DNA of 55,944 nt from Rhodospirillaceae bacterium (lineage in GTDB: Bacteria; Pseudomonadota; Alphaproteobacteria; Bin65). The position numbers and the translations under genes are program-made. The notes below the pieces were generated by a model. It was not told the origin of the DNA. It was given only the letters and a program-made list of their open reading frames with translations, and did no database searches. Every line of letters starts with the position of its first letter. Within the stretch, counting starts at the first letter, position 1. Location of the stretch: NCBI GenBank assembly GCA_026709535.1, contig JAPOST010000017.1:1-55944 (forward strand). Direction: 5' to 3'. This document shows positions 1 to 55,944 of the stretch, piece after piece.

Positions 1-4
1 TTCC

Positions 5-919
5 ATGTTCGACGTCGCATTCAGCGTGGCCCGCGACATGATCCGCTCCCGGCGGCGTCCCGTGACGGCGGTGCGCCGGGATCTTTCTGGCATGACGGCG
101 GTGTTCACCGGCGGCACCGACGGCATGGGCCGCGTCGCCGCGATGCGGCTGGTGGAGATGGGGGCGACCCTCCATCTTCCCGGCCGGGATCCGGAGAAGA
201 CCCGGTACGCGGTCGAGGCATTAAACCGGCTGGCTGGGGAGGAACGTGTCTTCGCCGCCGACTGCGACCTCGCCTCGCTGAAGAGCGTGCGCGCCTGCGC
301 GGCGGGACTGTTGGAGGTGTGCCCGCGGATCGACCTGCTGGTCAACTGCGCGGGCATCAACACGCGGCAAAGAACGGTGTCCCCGGACGGCTACGAGCTG
401 AACTGGGCGGTCAACCATCTCGGCCCTTTCGTGCTGACGGCGCTGCTGCTGGAGCGCATCCGGGCCTCGGCGCCGGCGCGCATCGTCAACCTGTCCTCGG
501 CAATGGTGCGCGCGGGGCGGATCGACTTCGAAGACCTCCAGCTCACGCGCGGCTGGAGCAGCCTCAAGGGCTATGCGCGGGCGAAGCTGGCGCTGAACGG
601 GACGACGGTTGCGCTGGCCCGGCGTCTGGAGAACACGGGCGTGACGGTGAATGCGCTCAATCCGGGGTTCGTCCGCACTGCTCTGTTGCGCGACTTCCGG
701 GGCGCGATGCGGATCTGGCAGGTGATCATGAGCCGTGCGGCATCTCCGCCGGAGGTCGGGGCGGAGCGTATTGTCAGGGTAGCAGTCTCGCCGGAATACG
801 AGAGCGTGAGTGGACGCTTCTTCGACGAGGACAAGCTGTGCCCACCCGGCGCGCATGTCCCCGACGACGATGCCATCGAGCGGTTGTGGGAACTGAGCCA
901 GAAGGCCGTTCAAGGTTGA
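5..919 (+). CDS. Short-chain dehydrogenase/reductase (retinol dehydrogenase-like)
   Basis: A 304-residue SDR oxidoreductase that should use NAD(P)H on an alcohol or ketone of unknown identity. Visible are the Rossmann glycine motif TGGTDGMG near residue 36, the NCAG motif near 114, a serine in VNLSSAMV and the catalytic YARAK near 195. The sequence after the active site (NPGFVRTALLRDF) fits the retinol dehydrogenase-like group, as does the length. The ATG lies only four bases from the window edge, so no ribosome binding site can be seen and the true start could be further upstream. Family is clear; substrate cannot be assigned. Confidence 0.85.
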   Translation: MFDVAFSVARDMIRSRRRPVTAVRRDLSGMTAVFTGGTDGMGRVAAMRLVEMGATLHLPGRDPEKTRYAVEALNRLAGEERVFAADCDLASLKSVRACAAGLLEVCPRIDLLVNCAGINTRQRTVSPDGYELNWAVNHLGPFVLTALLLERIRASAPARIVNLSSAMVRAGRIDFEDLQLTRGWSSLKGYARAKLALNGTTVALARRLENTGVTVNALNPGFVRTALLRDFRGAMRIWQVIMSRAASPPEVGAERIVRVAVSPEYESVSGRFFDEDKLCPPGAHVPDDDAIERLWELSQKAVQG

Positions 920-939
920 GGCCAGCCGCGATTCTGGCG

Positions 940-1396
940 TCAGCCATCGTACCAGGTTGTGCCAGCCCTTTTCGCTCCACTCTGGCGCGCCGCATTGGCC
1001 CCGTCTCGGATCGTCCCGCGGAATGACAGGGTCTGGGGCATCAGGGACTCCGGCCGGACCCAGATGCCGTATCGTTGAATCCACGCCCCCGTTTCGGGAT
1101 CATGCAGTTCCAGTCGGACGGTCTCATCGTTTTCGGCGATCTGGTCCTCGAACGTCTGCACCTTGATGTACTGCGTGCCGCTGACCGTGAAGGCCAGTTC
1201 AGGACATGGGATATGGCTCTCGGTGATCGACCTCACGGGCCTCCTCGCCGAAAAGGTCATCCATCAGGCCCGCGCCGTTCCCCCCCCCGGCATGACCCTG
1301 CCGCCTGCGGAGATGCGCGCCGATCGAGGGGACGTCTGCCGAAGGCTGTCCGAAGCGCCGCGGGCCCGGAAGCGGCAGATGGAAAGGCACTGTCAC
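940..1396 (-). pseudogene. Possible degraded coding remnant
   Basis: Between the SDR and the acyl-CoA dehydrogenase, about 640 bases carry no intact recognisable gene. On the minus strand an open frame at 940-1260 reads like protein (LELHDPETGAWIQRYGIWV), and a second frame at 1199-1396 seems to continue it upstream (MDDLFGEEAREVDH), which suggests a frameshift near 1230-1260. The stretch FEDQIAENDETVRLEL loosely recalls Calx-beta-type sequence, but this is too short to name a family. It could also be a small hypothetical gene. The rest of 1397-1565 shows nothing I can name. Confidence 0.25.
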
Positions 1397-1565
1397 CGCA
1401 GGACAGGGCCCGGCAAAAAGGTGCCACTTGTGGGGCGTGTGACTGCCGCGCCAAACTAGCCGACCATACTCCTGCTAACCAATGTCGGCCAAAGTTGCTA
1501 TATTAATCTTTGATCAGGTGAATCCGACCCAAGGTAATTTCTTGACTGACTGATGCGAGGTGACG

Positions 1566-3350
1566 ATGACCGACTACTGCGCCCCTGTCGAGGACATGCG
1601 TTTCGTCCTGAAAAATGTTGTCGGGATGCCAGAGATCGCCGACTTGCCGGGCTATGATGAAGCGACGGACGACCTGGTGGACGCCGTTCTGGAAGAGGCC
1701 GGCAAGCTGGCAGGCGAGGTGATCGGCCCGCTGAACCACATCGGCGACCAGCAGGGCTCGGTTCTTGAGAATGGCGTGGTTCGTACGCCAGAGGGCTTCA
1801 AGGAAGCCTATTGGAAATTCGTCGAAGGCGGGTGGAACAGCGTGCCGTTTGATCCAGAGATCGGCGGCCAGGGTCTGCCCTGGACGCTGAACACCGCCGT
1901 GCAGGAAATGTGGGATGCTGCCAATACCGGCTGGTCCCTGTGCCCGATGCTGACCGTCGGCGCGATCGAAGCAATCAGTGCTCACGGCACGAACGAACAG
2001 AAGAAAAAATACCTGCCCAAGCTGGTCACCGGCGAATGGACCGGAACCATGAATCTGACGGAACCACAGGCCGGCTCCGACGTCGGTGCGCTGCGGTCCA
2101 AGGCTGTACGGGATGGTGATGCCTTCCGAATCCATGGCCAGAAGATCTTCATCACTTACGGGGATCAGGACTACACCGATAATGTCATTCATCTTGTCCT
2201 CGCGCGAATTGAAGGCGCGCCCGATGGCGTGAAGGGCATTTCTCTGTTCATCGTACCGAAGGTTCTGGTGAACGATGATGGCTCCTTGGGTCGACGTAAC
2301 GACTTGCGACCCGTATCGCTGGAGCACAAGCTGGGGATCCATGCCAGTCCGACCTGCGTCATGGCATACGGGGAGAATGACGGCGCCATCGGCTATCTGA
2401 TCGGTGAAGAGAACAACGGCATGGCCTGCATGTTCACAATGATGAACAATGCGCGGCTGAATGTGGGCGTGGCGGGCTTGGGCACTGCTGAGCGCGCCTG
2501 GCAGCAGGCACGGGACTTTGCCAAGGAACGAACCCAGGGCCGGGATATCGCCACTGGTGAACAAAACGTCCCGATCATCCGTCATCCGGACGTGCGCCGG
2601 ATGCTGCTGGACATGAAGGCCAAAACGGAGGCCATGCGAGCCCTGTGCTATTACACCGCGGCACGAATGGATGTCGCCAAGAAACACCCTGACGCCGACA
2701 CCCGCCGGACTGCGCAGCGCGATCTGGACCTTCTGATCCCGATCACCAAGGCTTGGTGTACCGACACCGGCTGCGATGTCGCCCATACCGGGGTCCAGGT
2801 ACACGGCGGCATGGGCTTTGTAGAAGAAACCGGCGCCGCACAGCACATGAGGGACGCCCGCATTCACCCGATCTACGAGGGTACCAACGGCATTCAGGCC
2901 AATGATCTGATCGGCCGCAAGATTTTGCGCGATGGAGGAGAGGCAGCGAAAGCGTTTACCAATCGGCTTAGAACAGAAGCTTGTGCCATCGCCGGATCCG
3001 GCAATGACGATGTGGCTGCAACCGGCAAGGCGATTGCGGCCTCGGTAGGCGCCATTGACGCAGCTGTCGACTGGATCCTGTCGACTGGCCCAATCGACAT
3101 CCAGAAGGCATCCGCGAATTCGGTTCCCATGCTCAATCTGATGGGGAACGTCGTGGGAGGGTGGCTGATGGGCAAGGCCGCAGCGGCGGCGGTCAGCGAA
3201 GGCGTCAATGGCCACGCTGCCTGGTGTGGGGCCAAGATCAAGACCGCGCGGTTCTACGCCGACCACATTCTCAGTCGTTCTTCCGGCCTGCTCGCCACCA
3301 TTGCCGAGAGCGGCGACACGGTGATGGCGCTCAAGGAAGATCAGTTCTAG
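1566..3350 (+). CDS. Acyl-CoA dehydrogenase, DmdC-like long form
   Basis: A 594-residue FAD-dependent acyl-CoA dehydrogenase that introduces a 2,3-double bond into an acyl-CoA. The order is N-terminal helical domain, middle beta domain (MNLTEPQAGSDVGAL near 160-175), C-terminal catalytic domain with VQVHGGMGFVEETG and IYEGTNGIQANDLIGRK, whose glutamate in YEGT is the expected catalytic base, then an extra C-terminal domain of about 130 residues. That extra domain and the length match the group that includes 3-methylmercaptopropionyl-CoA dehydrogenase DmdC. DmdC activity itself is not proven, because many homologues act on other acyl-CoAs. ATG 1566 is preferred over GTG 1560 because GAGG lies seven bases upstream. 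Confidence 0.88.
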   Translation: MTDYCAPVEDMRFVLKNVVGMPEIADLPGYDEATDDLVDAVLEEAGKLAGEVIGPLNHIGDQQGSVLENGVVRTPEGFKEAYWKFVEGGWNSVPFDPEIGGQGLPWTLNTAVQEMWDAANTGWSLCPMLTVGAIEAISAHGTNEQKKKYLPKLVTGEWTGTMNLTEPQAGSDVGALRSKAVRDGDAFRIHGQKIFITYGDQDYTDNVIHLVLARIEGAPDGVKGISLFIVPKVLVNDDGSLGRRNDLRPVSLEHKLGIHASPTCVMAYGENDGAIGYLIGEENNGMACMFTMMNNARLNVGVAGLGTAERAWQQARDFAKERTQGRDIATGEQNVPIIRHPDVRRMLLDMKAKTEAMRALCYYTAARMDVAKKHPDADTRRTAQRDLDLLIPITKAWCTDTGCDVAHTGVQVHGGMGFVEETGAAQHMRDARIHPIYEGTNGIQANDLIGRKILRDGGEAAKAFTNRLRTEACAIAGSGNDDVAATGKAIAASVGAIDAAVDWILSTGPIDIQKASANSVPMLNLMGNVVGGWLMGKAAAAAVSEGVNGHAAWCGAKIKTARFYADHILSRSSGLLATIAESGDTVMALKEDQF

Positions 3351-3562
3351 CAACGCGCCTGCCGGAGATTCCGCGAAGCCGGTCGGATGGTGTTGCCTCG
3401 TATCTGCGTCCGGGACAATCCTGCGCACCCTTTTTCCTTGTTCTGGCGTAAATTTCCTCTAATTCGCTGCCTCTGTTCACTGCTTCGCCAGCACGCCGCT
3501 CTACGGCGACTTGAGAAGAAACGAGAGGCTCCGGAGCCATCTACTGATCTTTGGGAAGAGCT

Positions 3563-4066
3563 ATGTCGCAAAGCTCTGCTACCCGGTTGAGGGGTTTCTC
3601 GAACGAAAGGCAGACGCCCGCTCGCGAGATGAACACCGACAAGCGGGCCGTCGTTCGTTCAGATCCCGGGGGTGTCTCGGAAAAGACTGAACGGACGGAT
3701 TATTTCAAAGTCACGGATGATGGCGTCTTCGCCGGCACGCATCTTTTGATCGAATTGTGGGGTGCCAAGAACCTCGCTGACGTCGACCTGATCAAGGAGA
3801 CCCTGCTTCGCGCTGCCCGAGATTCCAGCGCAACGGTCCTGCATAGCTATGTACACAGGTTCGGTGCCGAAATCGGCGTTTCGGGCGTCGTGGTCCTCGC
3901 CGAATCGCATATCTCGATTCACACCTGGCCGGAACGCGGTTATGCCGCTGTCGACGTCTTCATGTGCGGCGAGTGCGACCCTTATCGGGCCGTTGGCGCG
4001 CTGCGGGACGCGTTCACTCCTGAAAACCTTGAGGTTTCGGAACACCGCCGTGGCGTTGTTGTCTGA
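3563..4066 (+). CDS. speD: S-adenosylmethionine decarboxylase proenzyme
   Basis: Makes decarboxylated S-adenosylmethionine, the aminopropyl donor for spermidine. This pyruvoyl enzyme self-cleaves in the ESH motif: Glu114-Ser115-His116 here, with Ser115 becoming the pyruvoyl group. It is followed by ISIHTWPERGYAAVDVFMCG, typical of the bacterial class 1B family. Length is 167 residues, with about 50 residues ahead of the conserved GTHLLIELWG. ATG 3563 has GGGAAGAG upstream; an internal ATG at 3629 would give a shorter protein closer to the usual family size. speE starts 12 bases after the stop, so the two form an operon. The 200 bases upstream contain no riboswitch I recognise. Confidence 0.93.
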   Translation: MSQSSATRLRGFSNERQTPAREMNTDKRAVVRSDPGGVSEKTERTDYFKVTDDGVFAGTHLLIELWGAKNLADVDLIKETLLRAARDSSATVLHSYVHRFGAEIGVSGVVVLAESHISIHTWPERGYAAVDVFMCGECDPYRAVGALRDAFTPENLEVSEHRRGVVV

Positions 4067-4077
4067 GCCCGATCGCC

Positions 4078-4959
4078 ATGGAATGGTTTCACGAAACGCT
4101 TCATGACGGCATCCGCCAGTCGCTGACGATCGACGCCCTGATTCATCGCGAACAGACTAAGCACCAGGATATTGTTATCTTCGAGAACCGGCTATTCGGT
4201 CGAGTGCTCGCGCTGGATGGCGTTATCCAGATGACGGAAGGCGACGAGTATGTCTATCACGAGATGCTCGCGCATCCGGCAATCCTGGCGAGAAAAGTCG
4301 CCGACCGGCCGTCGAGCCCAGAGGAAGTTGAGCGGGAGTTGAATGTCCTGATCATCGGCGGCGGCGACGGCGGTTGCCTCAGGGAAGTCCTGAAGCATCC
4401 CGATGCCAGAGCAACGATGGTCGAAATCGACCTTGGCGTCGTGAAATTGTCGAGGCAATACCTGCCGAACCATTCAGCTGGCGCTTTCGACGATCCCCGG
4501 GCCAATCTGGTTATTGCTGATGGCGCAAAATTCGTTGCGGAAACGGTTGATCTTTTCGATATCATCATTGTCGATTCGACTGATCCGATCGGCCCCGGCG
4601 CTGTTTTGTTCTCGGAGAAATTCTATACGGGCTGCAAGCGCTGCCTGCGGAAGGGTGGTATCTTGATCACCCAAAACGGCGTGCCGGCCTTGCAGGGCGA
4701 AGAGGTGACATCCAGCGCCGCTGCCTTCCGCAAGCTGTTTGCCGATCCGGCGTTCTTCGTGGCGCCGGTACCCACCTATAATGGCGGCTTCATGGCCTTC
4801 GGCTGGGCCACGGATGATTCCACACTGCGACAGCGCAGCAGCGCTTCGGTACAGCAGCAGATCAATGCCATCGGCTTGCAAACGCGCTACTTCAACGCCG
4901 AGATCTTCGCCGGCGCATTTGCCCTGCCGACCTTCATTCGTGACCTGACGGACTGCTGA
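4078..4959 (+). CDS. speE: Spermidine synthase
   Basis: Transfers the aminopropyl group from decarboxylated S-adenosylmethionine to putrescine, giving spermidine and methylthioadenosine in the cytoplasm. The 293-residue protein has the expected start (WFHETLHDGIRQSL), the nucleotide-binding IIGGGDGGCLREVLKHP followed by an acidic VEID, and the active-site loop DSTDPIGPG. Length matches the family. It lies directly behind speD, the enzyme that makes its donor substrate. No spermidine uptake or ornithine decarboxylase gene is in the window. Confidence 0.95.
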   Translation: MEWFHETLHDGIRQSLTIDALIHREQTKHQDIVIFENRLFGRVLALDGVIQMTEGDEYVYHEMLAHPAILARKVADRPSSPEEVERELNVLIIGGGDGGCLREVLKHPDARATMVEIDLGVVKLSRQYLPNHSAGAFDDPRANLVIADGAKFVAETVDLFDIIIVDSTDPIGPGAVLFSEKFYTGCKRCLRKGGILITQNGVPALQGEEVTSSAAAFRKLFADPAFFVAPVPTYNGGFMAFGWATDDSTLRQRSSASVQQQINAIGLQTRYFNAEIFAGAFALPTFIRDLTDC

Positions 4960-5021
4960 CCGACGGTCACAGGATTCGTGTAGTAACAGAATCGATCGCT
5001 GACAGTGTTCACCGCTCGGGA

Positions 5022-5041
5022 GCCCGCAGACCAAAGCGGGC
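5022..5041. terminator. Hairpin between speE and hisN, possible terminator
   Basis: An inverted repeat with stem GCCCGC/GCGGGC and an 8-base loop lies in the 121-base space between two convergent genes. It has no T-run on either side, so rho-independent termination is uncertain. Confidence 0.3.
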
Positions 5042-5080
5042 AATCGAGAACCCCTTGCGCAACGATAACAGATGGTGGGT

Positions 5081-5863
5081 TCAGCAGCTCAGGACAAACA
5101 GCGCCGCCTCATGAAGTTCCGGGCATGACGCCCCGATCGTGAGGCCCCGCCCCGTATCAAGGGTCAACCCCCGGCCCTGCCAGTCCGTCATGATTCCGCC
5201 TGCATTTTCGATGACGGGCACCAGCGCCATGTAATCCCAAGGCTGCATCGCACCCTCGACATGCAGGTCGATCAGGCCGCTGGCCAACAATCCACCGGCG
5301 TAGCCGTCAAGCCCGAAGCGGGTCGCGTGTACTGCAGATCGGAGCCGATTGTAGGCCGGAGCGTCAATTTCTTCATACATGTCAGGTGTCGTCGTATACA
5401 TGGCAGCCTGATCCAGCGCGACGGCAGCCCTTGTGGTGACACGCTTGCTGTTCAGCGTGGTGCCGTGCCCTCTTGCGCCGAGCCAACGCTCGCCGGAGAC
5501 CGGTTGGTCGATAACGCCGAGAATGGGCTCGCCTTCGCGCAACAGGGCTATCAGGGTCGTGAAGGTCGGCACGCCGCAGATGAAGCTGCGCGTCCCGTCG
5601 ATCGGATCAATGACCCAGACATGACTCCTGCCCGCATCCTGAGCGCCGAATTCTTCACCCACAACTCCGTGGTCGGGACAGTACTTTTGCAACCGCTGTC
5701 GGATTTCCTGCTCGGCATACTTGTCCGCCACAGTCACCGGGCTTTCATCCGGCTTGTCCTCAATGATGACGCCACTACGAAAATAGGGCCGGATGGCGGC
5801 GCCGCTGGCGTCGGCCAACAGGTTGGCGATACCCAGAAACTCTTCAGGGCAATCGCGATTCAT
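5081..5863 (-). CDS. hisN: Inositol monophosphatase family, histidinol-phosphatase-like
   Basis: A 260-residue Mg-dependent phosphatase of the inositol monophosphatase fold. Metal ligands are visible in GEEFG (Glu70/71), DPIDGT (Asp86, Asp89) and the late QPWDYMAL. RSFICGVPTF after DPIDGT resembles the alphaproteobacterial histidinol-phosphatase HisN group more than SuhB-type inositol phosphatases, so histidine synthesis is the best guess. No other his gene is nearby, so related activities (inositol phosphate or bisphosphate nucleotidase) remain possible. It is convergent with speE and lies downstream of the cytochrome gene on the same strand, 32 bases away. Confidence 0.75.
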   Translation of the reverse strand: MNRDCPEEFLGIANLLADASGAAIRPYFRSGVIIEDKPDESPVTVADKYAEQEIRQRLQKYCPDHGVVGEEFGAQDAGRSHVWVIDPIDGTRSFICGVPTFTTLIALLREGEPILGVIDQPVSGERWLGARGHGTTLNSKRVTTRAAVALDQAAMYTTTPDMYEEIDAPAYNRLRSAVHATRFGLDGYAGGLLASGLIDLHVEGAMQPWDYMALVPVIENAGGIMTDWQGRGLTLDTGRGLTIGASCPELHEAALFVLSC

Positions 5864-5895
5864 AGTCGCCTGCCGTATCGGAAACGGCAGCTTCT

Positions 5896-6486
5896 CTAGT
5901 CAGACTTCCGGTCGGCGGCGCCCCCAGTCTGCTCATCGCCATCATTCTTTGGCTTGATCTCAGGCAGCGGCAGCGGTGAGTCGGACAGTGTTCGGAGAAA
6001 GGCGATCACATCTGCGCGTTGTTGATACTTGCGTAGGCGATACGCCATCTTGGTGCCTTTCACGACGGCTGATGGCCGCTTCAGGAATTCGTAGAGACTT
6101 TCGTAAGTCCAGTCGGTACCAGCCGACTTCATGGCTGACGAATAACTGTATCCGTCAACGGCGCCCTTCTTGCGTCCGACAACGCCATAGAGGTTGGGAC
6201 CTGTGCCGTTACGACCGCCTTTGTTCCAGGAGTGGCAGGACTTGCATTTGGACTGGACCAGTTTTTGTCCCTTGGCCACGTCCGCATTGGCCAGAGCCTC
6301 GGAGACAGACGGCTCAGACGGCGCTTTCTGCACTGGATCCGCCGCTTCTGCCGAATCTCTCGAGGCCTCTGCTGCCGCCTCGTAGGTAAACCGCGTCTCC
6401 GGCACCAGGATATCGCCGACCTTGCTGATCACCATGGCGCTGATGCCGACAACAAGAACGGCGGCGGCAGCTGAATTGAAGTTCAT
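5896..6486 (-). CDS. Membrane-anchored cytochrome c (CycM-like)
   Basis: A 196-residue class I cytochrome c. An uncleaved N-terminal hydrophobic anchor (residues about 5-25) is followed by a low-complexity Ala/Ser/Glu linker to about residue 70, then the haem site CKSCH near 84 and the distal methionine region KGTKMAYR near 145. The C-terminal tail after LRTLSDSPLPLP is charged and likely disordered. The pattern matches the CycM/cytochrome c552 group that passes electrons to terminal oxidase in alphaproteobacteria. It is divergent from kdsB, with 196 bases between the starts. That neighbourhood is common in alphaproteobacteria, which supports the call. Confidence 0.85.
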   Translation of the reverse strand: MNFNSAAAAVLVVGISAMVISKVGDILVPETRFTYEAAAEASRDSAEAADPVQKAPSEPSVSEALANADVAKGQKLVQSKCKSCHSWNKGGRNGTGPNLYGVVGRKKGAVDGYSYSSAMKSAGTDWTYESLYEFLKRPSAVVKGTKMAYRLRKYQQRADVIAFLRTLSDSPLPLPEIKPKNDGDEQTGGAADRKSD

Positions 6487-6682
6487 GGTCAGAACCGGAT
6501 GATTGTTGAAACGCTATGTGGAGCGCCCCAGGCCGACACAGGAACGGATAGATGACGAGACGGCTTTGGAACGAAAATTACAAGTCCCGGTTATAGGTTG
6601 ACGCCGGATGCCCATACAGGTTTCAACTTGGCGACACGATGTCACATAAATCCTTTTGTGACTGCGGGTTAGGCCCCCTTCC

Positions 6683-7426
6683 ATGACCGATAACAGCCCG
6701 AAAGCACTGGTAATTGTCCCCGCCCGGCTGGCTGCTACGCGCCTGCCGAACAAGCCTCTTGCAAGAATAGCCGGGGAACCAATGATCGTTCATGTCTGGC
6801 GCCGAGCCATTGCTGCCGACGTGGGGCCTGTCCTGGTCGCTTGCGGCGACGCTGCAATCGGCGAAGTGATCGCCCGGGTCGGTGGCGAGGCCATCTTGAC
6901 CGACCCGGCCCTGCCTTCGGGCTCTGACCGCGTGCATGCGGCGGCTGCAATCTACGATCCTGATTGCATATTCGACCGCGTTCTCAACCTGCAAGGCGAT
7001 CTCCCGGCGATAGACCCAACCTCGATCCGGCAGGCGCTGGACCCGCTCGCCGATTCCGCCGTGGATCTGGCGACGCTGGTCGTCCCGACAGAGGACCCGG
7101 GGGCGCGCACCGACCCCAACGTCGTCAAGGCAGTGATGAGTCTGGCGTCCGGGGCCACGCTTGGCCAAGCGCTTTATTTCACACGGTCGGATGCGCCATT
7201 CGGCGACGGGCCAATATGGCGCCATATCGGCGTTTACGCCTGGCGGCGAGAAGTGCTGGACCGATTTGTCAGCTTGACCCCAAGCCCGCTGGAGAGGCGG
7301 GAGAGGCTGGAACAACTTCGCGCCCTGGAAGCTGGGATGCGCATCGACGCTGTCGTCGTCGATGACGCGCCGTTGGGAGTGGACACCCCAGAAGACCTGA
7401 AGCGTGCCCGCGCTCTGCTGGAGTAA
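6683..7426 (+). CDS. kdsB: 3-deoxy-manno-octulosonate cytidylyltransferase
   Basis: Activates KDO with CTP to CMP-KDO for lipopolysaccharide inner core assembly. The 247-residue protein starts with the nucleotide-binding VIVPARLAATRLPNKPL and has the family signatures GSDRVHAAA near 80 and NLQGDLP near 100, where the aspartate binds Mg. The length is normal. pheA begins five bases after its stop, so the two are cotranscribed. A Gram-negative outer membrane with KDO is implied for the host. Confidence 0.94.
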   Translation: MTDNSPKALVIVPARLAATRLPNKPLARIAGEPMIVHVWRRAIAADVGPVLVACGDAAIGEVIARVGGEAILTDPALPSGSDRVHAAAAIYDPDCIFDRVLNLQGDLPAIDPTSIRQALDPLADSAVDLATLVVPTEDPGARTDPNVVKAVMSLASGATLGQALYFTRSDAPFGDGPIWRHIGVYAWRREVLDRFVSLTPSPLERRERLEQLRALEAGMRIDAVVVDDAPLGVDTPEDLKRARALLE

Positions 7427-7431
7427 ACTGA

Positions 7432-8271
7432 ATGAATGCTGCCAACCGCATATCTTTCCAGGGGGCGCTCGGGGCCAACTCGCACATTGCCTGCCAGGCT
7501 GTCTATCCGGACATGCAGTTCCTGCCCTGTGCGACATTCGAGGATACCTTCGCTGCGGTGCGGGCCGGCGAAGCGCGGCTGGCGATGATCCCCATCGACA
7601 ACTCGGTAGCCGGCCGAGTCGCGGACATCCATCATCTGCTGCCGAAATCCGGCCTGTTCATTATCGGCGAACATTTCCAACGCATCGAGCAATGCCTGCT
7701 TGGTACCGTGGACGCCAGCATCTCCGATCTGAAGGAGGTGCATAGCCATGTCCATGCGCTGGGGCAGTGCCGAAAGCTGATCGCGGAACTGGCGGTCGAA
7801 CCAATCGTGCATTTCGACACTGCTGGCGCCGCGCGGGACATCGCCAAATGGGGCGACAAGACCAAGGGATCAATCTCTTCTTGTCTGGCAGCCGAAAGCT
7901 ATGGTCTTCAGATCTTGCGCAAAAACATCGAAGATGCGGAGCACAACACAACCCGGTTCCTCATCATGGGATCGGAGCAACTGATCCCGGCAGCAGGCAG
8001 TCGCAAGATGATCACCAGTCTCGTTTTCCGGGTTCGTAGCGTGCCCGCGGCGCTCTACAAGGCGCTTGGAGGCTTTGCGACCAACAAGGTCAACATTACG
8101 AAACTGGAGAGCTACATCATCGACGGCGCCTTCACGGTCGCGCAATTTTATGCCGATGTCGAAGGTCATCCGGAAGACCAGTCCATAAAGTGGGCCTTCG
8201 AGGAACTGGATTTCTTCACCACTGAATGGACGGTGCTGGGCATCTATCCGGCCAGCCCATTCAGGGGTTGA
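7432..8271 (+). CDS. pheA: Prephenate dehydratase
   Basis: Converts prephenate to phenylpyruvate in phenylalanine synthesis. This is a monofunctional 279-residue enzyme without a chorismate mutase domain. The catalytic part runs from ISFQGALGANSHIAC to NTTRFLIMG near 180. The C-terminal ACT domain (about 195-275) carries KVNITKLESYIIDG, the place where phenylalanine normally binds for feedback inhibition; the usual ESRP is ESYI here. It sits five bases behind kdsB, a common alphaproteobacterial pairing with no metabolic link. Confidence 0.94.
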   Translation: MNAANRISFQGALGANSHIACQAVYPDMQFLPCATFEDTFAAVRAGEARLAMIPIDNSVAGRVADIHHLLPKSGLFIIGEHFQRIEQCLLGTVDASISDLKEVHSHVHALGQCRKLIAELAVEPIVHFDTAGAARDIAKWGDKTKGSISSCLAAESYGLQILRKNIEDAEHNTTRFLIMGSEQLIPAAGSRKMITSLVFRVRSVPAALYKALGGFATNKVNITKLESYIIDGAFTVAQFYADVEGHPEDQSIKWAFEELDFFTTEWTVLGIYPASPFRG

Positions 8272-8350
8272 TGGGCGCCTGACCTAGTTCTTCGGTCGCG
8301 ATGCGCCATATTCAGGAAGCAATCACTTTCCGCCTGAGGATAAAGAGACG

Positions 8351-9004
8351 ATGTTCTTCATGTCGCGCCGTAAACCGGAAATGCCTCCGATCGACAAGGC
8401 TTTGAAGGGTCGCTTGCAGGAAATGTCGGTGGAGAATAGCCACTACGTCAACGGCAATCCCATCAAGCCACCGTTCCCGGACGGCATGAAGAGGCTGATC
8501 GTGGGCATGGGCTGCTTCTGGGGAGCCGAGCGCGTATTCTGGCGGACACCCGGCGTATTCACGACCGCGGTTGGCTATGCCGCCGGCCATACACCGAACC
8601 CGACTTATGAAGAAGTGTGCAGCGGCATGACCGGTCACAACGAGGTGGTTCTGACCGTCTATGACCCGCAGACGATTTCGACTGAAGAAATGCTGAGGTT
8701 GTTCTGGGAAAACCACGATCCAACCCAGGGCATGCGTCAGGGCAACGACGTTGGTACGCAATATCGCAGCGGTATCTACTGCACCACCCCGGCCCAGATG
8801 GAGCTTGCCGAGGCGACGAAAGCCATATTCCAGGAAAAATTGTCTGCTGCCGGTTACGGCGCCGTCACGACCGAGCTTCTGGACAAGCCGAATTTCTTCT
8901 ACGCCGAAGATTATCACCAGCAATATCTGGCCAAGAACCCGGCCGGCTATTGCGGGTTGGGCGGCACGGGCATCAGCTGCCCGATCGGTGTCGCTGCCGC
9001 ATAG
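8351..9004 (+). CDS. msrA: Peptide methionine-S-sulfoxide reductase A
   Basis: Reduces the S-epimer of methionine sulfoxide in oxidised proteins using thioredoxin. The active-site motif GCFWG is at about residues 55-59, followed by [19 protein letters not shown]. The C-terminal cysteines in [12 protein letters not shown] are in the region of the resolving residues. Length is 217 residues, with a 45-residue N-terminal stretch before the conserved core, as in many proteobacterial MsrA. Starts at ATG 8351 or 8360 cannot be separated; a weak purine-rich site precedes both. Confidence 0.93.
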
Positions 9005-9007
9005 GCA

Positions 9008-10111
9008 TCACGCCTGCCATTCTTCGCGGACAGCCGGAACCGCCTCTTCTGCAAGATATTCCGCCTTCAGCTTGGCTGCGCGCTCGGGATCCAGCCGTTT
9101 GAGCGCCCAGACCGCTGCGCCGCGCACGAGGGCGGCTGAATCGCCAAGCCGCCGCGCGGCGGCGGTGGCCAATAAAGGCGTCCCGGAGTTGCCGATTGCG
9201 ATCAGAACGTTACGGATGAACCGGTCCCGCCCGATCCGCTTGATGGCTGACTTCCGGAATAGCGTGCGGAAGTCGGCATCGTCCAGGTCCACTAGGTCGG
9301 CGAGTCGCGGGCTGCTGAGTTCCGCTCGAGGCAGGAACGCGTATTCTGCTGTCTGCGTGGCAAACCTGTTCCAGGGGCACACCGCCAAGCAGTCGTCACA
9401 ACCATAGATCCGGTTTCCCATCAACGGACGCAGATCACGCGGCACAGGCCCCTTGTGTTCTATTGTCAGATAGCTGATGCATCGCCGCGCATCGATCTGG
9501 CCCGGTGCGGGAAACGCGTCGGTGGGGCAAACATCCAGGCAGGCGCGACACGAACCGCAATGATCCGCTTCAGACGGATCAGAAGGCAACTTGAGCGTGG
9601 TCATCACCATGCCTAGAAAAAGCCAGCTGCCGAAGTCCCGGGACACCAGATTGGTGTGCTTGCCTTGCCAGCCCAAACCGGCGCGGGCCGCCAAGGGTTT
9701 TTCCATCAGGGGTGCCGTATCAACGAAGACCTTGACTTCCGACCGGAATTTTTCGGCGATCCACCGCGCCAGGATCTTCAGGCGTTTCTTGATGACGTCA
9801 TGATAGTCCTCGTTCCGGGCGTAGACAGAAATAATGCCGCGATCCTGGCGCGACAGAGCTGCCAGCGGGTCTCCCGGCGGTCCGTAATTCACACCCAGCA
9901 TGATCACAGACCGGGCGGGCGGCCACAGGCAATCGGGCGACCTGCGGCTATCGCGAGTGTCATGGAGCCAGCCCATGTCACCTTGATAGCCGCGCTGCAG
10001 GAAACCATCCAGGTCAGCCCCGATATTTTGGGGCAGGGTTGCCGATGTCACCCGAACAGCATCGAAACCCAGTGCAAGGGCTTTTGTGTCGATTTGGCCG
10101 CGGAGCGTCAT
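9008..10111 (-). CDS. queG: Epoxyqueuosine reductase
   Basis: Catalyses the last step of queuosine synthesis in tRNA, reducing epoxyqueuosine with cobalamin and two [4Fe-4S] clusters. The 367-residue protein shows both cluster motifs, [16 protein letters not shown] and [19 protein letters not shown]-like tail follows ([20 protein letters not shown]). ATG 10111 was chosen because [17 protein letters not shown] matches a family start; the open frame extends further up into queF but without conserved sequence. queF lies 23 bases upstream on the same strand, so both belong to one queuosine operon. The stop faces the msrA stop, with three bases between them. Confidence 0.94.
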
Positions 10112-10133
10112 GAAATCGGCTCGGATGGTGCGA

Positions 10134-10601
10134 TCAACCCCGACCACGATAGGCAGGGACGCCCTGATCCGGGAGCCATAGACTCTCCGGCGGCGGCCCG
10201 GTTTGCCAGAACACATCGATCGGGATACCGCCGCGCGGATACCAGTAGCCGCCAATGCGCAGCCATTGAGGCGATAGTTCGGTCACTAGTCGTTCGGCCA
10301 CGCTGACGGTGCATGCCTCGTGAAACGCCCCATGATTGCGGAAGGATGCCAGAAACAGCTTGAGCGACTTGCTTTCGACAATCCTTTCATCCGGCACATA
10401 GTCGATGACCAGATGAGCGAAATCCGGATGGCTGGTCAATGGGCACAACGATGTGAATTCCGGGCAGACGAAGCGCACCAGATAGGTCTTGCCGGGATGT
10501 GGATTGGCCACGGCCTCCAATACCGCTTTGTCTGGCGACGCCGGAATTTCCGTCGGTTGACCAAGCTTTGTGAGTGCGTTTATTTCGATCGCATCAGTCA
10601 T
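10134..10601 (-). CDS. queF: NADPH-dependent 7-cyano-7-deazaguanine reductase
   Basis: Reduces preQ0 to preQ1 in queuosine synthesis. The 155-residue single-domain (YkvM-like) form shows the catalytic cysteine region [19 protein letters not shown], the QueF signature [20 protein letters not shown] and the C-terminal [12 protein letters not shown]. It comes immediately before queG, the final enzyme of the same pathway. I looked for a preQ1 riboswitch in the 108 bases upstream and saw none. Confidence 0.94.
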
Positions 10602-10709
10602 ACTGCGAACTCCGGTGCAGATGCCATTCCAGTTTCAGACAGCCAGGAGCCTGACTCTTCATCACCGTGATTGCGCGTTTCGTGTTTTCCCATCAGGGGT
10701 CGGACACTC

Positions 10710-11606
10710 TCAGGATTGAGGCGTATGCGGCGGCGCAGTACAGATTGTCTCGTAGGCAAAGCGTTCGCTGATCAGCCCGTTGTATTCAAAGATATCGAGC
10801 GTTGCCTCGAATGCTTCCGTTGTAATCTCGATATGAGGGGTCCAGCAACCAAGTTGCTGATAGGTGGCAATACATTTTTCCAGCACGGCCAGATCGATTT
10901 TTGGGAAATAGGGCTTCTCGGCCCCCGCGATTTCCGACGCAGGCGCATCGTTGATATACCGGCGTGTCTTGCGGTAGGCGCGTGTGAACGCTTTTGCCGC
11001 GTCAGTCTCCAGCCACGCCGGCAACGCACACAGGCTGGAGAAGCCGCAAGGACCAATCTGCTTGCCGACCTGCGCCACGACATGCCCAACTCCATCCGCT
11101 TCCAGTTGTTGCGGGAAGGGGCCTTGCTGCTGGACATACTGGCCTTGTCCGTCGCGAAAGGCGCGGTCGATGTCTGCAGCGTTTCCGGGATTGAGGATAT
11201 TGAGCTTGTCATAGACGATACCGGCCTTGTGGCAAGCGTACTTGAACATCGCGAGGGGCTGTCCACCACCGAACAGTACAACCTCGGCACCCTCCAGCTT
11301 GTCCCAGGTAAAGGCCGAGTCAGGCTCGCGACCGGTGAGGAAGAATCCGTCCATCTCGTTGATCTGGGCAAAATGGACCACGGCCGGGCCCTCACCATGA
11401 TTCCCTGAATCGAAACCTTGGCTCAGTGCTGACTGCACGACATGCGCGGAACCGTCTTTCAATGCGTCAATGGCTGACTTTCCGGGAACGGCCACAGACC
11501 AATCCGCTTCCAGTCCCTCTTCGGCGAGAAACCCTCCCGACATCATCGAAATCAACGGAGAATAGAAAGCCGAAAACAGTGTGAACTGTATGTTGATCTT
11601 GGTCAT
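10710..11606 (-). CDS. NMT1/ThiY-like ABC substrate-binding protein without signal peptide
   Basis: A 298-residue protein of the NMT1/SsuA-like periplasmic binding fold. Typical features are IQFTLFSAFYSPL at the start, DGSAHVVQSALSQGF and GQPLAMFKYACHKAGI. The start at ATG 11606 gives no hydrophobic leader, and upstream in-frame sequence does not add one, so export is doubtful unless the start is misjudged. No permease or ATPase gene lies beside it. It precedes queF-queG on the same strand with a 108-base gap and may or may not be cotranscribed. Ligand unknown. Confidence 0.75.
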   Translation of the reverse strand: MTKINIQFTLFSAFYSPLISMMSGGFLAEEGLEADWSVAVPGKSAIDALKDGSAHVVQSALSQGFDSGNHGEGPAVVHFAQINEMDGFFLTGREPDSAFTWDKLEGAEVVLFGGGQPLAMFKYACHKAGIVYDKLNILNPGNAADIDRAFRDGQGQYVQQQGPFPQQLEADGVGHVVAQVGKQIGPCGFSSLCALPAWLETDAAKAFTRAYRKTRRYINDAPASEIAGAEKPYFPKIDLAVLEKCIATYQQLGCWTPHIEITTEAFEATLDIFEYNGLISERFAYETICTAPPHTPQS

Positions 11607-12767
11607 GCGTTCGGGTGATCCTCTGAGACGGGGAACAGGAGTCCTACGAGACAAAGACAACGCCGTCCATCAGCTTGTTGGCTGTCCGCAGAATTACCGC
11701 GCTGACGATGGTCGCGCCATCCGCTATCGTGGCCCAAGTGCCGGGTTTCCCGCTTTGGACCGTCTTCCGGAACCATCACAATTTCAGCGGCAGCGATGCG
11801 ATGGCGCGCGAGCGTCTCCAGCATCCCGAGGCAGGTCCCGACCCGACAGGCGCACGACACGACACCCCGTCGTTTCGTTGCAACTCTTGTTGGCCAACAG
11901 CGCTGCAGTCTCCCGGATGTCGGCGGTCTGACGTCCAGTCAGACGACAGCCCGAGAAGATGATCGACTTCAGGGCGATGATGCGCCTGACCGCGCGCCGA
12001 GCCAACCGAAGAAAATGCTTGCGTCACCAGGGGCGTCCACACACGGTGCCCACATATGCCTGAAGGCCTCCGGTCATGGTTTGTGTGCCTGTTGCCAGAC
12101 CAGATGTCTGTCGCCCTTGGCTATCGTTTGCCTGCCGCAATACTGGCATATACCCTTCAGCCAAGCTTGGACTTCGGCGCATTCGCCGTCAACGATTGCG
12201 TGCCTCGTCAAGCAATAGCTTCATCGCTCCAGATACCGGAATCGCCGTCACTCGTTCCAGCAGCGCCACCGCCTAGTGTCGGGACACGGTAGGGTAGTCC
12301 GTCAGGAAATCGTCGAGCCGGTCCCTCGCCTCAAGATGCGCACCGGAACCCGGGTTCCCGCGAACACAGGGGTCCCCCCAAGATGTCGGGGTTGCGTTCG
12401 ATCAACGTCGTATCGGTCCTCGCACAGCGCGTCTAGGTTCGACAGCATCTCCGCATCGCTCGCGCTGCTTGACCGACATCTCCGACAGAGCCTCGGTCAA
12501 ACCAGCTGCCGAAGCTGGTGAGATGCATGTCGATGACGTCCATTTCGACTTTCGGCAGCCGGGGAAGCACCATGCTCATCGTGCACCTGAACGAAGATTG
12601 CATGACCACCGGCGCTATCGCCGATTTCACCCGCAGCCTTTGCGTTTCCTTGAATTTGGACCAGGTTCCATCCGGGAATCGGAGAAATTATAGGCTGGAT
12701 TTTTTCGGGCTGCCGCCCGATGCTAGACGGGTGGAATTCTTCCACACCAAGGGAGGGGAGAAAAATC
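11607..12767. other. 1.16-kb stretch with degenerate coding traces only
   Basis: No intact gene is convincing here. On the minus strand, short blocks in different frames look protein-like and appear in order: ALKSIIFSGCRLTGRQTAD and ETAALLANKSCNETTG (about 11850-11990), GTCLGMLETLARHRIAAA (about 11780-11835), then TIADGATIVSAVILRTAN running to a stop near 11645. Further up, minus-strand ICQYCGRQTIAKGDRHLVW (about 12080-12170) looks like a zinc-binding fragment. I cannot name the parent gene or genes. The last 100 bases include the strong ribosome binding site GGGAGGGGAG of the next gene. Confidence 0.5.
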
Positions 12768-13970
12768 ATGCAGAAAGTTTCCACGAGCTTGATCCTAGCA
12801 GGCACGGTTGCCCTGGCGGGGGCCGCCGAAGCGCGCGAATACAGGGTTGGTTTCATTGCGCCGAAGTCCGGCGGCGCCGCACAGCTTGGCGAAGCTCTCG
12901 AAAGGGGCGCTCGGCTCTACATCAAGCTGCACCAGAAGGATTTGGGCGAGCATACCGTGAAGCTGATCGTCCGTGACTCAAAACGGCCGGGTGGGCCCTT
13001 CGCCAAGGCAGCAGCCCAAGAACTCATCGCGCGGGAGAAAGTCGACATTCTCGGCGGCGTGGTCTTTTCGCCTAACGCCATGTCAATCGCTCCCCTCGCC
13101 ACGGCCGGCAAGGTGCCGTTCGTCGTGATGAATGCCGGAACGTCATGGATTACCAAGCTGTCCCCGAACATCGTCCGCGTGTCGTTCACGATGTGGCAGG
13201 CCGGCTTCATCATGGGTGAACACGCCGCCAGGGCTCTGGGCTGCAAGACCGCCATCTCCGGCTACACCAATTATCCCCCGGGCAAGGACAGTGCCGCCGC
13301 CTTCAAGCGCGGCTTTGAAGGTTCCGGCGGCAAGGTGATCGATTCGATCCCCATGGGAGGCCCGCGCAACGCGCCGGATTTCACGCCGTTCTTCCAGCGG
13401 GTGAAAGACAAGAGGCCGAATTGTTTCTTCGTGTTTGTTCCCGGCGGCAACCACGCCGCCGCTGCCTCCAAAACGTATGTTGCGCTGAACATGAAGGCAG
13501 CCAATATCAAGTTCATCGGCCCTGGCGATCTCACACATGACCTGCAGTTGCAGAGCATCGGGCCGGCCATCGCCGGCACCACAATCGCCGTGCACTATCA
13601 TGCCGATCTCAGGAACAATGCCAACGACGCCTACAAGAAGGCGTTCGCGGTCGAATACGGCGCAAAGGCAGTGCCCGATTTCGTGAGCATTGGCGGCTAT
13701 GATGGCATGGCGGCGGTATTTGCGGTCATCAAGGCGGCAAAGGGCGGGAACATCACGGCGGAGGGCGCGCTGAAGACGCTCAAGGGTTGGACCCATGACA
13801 GCCCTCGCGGCAAGATCATGATCGACCCGACCACCCGCGATATCGTTCAGAACATCTATATCGCGAACGTCGTCAACGATAACGGCATCCTGCGCCACCA
13901 GACGATCAAGACGATCCCGGGCGTGAAGGACAAGTGCAAGGAACTGGGCATCGGCCGCTGCGGAAAATAG
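12768..13970 (+). CDS. Liv-type ABC transporter substrate-binding protein
   Basis: A 400-residue periplasmic binding protein of the Leu/Ile/Val-BP fold (Peripla_BP_6). The signal peptide is clear: MQKVSTSLILAG, a hydrophobic core, then AEA-RE as the likely cleavage site near residue 23. ATG 12768 has GGGAGGGGAG upstream. It heads a five-gene transporter operon with livH, livM, livG and livF, and a 12-bp hairpin lies just after it. The real ligand cannot be read from sequence, since this family carries amino acids, amides, urea and aromatic acids. Two cysteines near the C-terminus (KDKCKELGIGRCGK) could form a disulfide. Confidence 0.88.
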   Translation: MQKVSTSLILAGTVALAGAAEAREYRVGFIAPKSGGAAQLGEALERGARLYIKLHQKDLGEHTVKLIVRDSKRPGGPFAKAAAQELIAREKVDILGGVVFSPNAMSIAPLATAGKVPFVVMNAGTSWITKLSPNIVRVSFTMWQAGFIMGEHAARALGCKTAISGYTNYPPGKDSAAAFKRGFEGSGGKVIDSIPMGGPRNAPDFTPFFQRVKDKRPNCFFVFVPGGNHAAAASKTYVALNMKAANIKFIGPGDLTHDLQLQSIGPAIAGTTIAVHYHADLRNNANDAYKKAFAVEYGAKAVPDFVSIGGYDGMAAVFAVIKAAKGGNITAEGALKTLKGWTHDSPRGKIMIDPTTRDIVQNIYIANVVNDNGILRHQTIKTIPGVKDKCKELGIGRCGK

Positions 13971-13982
13971 CGACCCGGATTA

Positions 13983-14011
13983 GTGCCCCCTCCCCTGGCG
14001 GGAGGGGGCAC
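13983..14011. promoter_or_regulatory. Perfect 12-bp hairpin between binding protein and livH
   Basis: GTGCCCCCTCCC and GGGAGGGGGCAC form a perfect 12-bp stem with a 5-base loop, starting 12 bases after the binding protein stop. No T-run follows (GGCATTTGCG), so a full intrinsic terminator is unlikely. The place and shape fit an mRNA-stabilising or partial-attenuation hairpin that would keep the binding protein more abundant than the permease subunits. Confidence 0.65.
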
Positions 14012-14117
14012 GGCATTTGCGAAGAGGCGATTGCGACGCGGTATCAACCGACTCCTCGCCCTGAACCTCTGTCAACAGGGCAAGTGAGTATCCCGGAAAT
14101 CGTTCAACGCTAGACCT

Positions 14118-14999
14118 ATGGACCAGGTTCTCGACATCGCCACGACGATCCTCGTTTTCGGCGTGGCCTATGCGATGCTGCTTTTCATCATCTCGGTGGG
14201 CTTGTCGATCACGATGGGCTTGATGGGATTCGTAAATCTGGCCCACGGTGCGTTCGCCATGGTCGGGGGCTATGTCACGGTCAAGCTGGTGACACCCTTG
14301 GGGATACCCTACTTGCTGGCCTTGGTGATCGCCTTCATGGCGGTCGCGGCTTTCGGCGTCGTGATGGAGCGCCTGTTGTATCGCTGGGTCTTTGATCGAC
14401 CGGAACTGGATCATGTGCTTTTTACCATCGGCCTGGTGTTTATCTCGGTCTTTGCTGTCACCGGCATCTGGGGGCCGGATCCGCAGAACATCCAGTTGCC
14501 CAAGATCCTGCAGGGTGACCTCAACCTCGGCGTCAAGAGTATTCCGGTCTATCGGGCCTTCATGATCATCGCTGGCGGGGCCATCGTTCTGACGTTGTTC
14601 TACGGACTGGAACGGACGCGAATCGGTGCCCAGGTGCGCGCGGCGGTCGACAACCGCCGGATGGCAGAATCCTGCGGAATCCCAACCGGCCGCCTGTTCA
14701 CTGTCATCTTCGCACTGGGCAGCGGCATGGCAGCGCTGGGTGGAGGGCTCGGCATCCAGATACTGGGCGGGCTGAAACCGGTCTTCGCGTTTGAATATCT
14801 GGTAATCTTTCTGATCGTCGTGGCTGTCGGCGGCCTGGGAAATGTCCGGGGCACCTTTTATGCCGCGCTCGTCCTCGGCATCATCGATTTCGCCGGAAAA
14901 TATTTCCTGCCCGAGGGCGGCGGTTTTTTCATCTATGGCGTCACCTTCATCATCCTGCTGTGGCGGCCTCAAGGGTTGTTCGGGAAGGCGCAAAGATGA
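14118..14999 (+). CDS. livH: Branched-chain amino acid type ABC permease LivH
   Basis: A 293-residue inner-membrane permease with about eight hydrophobic segments. Family marks are GLMGFVNLAHGAFAMVGGYV near 35-54 and the cytoplasmic ATPase-contact loop RTRIGAQVRAAVDNRRMAESCGI near 175. It starts 147 bases after the binding protein gene and ends in an ATGA overlap with livM, which implies translational coupling. It forms the membrane channel with LivM; the cargo is unknown. Confidence 0.9.
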   Translation: MDQVLDIATTILVFGVAYAMLLFIISVGLSITMGLMGFVNLAHGAFAMVGGYVTVKLVTPLGIPYLLALVIAFMAVAAFGVVMERLLYRWVFDRPELDHVLFTIGLVFISVFAVTGIWGPDPQNIQLPKILQGDLNLGVKSIPVYRAFMIIAGGAIVLTLFYGLERTRIGAQVRAAVDNRRMAESCGIPTGRLFTVIFALGSGMAALGGGLGIQILGGLKPVFAFEYLVIFLIVVAVGGLGNVRGTFYAALVLGIIDFAGKYFLPEGGGFFIYGVTFIILLWRPQGLFGKAQR

Positions 15000-15997
15000 G
15001 TGACGCAACGCCGTCGCCAGCTGCAACGGAACTGCTGCGCGCCCATCGTTTTCGGCTGATAGAATTGTTGCCGTGGGTGGTGGCAATTGCGGTTTATTTC
15101 CTGTTTCCCGGCTATCGCCTCATGGCGACGCAGATTCTGGTCCTGATCCTTTTCGCACTGTCGCTGGACCTCATCGTCGGCTATGCGGGGATCGTGTCGC
15201 TCGGCCACGCCGCCTTTTTTGGAACAGGGGCCTACGCGGCAGCGCTGCTCGCCAATGCGGGCTGGCAGGAACCGTTGACGGCCGTCGCCGTTGGCGCGGC
15301 CGCAGCTGGCGTCCTTGGCTACGTTTCCGGTTGGGTGGTTCTGCGCACCAAGGAACTGACGCTGCTGATGCTGACCATGGCGCTGGGCATCATGCTGTAT
15401 GAGCTTGCCAAGGACATGGACGAGATCACCGGTGGCTTCGACGGAATCAATTTCGAAAACAGTCCAATCTTGGGCCTTTTTGCCTTCGATCCGCTCTTCT
15501 TCACCAGCAACTACTGGTACGCCTTCGCTTTTCTGCTGATCGGATTTCTTGTCGTGCGTCTGATCGTCCATGCGCCCTTTGGCCAATCTCTGGTCGGCAT
15601 TCGCGAAAACGACAGGCGGATGCATGCGATCGGCACGCCGGTTCGGCAGCGCCGGCGCCACGTCTACACCATCGCGGCGACAATCGCCGGGATCGCCGGC
15701 GCCATCTGGGTGCAGGTACAGGGCAATATCACGATTGCAGTCTACGAGTTCGAGATGTCCGGCAACATCCTGATCATGGTTATCTTGGGCGGCGCTGGTC
15801 GGTTGTATGGTGCCTTCATCGGAGTGATCGTCTTCGCCATTCTGGAGAATATGACGGAAACCGTGCTGGGCACCGACCCGCCCTATTGGGAACTTCTGCT
15901 CGGCGTGGCGTTGGTGCTGACGGTCTTGTTTGCGCCAAAAGGATTGCTGGGCCTGTTTGATCCGTTTGTCCACAGGCTCCGGGGCAAGGCGCCGTGA
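14996..15997 (+). CDS. livM: Branched-chain amino acid type ABC permease LivM
   Basis: A 333-residue inner-membrane permease with a hydrophilic N-terminus of about 30 residues and then some nine hydrophobic segments. Marks are YAGIVSLGHAAFFGTGAYAA and the loop GQSLVGIRENDRRMHAIGTP. ATG 14996 overlaps the livH stop (ATGA); the open frame extends 36 bases further up into livH but without conserved content. Its own stop overlaps the GTG of livG. Confidence 0.9.
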   Translation: MSDATPSPAATELLRAHRFRLIELLPWVVAIAVYFLFPGYRLMATQILVLILFALSLDLIVGYAGIVSLGHAAFFGTGAYAAALLANAGWQEPLTAVAVGAAAAGVLGYVSGWVVLRTKELTLLMLTMALGIMLYELAKDMDEITGGFDGINFENSPILGLFAFDPLFFTSNYWYAFAFLLIGFLVVRLIVHAPFGQSLVGIRENDRRMHAIGTPVRQRRRHVYTIAATIAGIAGAIWVQVQGNITIAVYEFEMSGNILIMVILGGAGRLYGAFIGVIVFAILENMTETVLGTDPPYWELLLGVALVLTVLFAPKGLLGLFDPFVHRLRGKAP

Positions 15998-16761
15998 CTG
16001 CGGTTCTGGAAACTCGAGGCCTGTCGAAGAGTTTCGGCGCGCTGGAGGTCGCCCGATCGATTGATTTTGCGCTGAAGCCCGGGGCGCGTCATGCCCTCAT
16101 CGGCCCGAACGGGGCCGGGAAGACAACACTGGTCAATCTGCTGACCGGCGCCTTGGTGCCTTCAACAGGGTCCGTCTTGCTGGACGGCGACGACATTACC
16201 ATCCTCGCAGAAAATCAAAGGGTGAAGCGCGGGCTAGTGCGCACCTTCCAGATCAACACGCTGTTCATGGGCCTGACCGTCCTGCAGAATGTATATCTGA
16301 CAGTAGCGGAGCGACTGGGCGTTTCCACAACCCTTTTCCGGCCCGTCGGCAGCCAGCCTGCAGTGGTTGCCGAGGCAGAGCGGGTACTGGAAACAATACA
16401 ACTGCACGAAGATGCTGGCCGGATCGTCAACGAGTTGCCGTATGGCCGCCAACGCTTGCTTGAAATCGCCATCGCCCTGGCGTTGGAGCCGCGGGTATTG
16501 TTGCTGGACGAACCCGCTGCCGGTGTGCCGAATGCCGAGTCGCATATCATCCTCGATGCGATTGCTGCCCTTCCTGACGACATTGCAGTCATGATCATCG
16601 AACATGACATGGATGTAGTCTTCCGCTTTGCCGAACGAATCACTGTGTTGGTTTCCGGAGGGATTCTGGCATCTGGTACGCCAGACGAGATTGCCGCCAG
16701 CGAAGAAGTCCGCGCCGTCTATCTGGGCTACAGCAACGGACCGGGGACGGGCGATGGCTGA
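15994..16761 (+). CDS. livG: Branched-chain amino acid type ABC ATPase LivG
   Basis: A 255-residue ABC ATPase. Walker A GPNGAGKTT is near residue 35, Walker B RVLLLDEPAAG near 168, and the H-loop histidine is in VMIIEHDMDVV. The ABC signature is unusual: PYGRQRLLEIAIAL replaces the common LSxGQ, as is frequent in LivG. The GTG start overlaps the livM stop (GTGA). It pairs with LivF to power import. Confidence 0.9.
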   Translation: MTAVLETRGLSKSFGALEVARSIDFALKPGARHALIGPNGAGKTTLVNLLTGALVPSTGSVLLDGDDITILAENQRVKRGLVRTFQINTLFMGLTVLQNVYLTVAERLGVSTTLFRPVGSQPAVVAEAERVLETIQLHEDAGRIVNELPYGRQRLLEIAIALALEPRVLLLDEPAAGVPNAESHIILDAIAALPDDIAVMIIEHDMDVVFRFAERITVLVSGGILASGTPDEIAASEEVRAVYLGYSNGPGTGDG

Positions 16762-17473
16762 TTTGCTGCTCTCGATGGAAGACGTGACGGCGGGGTATGG
16801 CGCTACGCGTGTGCTGGAGAACCTGTCGCTTGCGTTGGGCGACACGGACAGCCTGGCCGTCATCGGGCGGAATGGCGTCGGCAAATCCACCACCCTCGCC
16901 ACCATCATGGGACATACGACACTGCATTCCGGCGCAATTCGTTTTGCCGGAAGCGATGTTTCCCGCTGGCCGGTGCATCGCAGGGCCCGGGCCGGCATCG
17001 GCTACGTGCCGCAGGAACGGGAGATCTTTCCGTCGCTGACGGTGCGCGAAAATCTGTGGATCTGCGCCCGCCCGGCCGATCGGTCGACAGACTGGACCGA
17101 AGAGCGGATATTCGAACTGTTCCCCAATCTGAAGGCGCGGGCAGGAAATGACGGGAATCAGCTATCGGGCGGCGAGCAGCAGATGCTGGCTATTGCTCGG
17201 GCGCTGATGGCTAATCCACGCATCCTGTTGATGGACGAGCCGACAGAAGGTCTCGCTCCTGTCATTGTGGAAGAATTGGTGCGTATTCTTGCCGACCTGC
17301 GCGACGAGGCCGGGGTGGCCATGGTGCTGGTCGAGCAGAACAGCGCCATCGCCCTCGACTTCGCCGACCGGACCATCGTCCTGGACCGGGGTCGCGCGGT
17401 CTACGAAGGGCCGTCCCGGGTATTGCGCGACGATCCGGAAAAGCTGGAACGCCTCGTCGCCGTCGTCGGTTGA
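16754..17473 (+). CDS. livF: Branched-chain amino acid type ABC ATPase LivF
   Basis: A 239-residue ABC ATPase. Walker A GRNGVGKST is near residue 37, the signature LSGGEQQMLAIARAL near 137, Walker B RILLMDEPTEGLAP near 158 and the H-loop region VLVEQN. GIGYVPQEREIFPSLTV is typical of LivF. ATG 16754 lies within the last codons of livG, an 8-base overlap. It closes the transporter operon; the VOC gene follows 24 bases later. Confidence 0.9.
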   Translation: MADLLLSMEDVTAGYGATRVLENLSLALGDTDSLAVIGRNGVGKSTTLATIMGHTTLHSGAIRFAGSDVSRWPVHRRARAGIGYVPQEREIFPSLTVRENLWICARPADRSTDWTEERIFELFPNLKARAGNDGNQLSGGEQQMLAIARALMANPRILLMDEPTEGLAPVIVEELVRILADLRDEAGVAMVLVEQNSAIALDFADRTIVLDRGRAVYEGPSRVLRDDPEKLERLVAVVG

Positions 17474-17497
17474 CGCAGCGCGGAAGGGAGATGAGAC

Positions 17498-18096
17498 ATG
17501 CCCCGTGGGGTAATCGATTTCGAAGCCCTGGCCGGCGAAGGCGCCAAAGCCGTGCGCGCCAGGACGACGGAGGAAGATGTGCCCTTCGACATCAAGAAGA
17601 TCGGCCATGTTGTCCTGCAGGTGACTGACCTGGAACGGTCGGTGGAATTCTATACGAAGATGCTCGGCTTCCGGGTGTCCGACTACTACCCGGATACCAT
17701 GATGGACGGCGGCATGGTCTTCCTGCGGTGCAACGAAGACCATCACGGCGTGGCCCTGGTCGGCGCGACGGACAGGCCCTCCGACAGCGCGAGCATGCAC
17801 CATATGGCGTTCGAAGTCGCCACGATCGACAAGGTTCTGAAAGCGCGGGCGTATCTCCAGAATCCGGGGTATAAGTCGCTTTCGAAGGGCGGCGCCGCGC
17901 TGGTGCCCGGATCGCGGTGGCGTTCTGCGACCCGGACGGGTATTGGCCGGAACTCTGCCGGGGCCTGGATCAGGTCGGAGAAGACGGCAAGGTCAGGACG
18001 CCGGAAGAATGGTGCGAGGTCTTCAGCCTGGAAGAGGCGTTGGATAATGCGCCGCCCGGCCAGAATACCGCTCTGGTCGATCCCTCCTTCCGGTAG
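17498..18096 (+). pseudogene. Frameshifted VOC/glyoxalase-family gene
   Basis: The N-terminal frame shows a vicinal oxygen chelate protein: GHVVLQVTDLERSVEFYTKM and MHHMAFEVATIDKVLKAR. The match breaks near 17870-17885, and the family sequence resumes in another frame (FEGRRRAGARIAVAF, CDPDGYWPELCRGLDQV) up to TAG 18094. One missing base, or a sequencing error, explains it. Restored, the protein would be about 199 residues and could be a metal-dependent extradiol-type dioxygenase or glyoxalase-like enzyme. It follows livF by 24 bases with GGAAGGGAG as ribosome binding site, so it belongs to the transporter operon and hints that the cargo may be catabolised. Confidence 0.75.
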
Positions 18097-18532
18097 TTTC
18101 TCTACTCTTCTGAAAATTTAAGAGTTGCACGGATGTACGAATTTCATATTTTATAAACGGTGTTGACAAGAGGAACATGATTCCCGGGGAGTTGAGGGAC
18201 AGCGACGACCTGCCGATGTCGTTGGTTGCGCGATCACCGTCGTCGACATCGCCACAGGTGAGATCAAGGAGGAAAAGGCTCGCGCCTTCCGGCCAAACAA
18301 AAGTGGTAAACCGAGTGCCTGCGATTGCTCTTTTTATCATTGCGGCGGCATGCATTCTTGTCTTCGCCGGGGCGGTAACGTGCTGGACTGAAATTCCGCT
18401 GTTGAGCCGGGGCGTTTGTTTCCTGCCAGGAACAGTATTTGGGGGATTTCTGGGCTCGCTATTGTGAGCGGCTATCGCAAGTCTGGACGGGCGGCGCGAC
18501 AACGCAGCGAAAGCGAGAGGGGAGTAGAGCCA
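18097..18532. other. AT-richer spacer with a coding remnant
   Basis: The first 80 bases are AT-rich and could hold a promoter. Between about 18180 and 18368 a plus-strand frame without a start reads RPADVVGCAITVVDIATGEI and onward, close in style to small alphaproteobacterial proteins with an IVDIATGE signature; it lacks their usual C-terminus, so I regard it as a remnant. An overlapping frame at 18177-18467 encodes two hydrophobic stretches (AIALFIIAAACILVFAGAV) and might be a small membrane protein, but nothing supports a choice. Confidence 0.35.
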
Positions 18533-18862
18533 ATGGTAAAAATTGTCGGTGTTGAGGCTATGATCCAATGGACCGCCGCCAAAAGCGAGCACTGCGAGAG
18601 ATGGGTCGCTGAGTGCAGCGAACTTGAAATATCAATTGAGGGTGATACGCTGGACGAGGTTTATAGCCTGATCCCGGAAGCAAGCCATGCCTTGCTCGTC
18701 GATTTGTTTGCAGATGATGAGCTGGATGCGTTCTTGAAGCAGAGAGGCTGGGAAGCGATCGGAATCCCAGCCGATCAGGGCGGTGACGATATTGAGTTTT
18801 CCGTCCCTTGGAATCTTGTTGCACAAGGAGCAGTTGGTGGTCCCCGACGAAGCGCTCATTAA
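18533..18862 (+). CDS. HicB-like antitoxin
   Basis: A 109-residue protein with the partial RNase H-like pattern of HicB antitoxins: RWVAECSELEISIEGDTLDE (about 22-42) then an I-P-E-A helix and DELDAFLKQRGW. The tail IEFSVPWNLVAQGA resembles the end of many HicB-like proteins. No DNA-binding HTH or ribbon-helix-helix domain is visible after it. ATG 18533 has GAGAGGGGAG upstream. The next gene overlaps its 3' end in a different frame, as expected for an antitoxin-toxin pair. Base composition is lower in GC than the flanking operons, in line with acquisition. Confidence 0.65.
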   Translation: MVKIVGVEAMIQWTAAKSEHCERWVAECSELEISIEGDTLDEVYSLIPEASHALLVDLFADDELDAFLKQRGWEAIGIPADQGGDDIEFSVPWNLVAQGAVGGPRRSAH

Positions 18863-19061
18863 CATACTCCGCCGCAAGCTGAATTACACATACAAGAGCC
18901 AAACCCAAAGAACCCGCATATACAAAAAGAAGGGCGGTATGCACCGCGCCATCATCAAACGAAACGCTGCGCACTCTCCAGAGTACGCACGCTCAATCCT
19001 TCGTCAGGCTGGTATGAATGAAGAGGAGATCAAGCTTTTCCTGGCTTCTGTCAACAATTGA
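18837..19061 (+). CDS. HicA-like toxin candidate
   Basis: A small basic protein of about 74 residues, starting at GTG 18837 or TTG 18834 behind AAGGAG and overlapping the HicB-like gene by 26 bases. The C-terminal half (HSPEYARSILRQAGMNEEEI) has the R-x-I-L-R-Q-A-G pattern seen at the end of HicA mRNA interferases. The expected catalytic histidine region is divergent (GGMHRAIIKRN). Identification rests on the pairing and this tail, so the alternative is an unrelated small basic protein. The gene order, antitoxin first, is the reverse of the classic hicAB. Confidence 0.45.
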   Translation: MVPDEALINILRRKLNYTYKSQTQRTRIYKKKGGMHRAIIKRNAAHSPEYARSILRQAGMNEEEIKLFLASVNN

Positions 19062-19107
19062 AATGAAAAAATGCTTGACAAATAGCTTGCACATCTCTTC
19101 GAGGGTG

Positions 19108-19998
19108 TGAACAAGCTATCCACACAGAAGCGCGCAAAGATACTCGAAATGCCGGTTAAGGCACCGGTGTCTCAATCAACACGGTCACGAAGTTGATGAT
19201 CACTGCCAGCGAGGCATGCGCTTCCTATCATGGTCAGGCCGTCCGGAACGTCAATGCCAGCAAGGTCCAGTGCGACGAAACCCGGGCTTTCTGCTATGCC
19301 AAGGAAAAGAACGTGAAGCGCGGCAGGGCTACTCCGAAAGGCACTGATGGTGGTGGACCCGGACGGTACATGAGGCGAACGGCAAGTTGATCCTGTCCTG
19401 GGAAGTTGGCGACCGCTCCGGCGCAACCGCTCTTGAGTTCATGGACGATCTGCGGTCACGGCTGGCAAACCGGGTTCAGCTTACCACTGATGGTCACAAG
19501 GCTTATCTGGAAGCCGTTGAGGAAGCCTTTGATGACGATGTGGACTATGCCCAGCTTGTGAAGCTGTACGGCGACGCTCCCGAAGGACAACGCCGCTACA
19601 GCCCTGCTGTCTGCACTGGAACACGCAAACGCCGCGTGACCGGCAATCCTGATCGCTCCGAGGTCAGTACATCCCATGTCGAGAGGCATAACCTGACGAT
19701 GCGTATGGGAATGCGCAGGTTTACGCGCTTGACCAATGCGTTCTCAAAAAAGGTCGAAAATCACTTGCACATGCTGTCGCTGTATTTCGTACACTACAAT
19801 TTCGTCCGGGTTCACAAGACGCTGCGTTGCACGCCCGCAATGGCGTCTGGCGTCAGCGAGACCTTGCGGGACATGGAATGGATCGTCAGCCTGGTCGATG
19901 CTCACACTCCGGTTCCGCAACGACCCGGCCCAAAGACTGGAACCCGCGCCCGGCCCGAAAGTCGAGCTGAGGCACTACCCTCCCTCCGTAACGATTGA
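19108..19998 (+). pseudogene. Decayed IS1-family transposase
   Basis: Pieces of one single-ORF IS1-family transposase appear in order but in different frames: NKLSTQKRAKILEM from GTG 19108; SINTVTKLMITASEACASYH and VQCDETRAFCYAKEKNVKRG around 19173-19320; then KLILSWEVGDRSGATALEFM to the end, including TTDGHKAYLE, STSHVERHNLTMRMGMRRFT and HYNFVRVHKTLR. Part of the N-terminal region is deleted and there are at least two frameshifts, so it is inactive. GAGGCACTACC at 19969-19979 may be the right inverted terminal repeat; I found no matching left end. The last coding residues run past that end toward the SDR gene. Confidence 0.85.
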
Positions 19999-20011
19999 CC
20001 AGGCCGAGTCC

Positions 20012-20776
20012 ATGGAATCGCTGTCTCTGGAGGGTCGCATCGCCCTAGTGACGGGTGCCGGGTCCGGCATGGGAGCGGCGCATGCCGCAATCCTGGCGGA
20101 ACGCGGCGCGCACGTGATCGTGCAGGATGTCGAGAAGGACAGCCGGGCAGAACGCAGTGTTGCCCATATTCGCGCCGCGGGTGGAAGAGCTGAAGCCATG
20201 CAGGCAGACGTGTCCGATGCGCCGCGTCTGTCCGCGCAGATTGCTGACGCCATCGGGCGCCACGGAGTCATTGACATCCTCGTCAACAATGCCGGGATCA
20301 GCGGGCTTCAGATGCCATTTCTTGAAATCAACGAAGCGTTTTTTGACCGCATGTTCGCCGTTCACGTCAAAGGGGCGTTCTTCACCAGCCAGGCCGTGAT
20401 TCCGGCGATGCGGGCCAGGGGCTACGGCAAGATCATCAACATCGCGTCCAACTTCGCCATGCATGGCGGCAGCGGCATGGCGCACTACACGTCGGCAAAG
20501 GGCGCCTTGCTGGGGTTGACCAAAGCCCTGGCGAAGGAATTCGGGCCTGACGGCGTTCGGATCAACGCCGTGGCGCCGGGTCTGGTGCGCACCCCGATGA
20601 CCGAGAGGCTTGGTGACGAAGGGTTCGAGACCTTTGCCGGGAACGTCCCGCTGCGGAGGCTGGCGCGGCCGCGGGACGTAGCGGAAACGGTCGCTTTCCT
20701 GGCGGCACCGGCGTCCGACATGATCACCGGCCAGACCGTCGCGCCCAGTGGCGGCGATCCGATCGTGGGGATCTGA
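20012..20776 (+). CDS. Short-chain dehydrogenase/reductase (FabG-like)
   Basis: A 254-residue classical SDR. The cofactor motif TGAGSGMG is near residue 14, NNAGISG near 92, a serine in IINIASNFAMHG near 145 and the catalytic YTSAK near 158; the end (ASDMITGQTVAPSGG) is typical. The open frame reaches back to 19736 through transposase sequence, but MESLSLEGRIALVTG at ATG 20012 is the real start. It begins only 32 bases after the presumed IS end, so its original promoter may have been replaced. Substrate unknown. Confidence 0.88.
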   Translation: MESLSLEGRIALVTGAGSGMGAAHAAILAERGAHVIVQDVEKDSRAERSVAHIRAAGGRAEAMQADVSDAPRLSAQIADAIGRHGVIDILVNNAGISGLQMPFLEINEAFFDRMFAVHVKGAFFTSQAVIPAMRARGYGKIINIASNFAMHGGSGMAHYTSAKGALLGLTKALAKEFGPDGVRINAVAPGLVRTPMTERLGDEGFETFAGNVPLRRLARPRDVAETVAFLAAPASDMITGQTVAPSGGDPIVGI

Positions 20777-20789
20777 TCTGCGTCTGGGT

Positions 20790-21407
20790 TCAGTTCTTTA
20801 TCACCAGTGTGTCGGCTTCCAATACGCTTTGGTCGTGCGTCCAACCCGTACGGAGCAAGATTGCCCCGAGCAGATTCAAGCAGTTTTCAGGACAAATCTT
20901 TTGATGTCTTGTTAGATCACTAGACGCGCATTGAGCTCTTTTTTCAAATGCTTTGGCGGCGATCATTGCATCGTCTTCGTGACTCCCTCCTTTGTTACCT
21001 GCCGAAACAAATGCTTCCCACAGAAACAAAGCATTCGGTTCAGTAGGCGGGGATACGTAATCCAGAGAAGCCAGTGCATTAGGTGCGTCCCGGCGTATCC
21101 TTTTCATCACATAGGAAATTACCGCCAAGCCAGTGGTTAATACTGTGGTTCCCGCTGCCGCACTCCATGCCCTTTGGCCTTCTCCTTTTCGCGCATTTGT
21201 GAGTTTCGTCACGTCATCTCTCATCGGCACCCAGACCGGCGCTTCAAAGCCCAAAGCAACCGGACCTTCGGGTAGATGAGAGGTCACCAGTTCGATCAGC
21301 TCTTCAATATCTTTGCCGGTTTTCTGGGATGGAAGAGCAGCCCATCCCAAATTCTCCTTCTTGGGTGAACCGATGTCAATTGCTGCAATGAGTGTTGGTT
21401 TGAACAA
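20790..21407 (-). CDS. DUF429-like predicted nuclease-fold protein
   Basis: A protein of about 205 residues with traits of the DUF429 group (RNase H-like fold): an early acidic strand IAAIDIGSPKKENLGWA, a second acidic site VALGFEAPVWVP, GEGQRAWSAAAG, and a late HEDDAMIAAKAFE carrying acidic residues. Function unknown. Start is uncertain: ATG 21455 sits inside the livK terminator hairpin and the T-run falls in its first codons, so I prefer TTG 21407, just before the conserved domain. GC content is lower than in the neighbours, which suggests acquisition. It shares a strand with livK but is separated from it by the terminator. Confidence 0.55.
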   Translation of the reverse strand: MFKPTLIAAIDIGSPKKENLGWAALPSQKTGKDIEELIELVTSHLPEGPVALGFEAPVWVPMRDDVTKLTNARKGEGQRAWSAAAGTTVLTTGLAVISYVMKRIRRDAPNALASLDYVSPPTEPNALFLWEAFVSAGNKGGSHEDDAMIAAKAFEKRAQCASSDLTRHQKICPENCLNLLGAILLRTGWTHDQSVLEADTLVIKN

Positions 21408-21418
21408 TCTGCAGATTT

Positions 21419-21457
21419 CCAAAAAAGAAGCATGGCGGACGCTCCTGCCCGCCATGC
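21419..21457 (-). terminator. Strong rho-independent terminator of the livHMGFK operon
   Basis: Read on the minus strand, GCATGGCGG pairs perfectly with CCGCCATGC (9 bp, 10-base loop) and is followed by TTCTTTTTT. It begins 25 bases after the livK stop and should end transcription of the whole operon. The plus strand has a weaker tail (CAATTTTAGG). Confidence 0.85.
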
Positions 21458-21481
21458 CAATTTTAGGATGCTAGCCCAGCA

Positions 21482-22678
21482 CTACTTCTTGCAGGGAAGC
21501 GACTTGTGGGTGTCGAGCAGTTTCCACTCAGCGTTTTCCATTGTCAGGACGTAGCCGGGGAGTTGGGCATCGCCCGTCTTCTCGAAGCAGACGTCGCCGA
21601 TCACGCCACTGAACTTCACGGCGTACAGCGCGTCGCGGATCGCCGTGCGCTCGGCCTTCAAGGCGTCTTTCGCGCCGGTAACCTTCAACTGGCGCATGAC
21701 CTGAGCGAGAAGATGAACGGTGTCATACGCCGAGGCATCGACGTGGTGCGGGAAAGGTTTCTCGATGCCGCGCTTCCGATTCTCTTCAACAAACTTGCGC
21801 GCGAACTCGGCCGATTTCTTGTCCCGCTTGTACCAGTAGTAGGTGACGAACACGCATCCGTCACAGGCCTTGCCCATGCCCTTGATGATTTCCGGGTCGG
21901 CCCAGATCTGCGAGCCAATCAGCGGCGTGTTCAGGCCTTGACGGCGCAGTTCCTTCACGAAACGGATGGCGACAGGGGTGATGCCGGCGAAACCGATGAA
22001 ATCGAGCTTCATGCCTTTCAGCTTCGACACTTGCGGCGCCAGATCGAACGCTTCCGTCGCGAAGCCGATCGGCGCGCCGCCCATCTTCACGCCAGCCTTC
22101 TTCAGCACAGGGGCCATGATTCTGGTACCTACGACCTTGGACACGACATCATCCGTCCCGTACAGGATCGCCGTATTTTGCTTCAGTCGGCCCAGTTTCT
22201 TGAGCGAGTCGACAACGCGGTTGAACTGCAGGAATTCGGATTCCGTGTATCGAAAGGCGTAGGAGAACCGATCGGCCAGCTTCGGTGCCGAGGACGCATT
22301 GGGGATCTGGACGATGCCTTCGCGCTCGCCCGCCGGAAACGCGATGCGGGCTTCTGCGGAAGCGAAGGGACCGACGACCGCGAGCGCGCCGTCATCCCGC
22401 GCAAACTTGCGAACCGCGACCACGGCTTGCTTCGGATTTCCCGCAGTGTCGAACTTCACCACACGAAGCTTCTTGCCATGGATGCCGCCGGCCGCGTTGA
22501 TTTCCTTTTCCGCGATATCGACAGCTGTTTCCGTCGTCTTGGCAATCGAGGCATAGCGGCCAGTCTTGCCGAAGCTGAGACCGATCACGATGTCCTGGGC
22601 CGAAACTGGTGCAGCCGGCAGGCCCAGGGTTGCGGCGCCAATGGCCGCGGCCGACCAGACCAGTGTTTTCTTGACCAT
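21482..22678 (-). CDS. livK: Liv-type ABC transporter substrate-binding protein
   Basis: A 398-residue Peripla_BP_6 binding protein. Signal peptide MVKKTLVWSAAAIGAATLGL with cleavage after PVSA-QD near residue 28. The mature start DIVIGLSFGKTGRYASIAKT is typical of the family. A cysteine pair appears in CDGCVFVTYYW. ATG 22678 follows AGGAGGGAG. It is the last gene of the minus-strand operon, 77 bases behind livF, and is followed by the terminator. Being placed last, it may have its own promoter in that gap. Ligand unknown; aromatic or heterocyclic acids are possible given the neighbours. Confidence 0.88.
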   Translation of the reverse strand: MVKKTLVWSAAAIGAATLGLPAAPVSAQDIVIGLSFGKTGRYASIAKTTETAVDIAEKEINAAGGIHGKKLRVVKFDTAGNPKQAVVAVRKFARDDGALAVVGPFASAEARIAFPAGEREGIVQIPNASSAPKLADRFSYAFRYTESEFLQFNRVVDSLKKLGRLKQNTAILYGTDDVVSKVVGTRIMAPVLKKAGVKMGGAPIGFATEAFDLAPQVSKLKGMKLDFIGFAGITPVAIRFVKELRRQGLNTPLIGSQIWADPEIIKGMGKACDGCVFVTYYWYKRDKKSAEFARKFVEENRKRGIEKPFPHHVDASAYDTVHLLAQVMRQLKVTGAKDALKAERTAIRDALYAVKFSGVIGDVCFEKTGDAQLPGYVLTMENAEWKLLDTHKSLPCKK

Positions 22679-22755
22679 AGTACTCCCTCCTTTGTTTCCT
22701 CCGCAGCTGTCGGGCTGCGGAAGGTGGTTTGGCGCCGCCGGGGCGACGCGCATCG

Positions 22756-23463
22756 CTAGCCGCCGCCAAGATAGGCGGCTTCCAGTTTCTGTTCCTCGTT
22801 GACCAGGTCCTCCGGCGTTCCGGATATGACAGCAGCGCCCAGTTCCAGCACGTAGCCCCGATGGGCCGCCTGCAAGGCCATATGCGTGTTTTGCTCGACA
22901 AGCAGAATCGACAGGCCATCCCTGTTCAGCGCCTTGATCAAATCGAACAGTTCGATGACCAGCAAGGGACTCAGCCCCAGCGATGGCTCGTCCAGCATCA
23001 GTAATTTGGGTTTCGAGAGCAGGGCGCGGCTGATGGCCAGCATCTGTTGTTCGCCGCCCGACAAGACCGACGCCGACATGTCGCGCCGAGCGGCCAGATT
23101 GGGAAACCGATCGTAAATTTCTTCAATCTCGGCATCCACCGGGTCGGATCGGCTGTAGGCTCCCATCTGCAGGTTTTCGTGAACCGTCAAGCTGACAAAG
23201 ATCTGCCGGCCTTCCGGGACCAGCGTCAGACCGCCACGCACCCGGCGCGGCGCGGACCAACCGGTGACATCGGCGCCGTCAAACCGGATCCGGCCCGCGG
23301 CGAGCCTGACAATACCCTGCAACGCTTTCAGAAGCGAAGTCTTGCCGGCCCCGTTGGCGCCCAGAACCGTCACGATTTCTCCCGAATCCAGCGTGAGATC
23401 CATCCCCCGCACCGCACGTGTGCGGCCGTAGCGGACATCCAGTCCGGCAACCTCAAGCAGCAT
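22756..23463 (-). CDS. livF: Branched-chain amino acid type ABC ATPase LivF
   Basis: A 235-residue ABC ATPase with Walker A GANGAGKTS near 35, signature LSGGEQQMLAISRAL near 133, Walker B KLLMLDEPSLGLSPL near 153 and the H-loop region LLVEQNTHMAL. LTLVPEGRQIFVSLTVHENL marks the LivF type. ATG 23463 overlaps the livG end by 11 bases. Confidence 0.9.
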   Translation of the reverse strand: MLLEVAGLDVRYGRTRAVRGMDLTLDSGEIVTVLGANGAGKTSLLKALQGIVRLAAGRIRFDGADVTGWSAPRRVRGGLTLVPEGRQIFVSLTVHENLQMGAYSRSDPVDAEIEEIYDRFPNLAARRDMSASVLSGGEQQMLAISRALLSKPKLLMLDEPSLGLSPLLVIELFDLIKALNRDGLSILLVEQNTHMALQAAHRGYVLELGAAVISGTPEDLVNEEQKLEAAYLGGG

Positions 23464-24235
23464 GGCCGGCTTCCCCCATGCTCTGGTTGCTGCCCAGATA
23501 GGCTTCGCGTACCGCTGGGTCGGCGTTCACTTCCGCCGGTGTCCCCTCGAAGATCTTCCGGCCGAAGTTCAGGACCACCACGCGCTCGCACAGGGTCCGG
23601 ACAAAATGCATGTCGTGCTCGACGACGAGCAAGGTCACGCCACGTTCGGATACCTCGCGCAACAGTTTCTGCAATTCCCCGGTCTCCTGATGGTTCAGAC
23701 CGGCAGCAGGTTCGTCCAGCAACAACAGCTTGGGTTTCGCCATCAGGGCTCGAACAACCTCGATACGTTTCTGGATGCCATAAGGCAGATCGGCGACAAC
23801 CTGTCCCGGATACTCTTCCAGCCGTGCCTTGGCCAGCGCTTCGCGCGCCTGTTCTGCCCACTTGTTGATGCGCGCGAACCCTAGGGGAAACAGTTGCGCT
23901 CTGATCGAGCGGGCTTGGGCATGCTGGCCCAGCATGACGTTTTCGAGGGTGCTGAGATGCGGCATCAGCCGAATATTCTGAAAGCTGCGTGACACGCCTG
24001 CTGCCACGCGATCCCTGGCCGGGATGCGGGTGATGTCGCGACCGTCCAGTTCGATGGCGCCGTGATCGATCGGATAAACGCCCGTCATCAGGTTGAAGAC
24101 CGTCGTTTTGCCGGCGCCGTTGGGGCCAATCAGCGCTGTACGGCTGCCGCGAGTGACGTCGAACGATACGTTGTCGACAACCTTCAAGCCGCCGAAGCTC
24201 TTGTCGAGTCGCGAGACACGCAGCACGACATCCAT
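23453..24235 (-). CDS. livG: Branched-chain amino acid type ABC ATPase LivG
   Basis: A 260-residue ABC ATPase: Walker A GPNGAGKTT near 37, an LivG-type divergent signature (LPYGIQKRIEVVRAL), Walker B KLLLLDEPAAGLNHQE and H-loop LLVVEHDMHFV. VAAGVSRSFQNIRLMPHLST is typical of LivG. ATG 24235 is preferred over GTG 24241, because GGAG lies nine bases before the ATG but only three before the GTG. Confidence 0.9.
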   Translation of the reverse strand: MDVVLRVSRLDKSFGGLKVVDNVSFDVTRGSRTALIGPNGAGKTTVFNLMTGVYPIDHGAIELDGRDITRIPARDRVAAGVSRSFQNIRLMPHLSTLENVMLGQHAQARSIRAQLFPLGFARINKWAEQAREALAKARLEEYPGQVVADLPYGIQKRIEVVRALMAKPKLLLLDEPAAGLNHQETGELQKLLREVSERGVTLLVVEHDMHFVRTLCERVVVLNFGRKIFEGTPAEVNADPAVREAYLGSNQSMGEAGHAA

Positions 24236-24240
24236 CGTCA

Positions 24241-25137
24241 CTACTCCGCTGCGGCCGGCGAAGCGGGCTGTCGGCGACGGCCGCCGGTGATCCGCTCAAG
24301 CAAGGTGCGGGTGACTACGCCCTCCGGCCGGATCACCATCATGATGACGATGATGAGGCCGAAGGCGACGAACCGGCCGTCTTCCAGCCATTTCTCGCCG
24401 GTTTCGCGACCCAGATAGCGAAAGAGTTCGGGAACGAAGGTGAAGAACAAGGCGCCGACCACGGGCCCCCAGGCCGTCTGCGTCCCTCCCAACAGGACAT
24501 ACAACAGAATGTAGATGCTCAGCAGAATATTGAAGTTTTGCGCCTCGACATAGTTGAAGTGATGTCCGTAGAGCGCACCACCCAGACCCATCAATGCGCC
24601 GCCGGTCGCGAAGGCCCACACCCGTATCATCCGCACGTTGGCGCCGAACAAGGTGGCGACACTTTCATCGTCATGAATGGCACGCATGGCAAGACCGCAG
24701 CGCGTTGCCATCAGGTAATGGCAGAACAGCGCCACGAGCAGCGTGACAATGGCTAGGCCGTAGAAGGGCATATGCGCATCGACCGGCATGCCCTGGGCTG
24801 CGCCCAGAAACTCCAGGTTGATGATCAGGCCGGCCACGACCTCTGCAAACGCAAACGTTGCCAGCACCATGTAGACACCGCGGGTCCGCAGGATGGGAAA
24901 GGCGATCAGGAATGAGACGGCTGCCGTGAACAGCACGGCGATTGGAATGCTCATCCAGGCCGAAACGCCCAAGCCATCCAGTTCGCTGTTGACAAAGGCG
25001 CTGCAATAGGCGCCCAGCGTGATGAAGCCGGCTGCCCCAAGGTTGAGCTGGCCGGATGCCGCCGGCAGAAACACGCCATAGGCATAGATCGTGTTCAGGC
25101 ACAGGATAACGAGCAGACCCTCGAGTTCGCCGCTCAT
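24241..25137 (-). CDS. livM: Branched-chain amino acid type ABC permease LivM
   Basis: A 298-residue inner-membrane permease with about eight hydrophobic segments. Marks are LGAAGFITLGAYCSAFV near 32 and the coupling loop CGLAMRAIHDDESVATLFG. The C-terminal tail (ERITGGRRRQPASPAAAE) is short and basic. It begins 42 bases after livH, and its stop touches the livG start region. Confidence 0.88.
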   Translation of the reverse strand: MSGELEGLLVILCLNTIYAYGVFLPAASGQLNLGAAGFITLGAYCSAFVNSELDGLGVSAWMSIPIAVLFTAAVSFLIAFPILRTRGVYMVLATFAFAEVVAGLIINLEFLGAAQGMPVDAHMPFYGLAIVTLLVALFCHYLMATRCGLAMRAIHDDESVATLFGANVRMIRVWAFATGGALMGLGGALYGHHFNYVEAQNFNILLSIYILLYVLLGGTQTAWGPVVGALFFTFVPELFRYLGRETGEKWLEDGRFVAFGLIIVIMMVIRPEGVVTRTLLERITGGRRRQPASPAAAE

Positions 25138-25179
25138 TTCCTCAATGCTTTCGCAACGGCAGCACTCGGGAGGTGCGCA

Positions 25180-26124
25180 TCAGAATTTTCCCTTGCCGAT
25201 AGCCGTATGGCCGAACAGGCCGGTCGGTCGCATGACCAGGATCAGCAGCAGCATACCCCAAATCGGCACCTTGACGATGGAGGCGCCGAAGAAGTGGATC
25301 GAAAGCACTTCCAGCAGGCCGACGAACAGCCCGCCGACGATGGCGCCCCACACGTTGCCCAACCCGCCCAGAACCATGCCGGCGATGGCGACAGTCGCTA
25401 CCTTGTCGCCGATATACGCATCGACTGTTGTATAATTGATCGTGAACAGGATACCGGCGATGGCGCACAACAGTCCGGCAATGACATAAACAACCGGCAC
25501 GATCCGGCCGACATCGACGCCCATCAGAGTGGCAGTGTCCGGTCGCTCGGCGATACTGCGTACGGCGCGGCCGAGCCGCGTCTTCCTGAGCATCAGGCTC
25601 AGGCCAAACACAATGGCGAGCGACAAGGCCAGGCTGATCACCTGAGGGATACTGAACTGCACTGCTCCGAGATGGAAACTGGCGTTGCCGAACGGTGAAT
25701 CGATGGTCAGCGGATCCGAGCCCCAACGGCCGATCACCAGATGCTCGAAAGCGATCAGGAAACCCAGCGAACTGACCAGTGGCAGGGCATGTTCCGTTGC
25801 GTCACCGTATTTCGCCTTCATGTAGCGATATGTGAATCGTTCGATGACCAGTGACGCCAGCGACACCACGACCAGTGCGATGATTACTCCGGCAATCCAC
25901 TTGTTCGGCGCGCCCAGCACGTCATCCAACACGGCGTCGATATCGGCGCCGAACCCGCCGGCCATCGCCGCCCACATCATCACCGCTGCGACCATGAAAA
26001 GAGCCGGGATGGTGAAGTTCAGAAAATTCAGCATCCCGATGACGAGCGTGAAGGCCACCGCAACCATCACGTAGACACCCCCCAGCATCAGGCCATTGAC
26101 CACCTGCTGAAGGAGAACGTCCAT
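25180..26124 (-). CDS. livH: Branched-chain amino acid type ABC permease LivH
   Basis: A 314-residue inner-membrane permease. It carries MLNFLNFTIPALFMVAAVMM, a divergent form of the usual NLAHG region, and the coupling loop TRLGRAVRSIAERPDTATLM. An insert rich in Gly/Asp (GGFGADIDAVLDDVLGAPNK, about 58-78) makes it longer than the other LivH in this window. ATG 26124 or GTG 26127 could start it. It lies nine bases after the deacetylase stop, so the two are one operon. Confidence 0.88.
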   Translation of the reverse strand: MDVLLQQVVNGLMLGGVYVMVAVAFTLVIGMLNFLNFTIPALFMVAAVMMWAAMAGGFGADIDAVLDDVLGAPNKWIAGVIIALVVVSLASLVIERFTYRYMKAKYGDATEHALPLVSSLGFLIAFEHLVIGRWGSDPLTIDSPFGNASFHLGAVQFSIPQVISLALSLAIVFGLSLMLRKTRLGRAVRSIAERPDTATLMGVDVGRIVPVVYVIAGLLCAIAGILFTINYTTVDAYIGDKVATVAIAGMVLGGLGNVWGAIVGGLFVGLLEVLSIHFFGASIVKVPIWGMLLLILVMRPTGLFGHTAIGKGKF

Positions 26125-26133
26125 CACCGCGGC

Positions 26134-27048
26134 CTATCTTGCTTTCGTGGGAATGTGACTCTCGTGGTTTTCCAGATACCACGAGGCGATTTCCTCCCGC
26201 GTTGCCCACCAGACGCCCTCATGTCCCTTGGCGTATTGCAGGAATTCGCGCAACGCGCGGATGCGGTAAGGGTGGCCGGCGACATGAGGATGCAGGCCGA
26301 CATTCATGAAGCGGCCACTGCGCTCGCCTTCCCTGTATAGCTGATCAAACTGCTCCTTGAGAACTTCCAGCGCGTCGGTAGTCGACATGCCACGGCGATG
26401 GAAAAAGGTAAAATCGTTGATCTCGACGGAATAGGGCGTGGCGACGATGGGACCAGAGGTCGTCCGAATCAGGTAGGGCTGTTCGTCATTCATCAGATCG
26501 CAGAAGAAGATCAGACCGCGTTCGGCAAGAATATCAGCCGTCTGTGTGGTCGAGCGAAGGGAGGAAGACAGCCATCCACGCGCCGGTTTGCCGACAATGT
26601 CCTCATACACTCCCAAGGCCTTGTCGATCAGGTTTGCCTCGGCCTGGCGGTCGAAATGATAATTGGTCAACAGGTCGCCCTGCTCGTAGTTGTGCGCGAC
26701 CAGTTCCCAGTTCCTCTCCCTGACGGCATCAATAACAGGGCGGCGCTCCAGCCCCATCTTGGCATTCATGGTGCAGCTTGCCGGTACCCCCGCTTCATCG
26801 AAGGTGTCGATCATGCGCCATACCCCAACGCGCTGGCCGTACTCGCGCCACGAGAAATTGGGAAAATCCGGAATATTGCCCGGGACGGAGTCCGGAATCA
26901 CCGGGGGGCCACCAGCGTAATGGTGCTTGCTGCTGTCTTTCAGCAGATCCCAGTATTCCAGATTGATAGTCAGGATCAGTGCGACGCGGGCGCTGTTCGG
27001 CCACTTGAGCGGCCGACGCGACGGCATTGGGACGTAGTCGTACTCCAT
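26134..27048 (-). CDS. Polysaccharide deacetylase family protein (PuuE-like)
   Basis: A 304-residue protein of the NodB/CE4 fold, in the group with allantoinase PuuE and other amidohydrolysing deacetylases. Visible landmarks: VALILTINLEYWD at the first strand, where CE4 enzymes have an acidic pair; TMNAKMGLERRPVIDAVR; ELVAHNYEQGD with a metal-candidate histidine; GWLSSSLRSTTQTADILAE; and MNVGLHPHVAGHPYRI near the end. No signal peptide, so it acts in the cytoplasm. The canonical TFDDG and HxxxH motifs are altered, which points to small amides or cyclic imides rather than polysaccharide. It heads the livHMGFK operon, so its substrate may be what the transporter brings in. Confidence 0.75.
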   Translation of the reverse strand: MEYDYVPMPSRRPLKWPNSARVALILTINLEYWDLLKDSSKHHYAGGPPVIPDSVPGNIPDFPNFSWREYGQRVGVWRMIDTFDEAGVPASCTMNAKMGLERRPVIDAVRERNWELVAHNYEQGDLLTNYHFDRQAEANLIDKALGVYEDIVGKPARGWLSSSLRSTTQTADILAERGLIFFCDLMNDEQPYLIRTTSGPIVATPYSVEINDFTFFHRRGMSTTDALEVLKEQFDQLYREGERSGRFMNVGLHPHVAGHPYRIRALREFLQYAKGHEGVWWATREEIASWYLENHESHIPTKAR

Positions 27049-27152
27049 TTGCGCTCCACGCTTGCTCCTGCCTTCATTGCAGGCTGTGACGGATTGTATA
27101 GAGTGGCGTTGGCTAGTCAACGAAGCCGTCGAGCAAAGGGTTCATTCCGGAA

Positions 27153-28181
27153 ATGTATTTGCAGAATGCCTGGTATGTTGCAGCGTGGGGCCACGAGCTC
27201 GGCGATCGGCCGCTGGCCCGAACAATCCTTGGAGAGCCGCTCGTACTCTGCCGATCTGCAGATGGCGTCGTTTTCGCGTTGGAAGACCGATGCTGTCACA
27301 GGAATTTTCCGCTTTCCAAGGGTACTCGTGTGCCGGAGGGTATTCAGTGCGGTTATCATGGACTCACGTTCGACCACACGGGCCGCTGCATTCATATACC
27401 CGGTCAGAAAGTCATCCCACCTTCCGCCGCCGTTCGAGCATGGCCGGTGGTCGAGCAATGGCGCTGGATCTGGGTATGGATGGGCGATCCGGAAAAAGCC
27501 GATCCAGCGAGAATACCTGACTTGTGGATGAATGACGATCCGGGCTGGGCTGTCTCCGAAGGCGATCTGCTTCGAGTGCGGGGCCATTATCAGCTCGTCA
27601 TCGACAACCTGATGGATGGTTCGCACGTCACCTTCGTGCACAAGGGAACGTTGGGAACCGACGACGTGGCCGACGTGCCGGTCAATACGGAGCGGAAGGG
27701 TAACCGCGTCCGCATGGTGCGCTGGATCCTTGATCGGCCTGCCGCGCCCATCTACGCCAGCCTGGGCGGGTTCACCTCCAATGTCGACAGGTGGCAGATC
27801 ATCACGTCTGCTCCGCCGTCGACGGTCGTGGTCGATATGGGAAGCGCTGTCGCAGGAACCGGCGCGCCTCAGGGCGATCGCAGCCAGGGAATTGAATTGC
27901 GATCCTTCAATCTGATCACTCCGGAGACCGACCAAAGCTGCTTCTACTTTTACACGCACGTCCGAAATTTTGCGCTTGACAGCGCGGCGGTGACCAAACG
28001 CATCAAGGACCTCTTCCGAATCGCGTTTCTGGAGGATGCGGAGGTGATCGAGCGAGTACAGGCGGGCAATGATCGCTATCAGGGCCGGCCACTGGTTGAT
28101 GCCGGGTTCGACAAGGCACCCTTGATGACGCGGCGGGTGCTTCAGCGAATGATCAGGACAGAGCGCGCCAACAACTGCTGA
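27153..28181 (+). CDS. Rieske non-haem iron oxygenase, large subunit (VanA-like)
   Basis: A 342-residue ring-hydroxylating or demethylating oxygenase. The N-terminal Rieske domain has CCHRNFPLSKG and IQCGYHGLTFDHTGRC (about residues 48-82), giving the Cys-X-His and Cys-X2-His ligands. The catalytic domain shows DNLMDGSHVTFVHKGTLG near 152, whose histidines bind the mononuclear iron. Size and order fit the vanillate O-demethylase/toluenesulfonate methyl-monooxygenase group. These enzymes need a reductase, and none is adjacent. It is divergent from the deacetylase-liv operon with 104 bases between, so joint regulation and a joint catabolic task are plausible. Confidence 0.85.
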   Translation: MYLQNAWYVAAWGHELGDRPLARTILGEPLVLCRSADGVVFALEDRCCHRNFPLSKGTRVPEGIQCGYHGLTFDHTGRCIHIPGQKVIPPSAAVRAWPVVEQWRWIWVWMGDPEKADPARIPDLWMNDDPGWAVSEGDLLRVRGHYQLVIDNLMDGSHVTFVHKGTLGTDDVADVPVNTERKGNRVRMVRWILDRPAAPIYASLGGFTSNVDRWQIITSAPPSTVVVDMGSAVAGTGAPQGDRSQGIELRSFNLITPETDQSCFYFYTHVRNFALDSAAVTKRIKDLFRIAFLEDAEVIERVQAGNDRYQGRPLVDAGFDKAPLMTRRVLQRMIRTERANNC

Positions 28182-28194
28182 AGCGCGGCGCCGG

Positions 28195-28683
28195 TCAATC
28201 GATTTCTTCCGTCTTGTATACACCCCATATCGACGTGCGTCGTACCCAACCAGTCTTTCCGGCAGCGCTAACCCGACACCAGGCTTTGACGCACTTCCGG
28301 ATTTTGGCAATCACGCCAGCTTGGGCTCGGGCAACCGGGGTGGCCTCCGCCGGCTTGCGGCGCAGCGTTCGTGTTTGCCGATCAATCAACGCAGTCCGCT
28401 TGCCGGAAAGATTGCTGACATGGATCCAGCCAACCGTGCCCCAGCGATCCCGAACGCGGCGCCAATTGTCCAGATCCCGGATCACTTCCATCGGCATGCC
28501 GCGGCGCTTGTAGATCCAGTTGATCGGATACTGTGTGCCCGGTCCCGCGCGCAGGTTGACTGTGGCGAAACGAAGGGACACGAAGCGGGGAACCTTCAAC
28601 TCTGAGGCTGCGACCGAGCCCGGCATCGCCACGGGGAGCAGGACCGAGAAAGCCACCGTCAGTGCAAGGGTTTGCATGCGCAT
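28195..28683 (-). CDS. Exported SH3-domain protein
   Basis: A 162-residue periplasmic protein. Signal peptide MRMQTLALTVAFSVLLPVAM with likely cleavage after SVAA-S near residue 28. Two bacterial SH3-like repeats follow: one with FATVNLRAGPGTQYPINWIY and WRRVRDRWGTVGWIHVSNL, the second with AQAGVIAKIRKC and WCRVSAAGKTGWVRRTSIWG. Such domains usually bind peptidoglycan. ATG 28683 is chosen since the open frame above it is hydrophilic and unlike a leader. It is convergent with the Rieske gene. Confidence 0.82.
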   Translation of the reverse strand: MRMQTLALTVAFSVLLPVAMPGSVAASELKVPRFVSLRFATVNLRAGPGTQYPINWIYKRRGMPMEVIRDLDNWRRVRDRWGTVGWIHVSNLSGKRTALIDRQTRTLRRKPAEATPVARAQAGVIAKIRKCVKAWCRVSAAGKTGWVRRTSIWGVYKTEEID

Positions 28684-28826
28684 GACATCAGTATGCGCGC
28701 CGCGGCAAACCACGTCAATTGACTGGCAGTCCCCGCACTGGACATCGCTATGGCCGCTTGATAACCCATTTGCACGCGGGAGCAGTGGTAATGACTCTAA
28801 TTCCCGCAAAATGAATGAGGAGCCTC

Positions 28827-29813
28827 ATGGCGCAGGAAAAGCCGGTCGTCGTCGTTACCCGCAAGCTACCCGACCCGATCGAGACCCGAATGATGGAACT
28901 GTTCGATACACGGCTGAACCTTGATGACCAGCCGATGGCGAGCGCGGATCTGATCGCTGCCTGCAAGACAGCCGACGTGCTTGTGCCGGCGGTTACCGAT
29001 CGGATCGACAAGGGAATCCTGGCCCAAGCCAGCCCGCGTTTGCGCCTGATCGCCTCTTTCGGGACGGGCGTCGACCACATCGATTTGGCGTCGGCGCGCG
29101 AGCGCGGCATTACGGTCACCAACACGCCCGGAGTCCTGACCGAAGATACAGCCGACATGACGATGGCCCTGATCCTGTCGGTCTCGCGCCGCCTTGCCGA
29201 GGGCGAGCGCCTCATCCGCTCCGGCGAATGGCAGGGCTGGGGCCCTACCACCATGCTGGGACACCGTATCTGGGGCAAGCGGCTGGGCATTCTGGGCATG
29301 GGCCGGATCGGCCAGGCGGTGGCGCGCCGGGCCAAGGGATTTGGCCTGTCGGTGCATTACCACAATCGGCGACGGGTCGATCCGGCAATCGAGGCGGATC
29401 TGGAAGCGACCTATTGGGAAAGCTTGGACCAAATGCTTGCCCACATGGATATCCTGTCGGTCAACTGTCCACATACGCCGGCAACCTATCACCTGTTGTC
29501 GGCGCGGCGCTTGAAGCTGCTGAAACCGCACGCAATCGTTGTCAATACCGCACGGGGCGAGGTGATCGACGAAAACGCATTGACCCGCATGCTGGCGAAC
29601 AACGACATTGCGGGTGCCGGACTGGATGTGTTCGAACACGAACCGGCGATCAACCCGAAATTGCTGGGTCTGGATAATGTCGTCCTCCTGCCTCACATGG
29701 GCTCGGCGACGATCGAGGGCAGGATCGACATGGGCGAAAAGGTCATCGTCAATATCAAGACTTTTGTCGACGGTCACAAACCGCCAGATCGAGTCATCGA
29801 AGCGCTGGTCTAG
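28827..29813 (+). CDS. D-isomer-specific 2-hydroxyacid dehydrogenase
   Basis: A 328-residue NAD(P)-dependent enzyme that interconverts 2-oxoacids and D-2-hydroxyacids, likely glyoxylate/hydroxypyruvate reductase. The Rossmann motif GILGMGRIGQAVARRAKGFG is near 150. The catalytic set is visible: Arg in NTARGEVID, Glu in AGLDVFEHEP and His in LLPHMGSAT. LIASFGTGVDHIDL is typical too. ATG 28827 has GAGGAG six bases upstream, so the four extra in-frame codons above it are not used. Confidence 0.9.
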   Translation: MAQEKPVVVVTRKLPDPIETRMMELFDTRLNLDDQPMASADLIAACKTADVLVPAVTDRIDKGILAQASPRLRLIASFGTGVDHIDLASARERGITVTNTPGVLTEDTADMTMALILSVSRRLAEGERLIRSGEWQGWGPTTMLGHRIWGKRLGILGMGRIGQAVARRAKGFGLSVHYHNRRRVDPAIEADLEATYWESLDQMLAHMDILSVNCPHTPATYHLLSARRLKLLKPHAIVVNTARGEVIDENALTRMLANNDIAGAGLDVFEHEPAINPKLLGLDNVVLLPHMGSATIEGRIDMGEKVIVNIKTFVDGHKPPDRVIEALV

Positions 29814-30251
29814 CGCCGGCATCAGACGGAAATGTCACCGCAATCGGGTCTTTGATGGCAGGCTGAAGGATGGTTGTGGCAGCCTGACAGGCCCGGCCTC
29901 CTGATCTTGACGATGATCCTGATCAGGCGCACATCGAAAAAGGTCGGATTATCAGACCTGAAACGATCGCGTCTCAGGCAAGCACGCGCCGATCTTCTCC
30001 TCGCGCGAAACGCCTCATGCTGAAAATCCGGATTCGACGGACGACGCCATGGGCAGCGATATGGAACTGCTCACAAGCACGCCTGATTTCTCGGCCGCAG
30101 CGATGGGGTACATGGCCGCGTGAAGCTGAACGCGTCAGGGAGCCGGCAGATCCTTTTGCATGATACTGTTGACGGGCTTGCACCAACCCGTCCATCGTTG
30201 CGGGCCACGCGCAGCGAGTGCTGAAGGATCAATCGAATCTTTACTGAAACC
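29814..30251. other. 438-base spacer with no recognisable gene
   Basis: Short open frames on both strands have no family features. A weak 5-bp hairpin overlaps the end of the dehydrogenase gene. I see no repeat, terminator T-run or RNA gene. Confidence 0.5.
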
Positions 30252-30602
30252 ATGTCTTTTCTGAGCGACTCAGGTCTGCCACCCTGGCTGATACCGCTGG
30301 CCATTATATATGGCGCCATGGTGATGGTGCTGCTGGTTCCGGCGCTGAGAGCCTTCGATCGCGCCGAGACAAGCGCATGGCAGGCCCTTTGGCTGGCGCT
30401 GCCCGGTTTGGGTCTGGTCATCATCACCGTGTTGATGATGCTTCGTGTTATGCCGGCGGCGCAGAAACCCCGATTATTGGCGCTTCTGGCCATCGTTCCG
30501 CTGGTGAACGTCCTTTTTCTGTGGTTGCTTGCATTCAGCAAGTGGAGCAAGGGAAGCGAACGGCCACCACAGGTTGCTCAAGAAGAACCAGCCAAGCCGT
30601 AA
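30252..30602 (+). CDS. Small inner-membrane protein of unknown function
   Basis: A 116-residue protein with three predicted membrane segments: about residues 12-30 (IPLAIIYGAMVMVLLVPAL), 45-65 (LWLALPGLGLVIITVLMML) and 77-96 (LALLAIVPLVNVLFLWLLAF), then a short hydrophilic tail rich in Glu, Pro and Lys. ATG 30252 is the only good start. I do not recognise a family. The gene stands alone between a spacer and the flavodoxin gene, whose end faces it. Confidence 0.6.
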   Translation: MSFLSDSGLPPWLIPLAIIYGAMVMVLLVPALRAFDRAETSAWQALWLALPGLGLVIITVLMMLRVMPAAQKPRLLALLAIVPLVNVLFLWLLAFSKWSKGSERPPQVAQEEPAKP

Positions 30603-30822
30603 GAAGGCGCGTCCAGGAAGTGTCGACACTCTCCGGTGCCGAGGTCGTTGCTCATCATGGAGAGTCTGGCGCAGGCGTCAGCAGCCGGACAGGAGGATCC
30701 TTCCCCTCTGCCTTGGGCGGCCGGGACAGTCGGCTGACGACATGTCTCCACCATCGTCAATACCAACGCCGTGCAGATATTGCCCAAAGGACAGCTGTTT
30801 TTCAGCGTTTGATCATGCCGCC

Positions 30823-31293
30823 CTAAGCGGCGAGAACACGATCATCCTTATGGTTCCTGATCCAGTCTTTCACCCAATCGACGCCATCGTCCTCCGGGAT
30901 CGATCCGGAACTGGCGTCATGGCAAAAGATTTCACCCACCCGCCTGGCGCCGCAATCCTGCAGCGCCTTGTCGAATTTCTTGCCACCATAGTTGAACGTG
31001 TCAGAGTAGGTCATGTCACCCATGGAGAACACACCGTAGCGAATATCATTCAGGTCGGGCTTCCGTTCGGTGAGGCCATTATACAGCGTCATCGCGTTAT
31101 CCGGAACATCGCCTTGACCATAGGTTGAGGTTACGATCAGGAAATCTCCGCCGCCGTCGAAGATGGAAATGTCCAGGTCATCCATGGCCTCGACATCCAC
31201 ACTATGGCCAAGTTCAGCCAAGGTGTCGCTCATCTCTTCCGCAACCATTTCGGCGGTACCGGTCATGGTGCCTACAAGAATCTTCAGTTCCAC
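30823..31293 (-). CDS. Flavodoxin (MioC/CPR-like), divergent from boxR
   Basis: A 156-residue flavodoxin, a small FMN electron carrier. The phosphate loop GTMTGTAEMVAEEM begins near residue 8, and TSTYGQGDVPDNAM (about 55-68) is the flavin-contacting stretch seen in MioC and cytochrome P450 reductase flavodoxin domains; FSMGDMTYSDTFNYGGKKFD forms the next contact. GTG 31293 follows AGGAG. It is divergent from boxR, and its promoter overlaps the TGCA-type operator found again before boxC. I infer that it is induced with the box genes and delivers electrons to BoxB. A role unrelated to benzoate, such as biotin synthesis for MioC types, cannot be excluded. Confidence 0.88.
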   Translation of the reverse strand: MELKILVGTMTGTAEMVAEEMSDTLAELGHSVDVEAMDDLDISIFDGGGDFLIVTSTYGQGDVPDNAMTLYNGLTERKPDLNDIRYGVFSMGDMTYSDTFNYGGKKFDKALQDCGARRVGEIFCHDASSGSIPEDDGVDWVKDWIRNHKDDRVLAA

Positions 31294-31369
31294 GGATACT
31301 GCTCCTGCATTTTATCGGCGCCGGTCGCCACCGCCGCTGTCCGCGACCTGCCTGTCTGGACCGCCCGGA

Positions 31370-31398
31370 AACATAGTCTTGCCTTTCATCAAAGACAA
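31370..31398 (-). promoter_or_regulatory. Predicted flavodoxin promoter
   Basis: Read on the minus strand: -35 TTGTCT (31393-31398), 17-base spacer, -10 TATGTT (31370-31375). Each box matches the sigma-70 consensus at four of six positions. The -35 box abuts the boxR operator at 31398. Confidence 0.45.
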
Positions 31399-31408
31399 GC
31401 ATTATATT
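31379..31408 (+). promoter_or_regulatory. Predicted boxR promoter
   Basis: -35 TTGCCT (31379-31384), 18-base spacer, -10 TATATT (31403-31408). The -10 box lies inside the operator, so BoxR could repress its own gene. Transcription would begin near 31415, which makes ATG 31411 too early and supports ATG 31447 for boxR. Confidence 0.5.
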
Positions 31409-31415
31409 GCATGCA
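31398..31415. promoter_or_regulatory. Predicted BoxR operator at the flavodoxin/boxR promoters
   Basis: AGCATTATATTGCA (31398-31411) followed directly by TGCA (31412-31415). It matches the boxC site TGCACTATATTGCA at 12 of 14 positions. The BoxR operator described in Azoarcus is TGCA-N6-TGCA; here the first half site is AGCA. It overlaps the boxR -10 and abuts the flavodoxin -35. Confidence 0.6.
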
Positions 31416-31446
31416 AGACTTGGAACTCAGGCGCTGTCACTGGCAA

Positions 31447-32391
31447 ATGGTCTTCTCGGTACAACCGTCCAATCTCGCGCGCTCAAGTTCCATCCAGAAC
31501 CGACGCGCTTCAAGCGATAGTAGCGACGGACTTGACAGTTATCTCAGGCAGTTGGGCGAGCGTGTGCGCGCGGCGCGCGCAAGGCGCGGCATGTCTCGCA
31601 AGATCCTGTCTCAGGCATCAGGCGTATCGGAGCGTTATCTGGCGCAACTGGAAACCGGAAAGGGAAACATTTCCATTGCGCTATTGCGCAAGATCGCCAG
31701 CGCCATGAGCATCCCACTGGTCGATCTGGTGCGCGAAGGGGATGAACGGACTATCGACCTGACCTTACTCGTCCGAAAACTGGAGCGGTTGGGGCCAGAC
31801 GAAGTGGCGATTGCCAATCGGGTCTTGAACAACGCTCTGGGTCTGAGAGAAACGGCGCGCCGCATGGACCGTATTGCTCTGATCGGCCTGCGTGGCGCCG
31901 GGAAAACCACCCTTGGCGCCGCCTTGGCGGATCGTCTTTCCGTGCCCTTTGTCGAATTGGCACGCGAAATCGAACGAACGGCTGGCATGTATATCGACCA
32001 TATCTTCGAGTTGTCCGGCCAGGCTGCTTACCGTCGGTATGAGCGCCGCGCTTTGGAAGATACGCTGGCAGTTCATCCGGAGTGCGTCATTGCGTCTGGC
32101 GGCAGCCTTGTTTCCGAACCGGAAACATACGAACTGTTGCTTGATCAATGCTTCACGATCTGGCTTCGCGCTGCCCCCGAGGAACATATGAACCGGGTCC
32201 GCGACCAGGGCGATACTCGCCCGATGGCGGAAAGCAGCGAGGCGATGGCGGACCTCAAGCGCATCCTGGAAACCCGTCATGCGCTGTATGCCAAGGCAGA
32301 TATCGCCGTCGATACCTCGAACTGCTCCGTGTCGGCGGCCCTGGACGCGCTGGTCGGTGCTCTGGACAACGTGCGACGCGCCGAAGCATGA
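31447..32391 (+). CDS. boxR: Benzoyl-CoA-responsive regulator BoxR
   Basis: A 314-residue repressor with an N-terminal XRE-type helix-turn-helix (about 35-92: GERVRAARARRGMSRK, SGVSERYLAQLETGKGNISI) joined to a shikimate kinase-like domain (about 140-305) with an intact P-loop IALIGLRGAGKTT. YRRYERRALEDT and MNRVRDQGDTRPMA are typical of BoxR and BzdR, which bind benzoyl-CoA through this domain. ATG 31447 fits the predicted promoter; ATG 31411 is inside the operator. The first 35 residues are an N-terminal extension rich in Ser and Asn. boxC begins 89 bases downstream under its own operator, and the flavodoxin gene is divergent. Confidence 0.9.
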   Translation: MVFSVQPSNLARSSSIQNRRASSDSSDGLDSYLRQLGERVRAARARRGMSRKILSQASGVSERYLAQLETGKGNISIALLRKIASAMSIPLVDLVREGDERTIDLTLLVRKLERLGPDEVAIANRVLNNALGLRETARRMDRIALIGLRGAGKTTLGAALADRLSVPFVELAREIERTAGMYIDHIFELSGQAAYRRYERRALEDTLAVHPECVIASGGSLVSEPETYELLLDQCFTIWLRAAPEEHMNRVRDQGDTRPMAESSEAMADLKRILETRHALYAKADIAVDTSNCSVSAALDALVGALDNVRRAEA

Positions 32392-32397
32392 TATTTC

Positions 32398-32428
32398 TTG
32401 CTTCCTTGCAAAGATGCACTATATTGCA
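32398..32428 (+). promoter_or_regulatory. Predicted boxC promoter with BoxR operator
   Basis: -35 TTGCTT (32398-32403, weak), 16-base spacer, -10 TATATT (32420-32425). The operator TGCACTATATTGCA (32415-32428) is an exact TGCA-N6-TGCA and covers the -10 box; a further TGCA lies at 32407-32410. BoxR binding here would block RNA polymerase until benzoyl-CoA is present. Confidence 0.7.
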
Positions 32429-32480
32429 GTAATTGTTCGGGCGGAACCTCAAGCATTGCCGCGGTGCACGGGAAGCGAAT

Positions 32481-34136
32481 ATGGCCGATAACATCATCAC
32501 CTATGACCGGGAACCCGGGGACTACAAGCATTGGTCGATCGACGTCGATGGAGACGTAGCTCGGCTGACCCTCGACGTTGCCGAGGATGGCGGCCTGATA
32601 TCCGGCTACAAGCTGAAGCTGAATTCCTACGATCTGGGTGTCGATATGGAACTCGCCGACGCCCTGCAACGGATCCGGTTCGAACATCCGAACGTCAAGG
32701 TGGTTGTCATCACCAGCGGCAAGGACCGTGTATTCTGCGCCGGCGCCAACATCAACATGCTGTCGTCGTCCGAGCACTGGTGGAAGGTGAATTTCTGCAA
32801 GTTTACCAACGAAACCCGGAATGGCCTCGAAGACAGTTCGGAACATTCCGGAATCAAGTCCATTGCTGCTGTCAACGGAGCATGTGCCGGTGGTGGTTAC
32901 GAGTTGGCATTAGCCTGCGACGAGATTGTGATGGTCAACGATCGGTCATCGACCGTCAGCTTGCCGGAAGTACCGCTTCTTGGCGTCCTGCCCGGCACGG
33001 GCGGTCTCACTCGCGTGACCGACAAACGCAGGGTCAGGCGCGATCTGGCGGATGTGTTTTGCACCATGTCTGAAGGCGTCCGCGCCGATCGCGCCAGGGA
33101 ATGGAGGCTGATCGACAACCATGCGCCGCCCGCCAAGTTCGACGAACTCGTCGCCAACCGTGCTCGGGCGCTGGCGTCGGAATCCAACCGTCCGAAAGAT
33201 GCCAAGGGAATTGCGCTGACCCCCCTCAATCGGACGCTCGACGACGGCGGTTATCACTACGAGTTCATTGATGTGGCGCTGAAGAGCGCCGATCGGACGG
33301 CAACGCTGACGGTCCGGGGTCCGTCGGCAGATCAGCCTGCAGGAGCCGCCGCAATCGAAGAAGCGGGTGCCGACTGGTGGGCCCTGCAGATGACCCGCGA
33401 GCTTGATGACGCCATCCTGATGCTGCGGACAAACAACACCGATATCGGCCTTTGGTTACTGAAGACGGAAGGTGACGCCGACAGGATTCAGGCCGTTGGC
33501 GCATCACTGATTGCAAACAGGGAAAACTGGTTCGTCAATGAGACGACCCAGTACCTGAAGCGCACGCTGGCGCGCCTTGACGTGTCGTCCCGTAGCCTTT
33601 TCGCCATCGTCGATGCCGACACCTGCTTCACTGGAATTCTGGCCGAACTGCTGTTGGCCGCCGACCGGTCCTACATGCTGGACGATCGGGAAAATCCGAA
33701 AAACTCGCCGACCATCATCCTGGACGATACAAATTTCGGCCTGTTCCCCATGCCCAACGGTCTGACGCGGCTGACCGCGCATTATCAGGATGACGTCGAT
33801 GCCGAAGCGGCTGTCAAGGCGAAGATCGGCGACGCCATCGGGCCGGCAGAAGCACTGAAGCTGGGCCTGGTGACTTATGCGCCGGACGATCTGGACTGGA
33901 AAGACGAAGTCCGGATCGCCATCGAAGAGCGATCCAGCCTGTCGCCAGACGCACTCACCGGCATGGAAGCCAGCTTGCGTTTCGGCGGCAAGGAAACCAT
34001 GGCAACGAAGGTTTTTGGGCGCCTGACTGCCTGGCAGAACTGGATATTCATCAGGCCCAATGCGATCGGTAACCGGGGAGCGTTGAAGCTCTACGGCACC
34101 GGTACCAAACCTTCTTACAAGTGGGAGCGTGTCTGA
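32481..34136 (+). CDS. boxC: Benzoyl-CoA-dihydrodiol lyase / epoxide hydrolase BoxC
   Basis: A 551-residue crotonase-superfamily enzyme that opens the 2,3-epoxybenzoyl-CoA ring and releases formate, giving 3,4-dehydroadipyl-CoA semialdehyde. The first crotonase domain is clear: VVVITSGKDRVFCAGANINM (about 75-95), SIAAVNGACAGGGYELALAC and SLPEVPLLGVLPGTGGLTRV. A second, more divergent crotonase-like half follows, with SLFAIVDADTCFTGILAELL near 375. Length matches known BoxC. ATG 32481 has GGGAAG upstream. It lies under a BoxR operator and precedes boxB by 100 bases. Confidence 0.93.
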   Translation: MADNIITYDREPGDYKHWSIDVDGDVARLTLDVAEDGGLISGYKLKLNSYDLGVDMELADALQRIRFEHPNVKVVVITSGKDRVFCAGANINMLSSSEHWWKVNFCKFTNETRNGLEDSSEHSGIKSIAAVNGACAGGGYELALACDEIVMVNDRSSTVSLPEVPLLGVLPGTGGLTRVTDKRRVRRDLADVFCTMSEGVRADRAREWRLIDNHAPPAKFDELVANRARALASESNRPKDAKGIALTPLNRTLDDGGYHYEFIDVALKSADRTATLTVRGPSADQPAGAAAIEEAGADWWALQMTRELDDAILMLRTNNTDIGLWLLKTEGDADRIQAVGASLIANRENWFVNETTQYLKRTLARLDVSSRSLFAIVDADTCFTGILAELLLAADRSYMLDDRENPKNSPTIILDDTNFGLFPMPNGLTRLTAHYQDDVDAEAAVKAKIGDAIGPAEALKLGLVTYAPDDLDWKDEVRIAIEERSSLSPDALTGMEASLRFGGKETMATKVFGRLTAWQNWIFIRPNAIGNRGALKLYGTGTKPSYKWERV

Positions 34137-34236
34137 CCGCGGGCGGGGTATCGGCTGCGTTCAGTGAAATACTGCAATCTGTCCGAGTCCGCGTACACCC
34201 CGAGGGCTCCGAACTCGAAGCAAGGAAACGTGTGGA

Positions 34237-35664
34237 ATGTCGATCAACTACGCCGAAAAAATCCCAAACAACGTCGATCTCGGATCGGACCGCCAACTCC
34301 AGCGCGCTCTCGAGCGGTGGCAGCCGGCCTTCCTGAACTGGTGGGGCGAAATGGGCCCGGACGGCGATTTCCAGGCCAAGGACGTCTATCTGCGTACCGC
34401 GACGTCCGTCGACGCCAAGGGCTGGGCGACATACGGCCATGTGAAGATGCCGGATTATCGCTGGGGAATCTTTTTGGCGGATCAGGTAAAGGACCGGACG
34501 ATCGGCTTCGGCGACAATTTTGGCCAGCCGGTCTGGCAGCAGGTGCCCGGCGAGTTCCGATCGGATCTGCGTCGCCTGATCGTCACGCAGGGCGACACCG
34601 AACCGGCGTCCGTCGAGCAGCAACGCATGCTCGCCTATACCTGCCCGTCGCTCTACGACATGCGGAACCTGTTCCAGGTCAACGTGGAAGAGGGTCGGCA
34701 CCTCTGGGCGATGGTCTTCCTGCTGCACGCCTATTTCGGGCGTGATGGCCGCGAAGAGGCCGAAGAATTACTGGAACGACATGCCGGCGACATCAACAAT
34801 CCGCGGATCCTGACCACGTTCAACGAGCCCATCGACGACTGGATGTCGTTTTTCAGTTTCACCTATTTCACGGATCGCGACGGCAAGTTCCAGCTCAAGA
34901 TGCTGGCCGAAAGCGCCTTCGATCCGCTATCCCGGACCTGCCGGTTCATGCTGACGGAAGAAGCCCATCACATGTTCGTGGGCGAGACCGGCTTGGGGCG
35001 CGTGATCAAGCGGGCGCTCGAAGTGATGAAGGAGTTGAACACCGACGACCCGCAGCGAATCCGCGATCACGGCGCGATGGATCTGGGTCTGGTCCAGAAA
35101 TATATCAATTTCTGGTATTCCTCATCTCTTGACCTCTTTGGAGCGGATCAGTCCACGAACGCAGCGGCATACTTTGCCAACGGTATCAAGGGTCGGCCAG
35201 ACGAAGACAAGTTCGACGATCACATCGAAGCCGAAACGACGTTTTCTCTCGAAGAGCCGACGGAAGACGGCAAAGACGTTCAGTCGATCGAGGTGCCAAC
35301 ACGGAACGCCATGAATCTCTTGGCGCGACAGGGATATTCGCGGGATTGCGATATCGGTGTCGTGCGCTGGAACAGGATGATCAGAAAGGCTGGCGTTGAC
35401 TTCGACATCAGGCTGCCATCCGACCGTTTCCGCAGAACCGTCGGGCCTTTCGCTGGTTTCCACTTCGCACCGGACGGATCGCCGATCGGCAAGGATGCAT
35501 ATGACTCCAATCTGGACGACTGGATTCCGTCCGAAACCGACAAGGCCCATGTGAAGGCCCAGATGAAGCAGGTGACCGAGCCCGGCAAAATGGCGGCGTG
35601 GATCGCCCCGCCGGACCGCGGCATCAACAACAACCCGGTAGACCATGACTACGTGAAGCTTTAG
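34237..35664 (+). CDS. boxB: Benzoyl-CoA 2,3-epoxidase subunit BoxB
   Basis: A 475-residue di-iron oxygenase that epoxidises benzoyl-CoA with O2. Candidate iron ligands are Glu122, Glu152, His155 (EEGRH), Asp213, Glu242 and His245 (TEEAHH), each two positions later than the ligands known for Azoarcus BoxB, so the active site looks intact. BoxB needs two electrons, normally from the reductase BoxA; no boxA gene is in the window. The start has AAGGAAA upstream. A terminator follows 20 bases after the stop, so the boxC-boxB transcript appears to end here. Confidence 0.95.
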   Translation: MSINYAEKIPNNVDLGSDRQLQRALERWQPAFLNWWGEMGPDGDFQAKDVYLRTATSVDAKGWATYGHVKMPDYRWGIFLADQVKDRTIGFGDNFGQPVWQQVPGEFRSDLRRLIVTQGDTEPASVEQQRMLAYTCPSLYDMRNLFQVNVEEGRHLWAMVFLLHAYFGRDGREEAEELLERHAGDINNPRILTTFNEPIDDWMSFFSFTYFTDRDGKFQLKMLAESAFDPLSRTCRFMLTEEAHHMFVGETGLGRVIKRALEVMKELNTDDPQRIRDHGAMDLGLVQKYINFWYSSSLDLFGADQSTNAAAYFANGIKGRPDEDKFDDHIEAETTFSLEEPTEDGKDVQSIEVPTRNAMNLLARQGYSRDCDIGVVRWNRMIRKAGVDFDIRLPSDRFRRTVGPFAGFHFAPDGSPIGKDAYDSNLDDWIPSETDKAHVKAQMKQVTEPGKMAAWIAPPDRGINNNPVDHDYVKL

Positions 35665-35684
35665 GTAGCGATACTTGCACAAGG

Positions 35685-35709
35685 AAGCTCGGGTAAAATC
35701 CGGGCTTTT
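35685..35709 (+). terminator. Rho-independent terminator after boxB
   Basis: AAGCTCGG pairs with CCGGGCTT (8 bp with one G-T pair, 7-base loop) and the 3' arm runs into TTTT. It would end the boxCB transcript. Confidence 0.75.
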
Positions 35710-35965
35710 CCGATCTTGAAGCTGTCGGGTCGGCAATCCGCCGGAGAACAGAAGTTCGGTTGAATGCCGAAGTCCCTGCAGTACAGGCGATAACGCCAGT
35801 GTTACGGGTGGCGCTTGACCCGGAAGCAGACGAAGACCCGGTCTGCTTGCCTCGCCGTTATCAGCAATCTATCTTTTCTGCTGCTAAATCATTGATATTG
35901 TTAGCTTATTCATTCTCTGATAGGATGATGGCGTTCGGTTACAATCAGGATTTGGAGATCACACC

Positions 35966-36265
35966 ATGCGCGATGCCGACGCCAGGACAGGGGCAAGTGA
36001 AGTGCCAGGTTTGCAATTACAACTCACTGGTCATCGACTGACGACAGCCGAAATCATCTACTGCATGCCGGACCACCCGACCCTGTTGCAGACCTATGTC
36101 TGGCAGAATCTGGACATCGCGCCGCGTTTTCCCAAGTTACGGCGTTTCTTGTCCTTCTGGGAAGAGAACCTCGAAGGTGCATTGCACATCGTCCGAGTGG
36201 CATCGAAACAACTGGTGCAGCCCTCCGAGTTCCGATTCGTCAACGGGCAACTGAAGCTGAATTGA
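35966..36265 (+). CDS. usg: Usg family protein
   Basis: A 99-residue protein of the alphaproteobacterial Usg family. The conserved core is LTTAEIIYCMPDHPTLLQTY, then VWQNLDIAPRFPKLRRFLSF and WEENLEGALHIVRVA. Usg proteins have been described only vaguely, in connection with tryptophan pathway genes, and the molecular role is not known. No signal peptide or membrane segment. The 250 bases before it are unusually AT-rich (TTGATATTGTTAGCTTATTC) and probably hold its promoter. It separates the box genes from the reductase and kor genes. Confidence 0.8.
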   Translation: MRDADARTGASEVPGLQLQLTGHRLTTAEIIYCMPDHPTLLQTYVWQNLDIAPRFPKLRRFLSFWEENLEGALHIVRVASKQLVQPSEFRFVNGQLKLN

Positions 36266-36639
36266 ACCCATATGCCGCTTGGCGCAGCTGACCTTTGGTC
36301 AGCAAAGACCGGCACGTCGCTGATGTTGAGTCGCTACCTGCCAGAAATTATTGTCCGTTGCGGCGACCTTGATTGCCCGGCATTTCCAATTCTGCTTCCG
36401 ATGGTCAACAAGTTGCCGTCGTAAACCCCGGCGCCTGTGAATGCAGTTGGAACATCCCCGGCAATATCTGTGGAGGCTCCGCCGTTCGGCCAAAATCCAA
36501 CGGCAGATCTGGCATGTCACGAGAAGATACACTTCCCACTACAGATAAAATCGTCCAAGGCGCTTTGGAAATCCGCGGGGCCATGTCCGGGCCTGCAGAG
36601 GCAGCTTGTGCTGGCAGGCCCAGAATCTTCAAGCGCCGA

Positions 36640-36888
36640 TGCCGGGCGCGCGACACGAACCGAGCCGGCGGAGCAGCGATGCTGAACTCCGCCAGATGAA
36701 CGCGCAGTGCGCTGATCGTCTGGATCCAACGGTGTACCAGCAGATCGCGCGTGCGGAACAGCATGCATCAAGCCCGACGCGCGACGGTCTTCACCGCTAC
36801 AAAACGTGCAGAACGCGACCGACCCATCGCCTTGCGCACCATGAAGCTGAAAGCTGTTCTTCACCAGATCGATCCCGATCATGCTCAC
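36640..36888 (-). pseudogene. IS110-family transposase remnant
   Basis: From ATG 36888 on the minus strand, MSMIGIDLVKNSFQLHGAQG is the typical N-terminus of an IS110-family DEDD transposase. After about 26 residues the frame breaks, and a later family block, LFRTRDLLVHRWIQTISALR, appears in another frame near 36700-36764 after a large internal deletion. The rest of 36266-37203 has no intact gene and no clear IS ends. The element is dead. Confidence 0.8.
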
Positions 36889-37117
36889 CTGTTCCAGGGG
36901 CGCGCCTTTCCTCTCCTGGCCTTCACGACACTGCCAGCATGATACAGCGCGATGCCGGCCGAAGAGACGGCCATTCCAGCGCCTGATTTACACTGGATCT
37001 GGACGAAGGACAGCCTCACGCCGATCACCGCAATCCAGGGCACGCCAGATGTCTGCCAACGACAGGTCCCATTCACATTTCCCCTGACACGGTTGAACCC
37101 GCTGCCGTCACGACTTG

Positions 37118-37133
37118 TGCAAAGCGGTTTGCA
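37118..37133. promoter_or_regulatory. TGCA-N8-TGCA repeat upstream of the reductase gene
   Basis: TGCAAAGCGGTTTGCA lies 71 bases before the reductase ATG. It resembles the BoxR half-site pair but with an 8-base rather than 6-base spacer and no TATATT core. It may be chance. Confidence 0.25.
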
Positions 37134-37203
37134 TTACGTTCCGCTTGGGCTAACCTGTCATCATTCTTTCACCCTTGGCCCGCATTCACGGCGAATAGAT
37201 GGC

Positions 37204-38514
37204 ATGACGCTTCAGGTCGCGATTGTCGGCTCCGGACCGAGTAGCTTTTATACGGCCGAGGCCTTGTTGCGTGCGGTAGAGAAAGTTGAAATTGATATCG
37301 TCGAGCGGCTGCCAACACCTTATGGCCTGATCCGTGGTGGCGTTGCTCCGGATCATGCGAAGACAAAGAATGTTTCGCGGTCTTACGAGAAGACTGCACG
37401 CGATCCTCGGGTTCGTTATTTCGGCAATGTGACTTTGGGCCCGGATGTCAGTCTGGATGATCTCCGGAGCATGTATGACGCGGTGGTTCTCGCCACTGGC
37501 GCTGCAGTAGATCGTCCGCTCGGCATACCGGGTGACGACAAGCCTGGTGTTTTGGGTGTGGCAGAATTCGTTGGGTGGTACAACGGTCATCCGGATTTCC
37601 GCGATCTCGATCCACCACTCGATATCCAGGCTGTAGTCGTCATTGGCGTCGGCAATGTCGCTGTGGATGTTGCGCGTGTCCTGACCAAGACCCCGGCGGA
37701 GATGGCGGCGACGGACCTGACCGACTACGCCGCCGCCGCGATCCATGCAGCACCCATTCGCGATGTTTACGTGTTCGGCCGACGTGGTCCTCATCATGCG
37801 AAATTCAGCAATGTCGAACTGAGGGAAATGGGGCAACTGGAAAACAGCGCGCCAGTGCTTGATCCGGCACAATTGCCTGCCGAACTGCCGCAAGATTGGG
37901 CCGAAACGTTGAACAGCCGCGACCTCCGCATAAGTCAACGCAATCTGTCTACACTTCACGATTTCGCGGTGATGGACGCTGGGACGCGCCAGAAAAGGGT
38001 TCATTTTTCCTTCTACGCCAATCCTGTCGAAGTTCTCGGTGACGAACGGGTCGTGGGCATTCGCCTTGAAAGAACTCGAATCGAAGACGGGCGTGCGGTC
38101 GGGACCGGCGAGACATTCGAGGTGGCGTGCGGCATCGTCATCCCGGCTATCGGCTATCGCTCGGATCCCATCGACGGAGTGCCGTTTGAACAGGGTCGCT
38201 CCAAAAACGTTGACGGCCGGATCAATAAGGGTCTGTATGCCGTTGGCTGGATCAAGCGCGGACCGTCAGGCGTCATTGGATCGAACAAGCCGGATGGCTA
38301 CACCGCCGCGCATCAGATTGTTGAAGATTGTGGCGACGGTGACGGCAAGCCCGGACGCATGGCACTGGAGACGCACTTGAAGGCAAACAATATCCGCGTC
38401 GTGACATTCAGTGACTGGAAGCAAATCGAGGCCGCAGAAGAGTCCGCGGCCACAGCACCGGCGCCGCGCCGGAAGTTCGACCGGATTGCCGACATGCTGG
38501 CATTGCTGGAATAG
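37204..38514 (+). CDS. Ferredoxin/flavodoxin-NADP+ reductase, adrenodoxin reductase type
   Basis: A 436-residue FAD enzyme that moves electrons between NADPH and ferredoxin or flavodoxin. The N-terminal FAD motif is VAIVGSGPSSFYTAEALL, with RLPTPYGLIRGGVAPDHAKT typical of adrenodoxin reductase and mycobacterial FprA. The NADPH site is VVVIGVGNVAVDVARVL near 140, and VFGRRGPHHAKFSNVELREM near 180 is a family mark. No extra ferredoxin domain. ATG 37204 directly precedes the FAD strand. It is 151 bases from korA on the same strand and 1.5 kb from boxB, so it may feed the flavodoxin of the box cluster or serve KorAB. Confidence 0.9.
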   Translation: MTLQVAIVGSGPSSFYTAEALLRAVEKVEIDIVERLPTPYGLIRGGVAPDHAKTKNVSRSYEKTARDPRVRYFGNVTLGPDVSLDDLRSMYDAVVLATGAAVDRPLGIPGDDKPGVLGVAEFVGWYNGHPDFRDLDPPLDIQAVVVIGVGNVAVDVARVLTKTPAEMAATDLTDYAAAAIHAAPIRDVYVFGRRGPHHAKFSNVELREMGQLENSAPVLDPAQLPAELPQDWAETLNSRDLRISQRNLSTLHDFAVMDAGTRQKRVHFSFYANPVEVLGDERVVGIRLERTRIEDGRAVGTGETFEVACGIVIPAIGYRSDPIDGVPFEQGRSKNVDGRINKGLYAVGWIKRGPSGVIGSNKPDGYTAAHQIVEDCGDGDGKPGRMALETHLKANNIRVVTFSDWKQIEAAEESAATAPAPRRKFDRIADMLALLE

Positions 38515-38665
38515 CGAATAGTTCACAGATGGCTGACTGCCTTGAGCCTGAAGTATTTGGAACGCTGATGGTTTGGGACTACATTTTTGCGCCGGAAGAC
38601 AGCGTATCCGGTCAGGGGTGGCCCTTGCCGGGGCAAGGGGCCGACAAAGCAGGAGGAAGGAGCCG

Positions 38666-40522
38666 ATGGAAGGCGGCGCAGTAGCGGCTCAATCCAGTCG
38701 CCACGAAGTGACGGATGCGGTTGTGCGGTTCGCTGGTGATTCCGGCGATGGAATGCAATTGACCGGAACCCAGTTTACACAAGCGACGGCCATGGCCGGT
38801 AATGATCTGGCGACATTCCCGGATTTTCCAGCCGAAATTCGCGCGCCTGCCGGCACGACATATGGGGTATCTGCATTCCAGATTCACTTCGGCTCCAAGG
38901 TTATTAGAACATCTGGCGACGAAATCGATGTGCTGGTCGCCATGAACCCGGCTGCGCTGAAAACCAATATCGACGATTTGCGCCGTGGCGGCCTTGTCAT
39001 TCTGGATACGGGCGCCTTCACGGCCCGAAACCTGAGCAAGGCAGGATATGAAACCAGCCCGCTGGAGGACAAAAGCCTGGAAGGCTACCGAATCCTCGAG
39101 ATCGACATGTCGCGCATGACGGTAGAGGCCGTGAAGGATCATGGCCTTGGCAACAAGGATGCCCTGCGCTGCAAGAACATGTGGGCCCTGGGCCTCATCG
39201 ACTGGCTGTACGCCAGGGATCGAACCATCAACGAAAACTGGCTTCGGCAGAAATTCGAGAAATTTCCGGAAGTGGCGGAAGCCAATATCGCAGCACTGAA
39301 TGCCGGTCATGCATTCGGGGAGACAGCGGATTTTCCGACAGAGTTCGGCGCAGCATACGTGGCGCCGGCCCGTATCGAGCCAGGAACCTATCGGGCGCTG
39401 ACAGGCGCGGAAGGAGCTGCAATGGGGCTGGTCGCTGGCGCCAAGCTGGCAGGCCTGCCCATGCTGTTTGCCGGCTATCCTATTACGCCTGCATCGGCGC
39501 TGTTGCATACTCTTGCGCCGCTCAAGGATTTTGGCGTCACAACGTTTCAGGCCGAGGATGAAATTGCCGCAATTTGTGCGGCCATCGGCGGTTCGTATGC
39601 TGGCGCGTTGGGCGTGACATCAAGTTCCGGACCCGGCATCGCACTGAAGACCGAAGCGCTCGGCCTCGCCATCGCCACCGAACTGCCGCTGGTGGTTGTC
39701 AACTCCCAGCGCGGAGGACCGTCGACGGGCTTGCCGACAAAGACCGAGCAGTCGGACCTGTATCAGGCCGTCTATGGCCGAAACGCCGATTCGCCTTTGG
39801 CGGTCATCGCATGCCATTCGCCGGGCGATGCCTATTACGCGGCGATCGAGGCGTGCCGGATTGCCGTGCGGTACATGACGCCGGTCATCTTCCTGACCGA
39901 CGGCTATATCGGCAACGCTTCCGAACCCTGGCGTATTCCGGATTTCGAGGAACACACGCCCTTCCCTGTTCGATTTCGGACCGATCCGGAGGGCTACAAG
40001 GTCTATGAACGCAATCTGGAAACCTTGGCGCGCGCTTGGGTGAAGCCCGGTACTCCCGGCCTGCTCCACCGCATCGGTGGCATCGAGAAAGATCACCTGA
40101 CGGGTAACATCTCCTATGATCCGGAAAACCATCAGAGAATGACTGATGCCCGCCGCGCCAAGATCCTGGGCATCGCCAAGGATATTCCGGCACAGGAAGT
40201 CGATCATGGTCAAAATGGCGGTGAGATCGCTGTGGTCGGCTGGGGTTCCACCTACGGGCCTATCAGCCGCGCAGTTTCCGGCATGCGCGCCAACGGTCAC
40301 GATGTTTCCCACATCCACATCCGGCACATCTGGCCGCTGCCGGAAAATTTGGGTGAACTGTTGCGGAGCTACAAGACCGTGATCGTGCCGGAAATGAATA
40401 CGGGGCAGTTGGTCACTGTGTTGCGAAGCGAGTATCTGGTCGATTGCAAGCCCGTGAACAAGGTGAACGGCAAGCCGTTCCGCATTGTTGAAATCGAAGA
40501 CGCCATCCAGGCTCATCTGTAG
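38666..40522 (+). CDS. korA: 2-oxoacid:ferredoxin oxidoreductase, fused gamma-alpha subunit
   Basis: A 618-residue subunit of a 2-oxoacid:acceptor oxidoreductase, most likely for 2-oxoglutarate (giving succinyl-CoA, CO2 and reduced ferredoxin). The N-terminal gamma domain (about 15-195) starts VVRFAGDSGDGMQLTGTQFT; the pyrimidine-binding alpha domain (about 225-470) has MLFAGYPITPASALLHTLA and SQRGGPSTGLPTKTEQSDL; a C-terminal domain II follows. No ferredoxin-type cysteine cluster is present, as in the oxygen-tolerant mycobacterial KorAB type. ATG 38666 has AGGAGGAAGGA upstream. korB follows after 29 bases. Confidence 0.88.
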   Translation: MEGGAVAAQSSRHEVTDAVVRFAGDSGDGMQLTGTQFTQATAMAGNDLATFPDFPAEIRAPAGTTYGVSAFQIHFGSKVIRTSGDEIDVLVAMNPAALKTNIDDLRRGGLVILDTGAFTARNLSKAGYETSPLEDKSLEGYRILEIDMSRMTVEAVKDHGLGNKDALRCKNMWALGLIDWLYARDRTINENWLRQKFEKFPEVAEANIAALNAGHAFGETADFPTEFGAAYVAPARIEPGTYRALTGAEGAAMGLVAGAKLAGLPMLFAGYPITPASALLHTLAPLKDFGVTTFQAEDEIAAICAAIGGSYAGALGVTSSSGPGIALKTEALGLAIATELPLVVVNSQRGGPSTGLPTKTEQSDLYQAVYGRNADSPLAVIACHSPGDAYYAAIEACRIAVRYMTPVIFLTDGYIGNASEPWRIPDFEEHTPFPVRFRTDPEGYKVYERNLETLARAWVKPGTPGLLHRIGGIEKDHLTGNISYDPENHQRMTDARRAKILGIAKDIPAQEVDHGQNGGEIAVVGWGSTYGPISRAVSGMRANGHDVSHIHIRHIWPLPENLGELLRSYKTVIVPEMNTGQLVTVLRSEYLVDCKPVNKVNGKPFRIVEIEDAIQAHL

Positions 40523-40551
40523 AGACCCTGTCACCCGTAGAGAGGCGACCG

Positions 40552-41583
40552 ATGAACGAAGTGATCCAACCGGCATTGAAGGCGAAGGACTACGCCACCA
40601 ACCAAGAAGTACGCTGGTGTCCCGGCTGCGGTGACTACGCCATCATCAAGGCTGTACAGAAAACGATGGCCGATATCGGCGCGGACCCGGCAAACACGGT
40701 GTTCGTCTCGGGCATCGGCTGTGCCGCGCGGTTCCCGTACTACATGGAGACTTTCGGCTTTCACACCATCCATGGCCGGGCACCGTCGTTCGCCACAGGC
40801 ATCAAACTGGTGAATCCGGACCTGGACGTCTGGGTTGTTGGCGGCGACGGGGACGGGCTCTCCATCGGCGGTAATCACACGATGCACGCCATCCGGCGCA
40901 ACGTCGATATAACCTATCTGCTGTTCAACAACGAGATCTACGGGCTGACAAAGGGTCAGTACTCGCCGACATCCCGCCGGGGAACACGGTCCCCTTCCAC
41001 CCCGGATGGCTCCATCGATTCACCGGTCAACGCACTCAGCTTTGCGCTTGGCGCGAATGCCCGCTTCGTCGCCCGCGGAATCGACCGGCGTCAGGATCAC
41101 CTGCCCGGCGTCCTCGCCCGCGCCCACTCCCATAAGGGCTGCTCATTCGTTGAGGTGATCCAGAACTGCATCGTCTACAATGACGGTGCTTTCGAGCATT
41201 TCACCGAGAAGGACGTAAAGGCCGATACACAGATCGAGTGCGTCCATGGCGAGTTGTTGCTCTTCGGAAAGGACAAGAAAAGGGGGCTGCGCTTGAACCA
41301 TGACAGCCTGGAACTGGAAACGGTGATTATCGGCGAAAACGGTATCACGGAAGACGACATCATTGTTCACGACGAAACCAACCGCACGATCGCTGGCGCG
41401 CTTGCCCGAATGGAACCGCCGCATTTCCCGATGGCCATCGGGGTCCTGTATTGCGATCCGGCGGACCAAAGCTATGAGAAGGCCGTGCTTCGTCAAAACA
41501 GAGCCGTCGCCGAAAAGGCAACGACCAAAGGCGACATGAATGCCCTGTTGCGCCGTGGCGCAACCTGGGATGTAGCAACTTAG
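40552..41583 (+). CDS. korB: 2-oxoacid:ferredoxin oxidoreductase beta subunit
   Basis: A 343-residue thiamine diphosphate-binding subunit. WCPGCGDYAIIKAVQKTM is near residue 23, the Mg-diphosphate site is VGGDGDGLSIGGNH, and YLLFNNEIYGLTKGQYSPTS follows. Cysteines for one [4Fe-4S] cluster include those in WCPGCG and the one in SGIGCAARFPYYME. The later part (GVLYCDPADQSYEKAVLRQN) is normal for KorB. It pairs with korA. In organisms with anaerobic benzoyl-CoA reductase, this enzyme type recharges ferredoxin for aromatic ring attack; a similar service to the aerobic box enzymes would be new. Confidence 0.9.
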   Translation: MNEVIQPALKAKDYATNQEVRWCPGCGDYAIIKAVQKTMADIGADPANTVFVSGIGCAARFPYYMETFGFHTIHGRAPSFATGIKLVNPDLDVWVVGGDGDGLSIGGNHTMHAIRRNVDITYLLFNNEIYGLTKGQYSPTSRRGTRSPSTPDGSIDSPVNALSFALGANARFVARGIDRRQDHLPGVLARAHSHKGCSFVEVIQNCIVYNDGAFEHFTEKDVKADTQIECVHGELLLFGKDKKRGLRLNHDSLELETVIIGENGITEDDIIVHDETNRTIAGALARMEPPHFPMAIGVLYCDPADQSYEKAVLRQNRAVAEKATTKGDMNALLRRGATWDVAT

Positions 41584-41592
41584 CAGATTACC

Positions 41593-41691
41593 ATGACCCC
41601 CGAAGAGATTGCTCGCCAGGCAGAAGCCGTCTATCGCTGCGGTAAGGCGGATGCGGTCTGTCAGCCGGAATGCGAAGCAGGCAGTCATTGA
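41593..41691 (+). CDS. Tiny cysteine-containing ORF after korB
   Basis: A 32-residue frame starting nine bases after korB, with three cysteines spaced C-X6-C-X3-C (YRCGKADAVCQPECEAG). No strong ribosome binding site. It could be a small metal-binding peptide cotranscribed with korAB, the start of a truncated gene, or chance. I do not recognise it. Confidence 0.25.
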   Translation: MTPEEIARQAEAVYRCGKADAVCQPECEAGSH

Positions 41692-41710
41692 ACTGTCTCA
41701 CTGTAGGCAA

Positions 41711-42335
41711 CTATTCCGCAATCTCAAGCTGCGCAACACGGCCCTCTTCAAGGAACCAAAGATCACGAATCTTTGCGTCATCGCTTCTTGGCAGATGGCT
41801 GGCATCGTGAACACTAAATGTTGTGGGCAGATGACTGAGGTCCCGAAAACAAGCGCATGCTGTTTCGGCAGTGACGGTAGCCGTTTCGGTACGACCTCCG
41901 AAATGAAGGGGGTCATCTGACGGATATGGGAAAGGTCTTATGGGTTCTGGGTGCGGTGAACGACAAAATTGAAGCACTGAGAGAGTACCGTTTTTGACAG
42001 TTCGCTCGGCCTCTGTGATGCGGCGAACACGAAGAGACCATACTTGCGTCCCTCTTTCGCGATACGTTCGTATATGCGGCTCGCGTCGATCGAATAGCAA
42101 GACGGCGTCCGTGCGATGTATCGATGGGCTTCTTCAAGAAGCAGATGAACCGGAAAAGGCTTCTGGGTGCCGCTTGGCGGAGTAGTCGGAAAATCATCAG
42201 AGCCAGCACCGAGGCCATCAGTTCAACGATTTCGCCCTCAACCGCGTTCATGTCAACGATAGTGATCTGGTCAACCTTCACAAGGTGACTGTCTCTCGGT
42301 GCCAACCCAAGGACCCATGAACAGCCCGCTTCCAT
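41711..42335 (-). pseudogene. HerA-like ATPase, C-terminal remnant
   Basis: Minus-strand frames join into the last third of a HerA/FtsK-type ATPase: VDQITIVDMNAVEGEIVELM; the Walker B-like VHLLLEEAHRYI; the family signature RIYERIAKEGRKYGLFVFAA followed by SQRPSELSKTVLSQCFNFVV; then MTPFISEVVPKRLPSLP and finally LWFLEEGRVAQLEIAE at the stop. There are two frameshifts and an in-frame TAA after HRTQNP where the family has Glu. The N-terminal part with the P-loop is gone. HerA proteins act in DNA end processing and in several antiphage systems, so this may be the relic of a defence unit. Confidence 0.8.
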
Positions 42336-42365
42336 CCTCTGCCACGATGCGGACCAGCGGGCCGG

Positions 42366-42875
42366 TTATCCCTGCATGCGTCGATAGACAAGAAGCCCGG
42401 TGAGGAAAGCATCGGCGGGAAGGCTGCCTCGGATCTGACCCCAGTCCCGAAACGCCTGTTCCGCTAGGTCGGCGAGATCGAGCGCTTCCCGCCGGGTAAA
42501 GCGAAGCGCCCGGTTGTAGTCCGCGTCGTATCGGGCTTCCTGAAGCTGGACGAAGGCGGTGGCGACGTCGACCAAAGGCTGCTGAACCTCTTGGCGGTCA
42601 AGGCCGGATTCAAGCCTCGGGGGAATCGGACTCCGGGTGAATGCGACGGCGTTTTGCTTCATTGCGGCGTGGTGAAAGGCACGAGCCAGACTGTCGCGTA
42701 GAGGACCACGGACATTGCCCGCCAGCATGAGCTTCGTCGCCTCGTCGACCAGAAGATGAAAGAGGGCGTAACAGGATGCCGAGACCGAGCGGCGCAGGCT
42801 GGTCTGGATCGGTTTCTTGGGTTCCTTGCGGGCGAGGAAATGAGACTGCTTCAGCAACTCCGTGTGCAGGCTCAT
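42366..42875 (-). CDS. HEPN-like protein of a coupled two-gene unit
   Basis: A 169-residue, mostly alpha-helical protein. SASCYALFHLLVDEATKLML (about 33-52) resembles the first helix pair of HEPN domains, and ARYDADYNRALRFTRREALD with a final A-E-Q-A-F-R-D-W helix fits the rest. I do not see a clean R-X4-6-H nuclease motif, so RNase activity is doubtful. The ATG overlaps the stop of the upstream small gene (ATGA), a sign of translational coupling. The HerA remnant lies 30 bases downstream on the same strand. A toxin-antitoxin or defence role is inference. Confidence 0.6.
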   Translation of the reverse strand: MSLHTELLKQSHFLARKEPKKPIQTSLRRSVSASCYALFHLLVDEATKLMLAGNVRGPLRDSLARAFHHAAMKQNAVAFTRSPIPPRLESGLDRQEVQQPLVDVATAFVQLQEARYDADYNRALRFTRREALDLADLAEQAFRDWGQIRGSLPADAFLTGLLVYRRMQG

Positions 42876-43144
42876 GCCAGATACTCGACCTCAGACGCGC
42901 CGCGAAAACGGACATAGACGAGCATGGAGGAATCAGTTTTCTCCTCGACAAAATCGCGAATGATCGAGCGCAGTTGCGACCGCTTGGCGAATTCGACGTC
43001 GTCGTCCTTCAGCATCGCCCACACCCAGACGGCGAGGTCGTCGGTCGAGTCGGGGCCGGTTTCAACATGCCAGCTGCTGACAGGTGTCGGCAGTTCGGGA
43101 AGTTCGCGCAGCGCGGCTTCCAGGGTGCTTGCAGCGATGTCCAT
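42872..43144 (-). CDS. Small partner of the HEPN-like protein, unknown function
   Basis: A 90-residue protein with a compact alpha/beta pattern: WHVETGPDSTDDLAVWVWAM, then a helix (FAKRSQLRSIIRDFVEE) and the strand SSMLVYVRFRGASEVEYLA. The DSTDDLAV stretch loosely recalls the acidic metal site of minimal nucleotidyltransferases (MNT), the usual partners of HEPN proteins, but the Gly-Ser motif they need is missing. ATG 43144 has AGGTGA six bases upstream and is preferred over GTG 43153. The stop overlaps the HEPN-like start. I cannot assign a function. Confidence 0.55.
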   Translation of the reverse strand: MDIAASTLEAALRELPELPTPVSSWHVETGPDSTDDLAVWVWAMLKDDDVEFAKRSQLRSIIRDFVEEKTDSSMLVYVRFRGASEVEYLA

Positions 43145-43311
43145 GTCAGTCACCTATCTGGTTTGTCGGCATCGTACGTAGTGTCTTGCCGGCTAGTATG
43201 ATAGCGGCGGCGCGTGCCTGCAACCGGAACGGCGGCTGAGAAGCGGGGCGAGCGGCGGTGCGGTCTCCATCGTCTGCCCGTTGAGGATTCTCGTTTGACA
43301 TCATGGTGCGG

Positions 43312-43673
43312 ACGTTCCACGCCCGCGCCCGAAGCGAAAGCGCGGGCGGCGCGCGAAGTCCGACGCGCACAACCTGCATGAGTGCCTCGTGAGGCACGAG
43401 GAGTCCGTGCTGCGCTTCATGGGCGACCCGCACGTCAGCTTCACCAACAATGCCGGAGAGCGGAAGATCAGGATGGCGAAGGTCAAGATGAAGGTATCCG
43501 GTTGCTTCCGGACACGGCATCACGCCGAGGCCTGGGGCCGCATCTCAAGCGACCTGAGCGCGATGGCCGCGCTCGGAGACAATCCCCTCGTCGCCATCCA
43601 GATCGCCCTCGCCGGAAACGCCGCCGACATGAGCAGGGGGCACTGCAAAAAATCTCTAAACCAAAAGGGGTGA
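43312..43673 (+). pseudogene. IS66-family transposase C-terminal fragment
   Basis: The frame carries DAHNLHECLVRHEESVLRFM, then DPHVSFTNNAGERKIRMAKV and KMKVSGCFRTRHHAEAWGRI, the end of the IS66 DDE transposase including the catalytic Glu in the N-A-G-E-R segment. Only the last 115 or so residues remain, and no IS ends are visible. The surrounding spaces 43154-43311 and 43674-43891 hold nothing else recognisable. Confidence 0.8.
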
Positions 43674-43891
43674 GCAGTTACGGATAAAATACTTCATCGG
43701 GACACATCAAGACAGAATGTGCAGTTGCACAAGACCCTGATCGCAGCCAGCGATAATTGGATTGCCGTCGAATGGATGGCCAACTGGGATAATGCCGATG
43801 GCTCGAAGGGTCACCAAGTCGTCGGCGAACACTGAAAAATGCACGGCGGGCAATTGTGCGAGTGGCAGACCTTCGTGTCGGCCCGACGCGC

Positions 43892-44506
43892 CTAGAGAAT
43901 GACGATGAAAAGCAGGTAAAAGAAAAAAGCAAGCGACGCGACGGCCAAGCCCAACCCCGCCAGCGTCCACAGCCCGTCATCCATCGTCAGGCCCAATCCT
44001 ATCACCACCATCACGAAGCTGGGTGCCGCTGCCGCAAAGGGCAGAAATTCCAGCAGCGGCATGGTTGTGGCCATCGCAATCAGGGCCAGGACGACCAGGT
44101 AACTGACCGGCCGTTCGTTGATAAAGGTCAACCGGTTTCGGAACAGCCAAGAGAACTTCTGGGCCCAAGGCCGGAACCAGCGCAAGCCACCCCGCAATCT
44201 GCTGTTGCCAACGGTAAATCCGCGCAGTCGACGCGGCAGCCATATGTGATCCGGCGAGAACACCATTTGCGCCGCAATGATGACGATCATGGCCGCCATG
44301 ATCGTGGGAACCGTTGGAATTCCGCCGGTTGGAAGAAACGCGAGCAGTGCCGGCACAAGAACCAACGCGCCATGCGAACGTTCGCCAACCTTGTCCAGAA
44401 GGTCGCCTATCGTCAACTGCTCCGATGCTGTTTTATCAGTGACTTCATGCAAGTCATCGACCACCCTCACCAGGCCGCGGTCGGCATTATCATCGTCTTT
44501 GACCAT
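43892..44506 (-). CDS. ExoD-family membrane protein
   Basis: A 204-residue inner-membrane protein of the ExoD family, named for a Sinorhizobium exopolysaccharide and alkaline tolerance locus. The cytoplasmic start contains ASEQLTIGDLLDKVGERSHG, then ALVLVPALLAFLPTGGIPTV with the conserved P-T-G-G-I-P. About four to five hydrophobic segments follow. The biochemical role is unknown. It shares a strand with the HNH gene, 64 bases away. Confidence 0.82.
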   Translation of the reverse strand: MVKDDDNADRGLVRVVDDLHEVTDKTASEQLTIGDLLDKVGERSHGALVLVPALLAFLPTGGIPTVPTIMAAMIVIIAAQMVFSPDHIWLPRRLRGFTVGNSRLRGGLRWFRPWAQKFSWLFRNRLTFINERPVSYLVVLALIAMATTMPLLEFLPFAAAAPSFVMVVIGLGLTMDDGLWTLAGLGLAVASLAFFFYLLFIVIL

Positions 44507-44570
44507 CGATTTCAGCCGTCGCTAAGAGAACACGTTTCTGTCGAGCGATCCACGAATCCAAGGGCCAATC

Positions 44571-45134
44571 TTAGCCGACTTCAAGCTCTGAATCCCAATA
44601 AAGGTAGTCGGCCCAACTCTTGTGCAGGAAATTGGGGGGGAAGCTGCGCCCGTTATTTTGCAGGAAATGGCTGCTTGGCTCACGGGGTTCGCGACGCGGA
44701 TGGATGCCGCATTCATTCGGGAGCCGATTGCCCTTCTGCAGATTGCAACTGGAACAGGCGGCGACGATATTCTCCCATTCTGTCTTCCCGCCGCGTGATC
44801 GGGGAATGACATGATCGAAGGTCAATTGCTCGGCAGAGCCCGGTGCGCCGCAGTACTGGCACGTGAACTTGTCTCGAAGAAAAACGTTGAACCGGGTAAA
44901 GGCGGGGCGTCGGCTGGCCGGAATATATTCCTTGAGCGAAATCACGCTGGGTAACGCCATTTCGACCGATGGCGACCTTACCTTTTGATCATATTCCGAG
45001 AGCACGGTTACTCGGTTCAGGAAAATGGCCTTGATTGCTCGCTGCCAGGACCAGAGCGAGAGCGGAAAGTAGCTGAGCGGTCTGAAATCAGCATTCAGGA
45101 CCAACGCTGGGCAAGTATTCAGCGATAGGGTCAT
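44571..45134 (-). CDS. HNH endonuclease family protein
   Basis: A 187-residue protein common in alphaproteobacteria. The N-terminal half (ALVLNADFRPLSYFPLSLWS) is specific to this group. The HNH site is DKFTCQYCGAPGSAEQLTFD with HVIPRSRGGKTEWENIVAAC, giving two CXXC zinc pairs (CQYC, CSSC) and the DH..N..H core. Its real role is unknown; it is a stand-alone, probably chromosomal gene rather than a restriction enzyme. Confidence 0.88.
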   Translation of the reverse strand: MTLSLNTCPALVLNADFRPLSYFPLSLWSWQRAIKAIFLNRVTVLSEYDQKVRSPSVEMALPSVISLKEYIPASRRPAFTRFNVFLRDKFTCQYCGAPGSAEQLTFDHVIPRSRGGKTEWENIVAACSSCNLQKGNRLPNECGIHPRREPREPSSHFLQNNGRSFPPNFLHKSWADYLYWDSELEVG

Positions 45135-45774
45135 GGCGTCGTGGTTATTCCTCTGGCCTGAAGCAGCAATCGATCATCTGATCACTGTTCTATCTATCGC
45201 CCTTTCATGACAAACCAATAACAGCGTGCGTCAAATTACACAATATCTAGTCACCATAGCGACCATGAGCCCAATCTGTACCTGAAGCGCCGATCGGCGA
45301 TGCCGAACCACTCTGAGCAAGGTGATTCGGTTCTGCTTCTTGACGCACCCATCGTGACCGCAAGCCACAGGACACCACCGGGATCGTCGCCTGGTCGGAC
45401 ATACGCACATGGAGCAGGCGGATCAGGCAGCTCACCACCATCGACGGCGTGGAGAGAAGTTCATCCGGCATCAATCACCAAGCAACGATTGCGACCGGCA
45501 CGAAATCTGCCGTCGTCACGATTGGCTCTGGATATATTGCGGCAGCAATGACCTGCCGACTCTTTCCACGAATTCAGCGCAGGTCTGCCGAAGGAAAATC
45601 GCACACCCAAATCCAGCGCGATGCCGACAACAAGACTTGCCCTTTCGATGTCCGATAGGGCGTCAGACAGTAATCCGATGGCGCGCAAAGGCAGAGCGCT
45701 TGCCGCAAGCGGGCGAGGATTATATATGCATCTCAACATGATTTTGGCATTGCAACGTTCCGGAGGAGGCCGTC
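45135..45774. other. 640-base spacer with no recognisable gene
   Basis: Open frames here are short and share no family features. The first 110 bases are AT-rich and probably hold the promoter of the HNH gene. The last 60 bases (TATATATGCATCTCAACATG) likely hold the marR promoter, followed by its ribosome binding site GGAGGAGG. Confidence 0.5.
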
Positions 45775-46239
45775 ATGCCTGACGGATCTCTTGATCGCAC
45801 AGCGCTTGATCTTTTGTCGAACTGCACCTGCCAGAACCTGAGGCAGGCGTCGCGAGTCGTGACCCAGTATTTCGAGCAGACGCTGGAGCCGACAGGCTTA
45901 AAGGTCACCCAGCTTCCCGTACTCGCGGCCGCCGCTACAATGGGACCAATCCCGATGAGCCAGCTGGCTGAGGCTTTGGTCATGGACCGGACAACGCTGA
46001 CTCGAAATCTCCAACCGCTGGAACGAGCCAAGCTGGTCACTGTAACTTCTGGAGCCGACCGGCGCTCTCGGATGGTGTTGGCAACACCGAAGGGCCTTGA
46101 CGCCCTGGGCGCTGCCCTTCCACTTTGGAAGCAGGCGCAGTCGGATACAGTGGAAGCCCTGGGTCGTTTCAAATGGGGCGTCTTGATGGACACCCTGCGC
46201 GCAACTGTAGACGCTACCCGCAGCGCCAAGGCTCCATAG
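45775..46239 (+). CDS. MarR-family transcriptional regulator
   Basis: A 154-residue winged-helix regulator. The DNA-binding part runs from about 40 to 105: LPVLAAAATMGPIPMSQLAE, ALVMDRTTLTRNLQPLERAK and VTSGADRRSRMVLATPKGLD, which includes the wing with Asp-Arg-Arg. Dimer helices lie at both ends. An N-terminal CTCQNLRQASRVV is seen in relatives. ATG 45775 has GGAGGAGG upstream. No obvious target gene is adjacent; ruvX follows after 122 bases. Confidence 0.9.
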   Translation: MPDGSLDRTALDLLSNCTCQNLRQASRVVTQYFEQTLEPTGLKVTQLPVLAAAATMGPIPMSQLAEALVMDRTTLTRNLQPLERAKLVTVTSGADRRSRMVLATPKGLDALGAALPLWKQAQSDTVEALGRFKWGVLMDTLRATVDATRSAKAP

Positions 46240-46361
46240 AGCGCCATTCGTTCGAATTCTTCATTCGCCGGCACCGGCTTGCTGTGAGGCGCACGATTTC
46301 TCTGTGCCCTCAGCTGAGATAGGGTTGAAGCGCTCTGACCTTAACCACCCATGCTGAAATA

Positions 46362-46847
46362 GTGCCCAGGATCAACCTGCATTCCCTGACACACGCGGCG
46401 CCACCAGGAAAGCCTCTGATGGGCCTGGATGTCGGCACAAAGACAGTTGGCCTTGCCGTCTCTGACAGAACGCGCACCATTGCGTCTGCGCTGGTGACAA
46501 TCCATCGCAAGAAGTTCACCTTGGATGCGAAGCAAATTGTCCAGCATATTGAAGAACGAAGTGTCGCAGCGTTAGTCTACGGTCTACCGGTGAATATGGA
46601 CGGTTCGGAGGGGCCTGAGTGCCAGTCTGTCCGGCAGTTCGCCCGTAACTTGGACCAGAAATTTTCTTTGCCCTATGCGTTCCAGGACGAAAGATTGTCA
46701 ACGGCAGCCGTCTCACGATTGCTGATCGACGAAGCCGACATGACTCGCAAACGACGCGCGGAAGTGGTGGACAAGACCGCGGCAGCCTGGATTTTGCAAG
46801 GCGTGCTGGATTTCTTGCACCGGTCCACAGGATGGGAATCGGCGTGA
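46362..46847 (+). CDS. ruvX: Holliday junction resolvase-like / 16S rRNA processing protein
   Basis: A 161-residue YqgF/RuvX protein with an RNase H-like fold. Signature parts are GLDVGTKTVGLAVSDRTRTI, ALVYGLPVNMDGSEGPEC, FQDERLSTAAVSRLL and VVDKTAAAWILQGVLDF, which carry the acidic active-site residues. GTG 46362 gives a normal-length N-terminus. The family acts in pre-16S rRNA processing in E. coli. It lies upstream of the oppositely oriented tRNA-Glu gene. Confidence 0.93.
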   Translation: MPRINLHSLTHAAPPGKPLMGLDVGTKTVGLAVSDRTRTIASALVTIHRKKFTLDAKQIVQHIEERSVAALVYGLPVNMDGSEGPECQSVRQFARNLDQKFSLPYAFQDERLSTAAVSRLLIDEADMTRKRRAEVVDKTAAAWILQGVLDFLHRSTGWESA

Positions 46848-47064
46848 ACGGCAAGCGGGCGTGGCTTCGCAACGTTCAGAGTTTGTTCCTGCAGGCGCGG
46901 GCGGAACGGAAACGTACATTGGCGGGCCTTCTGCACTTCATGGAGAGGTCCCGGCCAGAGACAGGCTCAAGCCCAAACCTCACACAGACAACTGTCCATC
47001 CCAGATTCTCTGGGGTGTGGGCATTGGCGGTCTTCATGACAAACAAGGATTCTTATGGAAATAC

Positions 47065-47140
47065 TGGTGCCCCCTAGGGGACTCGAACCCCTGTTTCCGG
47101 CGTGAGAGGCCGGCGTCCTAGGCCACTAGACGAAGAGGGC
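47065..47140 (-). tRNA. tRNA-Glu (anticodon CTC)
   Basis: Read on the minus strand, 76 bases fold as a cloverleaf: acceptor GCCCTCT/AGGGGGC, anticodon stem CCGGC/GCCGG with loop CTCTCAC (anticodon CTC), T-arm AGGGGTTCGAGTCCCCT, discriminator A and an encoded CCA at 47065-47067. It reads GAG codons. No integrase or repeated tRNA end is nearby, so there is no sign of use as an attachment site. Confidence 0.95.
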
Positions 47141-47242
47141 AAGGCGCTGCCAGACCATCGCATTTCGCAGGATCGGCACCACATGGGAGCGCTGTGAGAA
47201 ACAAGCGCTGATACTTGGTCGCAAGAAAGCAAAAAATCAAGG

Positions 47243-48094
47243 TCAATATCTTGAACCGGCGCGCTCTTGTTTTTGATGCGCCGCGGCGCCCGCTTTGAAC
47301 AGCTTCAAAATCGCGCCGCCGGAGGGGGCGTTGTCCGGGAAGGTGAACGTGCCGACTGTCTGCATTTCCTCTGCAGCGGCGAGCAGCGGACCGTAGGTGG
47401 CTCGCATCAGGCTGGTGCCGACGCTCAACCTGCGGATGCCCAGACTTTCCATTTGCGCCATCGTGGCGCCGAAGCCGTTCAGGCCGACAAGCTGGTTGAC
47501 TGGCGCACCGGTCTCCTTGACCAGGCGAGTGATCTCGTTCGGCGCCATCACACCAGGGGCGTAGACACAGTGTGCGCCGACTTGAGCAAAGCGACCCAGA
47601 CGTTGGAGCGCCATGGCAAAGCCGTCCGGATACCGATGTATCAGCGCTTCGCAGCGTGCAGTGATAACGATGTCCCTTCCAGCGGCTTCAACGGCGGCTG
47701 CCACTCGTTCGGCCGCCAGATTCTCGTCGTACAAGCCACGGGTGGGATCGCCAGTCCAATCCTCAATGCTGCAGCCCGCCGCTCCCGCTTCCACGCAACG
47801 GCGCACGTTGGCAGCGACGTCTTCGGGTTCATCGGCGTAGCCGTTCTCGAAATCCGCGCTCACCGGAACGTCCACGGCGGTGGCGATCGCTGCGATATTA
47901 TCCAGAGCTTCCTCAAGGGAAACTTCTCTCATCGCATCGGTACGACCCAGACTGCAGGCGAGACCGCCACTGGTCGTACCCAACGCCTGAAAACCCTTGG
48001 CAGCCAGAATCCTGGCCGAGCCGGGATCCCAGGCGTTAGGCATGATGAAGGTGCCTCGTTCGTGCAGGTCGAAGAATGCGGCGGCTGGATCCAT
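47243..48094 (-). CDS. Isocitrate lyase / PEP mutase family protein
   Basis: A 283-residue TIM-barrel enzyme of the ICL/PEPM superfamily. GTTSGGLACSLGRTD near 40 and VPVSADFENGYADEPEDVAA near 80 give the Mg-binding Asp/Glu pair; SIEDWTGDPTRGLYD and ITARCEALIH follow. The DFENGY variant and the absence of the KKCGH loop of isocitrate lyase argue against true isocitrate lyase. Oxaloacetate decarboxylase-like or carboxy-PEP mutase-like activity is possible. Its ATG overlaps the last base of pyrD, so the two are coupled. Confidence 0.82.
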   Translation of the reverse strand: MDPAAAFFDLHERGTFIMPNAWDPGSARILAAKGFQALGTTSGGLACSLGRTDAMREVSLEEALDNIAAIATAVDVPVSADFENGYADEPEDVAANVRRCVEAGAAGCSIEDWTGDPTRGLYDENLAAERVAAAVEAAGRDIVITARCEALIHRYPDGFAMALQRLGRFAQVGAHCVYAPGVMAPNEITRLVKETGAPVNQLVGLNGFGATMAQMESLGIRRLSVGTSLMRATYGPLLAAAEEMQTVGTFTFPDNAPSGGAILKLFKAGAAAHQKQERAGSRY

Positions 48095-49086
48095 CAGGAT
48101 ATCTCCTCCAGAAAGGCGGCGGCAGCCGCGCTGATGACGGCCGGCCCTTCATATATCAGCGCTGTGTATAGTTGCACCAGGGTTGCCCCAGCAAGCCGCT
48201 TCGCGACGGCATCCTCTGTACCTCCGATGCCGCCAACGCCGATAATCGGCATGTCCGGACCAACACGATCCCGGAACATGCGCAGCATTTCGGTTGAAGG
48301 CTTCATCAGTGGCCGGCCAGACAGGCCGCCAATCTCGTGCGCGCGACCAGACAGAAGCATTGCCGGACGGGCGATGGTGGTATTGCTGATGATCAATCCG
48401 TCGAGCAGGGGAGAGGCAGCCAAGCAGGCGATATCGTCGATACATGCGCTGTCCAGATCAGGCGCGACCTTCAGCAGCAGCGGTCGCGTGTTGGTCATGA
48501 CGTTCCGTACCGACTCCAGGATTGCGCGCAGGGCCGCGACATTCTGCAACGCACGGAGACTGGGCGTGTTGGGAGAAGAAACGTTCACAACAAGATAGTC
48601 GGCATATCGGGCCAGCCGACGCGCCCCCTCGGCATAGTCGGCGGCGGCGTCACCACTGGCCTTGTTCTTTCCCAGGTTGACACCAAGCGGACCGGGCAGC
48701 GGTTGGCACCGCGCGCGCTCCAGTTGCCGCTCAGCGTAATCCAGACCCTTGCTGTTGAAGCCATATCGATTGATGACCGCGCCATCCTCTTCCAGGCGGA
48801 ACACGCGCGGCCGCGGGTTTCCCGGCTGGGGGCGCGGCGTAATCGAGCCAACTTCGACAAACCCGAAACCCAGTCCAAAGACCTTGCGGACGACTTCGGC
48901 ATCCTTGTCGAACCCGGCAGCGATGCCGACAGGATTTGGAAAGGTCAGACCAAAAACCGTCTGCGGCGCGACAGGGACCGGACCCTTCCCGGTCGGCGCC
49001 TTTTTCAGCAGCCGGATCGTCCAGCGGTGCGCGGCTTCTGGCGGCAGCCGACGCATCCACGCAGCAGCAAGATCGGGCAAAGTCAT
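48094..49086 (-). CDS. pyrD: Dihydroorotate dehydrogenase, class 2
   Basis: Oxidises dihydroorotate to orotate with quinone in pyrimidine synthesis, at the inner membrane. Visible are NPVGIAAGFDKDAEV, VEVGSITPRPQPGNPRPRVF, LGVNLGKNK, the class 2 catalytic serine in VVNVSSPNTPSLRALQ, LLLKVAPDL and the FMN phosphate site IGVGGIGGTEDAV. The N-terminal helices that contact quinone are present. ATG 49086 gives 330 residues; the TTG at 49122 adds 12 residues that look unrelated. Confidence 0.95.
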   Translation of the reverse strand: MTLPDLAAAWMRRLPPEAAHRWTIRLLKKAPTGKGPVPVAPQTVFGLTFPNPVGIAAGFDKDAEVVRKVFGLGFGFVEVGSITPRPQPGNPRPRVFRLEEDGAVINRYGFNSKGLDYAERQLERARCQPLPGPLGVNLGKNKASGDAAADYAEGARRLARYADYLVVNVSSPNTPSLRALQNVAALRAILESVRNVMTNTRPLLLKVAPDLDSACIDDIACLAASPLLDGLIISNTTIARPAMLLSGRAHEIGGLSGRPLMKPSTEMLRMFRDRVGPDMPIIGVGGIGGTEDAVAKRLAGATLVQLYTALIYEGPAVISAAAAAFLEEIS

Positions 49087-49254
49087 GCATGATATCTTAC
49101 CGATGTCCGGCTGTACGAACAAACAGCTTGCCGGTCATTCCGACCCGTCAACCAAAGGATGTCGCGGAATCTTATCGCAGCGCGCGCTTGCCGGCCTCAG
49201 AGTCAGGATCCTTTGGCCTTGTGCAATCACTTGGGAAATGGTCGGCGCAGGACT

Positions 49255-50139
49255 TCATGCAGCCAATCGCTTGATGGCTTCTGCAAGCGCGACGATACGA
49301 TGCGCCTCTTCTACATGCAGGTTCTCGACAAGCTTGCCATCGACCAGCACGACGCCGAGACCCTCGGCCTCGGCATCGCCGTGTGCCTTGATGACCCGAT
49401 GTGACCATGCAACTTCTTCCCGATCCGGCGCGAAAGTGTCGTTGGCAGCTGCGATCTGCCTGGGATGGATCAGCGTCTTGCCGTCAAACCCGAGATCGCG
49501 GCCTTGGCGGCATGCCGCGACATGGTCTTCGTCGTCATCCAGATTCAGCGAAACGCCATCCAGGATCGCCAGACGATGGGCGCGCGCTGCGAGGATGCAG
49601 AAACTCAAGCTGGTCAGGAGTGGCTCACGGCCGGGCGCATGTCGGGCCTGCAACTCCTTGGTCAGGTCCGACGTGCCCATCACCAGGCAGGTCAGGCGCG
49701 GGCTGGCGGCAGCAATTTCGGCGGAATGCAGGACACCCATCGGAGTCTCGATCATGCACATGATCGCCATGTCATTCGGCGCGCCGCTATCGGTCATCAG
49801 GGCTTCCAGATGCCTGACCTGGTCAGCGCTTTCAACTTTGGGAAGCAACACGGCCTCGGCACCGCATTCGGCAACGAGGGGTACGTCGGCATGACCCCAC
49901 CCGGTATCCAGTCCGTTGATTCGGACAACGACTTCGCGGCGCCCGTACCGACCCGTGGCTACGGCGTCGAAGACCTGCTGTCGTGCCACATCTTTGGCGT
50001 CGGGTGTTACCGCGTCTTCCAGGTCAAGGATCAGGACATCGGCAGGCAGGTCCTGCCCCTTTTCCAGCGCCCGGGCGTTGGCACCAGGCATGTACAGCGC
50101 GGATCGGCGCGGACGGATGCGAGCGACGGAAATTTCCAT
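49255..50139 (-). CDS. HpcH/HpaI aldolase/citrate lyase family protein (CitE-like)
   Basis: A 294-residue CoA-ester lyase-type TIM barrel. RSALYMPGANARALEKGQDL at the start, LILDLEDAVTPDAKDVARQ (metal and CoA region), EVVVRINGLDTGWGHAD, VLLPKVESADQV and IMCMIETPMGVLHS with the metal-binding Glu are typical of stand-alone CitE proteins and malyl/citramalyl-CoA lyases. No citrate lyase alpha or gamma subunit is nearby, so a malyl-CoA or beta-methylmalyl-CoA lyase-like role fits best. It is divergent from pdxY, with 141 bases between the starts. Confidence 0.85.
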   Translation of the reverse strand: MEISVARIRPRRSALYMPGANARALEKGQDLPADVLILDLEDAVTPDAKDVARQQVFDAVATGRYGRREVVVRINGLDTGWGHADVPLVAECGAEAVLLPKVESADQVRHLEALMTDSGAPNDMAIMCMIETPMGVLHSAEIAAASPRLTCLVMGTSDLTKELQARHAPGREPLLTSLSFCILAARAHRLAILDGVSLNLDDDEDHVAACRQGRDLGFDGKTLIHPRQIAAANDTFAPDREEVAWSHRVIKAHGDAEAEGLGVVLVDGKLVENLHVEEAHRIVALAEAIKRLAA

Positions 50140-50280
50140 TGACGATGCTATGTTACGGAAGAAATGGTGATACCCTTCTAGTCACCGCCAACCAAATCCG
50201 GCACGTTGACATGAGGCCGCATCGTCGGGGGTTCCCGGGCAAAACGGCAGGAACGCATCGTCGGGAACCATCAGATATTC

Positions 50281-51144
50281 ATGAACGTTCTTTCGGTCCA
50301 ATCCTCTGTCGCCTACGGCCATGTTGGCAACGCAGCCGCCACCTTTCCGCTGCAACGGCTGGGGCACGAAGTATGGCCTGTGGATACCGTGAACTACAGC
50401 AACCACCCGGGCTATGGCAGCTATCGCGGCGGCATCTATCGCGCCTGCGACATTGCCGAAACGCTGCAGGAGATCGAACAGCGCGGGGCATTCAACCGGT
50501 GCCATGCCGTACTCAGCGGGTTTCTGGGCGCGCGCGATATCGGTCGGGTGATGCTGCATGCCGTGGATAGGATAAAACAGATCAACCCGGAGGCGGTCTA
50601 CGTCCTGGACCCGGTGATCGGCGATGAAGAACGGGGCGTCTATGTTGCGGACGGGATTGCCGAGTTTTTTCGCGAAGAGGCCTTGAAGCGCGCAGACATC
50701 GTGATCCCTAACGTCTTTGAACTGGCCTGTTTGTCCGATCAGGCAGTCCGGGATATCGATACGGCGGCGCGTGCTGCGGCGTCCCTCCTGAAGTCTGGGC
50801 CAGAAATGGTGATCGTCACTGGCGTGCGCCACGAGGACGGCATCAGCGTTCTGCTATTGACCCGCGAGGAGATCTGGCGGGTGACGACGCCAATGGTCGA
50901 CATTCCGTCCTTCGGGGCGGGCGATGCTTTCGCCGCCCTGTTTCTGGGCGCTTACCTGAATTTGCAGGATGCACGGGCGGCGGTGGAGCAAGCCGCCAGT
51001 TCGATTTACGGCGTCTTCGTGGCAACCCGGGATTTGAACGAGGATTCGCTGGCCTTGATCCCGGCTCAGCAGGAAATCGCGAATCCTGCTGAACGCTTCG
51101 CAGCTCTGCCCATGCGGGCAGGGCAACCTGCCGGGTGCCGGTAG
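50281..51144 (+). CDS. pdxY: Pyridoxal kinase
   Basis: Phosphorylates pyridoxal for salvage of the cofactor pyridoxal phosphate. The 287-residue ribokinase-fold protein has LSVQSSVAYGHVGNAAATFP, EVWPVDTVNYSNHPGYG, VYVLDPVIGDEERGVYV and the nucleotide-binding FGAGDAFAALFLG with the catalytic Asp. These match PdxY rather than hydroxymethylpyrimidine kinase ThiD. ATG 50281. The exporter gene begins 14 bases after its stop. Confidence 0.92.
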   Translation: MNVLSVQSSVAYGHVGNAAATFPLQRLGHEVWPVDTVNYSNHPGYGSYRGGIYRACDIAETLQEIEQRGAFNRCHAVLSGFLGARDIGRVMLHAVDRIKQINPEAVYVLDPVIGDEERGVYVADGIAEFFREEALKRADIVIPNVFELACLSDQAVRDIDTAARAAASLLKSGPEMVIVTGVRHEDGISVLLLTREEIWRVTTPMVDIPSFGAGDAFAALFLGAYLNLQDARAAVEQAASSIYGVFVATRDLNEDSLALIPAQQEIANPAERFAALPMRAGQPAGCR

Positions 51145-51157
51145 AGCGTCGGTCCCC

Positions 51158-51811
51158 GTGGATTTCGTACTCCTCGCCAAGGGCGTCATCGCCGGCTTCG
51201 TGATCGCCGCGCCCGTCGGACCTGTCGGAATTCTGGTGGCGCAGCGAACGCTGGCCAAGGGAATCGTCGCAGGCATGATCGCCGGGGGCGGGGCAGCCGT
51301 CGCGGACACGATCTTTGGCGCGATTGCCGCTTTCAGCATAACCTTTGTCGCCACGTTTCTCACTCAGGTCGAGCAATGGCTGCGGTTGGGTGGCGGAATA
51401 CTCCTGCTCCTGATCGGGGCGCTTACGCTGATCAGGCAGGTAAGGGTCCAGGCGAGCCCGAGAACGACAGTGGGTCTCAGCCTGGGCGACTTTGCCAGCA
51501 CCTTCACCCTCACCATTACGAACCCGGCCACGATCGCCAGTCTGGTGGTCGTGTTTCCGGCGTTGGGCGCCATCGTGCCGGAAGGCGACCTGCCCCGGGC
51601 ATGGACCCTTGTCCTGGGCGTCCTCGCCGGTTCGACCATGTGGTGGCTCACCCTCTCTACCCTGACCAGCCTTTTTCGTACGCGGCTTAACGAATCACGT
51701 ATGCAGCTGATCAATCGCATCTCGGGTATGGTGATCATCTTTTTCGGAGTTTTGGTCTTGATCAGCGTCACCCGGCTGGGAGAGGATTTGCTGGATCTGG
51801 CACCGATCTAG
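51158..51811 (+). CDS. LysE/RhtB-family exporter
   Basis: A 217-residue inner-membrane protein with about six hydrophobic segments. APVGPVGILVAQRTLAKGIV near 18 and TFTLTITNPATIASLVVVFP near 115 are LysE-family marks. Such proteins export amino acids or their derivatives; the cargo is unknown. It starts at GTG 51158, 14 bases after pdxY, and is probably cotranscribed with it. Confidence 0.88.
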   Translation: MDFVLLAKGVIAGFVIAAPVGPVGILVAQRTLAKGIVAGMIAGGGAAVADTIFGAIAAFSITFVATFLTQVEQWLRLGGGILLLLIGALTLIRQVRVQASPRTTVGLSLGDFASTFTLTITNPATIASLVVVFPALGAIVPEGDLPRAWTLVLGVLAGSTMWWLTLSTLTSLFRTRLNESRMQLINRISGMVIIFFGVLVLISVTRLGEDLLDLAPI

Positions 51812-51974
51812 ACAATCCGGCCACGCTCAAGGCGCGCGCGAACCTTTCAGTCAATTCTCCGATTTCCTGGTCAATGGTCCTCTTCGCGGATGCAACACGC
51901 TCATGGAGCGCAACTCGGCCCGTGTGTGGAGCAGGGCGGGGCATGAAAACCGGACAACAGAAATGTTGTCGGGA

Positions 51975-52535
51975 TCAGTCGCCGGTATAGTATTCCGGAA
52001 AACGCGCCTTGATCAGCGGTCCGTCGCTGGCCATGGCATGACACGTGTCTATGACAAGAGGCCTGGGTCCCGGCTTGTCGGGATCGGACCTGGATTCGCC
52101 TTTGAATCGGCTCTTGGCAACATGGGTCTGATAGGCGACGGTCCCCATTTGAGCAAGCATTTCCACGATATGGGTACAGCCCTTGCGGCCGCCGACGACC
52201 CGGCGCACCTCGCGCATCCAGCCGACGCCGATCCGGATCCCTGCGAGACGAGAAAAGGCCGGCGTGATGCTGGGGCACACAGGGTACGGATGATGATCGG
52301 TCGATGCCTCGCATGCCTGGATCACCAGGTTGTCGTCCACGGTCAAACGCACCCGCATTTCGTGGACCGGCATGTCCGGTTCCACGCGGCCGCGAGCCTC
52401 CGTATCGAAAGCGTACGACTTGTTGTCGGTGAGATGGCCTTCGATGTCCCACAGGCCGTCTTCCCGGATATAGCCGCGCATGGTGATGGCACGGGTGTGT
52501 AGCAATTCACGATCCACAGGGGTGGCAAGCGGCAT
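51975..52535 (-). CDS. DUF2889 family protein
   Basis: A 186-residue protein of the DUF2889 family. It starts LLHTRAITMRGYIREDGLWD and contains IEGHLTDNKSYAFD, VHEMRVRLTVDDNLVIQACE, HHPYPVCPSITPAFSRLAGI and RKGCTHIVEMLAQMGTVAYQ, all characteristic. The family has often been noted near aromatic and heterocycle degradation genes, but its function is unknown. It stands alone here, 98 bases before the CorC-type gene in the same orientation. Confidence 0.88.
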   Translation of the reverse strand: MPLATPVDRELLHTRAITMRGYIREDGLWDIEGHLTDNKSYAFDTEARGRVEPDMPVHEMRVRLTVDDNLVIQACEASTDHHPYPVCPSITPAFSRLAGIRIGVGWMREVRRVVGGRKGCTHIVEMLAQMGTVAYQTHVAKSRFKGESRSDPDKPGPRPLVIDTCHAMASDGPLIKARFPEYYTGD

Positions 52536-52633
52536 GTCAGCCTCGATATCGGCGTCGGAACAGACTGGACGTGTATCGGGTGCGTCAGTCAGGCCACCGG
52601 CCAGGTTGTCGCGATCTGGAGTCAGTCTGCTGG

Positions 52634-53917
52634 CTAGTCGCCCTGATCTTCCAGGGACGACACCCGAATCGACGTGATGCGATATCCTTTGCGACGCAGG
52701 ATTTCAAACCGGAAACCATGGAAGGCAAATACCTGCCGGACCTCCGGAATACGCTGCGCCTCATGCATCACCAGACCCGCAATGGTAGCGGCATCTTCGT
52801 CGGGCAATTCCCAGCCGTATTCGCGGTTGAGATCCCGGATCGTGACGTTACCGTCGACGACCAGAGAGCCGTCTCGTCCAGCGCGCACCCCTGCGACAGC
52901 GTGGTCATGCTCGTCCGCAATATCGCCGACAATCTCTTCCAGGATGTCCTCCAGGGTCACGATGCCCATCAGGGCGCCATACTCGTCTACCACCGTCGCG
53001 AAATGCTCACGGCGTTCCCGAAATGCGCGCAGTTGATCCAGAACGATCGTGGTCTCCGGAATGAACCAGGGTTCGCTGGCCACCTTCCTGATGTTCAGCG
53101 TTTCGACATTGCCCCCGGCGCGCTGTACCGCCCGCAGCAGATCCTTGGCGTGCAGGACGCCGATGATGTTGTCGGGATCGCCCCTGAAGACGGGAAGGCG
53201 GGTATGAGGGCTGGCGAGCACCTCCTTGACGACTTGCGGCGCAGGCTTGCCGGCGTCAATCATCGCCACGTTCGAACGATGGGTCATGATTTCTTCAACT
53301 TCCAGGTCGCCAAGGTCAAGAATGCTCGACAACATCTCTCGCTCGGCGGCCATTTCCGGATCCACAGCCGAAGCCGAGTGCATCCGGATCACGCCACGCA
53401 GTTCTTCTTCTTTTTCCTTGGTTTCGCTGTCCAGCCTCCGGTCGAACCGGACGCCGAAAACTCTCAGTGTTGCTTCGACCACCACCTGGACGGTGTGGGT
53501 GATCGGCGCCAGCAGAAAAACGACTACCCGCAGGACCGGCGCGATGCGCAAAGCTGTGCTGTCGGCATTGTTGATGGCGTAGGCCTTCGGCATGACCTCT
53601 GCAAAGATCAGAACCAGCAGGGTCATGGCGACGGTAGCGTAGAACACGCCGCCGCTGCCGAACCAGCCAATGAACAGGCTCGTGGCCAGGGCCGAGGCCA
53701 GAATGTTGATCAGGTTGTTGCCGAACAGGATGGCGCCAATCAGCCGATCCGTCCGAGCGCGCAACTGGTTGACGATCCCGGCGGCGCGCACTTCCTGGCG
53801 TTCGAGTTCCAGCATTCGCGGCTGCGATGCCGCCGTCATCGCCGTCTCCGACCCCGAAAAGAAAGCCGACATCGTCAGCAACACGAAGATGGGAAGAATA
53901 TCGAGAAAGATTTCCAT
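52634..53917 (-). CDS. CNNM/CorC-HlyC-type membrane protein with CBS pair
   Basis: A 427-residue protein with an N-terminal DUF21 membrane domain of about four segments (residues 1-170; ILPIFVLLTMSAFFSGSETA, GAILFGNNLINILASALATS, LLVLIFAEVMPKAYAI), two CBS domains (about 205-330; VEEIMTHRSNVAMIDAG, FATVVDEYGALMGIVTLEDI) and a CorC_HlyC tail. Members move or sense Mg2+ or Co2+; older names call them hemolysins. ATG 53917 is preferred over TTG 53926. Confidence 0.9.
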   Translation of the reverse strand: MEIFLDILPIFVLLTMSAFFSGSETAMTAASQPRMLELERQEVRAAGIVNQLRARTDRLIGAILFGNNLINILASALATSLFIGWFGSGGVFYATVAMTLLVLIFAEVMPKAYAINNADSTALRIAPVLRVVVFLLAPITHTVQVVVEATLRVFGVRFDRRLDSETKEKEEELRGVIRMHSASAVDPEMAAEREMLSSILDLGDLEVEEIMTHRSNVAMIDAGKPAPQVVKEVLASPHTRLPVFRGDPDNIIGVLHAKDLLRAVQRAGGNVETLNIRKVASEPWFIPETTIVLDQLRAFRERREHFATVVDEYGALMGIVTLEDILEEIVGDIADEHDHAVAGVRAGRDGSLVVDGNVTIRDLNREYGWELPDEDAATIAGLVMHEAQRIPEVRQVFAFHGFRFEILRRKGYRITSIRVSSLEDQGD

Positions 53918-53959
53918 GGATGGCAACTAAGTTGACCTGGCCCCAACCGATGCGGGCCG

Positions 53960-55096
53960 TCAGTTCAGGATACTTCTTAGATAGGACTTCAAGGCGCCGT
54001 CTTCGACATCGGCAGTTCGAAAGGCATCGCCGATTCCACGAACCATGATGAAGTTGATCCTGTCGTCGACGACTTTCTTGTCGTTACGCATCAGCGCCAT
54101 CATCGTGTCGGCCGTCAGCGTCAGGCCGGGGATCGACCGGGGATCGGTCACCAGCCCCACGCTCTCAAGATGGGCGCGTACCCGCTGGGCGTCCTGTCCC
54201 GTTGACCAGGCCATGGTCGCCGAGACGTCGAACGCCATCACCATGCCCATCGCGACCGCTTCGCCATGAAGAAGCCGGTCATGATAACCCGCAGCCGTTT
54301 CCAGAGCGTGTGCAAAGGTGTGACCCAGGTTCAGCAGCGCGCGCTCACCGGCGTCCCGTTCGTCACGAGCGACAACTTCGGCCTTGGCGGCGCAGGCAGT
54401 CCTGATCGCCTTGGTAGCTGCAGCACGGTCTCCGTCAACGACGCTCTTGCCATTGATCTCCAGCCATTCAAAAAAGTCGCGATCGCGGATGAGTCCGTAT
54501 TTGACCACTTCGGCGTAACCGGCCAGTCGCTGACGGCGATCCAACGTATTCAGCGTCTCCGGGTCGATCAGAACCCTGGCCGGCTGGTGAAATGCGCCGA
54601 TCAGGTTCTTGCCGGCCGGCACGTCGATGGCCGTCTTGCCGCCGACGGATGAGTCGACTTGTGCCAGCAGCGTCGTCGGTATCTGTATGAATGCTACACC
54701 GCGCAACAGAACGGCCGCTGCAAAGCCTGTCAGGTCGCCGATCACACCGCCCCCAAGCGCCACAAGGGTATCGCGCCGCTCCAGCCCCAGATCGAGACAT
54801 CGCGCCGTCAGAGTCTCCAGATGCCCGAATGACTTGGTCTCTTCTCCCGGCGGCAACACGACGGAATCGACAGCTACGCCGACGGCGCGCAGTTGGTGCT
54901 CCAGCATTGCCAAATAGTGGCCAGCAACGGTCTCGTCGGTCACGACGATCACCCGCGGCCGGGTCAAGATGGGGGCAATGGCGTCGGCGAACCGATAACG
55001 GAGGCCGGGCCGGATCTGGATGTCGTAGCTGCGATCGCCCAGAGAAACGCTTATTACAGCGGGCGCTTCGGCATCAGGTGAGCCTTGAGCCAGCAT
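53960..55096 (-). CDS. aroB: 3-dehydroquinate synthase
   Basis: Second enzyme of the shikimate pathway, turning DAHP into 3-dehydroquinate with NAD and a metal. The 378-residue protein has VVTDETVAGHYLAMLEHQL, VVLPPGEETKSFGHLETL, LVALGGGVIGDLTGFAAAVL, FIQIPTTLLAQVDSSVGGKT and the metal site LLNLGHTFAHALE with LLHGEAVAMGMV. ATG 55096 lies two bases beyond the aroK stop, so they are coupled; the TTG at 55150 would overlap aroK heavily. Confidence 0.95.
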   Translation of the reverse strand: MLAQGSPDAEAPAVISVSLGDRSYDIQIRPGLRYRFADAIAPILTRPRVIVVTDETVAGHYLAMLEHQLRAVGVAVDSVVLPPGEETKSFGHLETLTARCLDLGLERRDTLVALGGGVIGDLTGFAAAVLLRGVAFIQIPTTLLAQVDSSVGGKTAIDVPAGKNLIGAFHQPARVLIDPETLNTLDRRQRLAGYAEVVKYGLIRDRDFFEWLEINGKSVVDGDRAAATKAIRTACAAKAEVVARDERDAGERALLNLGHTFAHALETAAGYHDRLLHGEAVAMGMVMAFDVSATMAWSTGQDAQRVRAHLESVGLVTDPRSIPGLTLTADTMMALMRNDKKVVDDRINFIMVRGIGDAFRTADVEDGALKSYLRSILN

Positions 55097-55098
55097 CT

Positions 55099-55656
55099 TC
55101 AGACCCGCGGCCGGCGCGCGCGCTCGGGACACGCGGCGATCCAGTTGCAAAGGGCTTCCGTTACCCGAACCGTCATTTCACCGAGGGGCAGGTTGACGCT
55201 TTCCACGACGATATCGGATTCAGCATAGATCGGATTCCGGACCGCCATCAAGTCGGACAGGATTTGCCGCGCATTGCCATCTTTCAGCAAGGGGCGGTCA
55301 TTGCGTCGGCTCACCCGTTCCACCAGCGTATCCAGATCGGCGTTCAACCAGATCGAGATGCCGCGCAACTTTATCAGAAGACGCGTTTCCGGGCCCATGA
55401 AGGCGCCGCCGCCAGTTGCCAGAACATGCGGTTTGCCATCCAGCAAGCGGGCGATCACCTTGCGCTCGCCATCTCGGAAAGCGGCCTCGCCATGCTGCTC
55501 AAAAAAATCGCTGATGCTGCTGCCGGCGGCCGCCTCGATTTCAGCGTCGGCGTCGACGAACGGCAAATCAAGCTGTTTGGCCAGACGGCGACCTACAGCC
55601 GATTTGCCGACGCCCATCAGGCCGACCAGGACGATGGTCCGCTCAATCCGGGCCAA
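55099..55656 (-). CDS. aroK: Shikimate kinase
   Basis: Phosphorylates shikimate with ATP in aromatic amino acid synthesis. The 185-residue protein shows the P-loop IVLVGLMGVGKSAVGRRLA, the acidic VDADAEIEAAAGSSISDFFE, FRDGERKVI, and VLATGGGAFMGPETR. The only in-frame start is TTG 55656, since a stop codon lies eight codons upstream; AGGGAAAAGG precedes it. aroB follows at once. The remaining 288 bases of the window upstream of it show no gene. Confidence 0.95.
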   Translation of the reverse strand: MARIERTIVLVGLMGVGKSAVGRRLAKQLDLPFVDADAEIEAAAGSSISDFFEQHGEAAFRDGERKVIARLLDGKPHVLATGGGAFMGPETRLLIKLRGISIWLNADLDTLVERVSRRNDRPLLKDGNARQILSDLMAVRNPIYAESDIVVESVNLPLGEMTVRVTEALCNWIAACPERARRPRV

Positions 55657-55944
55657 GGATGCCTTTTCCCTGTGTATTCATGCTCCAAGCAGTACTGCAA
55701 CTATGGTCTACCTGGTAATCAGACAATGCTGATCGCCGATATTCCCGGCGCAAACCCTGTTGGATCAAGGTGCGACCACAGCAGCGCGTGCCGCAAAATC
55801 GCCATATTGGAGCAGCCTTTGTCAATTTCACGGTGGTCTTTGTGTTTGCAGTTTCTTCAATTGTGCTCAGGAATTCGCCCAAGTGGTTGGTTCCTGACGT
55901 CGCGGGTGCCGTCAGGGTCTGACGCATGAGTCATTTTGAGGTTA

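Follow-up and report, generated by a model that had tools for sequence, protein, structure and literature searches.

The box locus in the 55,944-nucleotide stretch of Rhodospirillaceae DNA analyzed here (the window) carries boxC and boxB but no boxA, and a flavodoxin gene lies divergent from boxR (Table 1). We consider it likely that BoxR co-induces boxC-boxB and this flavodoxin, which would replace BoxA as the electron donor of the epoxidase BoxB. Within this explanation, control of the flavodoxin, boxR and boxC by BoxR operators is predicted with high confidence, and the supply of electrons to BoxB by the flavodoxin is rated as fairly likely.

Table 1. Features of the box locus and its predicted regulatory sites (positions in the window).
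Feature	Position	Strand	Description	Support or remark
Flavodoxin	30823-31293	-	GTG start, 156 aa, MioC/YqcA/cindoxin-like	PF00258 104 bits, 8e-30
Degenerate auxiliary operator (predicted)	31366-31381		core ATAGT	31 bp upstream of the flavodoxin/boxR operator
Flavodoxin promoter (putative)	31370-31398	-	-35 TTGTCT (31393-31398), N17, -10 TATGTT (31370-31375)	inferred
Candidate boxR promoter	31379-31408	+	TTGCCT (31379-31384)-N18-TATATT (31403-31408)	9/12, weak consensus match
BoxR operator 2 (predicted)	31397-31412		AAGCATTATATTGCAT	14-mer of the preliminary description, 31398-31411
boxR	31447-32391	+	XRE-type HTH and shikimate-kinase-like domain	NF006015 399 bits, cut-off 204; HTH_3, SKI
Auxiliary operator, boxC side (predicted)	32384-32399		AAGCATGATATTTCTT, 10/16	30 bp upstream of operator 1
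boxC promoter (putative)	32398-32425	+	TTGCTT (32398-32403)-N16-TATATT (32420-32425)	TTGC and TATATT columns conserved
BoxR operator 1 (predicted)	32414-32429		ATGCACTATATTGCAG	14-mer of the preliminary description, 32415-32428
boxC, 2,3-epoxybenzoyl-CoA dihydrolase	32481-34136	+		TIGR03222 903 bits, cut-off 712
boxB, benzoyl-CoA 2,3-epoxidase (diiron)	34237-35664	+		TIGR03225 749 bits, cut-off 499
FprA/adrenodoxin-reductase-type NADPH reductase	36952-38514	+		1lqt FprA 5.5e-96, 1cjc adrenodoxin reductase 1.7e-90

BoxC and BoxB both score above the cut-offs of their family models, and the regulator encoded beside them shows the XRE and shikimate-kinase-like architecture of the BoxR family. Its start is probably the ATG at 31447, the counterpart of ATG 5950 in a related locus (L003). 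A separate shikimate-kinase-like gene (55099-55656, minus strand), 23 kb from boxR, matches the C-terminal domain of BoxR at 37%. The nearest solved chains to the product of the divergent gene are the flavodoxin 2m6r, MioC (2hna) and cindoxin (4oxx, 5.7e-21), and the FMN loop motifs T-G-(T/S)-A-E, TSTYGQGD and GD..T are conserved in 10 homologues, identifying it as a flavodoxin. A D-2-hydroxyacid dehydrogenase gene (28815-29813, plus strand), about 90% identical in congeners, is found beyond the flavodoxin in several of them.

The preliminary description of this DNA had proposed two near-identical BoxR operators, one before boxC and one between the flavodoxin and boxR. Both sequences are present and differ at 2 of 14 bases, the left half of operator 2 reading AGCA in place of TGCA. 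The bare form TGCA-N6-TGCA occurs twice in the window against 1.4 copies expected, the other copy lying at 28663; as this is not significant, it was dropped as a search form and the longer string shared by the two sites was used instead. This string, WGCAYTATATTGCA, has exactly two copies in the 3.67 Mb genome, both at these sites, where 0.014-0.033 would be expected (second-order Markov model or composition), and its reversed control has none. The pattern (T/A)GCA(C/T)TATATTGCA, suggested earlier for a genome scan, likewise matches at these two places only. The BoxR/BzdR motif published for Betaproteobacteria is ATGCACTATAGTGCAT (Suvorova and Gelfand 2019, PMC6449761). Operators 1 and 2 match this consensus at 14 and 13 of 16 positions, respectively, with half-sites 6 nt apart, and are the best and second-best of all 16-mers in the window. 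Two further near matches in the genome, on contigs C109 and C135, score 11/16 and 12/16.

Phylogenetic footprinting agrees with the predicted operators at boxC and between the flavodoxin and boxR, and hence with the autoregulation and flavodoxin co-induction that the preliminary description had put forward. In all of the 19 alphaproteobacterial genomes in which the flavodoxin is divergent from boxR, this one included, the gap between the two genes contains an operator matching 12-14 of 16 bases, and none of 300 shuffles of each gap was as good. Upstream of boxC, an operator of at least 12/16 is present at 22 of 24 loci of BoxR-bearing genomes; at four boxC loci with an operator, the flavodoxin-boxR pair is 8-10 kb off or on another contig. 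The two loci without it are L073 (G037), where a single promoter may serve both boxR and boxC, and the boxA-type L080. Conversely, none of nine boxBC genomes lacking BoxR has a boxC operator, their best sites (8-10/16) being at chance level. As a background, 10 sites of at least 12/16 fall outside the marked gaps in the 441 kb of these loci. The 13-base form of the operator matched 21 of 191 genomes, 18 of which carry BoxR, and its reversed control matched none. In the operator-centered alignment, the palindrome columns are conserved on both sides. The additional TGCA reported to follow operator 2 is present at 31412-31415, but it is private to this genome, congeners reading ATA(T/G/A).. there, and it was rejected as a part of the operator because it is not conserved in that alignment.

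In the known pathway, the electron supplier of BoxB is BoxA, an NADPH reductase with FAD and two [4Fe-4S] clusters (PMC4498308). BoxA (TIGR03224), and with it the canonical BoxAB epoxidase, is absent from this genome, where the best match reaches 23 bits against a cut-off of 459, and no BoxA was found in six congeners. By the same search, 9 relatives and, among 30 further boxB-bearing genomes, 19 have a BoxA above the cut-off. The genomes are mostly drafts and the source genome is 96% complete; the absence of BoxA therefore relies on the agreement among seven congeners.

At none of the box loci examined do boxA and the flavodoxin occur together. G007, G008 and G009, all from the same family, each carry two BoxB types on separate contigs, one with boxA and the other with flavodoxin-boxR. 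A flavodoxin homologue (E < 1e-29) is found in 19 of 28 relatives that have boxB and lack boxA, in 3 of them at a distance from the box genes, and in none of the five relatives with solely a boxA-type locus (G051, G067, G079, G163 and G177). The presence of the flavodoxin tracks that of boxB (Fisher p = 4e-17, or 5e-13 when one genome of the own genus is kept), and the flavodoxin-boxR pair is conserved even where boxC-boxB is located elsewhere. In two boxA-less genomes from an independent, phylum-wide draw (G359 and G384), the gene order is boxC-boxB-flavodoxin-boxR; the flavodoxin directly follows boxB on the same strand, in the slot that boxA occupies in a relative like G472. The BoxB proteins of these two genomes are nested in a BoxA-type clade of the BoxB tree. 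On the well supported branches of this tree, the flavodoxin label must change four times or more, so the electron partners of BoxB seem to have been swapped more than once. It is reasonably probable that a BoxR-controlled flavodoxin together with a stand-alone NADPH reductase replaced the iron-sulfur protein BoxA more than once in Alphaproteobacteria, in G359 and G384 in the boxA slot itself. The flavodoxin would then be in the BoxR regulon because these box loci are without BoxA.

The loss of BoxA is not always compensated by this flavodoxin. Neither partner is present in eight or nine of the relatives with boxB and without boxA and in nine rhizobial-type genomes (family f145), so BoxB is evidently served otherwise in some genomes. 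No ferredoxin or reductase was found beside boxB in the genomes with neither partner, where the neighbors tested were AMP ligases, DUFs and peroxiredoxin. Three large rhizobial-type genomes (G337, G219 and G392; loci L130, L131 and L132) carry boxC-boxB and boxR without boxA and the flavodoxin. Two BoxA-bearing genomes have a member of the flavodoxin family at a distance from their box genes. At one locus (L087, G074:C308), boxA is flanked on one side by a 69%-identical BoxB and on the other, where the contig ends, by the truncated terminus of a second, divergent BoxB; G074 also carries the flavodoxin elsewhere in its genome. At another locus (L126, G088:C93; 8667-9098 and 9265-10041), a gene of about 260 aa with a weak match to the BoxB model lies divergent from a second flavodoxin homologue (38%), the two possibly forming another flavodoxin-diiron oxygenase pair.

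A flavodoxin in this role would need a reductase, and a possible one is the FprA-type protein encoded downstream of boxB, whose frame is long, with homology beginning at about residue 85. It is of the same type as FprA and adrenodoxin reductase, and its link to the flavodoxin is neighborhood within the genus. KorA/KorB-type 2-oxoacid oxidoreductase genes (38573-41583, plus strand) come after it, and congeners (L062-L066) have likewise kept both the FprA-type and the KorAB genes downstream of boxB; in other families, the FprA-type gene is not near boxB. Control of the FprA-type and KorAB genes by BoxR was rejected, as no BoxR operator precedes them, the best 16-mer near the FprA-type gene scoring 10/16. 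The FprA-type gene having no operator and not being near boxB in other families, the reductase is the weakest step of the explanation.

These neighbors also bear on an alternative in which BoxR represses the flavodoxin, yet the protein serves a benzoate-induced need other than BoxB, for example by accepting electrons from the KorAB-type enzyme, or under oxidative or iron stress as the ring is oxidized. In its favor, flavodoxins can act as carriers in many settings, boxB is followed by the FprA-type and KorAB genes in the own genus, and three genomes have the flavodoxin family but no boxB. However, beyond this genus the flavodoxin is still found with boxR/boxB where neither KorAB nor FprA is nearby; in G359 and G384 it comes immediately after boxB, in the slot of boxA; and at box loci its presence is inversely related to that of boxA. 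We regard such a separate need as unlikely and favor BoxB as the partner of the flavodoxin.

The promoter boxes at both operators are weak by consensus, and their positions are inferred from sequence. The TTGC and TATATT columns of the boxC promoter are conserved in the 15-row operator-centered alignment, and TATATT falls inside operator 1, in line with the earlier proposal that this site covers the boxC -10 box. Operator 2 had been described as covering the boxR -10 box and abutting the flavodoxin -35 box; the latter overlaps the left edge of the site, and a boxR -10 box at 31403-31408 is possible. In most relatives, the left side of this site is AAGC, not ATGC. AAGC corresponds to the TTG of the -35 box on the flavodoxin strand (TTGTCA, TTGTCT, TTGAAA), and 13 of 19 loci have TTG-N17-TAT (TATCTT, TATGTT or similar) at an unchanged distance from the operator. 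Operator 2 thus appears to be imperfect because AAGC doubles as the TTG of the -35 box, and the overlap together with the spaced TAT suggests that the flavodoxin promoter incorporates the operator. The operator of several congeners also falls between the two boxes of a possible boxR promoter (TTGATG-N17-TATAGT in L018); the window is without a -10 box of this type, and its private additional TGCA is that very change. A 9-bp inverted repeat, CTTGTCTTTGATGAAAGGCAAG, at 31378-31399 (minus strand) spans the flavodoxin -35 box and the spacer and was flagged as terminator-like.

BoxR/BzdR sites nearly always occur more than once, at distances of several helical turns (Suvorova and Gelfand, PMC6449761), and averaged consensus scores point to a second, weaker site at each promoter. 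Over the 19 flavodoxin-boxR loci, the mean score peaks at -31 (7.5 versus a background of 3.9), a peak that is indistinguishable from the conservation of the -10 box; at this position the window scores 7/16 and relatives up to 14/16. On the boxC side, the average has one further peak at offset -30, where the site of the window overlaps the boxR stop codon. The spacing of 30-31 bp, about three helical turns, is kept in relatives. Multiple sites are thus a property of the family average, the window's own copies being weak (10/16 and 7/16).

A further reading is that the site beside the flavodoxin serves boxR autoregulation only, with the flavodoxin on its own constitutive promoter outside BoxR control; the start of boxR is about 35 bp away from the site and that of the flavodoxin 104 bp. 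Evidence against this reading is the coincidence of the conserved AAGC with the flavodoxin TTG, followed by TAT at N17, in 13 of 19 loci, and the retention of the flavodoxin-boxR pair where boxC-boxB lies elsewhere, which co-regulation would explain; we consider the reading quite improbable. Binding by a different regulator, or chance A+T-rich promoter sequence, is hardly credible: the sites do overlap -10/-35 type sequence, and TGCA-N6-TGCA alone is no rarer than chance in the window, but the sites are rare genome-wide, match the published BoxR logo, depend on BoxR for their presence and have palindrome columns conserved on both sides.

In the proposed mechanism of BoxR control, BoxR dimers would occupy operator 2, with the weaker site 31 bp to its left, and operator 1, with the weaker site 30 bp upstream. 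Bound there, BoxR would obstruct the -35 box of the flavodoxin, the boxR promoter and the -10 box of boxC. Upon accumulation of benzoyl-CoA, BoxR would be released, and the flavodoxin, BoxR and BoxC-BoxB would be made together. Benzoyl-CoA as the inducer is assumed here by analogy with the sister regulator BzdR of Azoarcus, for which it has been demonstrated (Durante-Rodriguez 2019, PMC6678401). The flavodoxin would pass electrons to the diiron epoxidase in the place of BoxA, its own electrons probably coming from an FprA-type NADPH reductase such as that at 36952-38514.

The putative operators resemble those of BoxR/BzdR in Azoarcus and other Betaproteobacteria (PMC6449761; PMC6678401; Valderrama 2012 as cited there) in their TGCA-N6-TGCA palindromic core, their location upstream of boxC and boxR and their multiple sites several helical turns apart; the regulator, too, is of the same XRE and shikimate-kinase-like type. 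Unlike in the betaproteobacterial boxCBA clusters, an operator is found here at a divergent flavodoxin, and the passages on the regulon in these sources include no flavodoxin. The benzoate-CoA ligase gene, in contrast to the betaproteobacterial regulon, lies here on another contig (C118) without an operator (best site 10/16), and its control by BoxR in this genome was rejected; in the boxA-type genome G177, an operator does precede this gene.

Like BoxA, the flavodoxin belongs to a box locus under predicted BoxR control, and its role, the delivery of electrons to BoxB, is presumed to be the same. Unlike BoxA, which combines FAD and two [4Fe-4S] clusters, it is a small FMN-type protein for which a separate reductase is needed. 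Cindoxin is a flavodoxin dedicated to one catabolic oxygenase, P450cin. It belongs to the same flavodoxin family (PDB 4oxx) but works with a cytochrome P450 instead of a diiron epoxidase and has no link to BoxR. No paper linking a flavodoxin to BoxB was found in the open-licence literature.

Beyond the preliminary description, the present analysis adds a locus without BoxA, which points to the likely job of the flavodoxin, and a weaker operator at both promoters. Published work classes box clusters that lack BoxA as incomplete and regards this lack as an impediment to the pathway (PMC10803450). If the flavodoxin does the job of BoxA, many alphaproteobacterial box clusters would be complete, the BoxR regulon would be larger by one member, and the diiron epoxidase would have an exchangeable electron supply. 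A simple genomic rule to predict aerobic benzoyl-CoA degradation would then be boxB with boxA, or boxB with a flavodoxin next to boxR.
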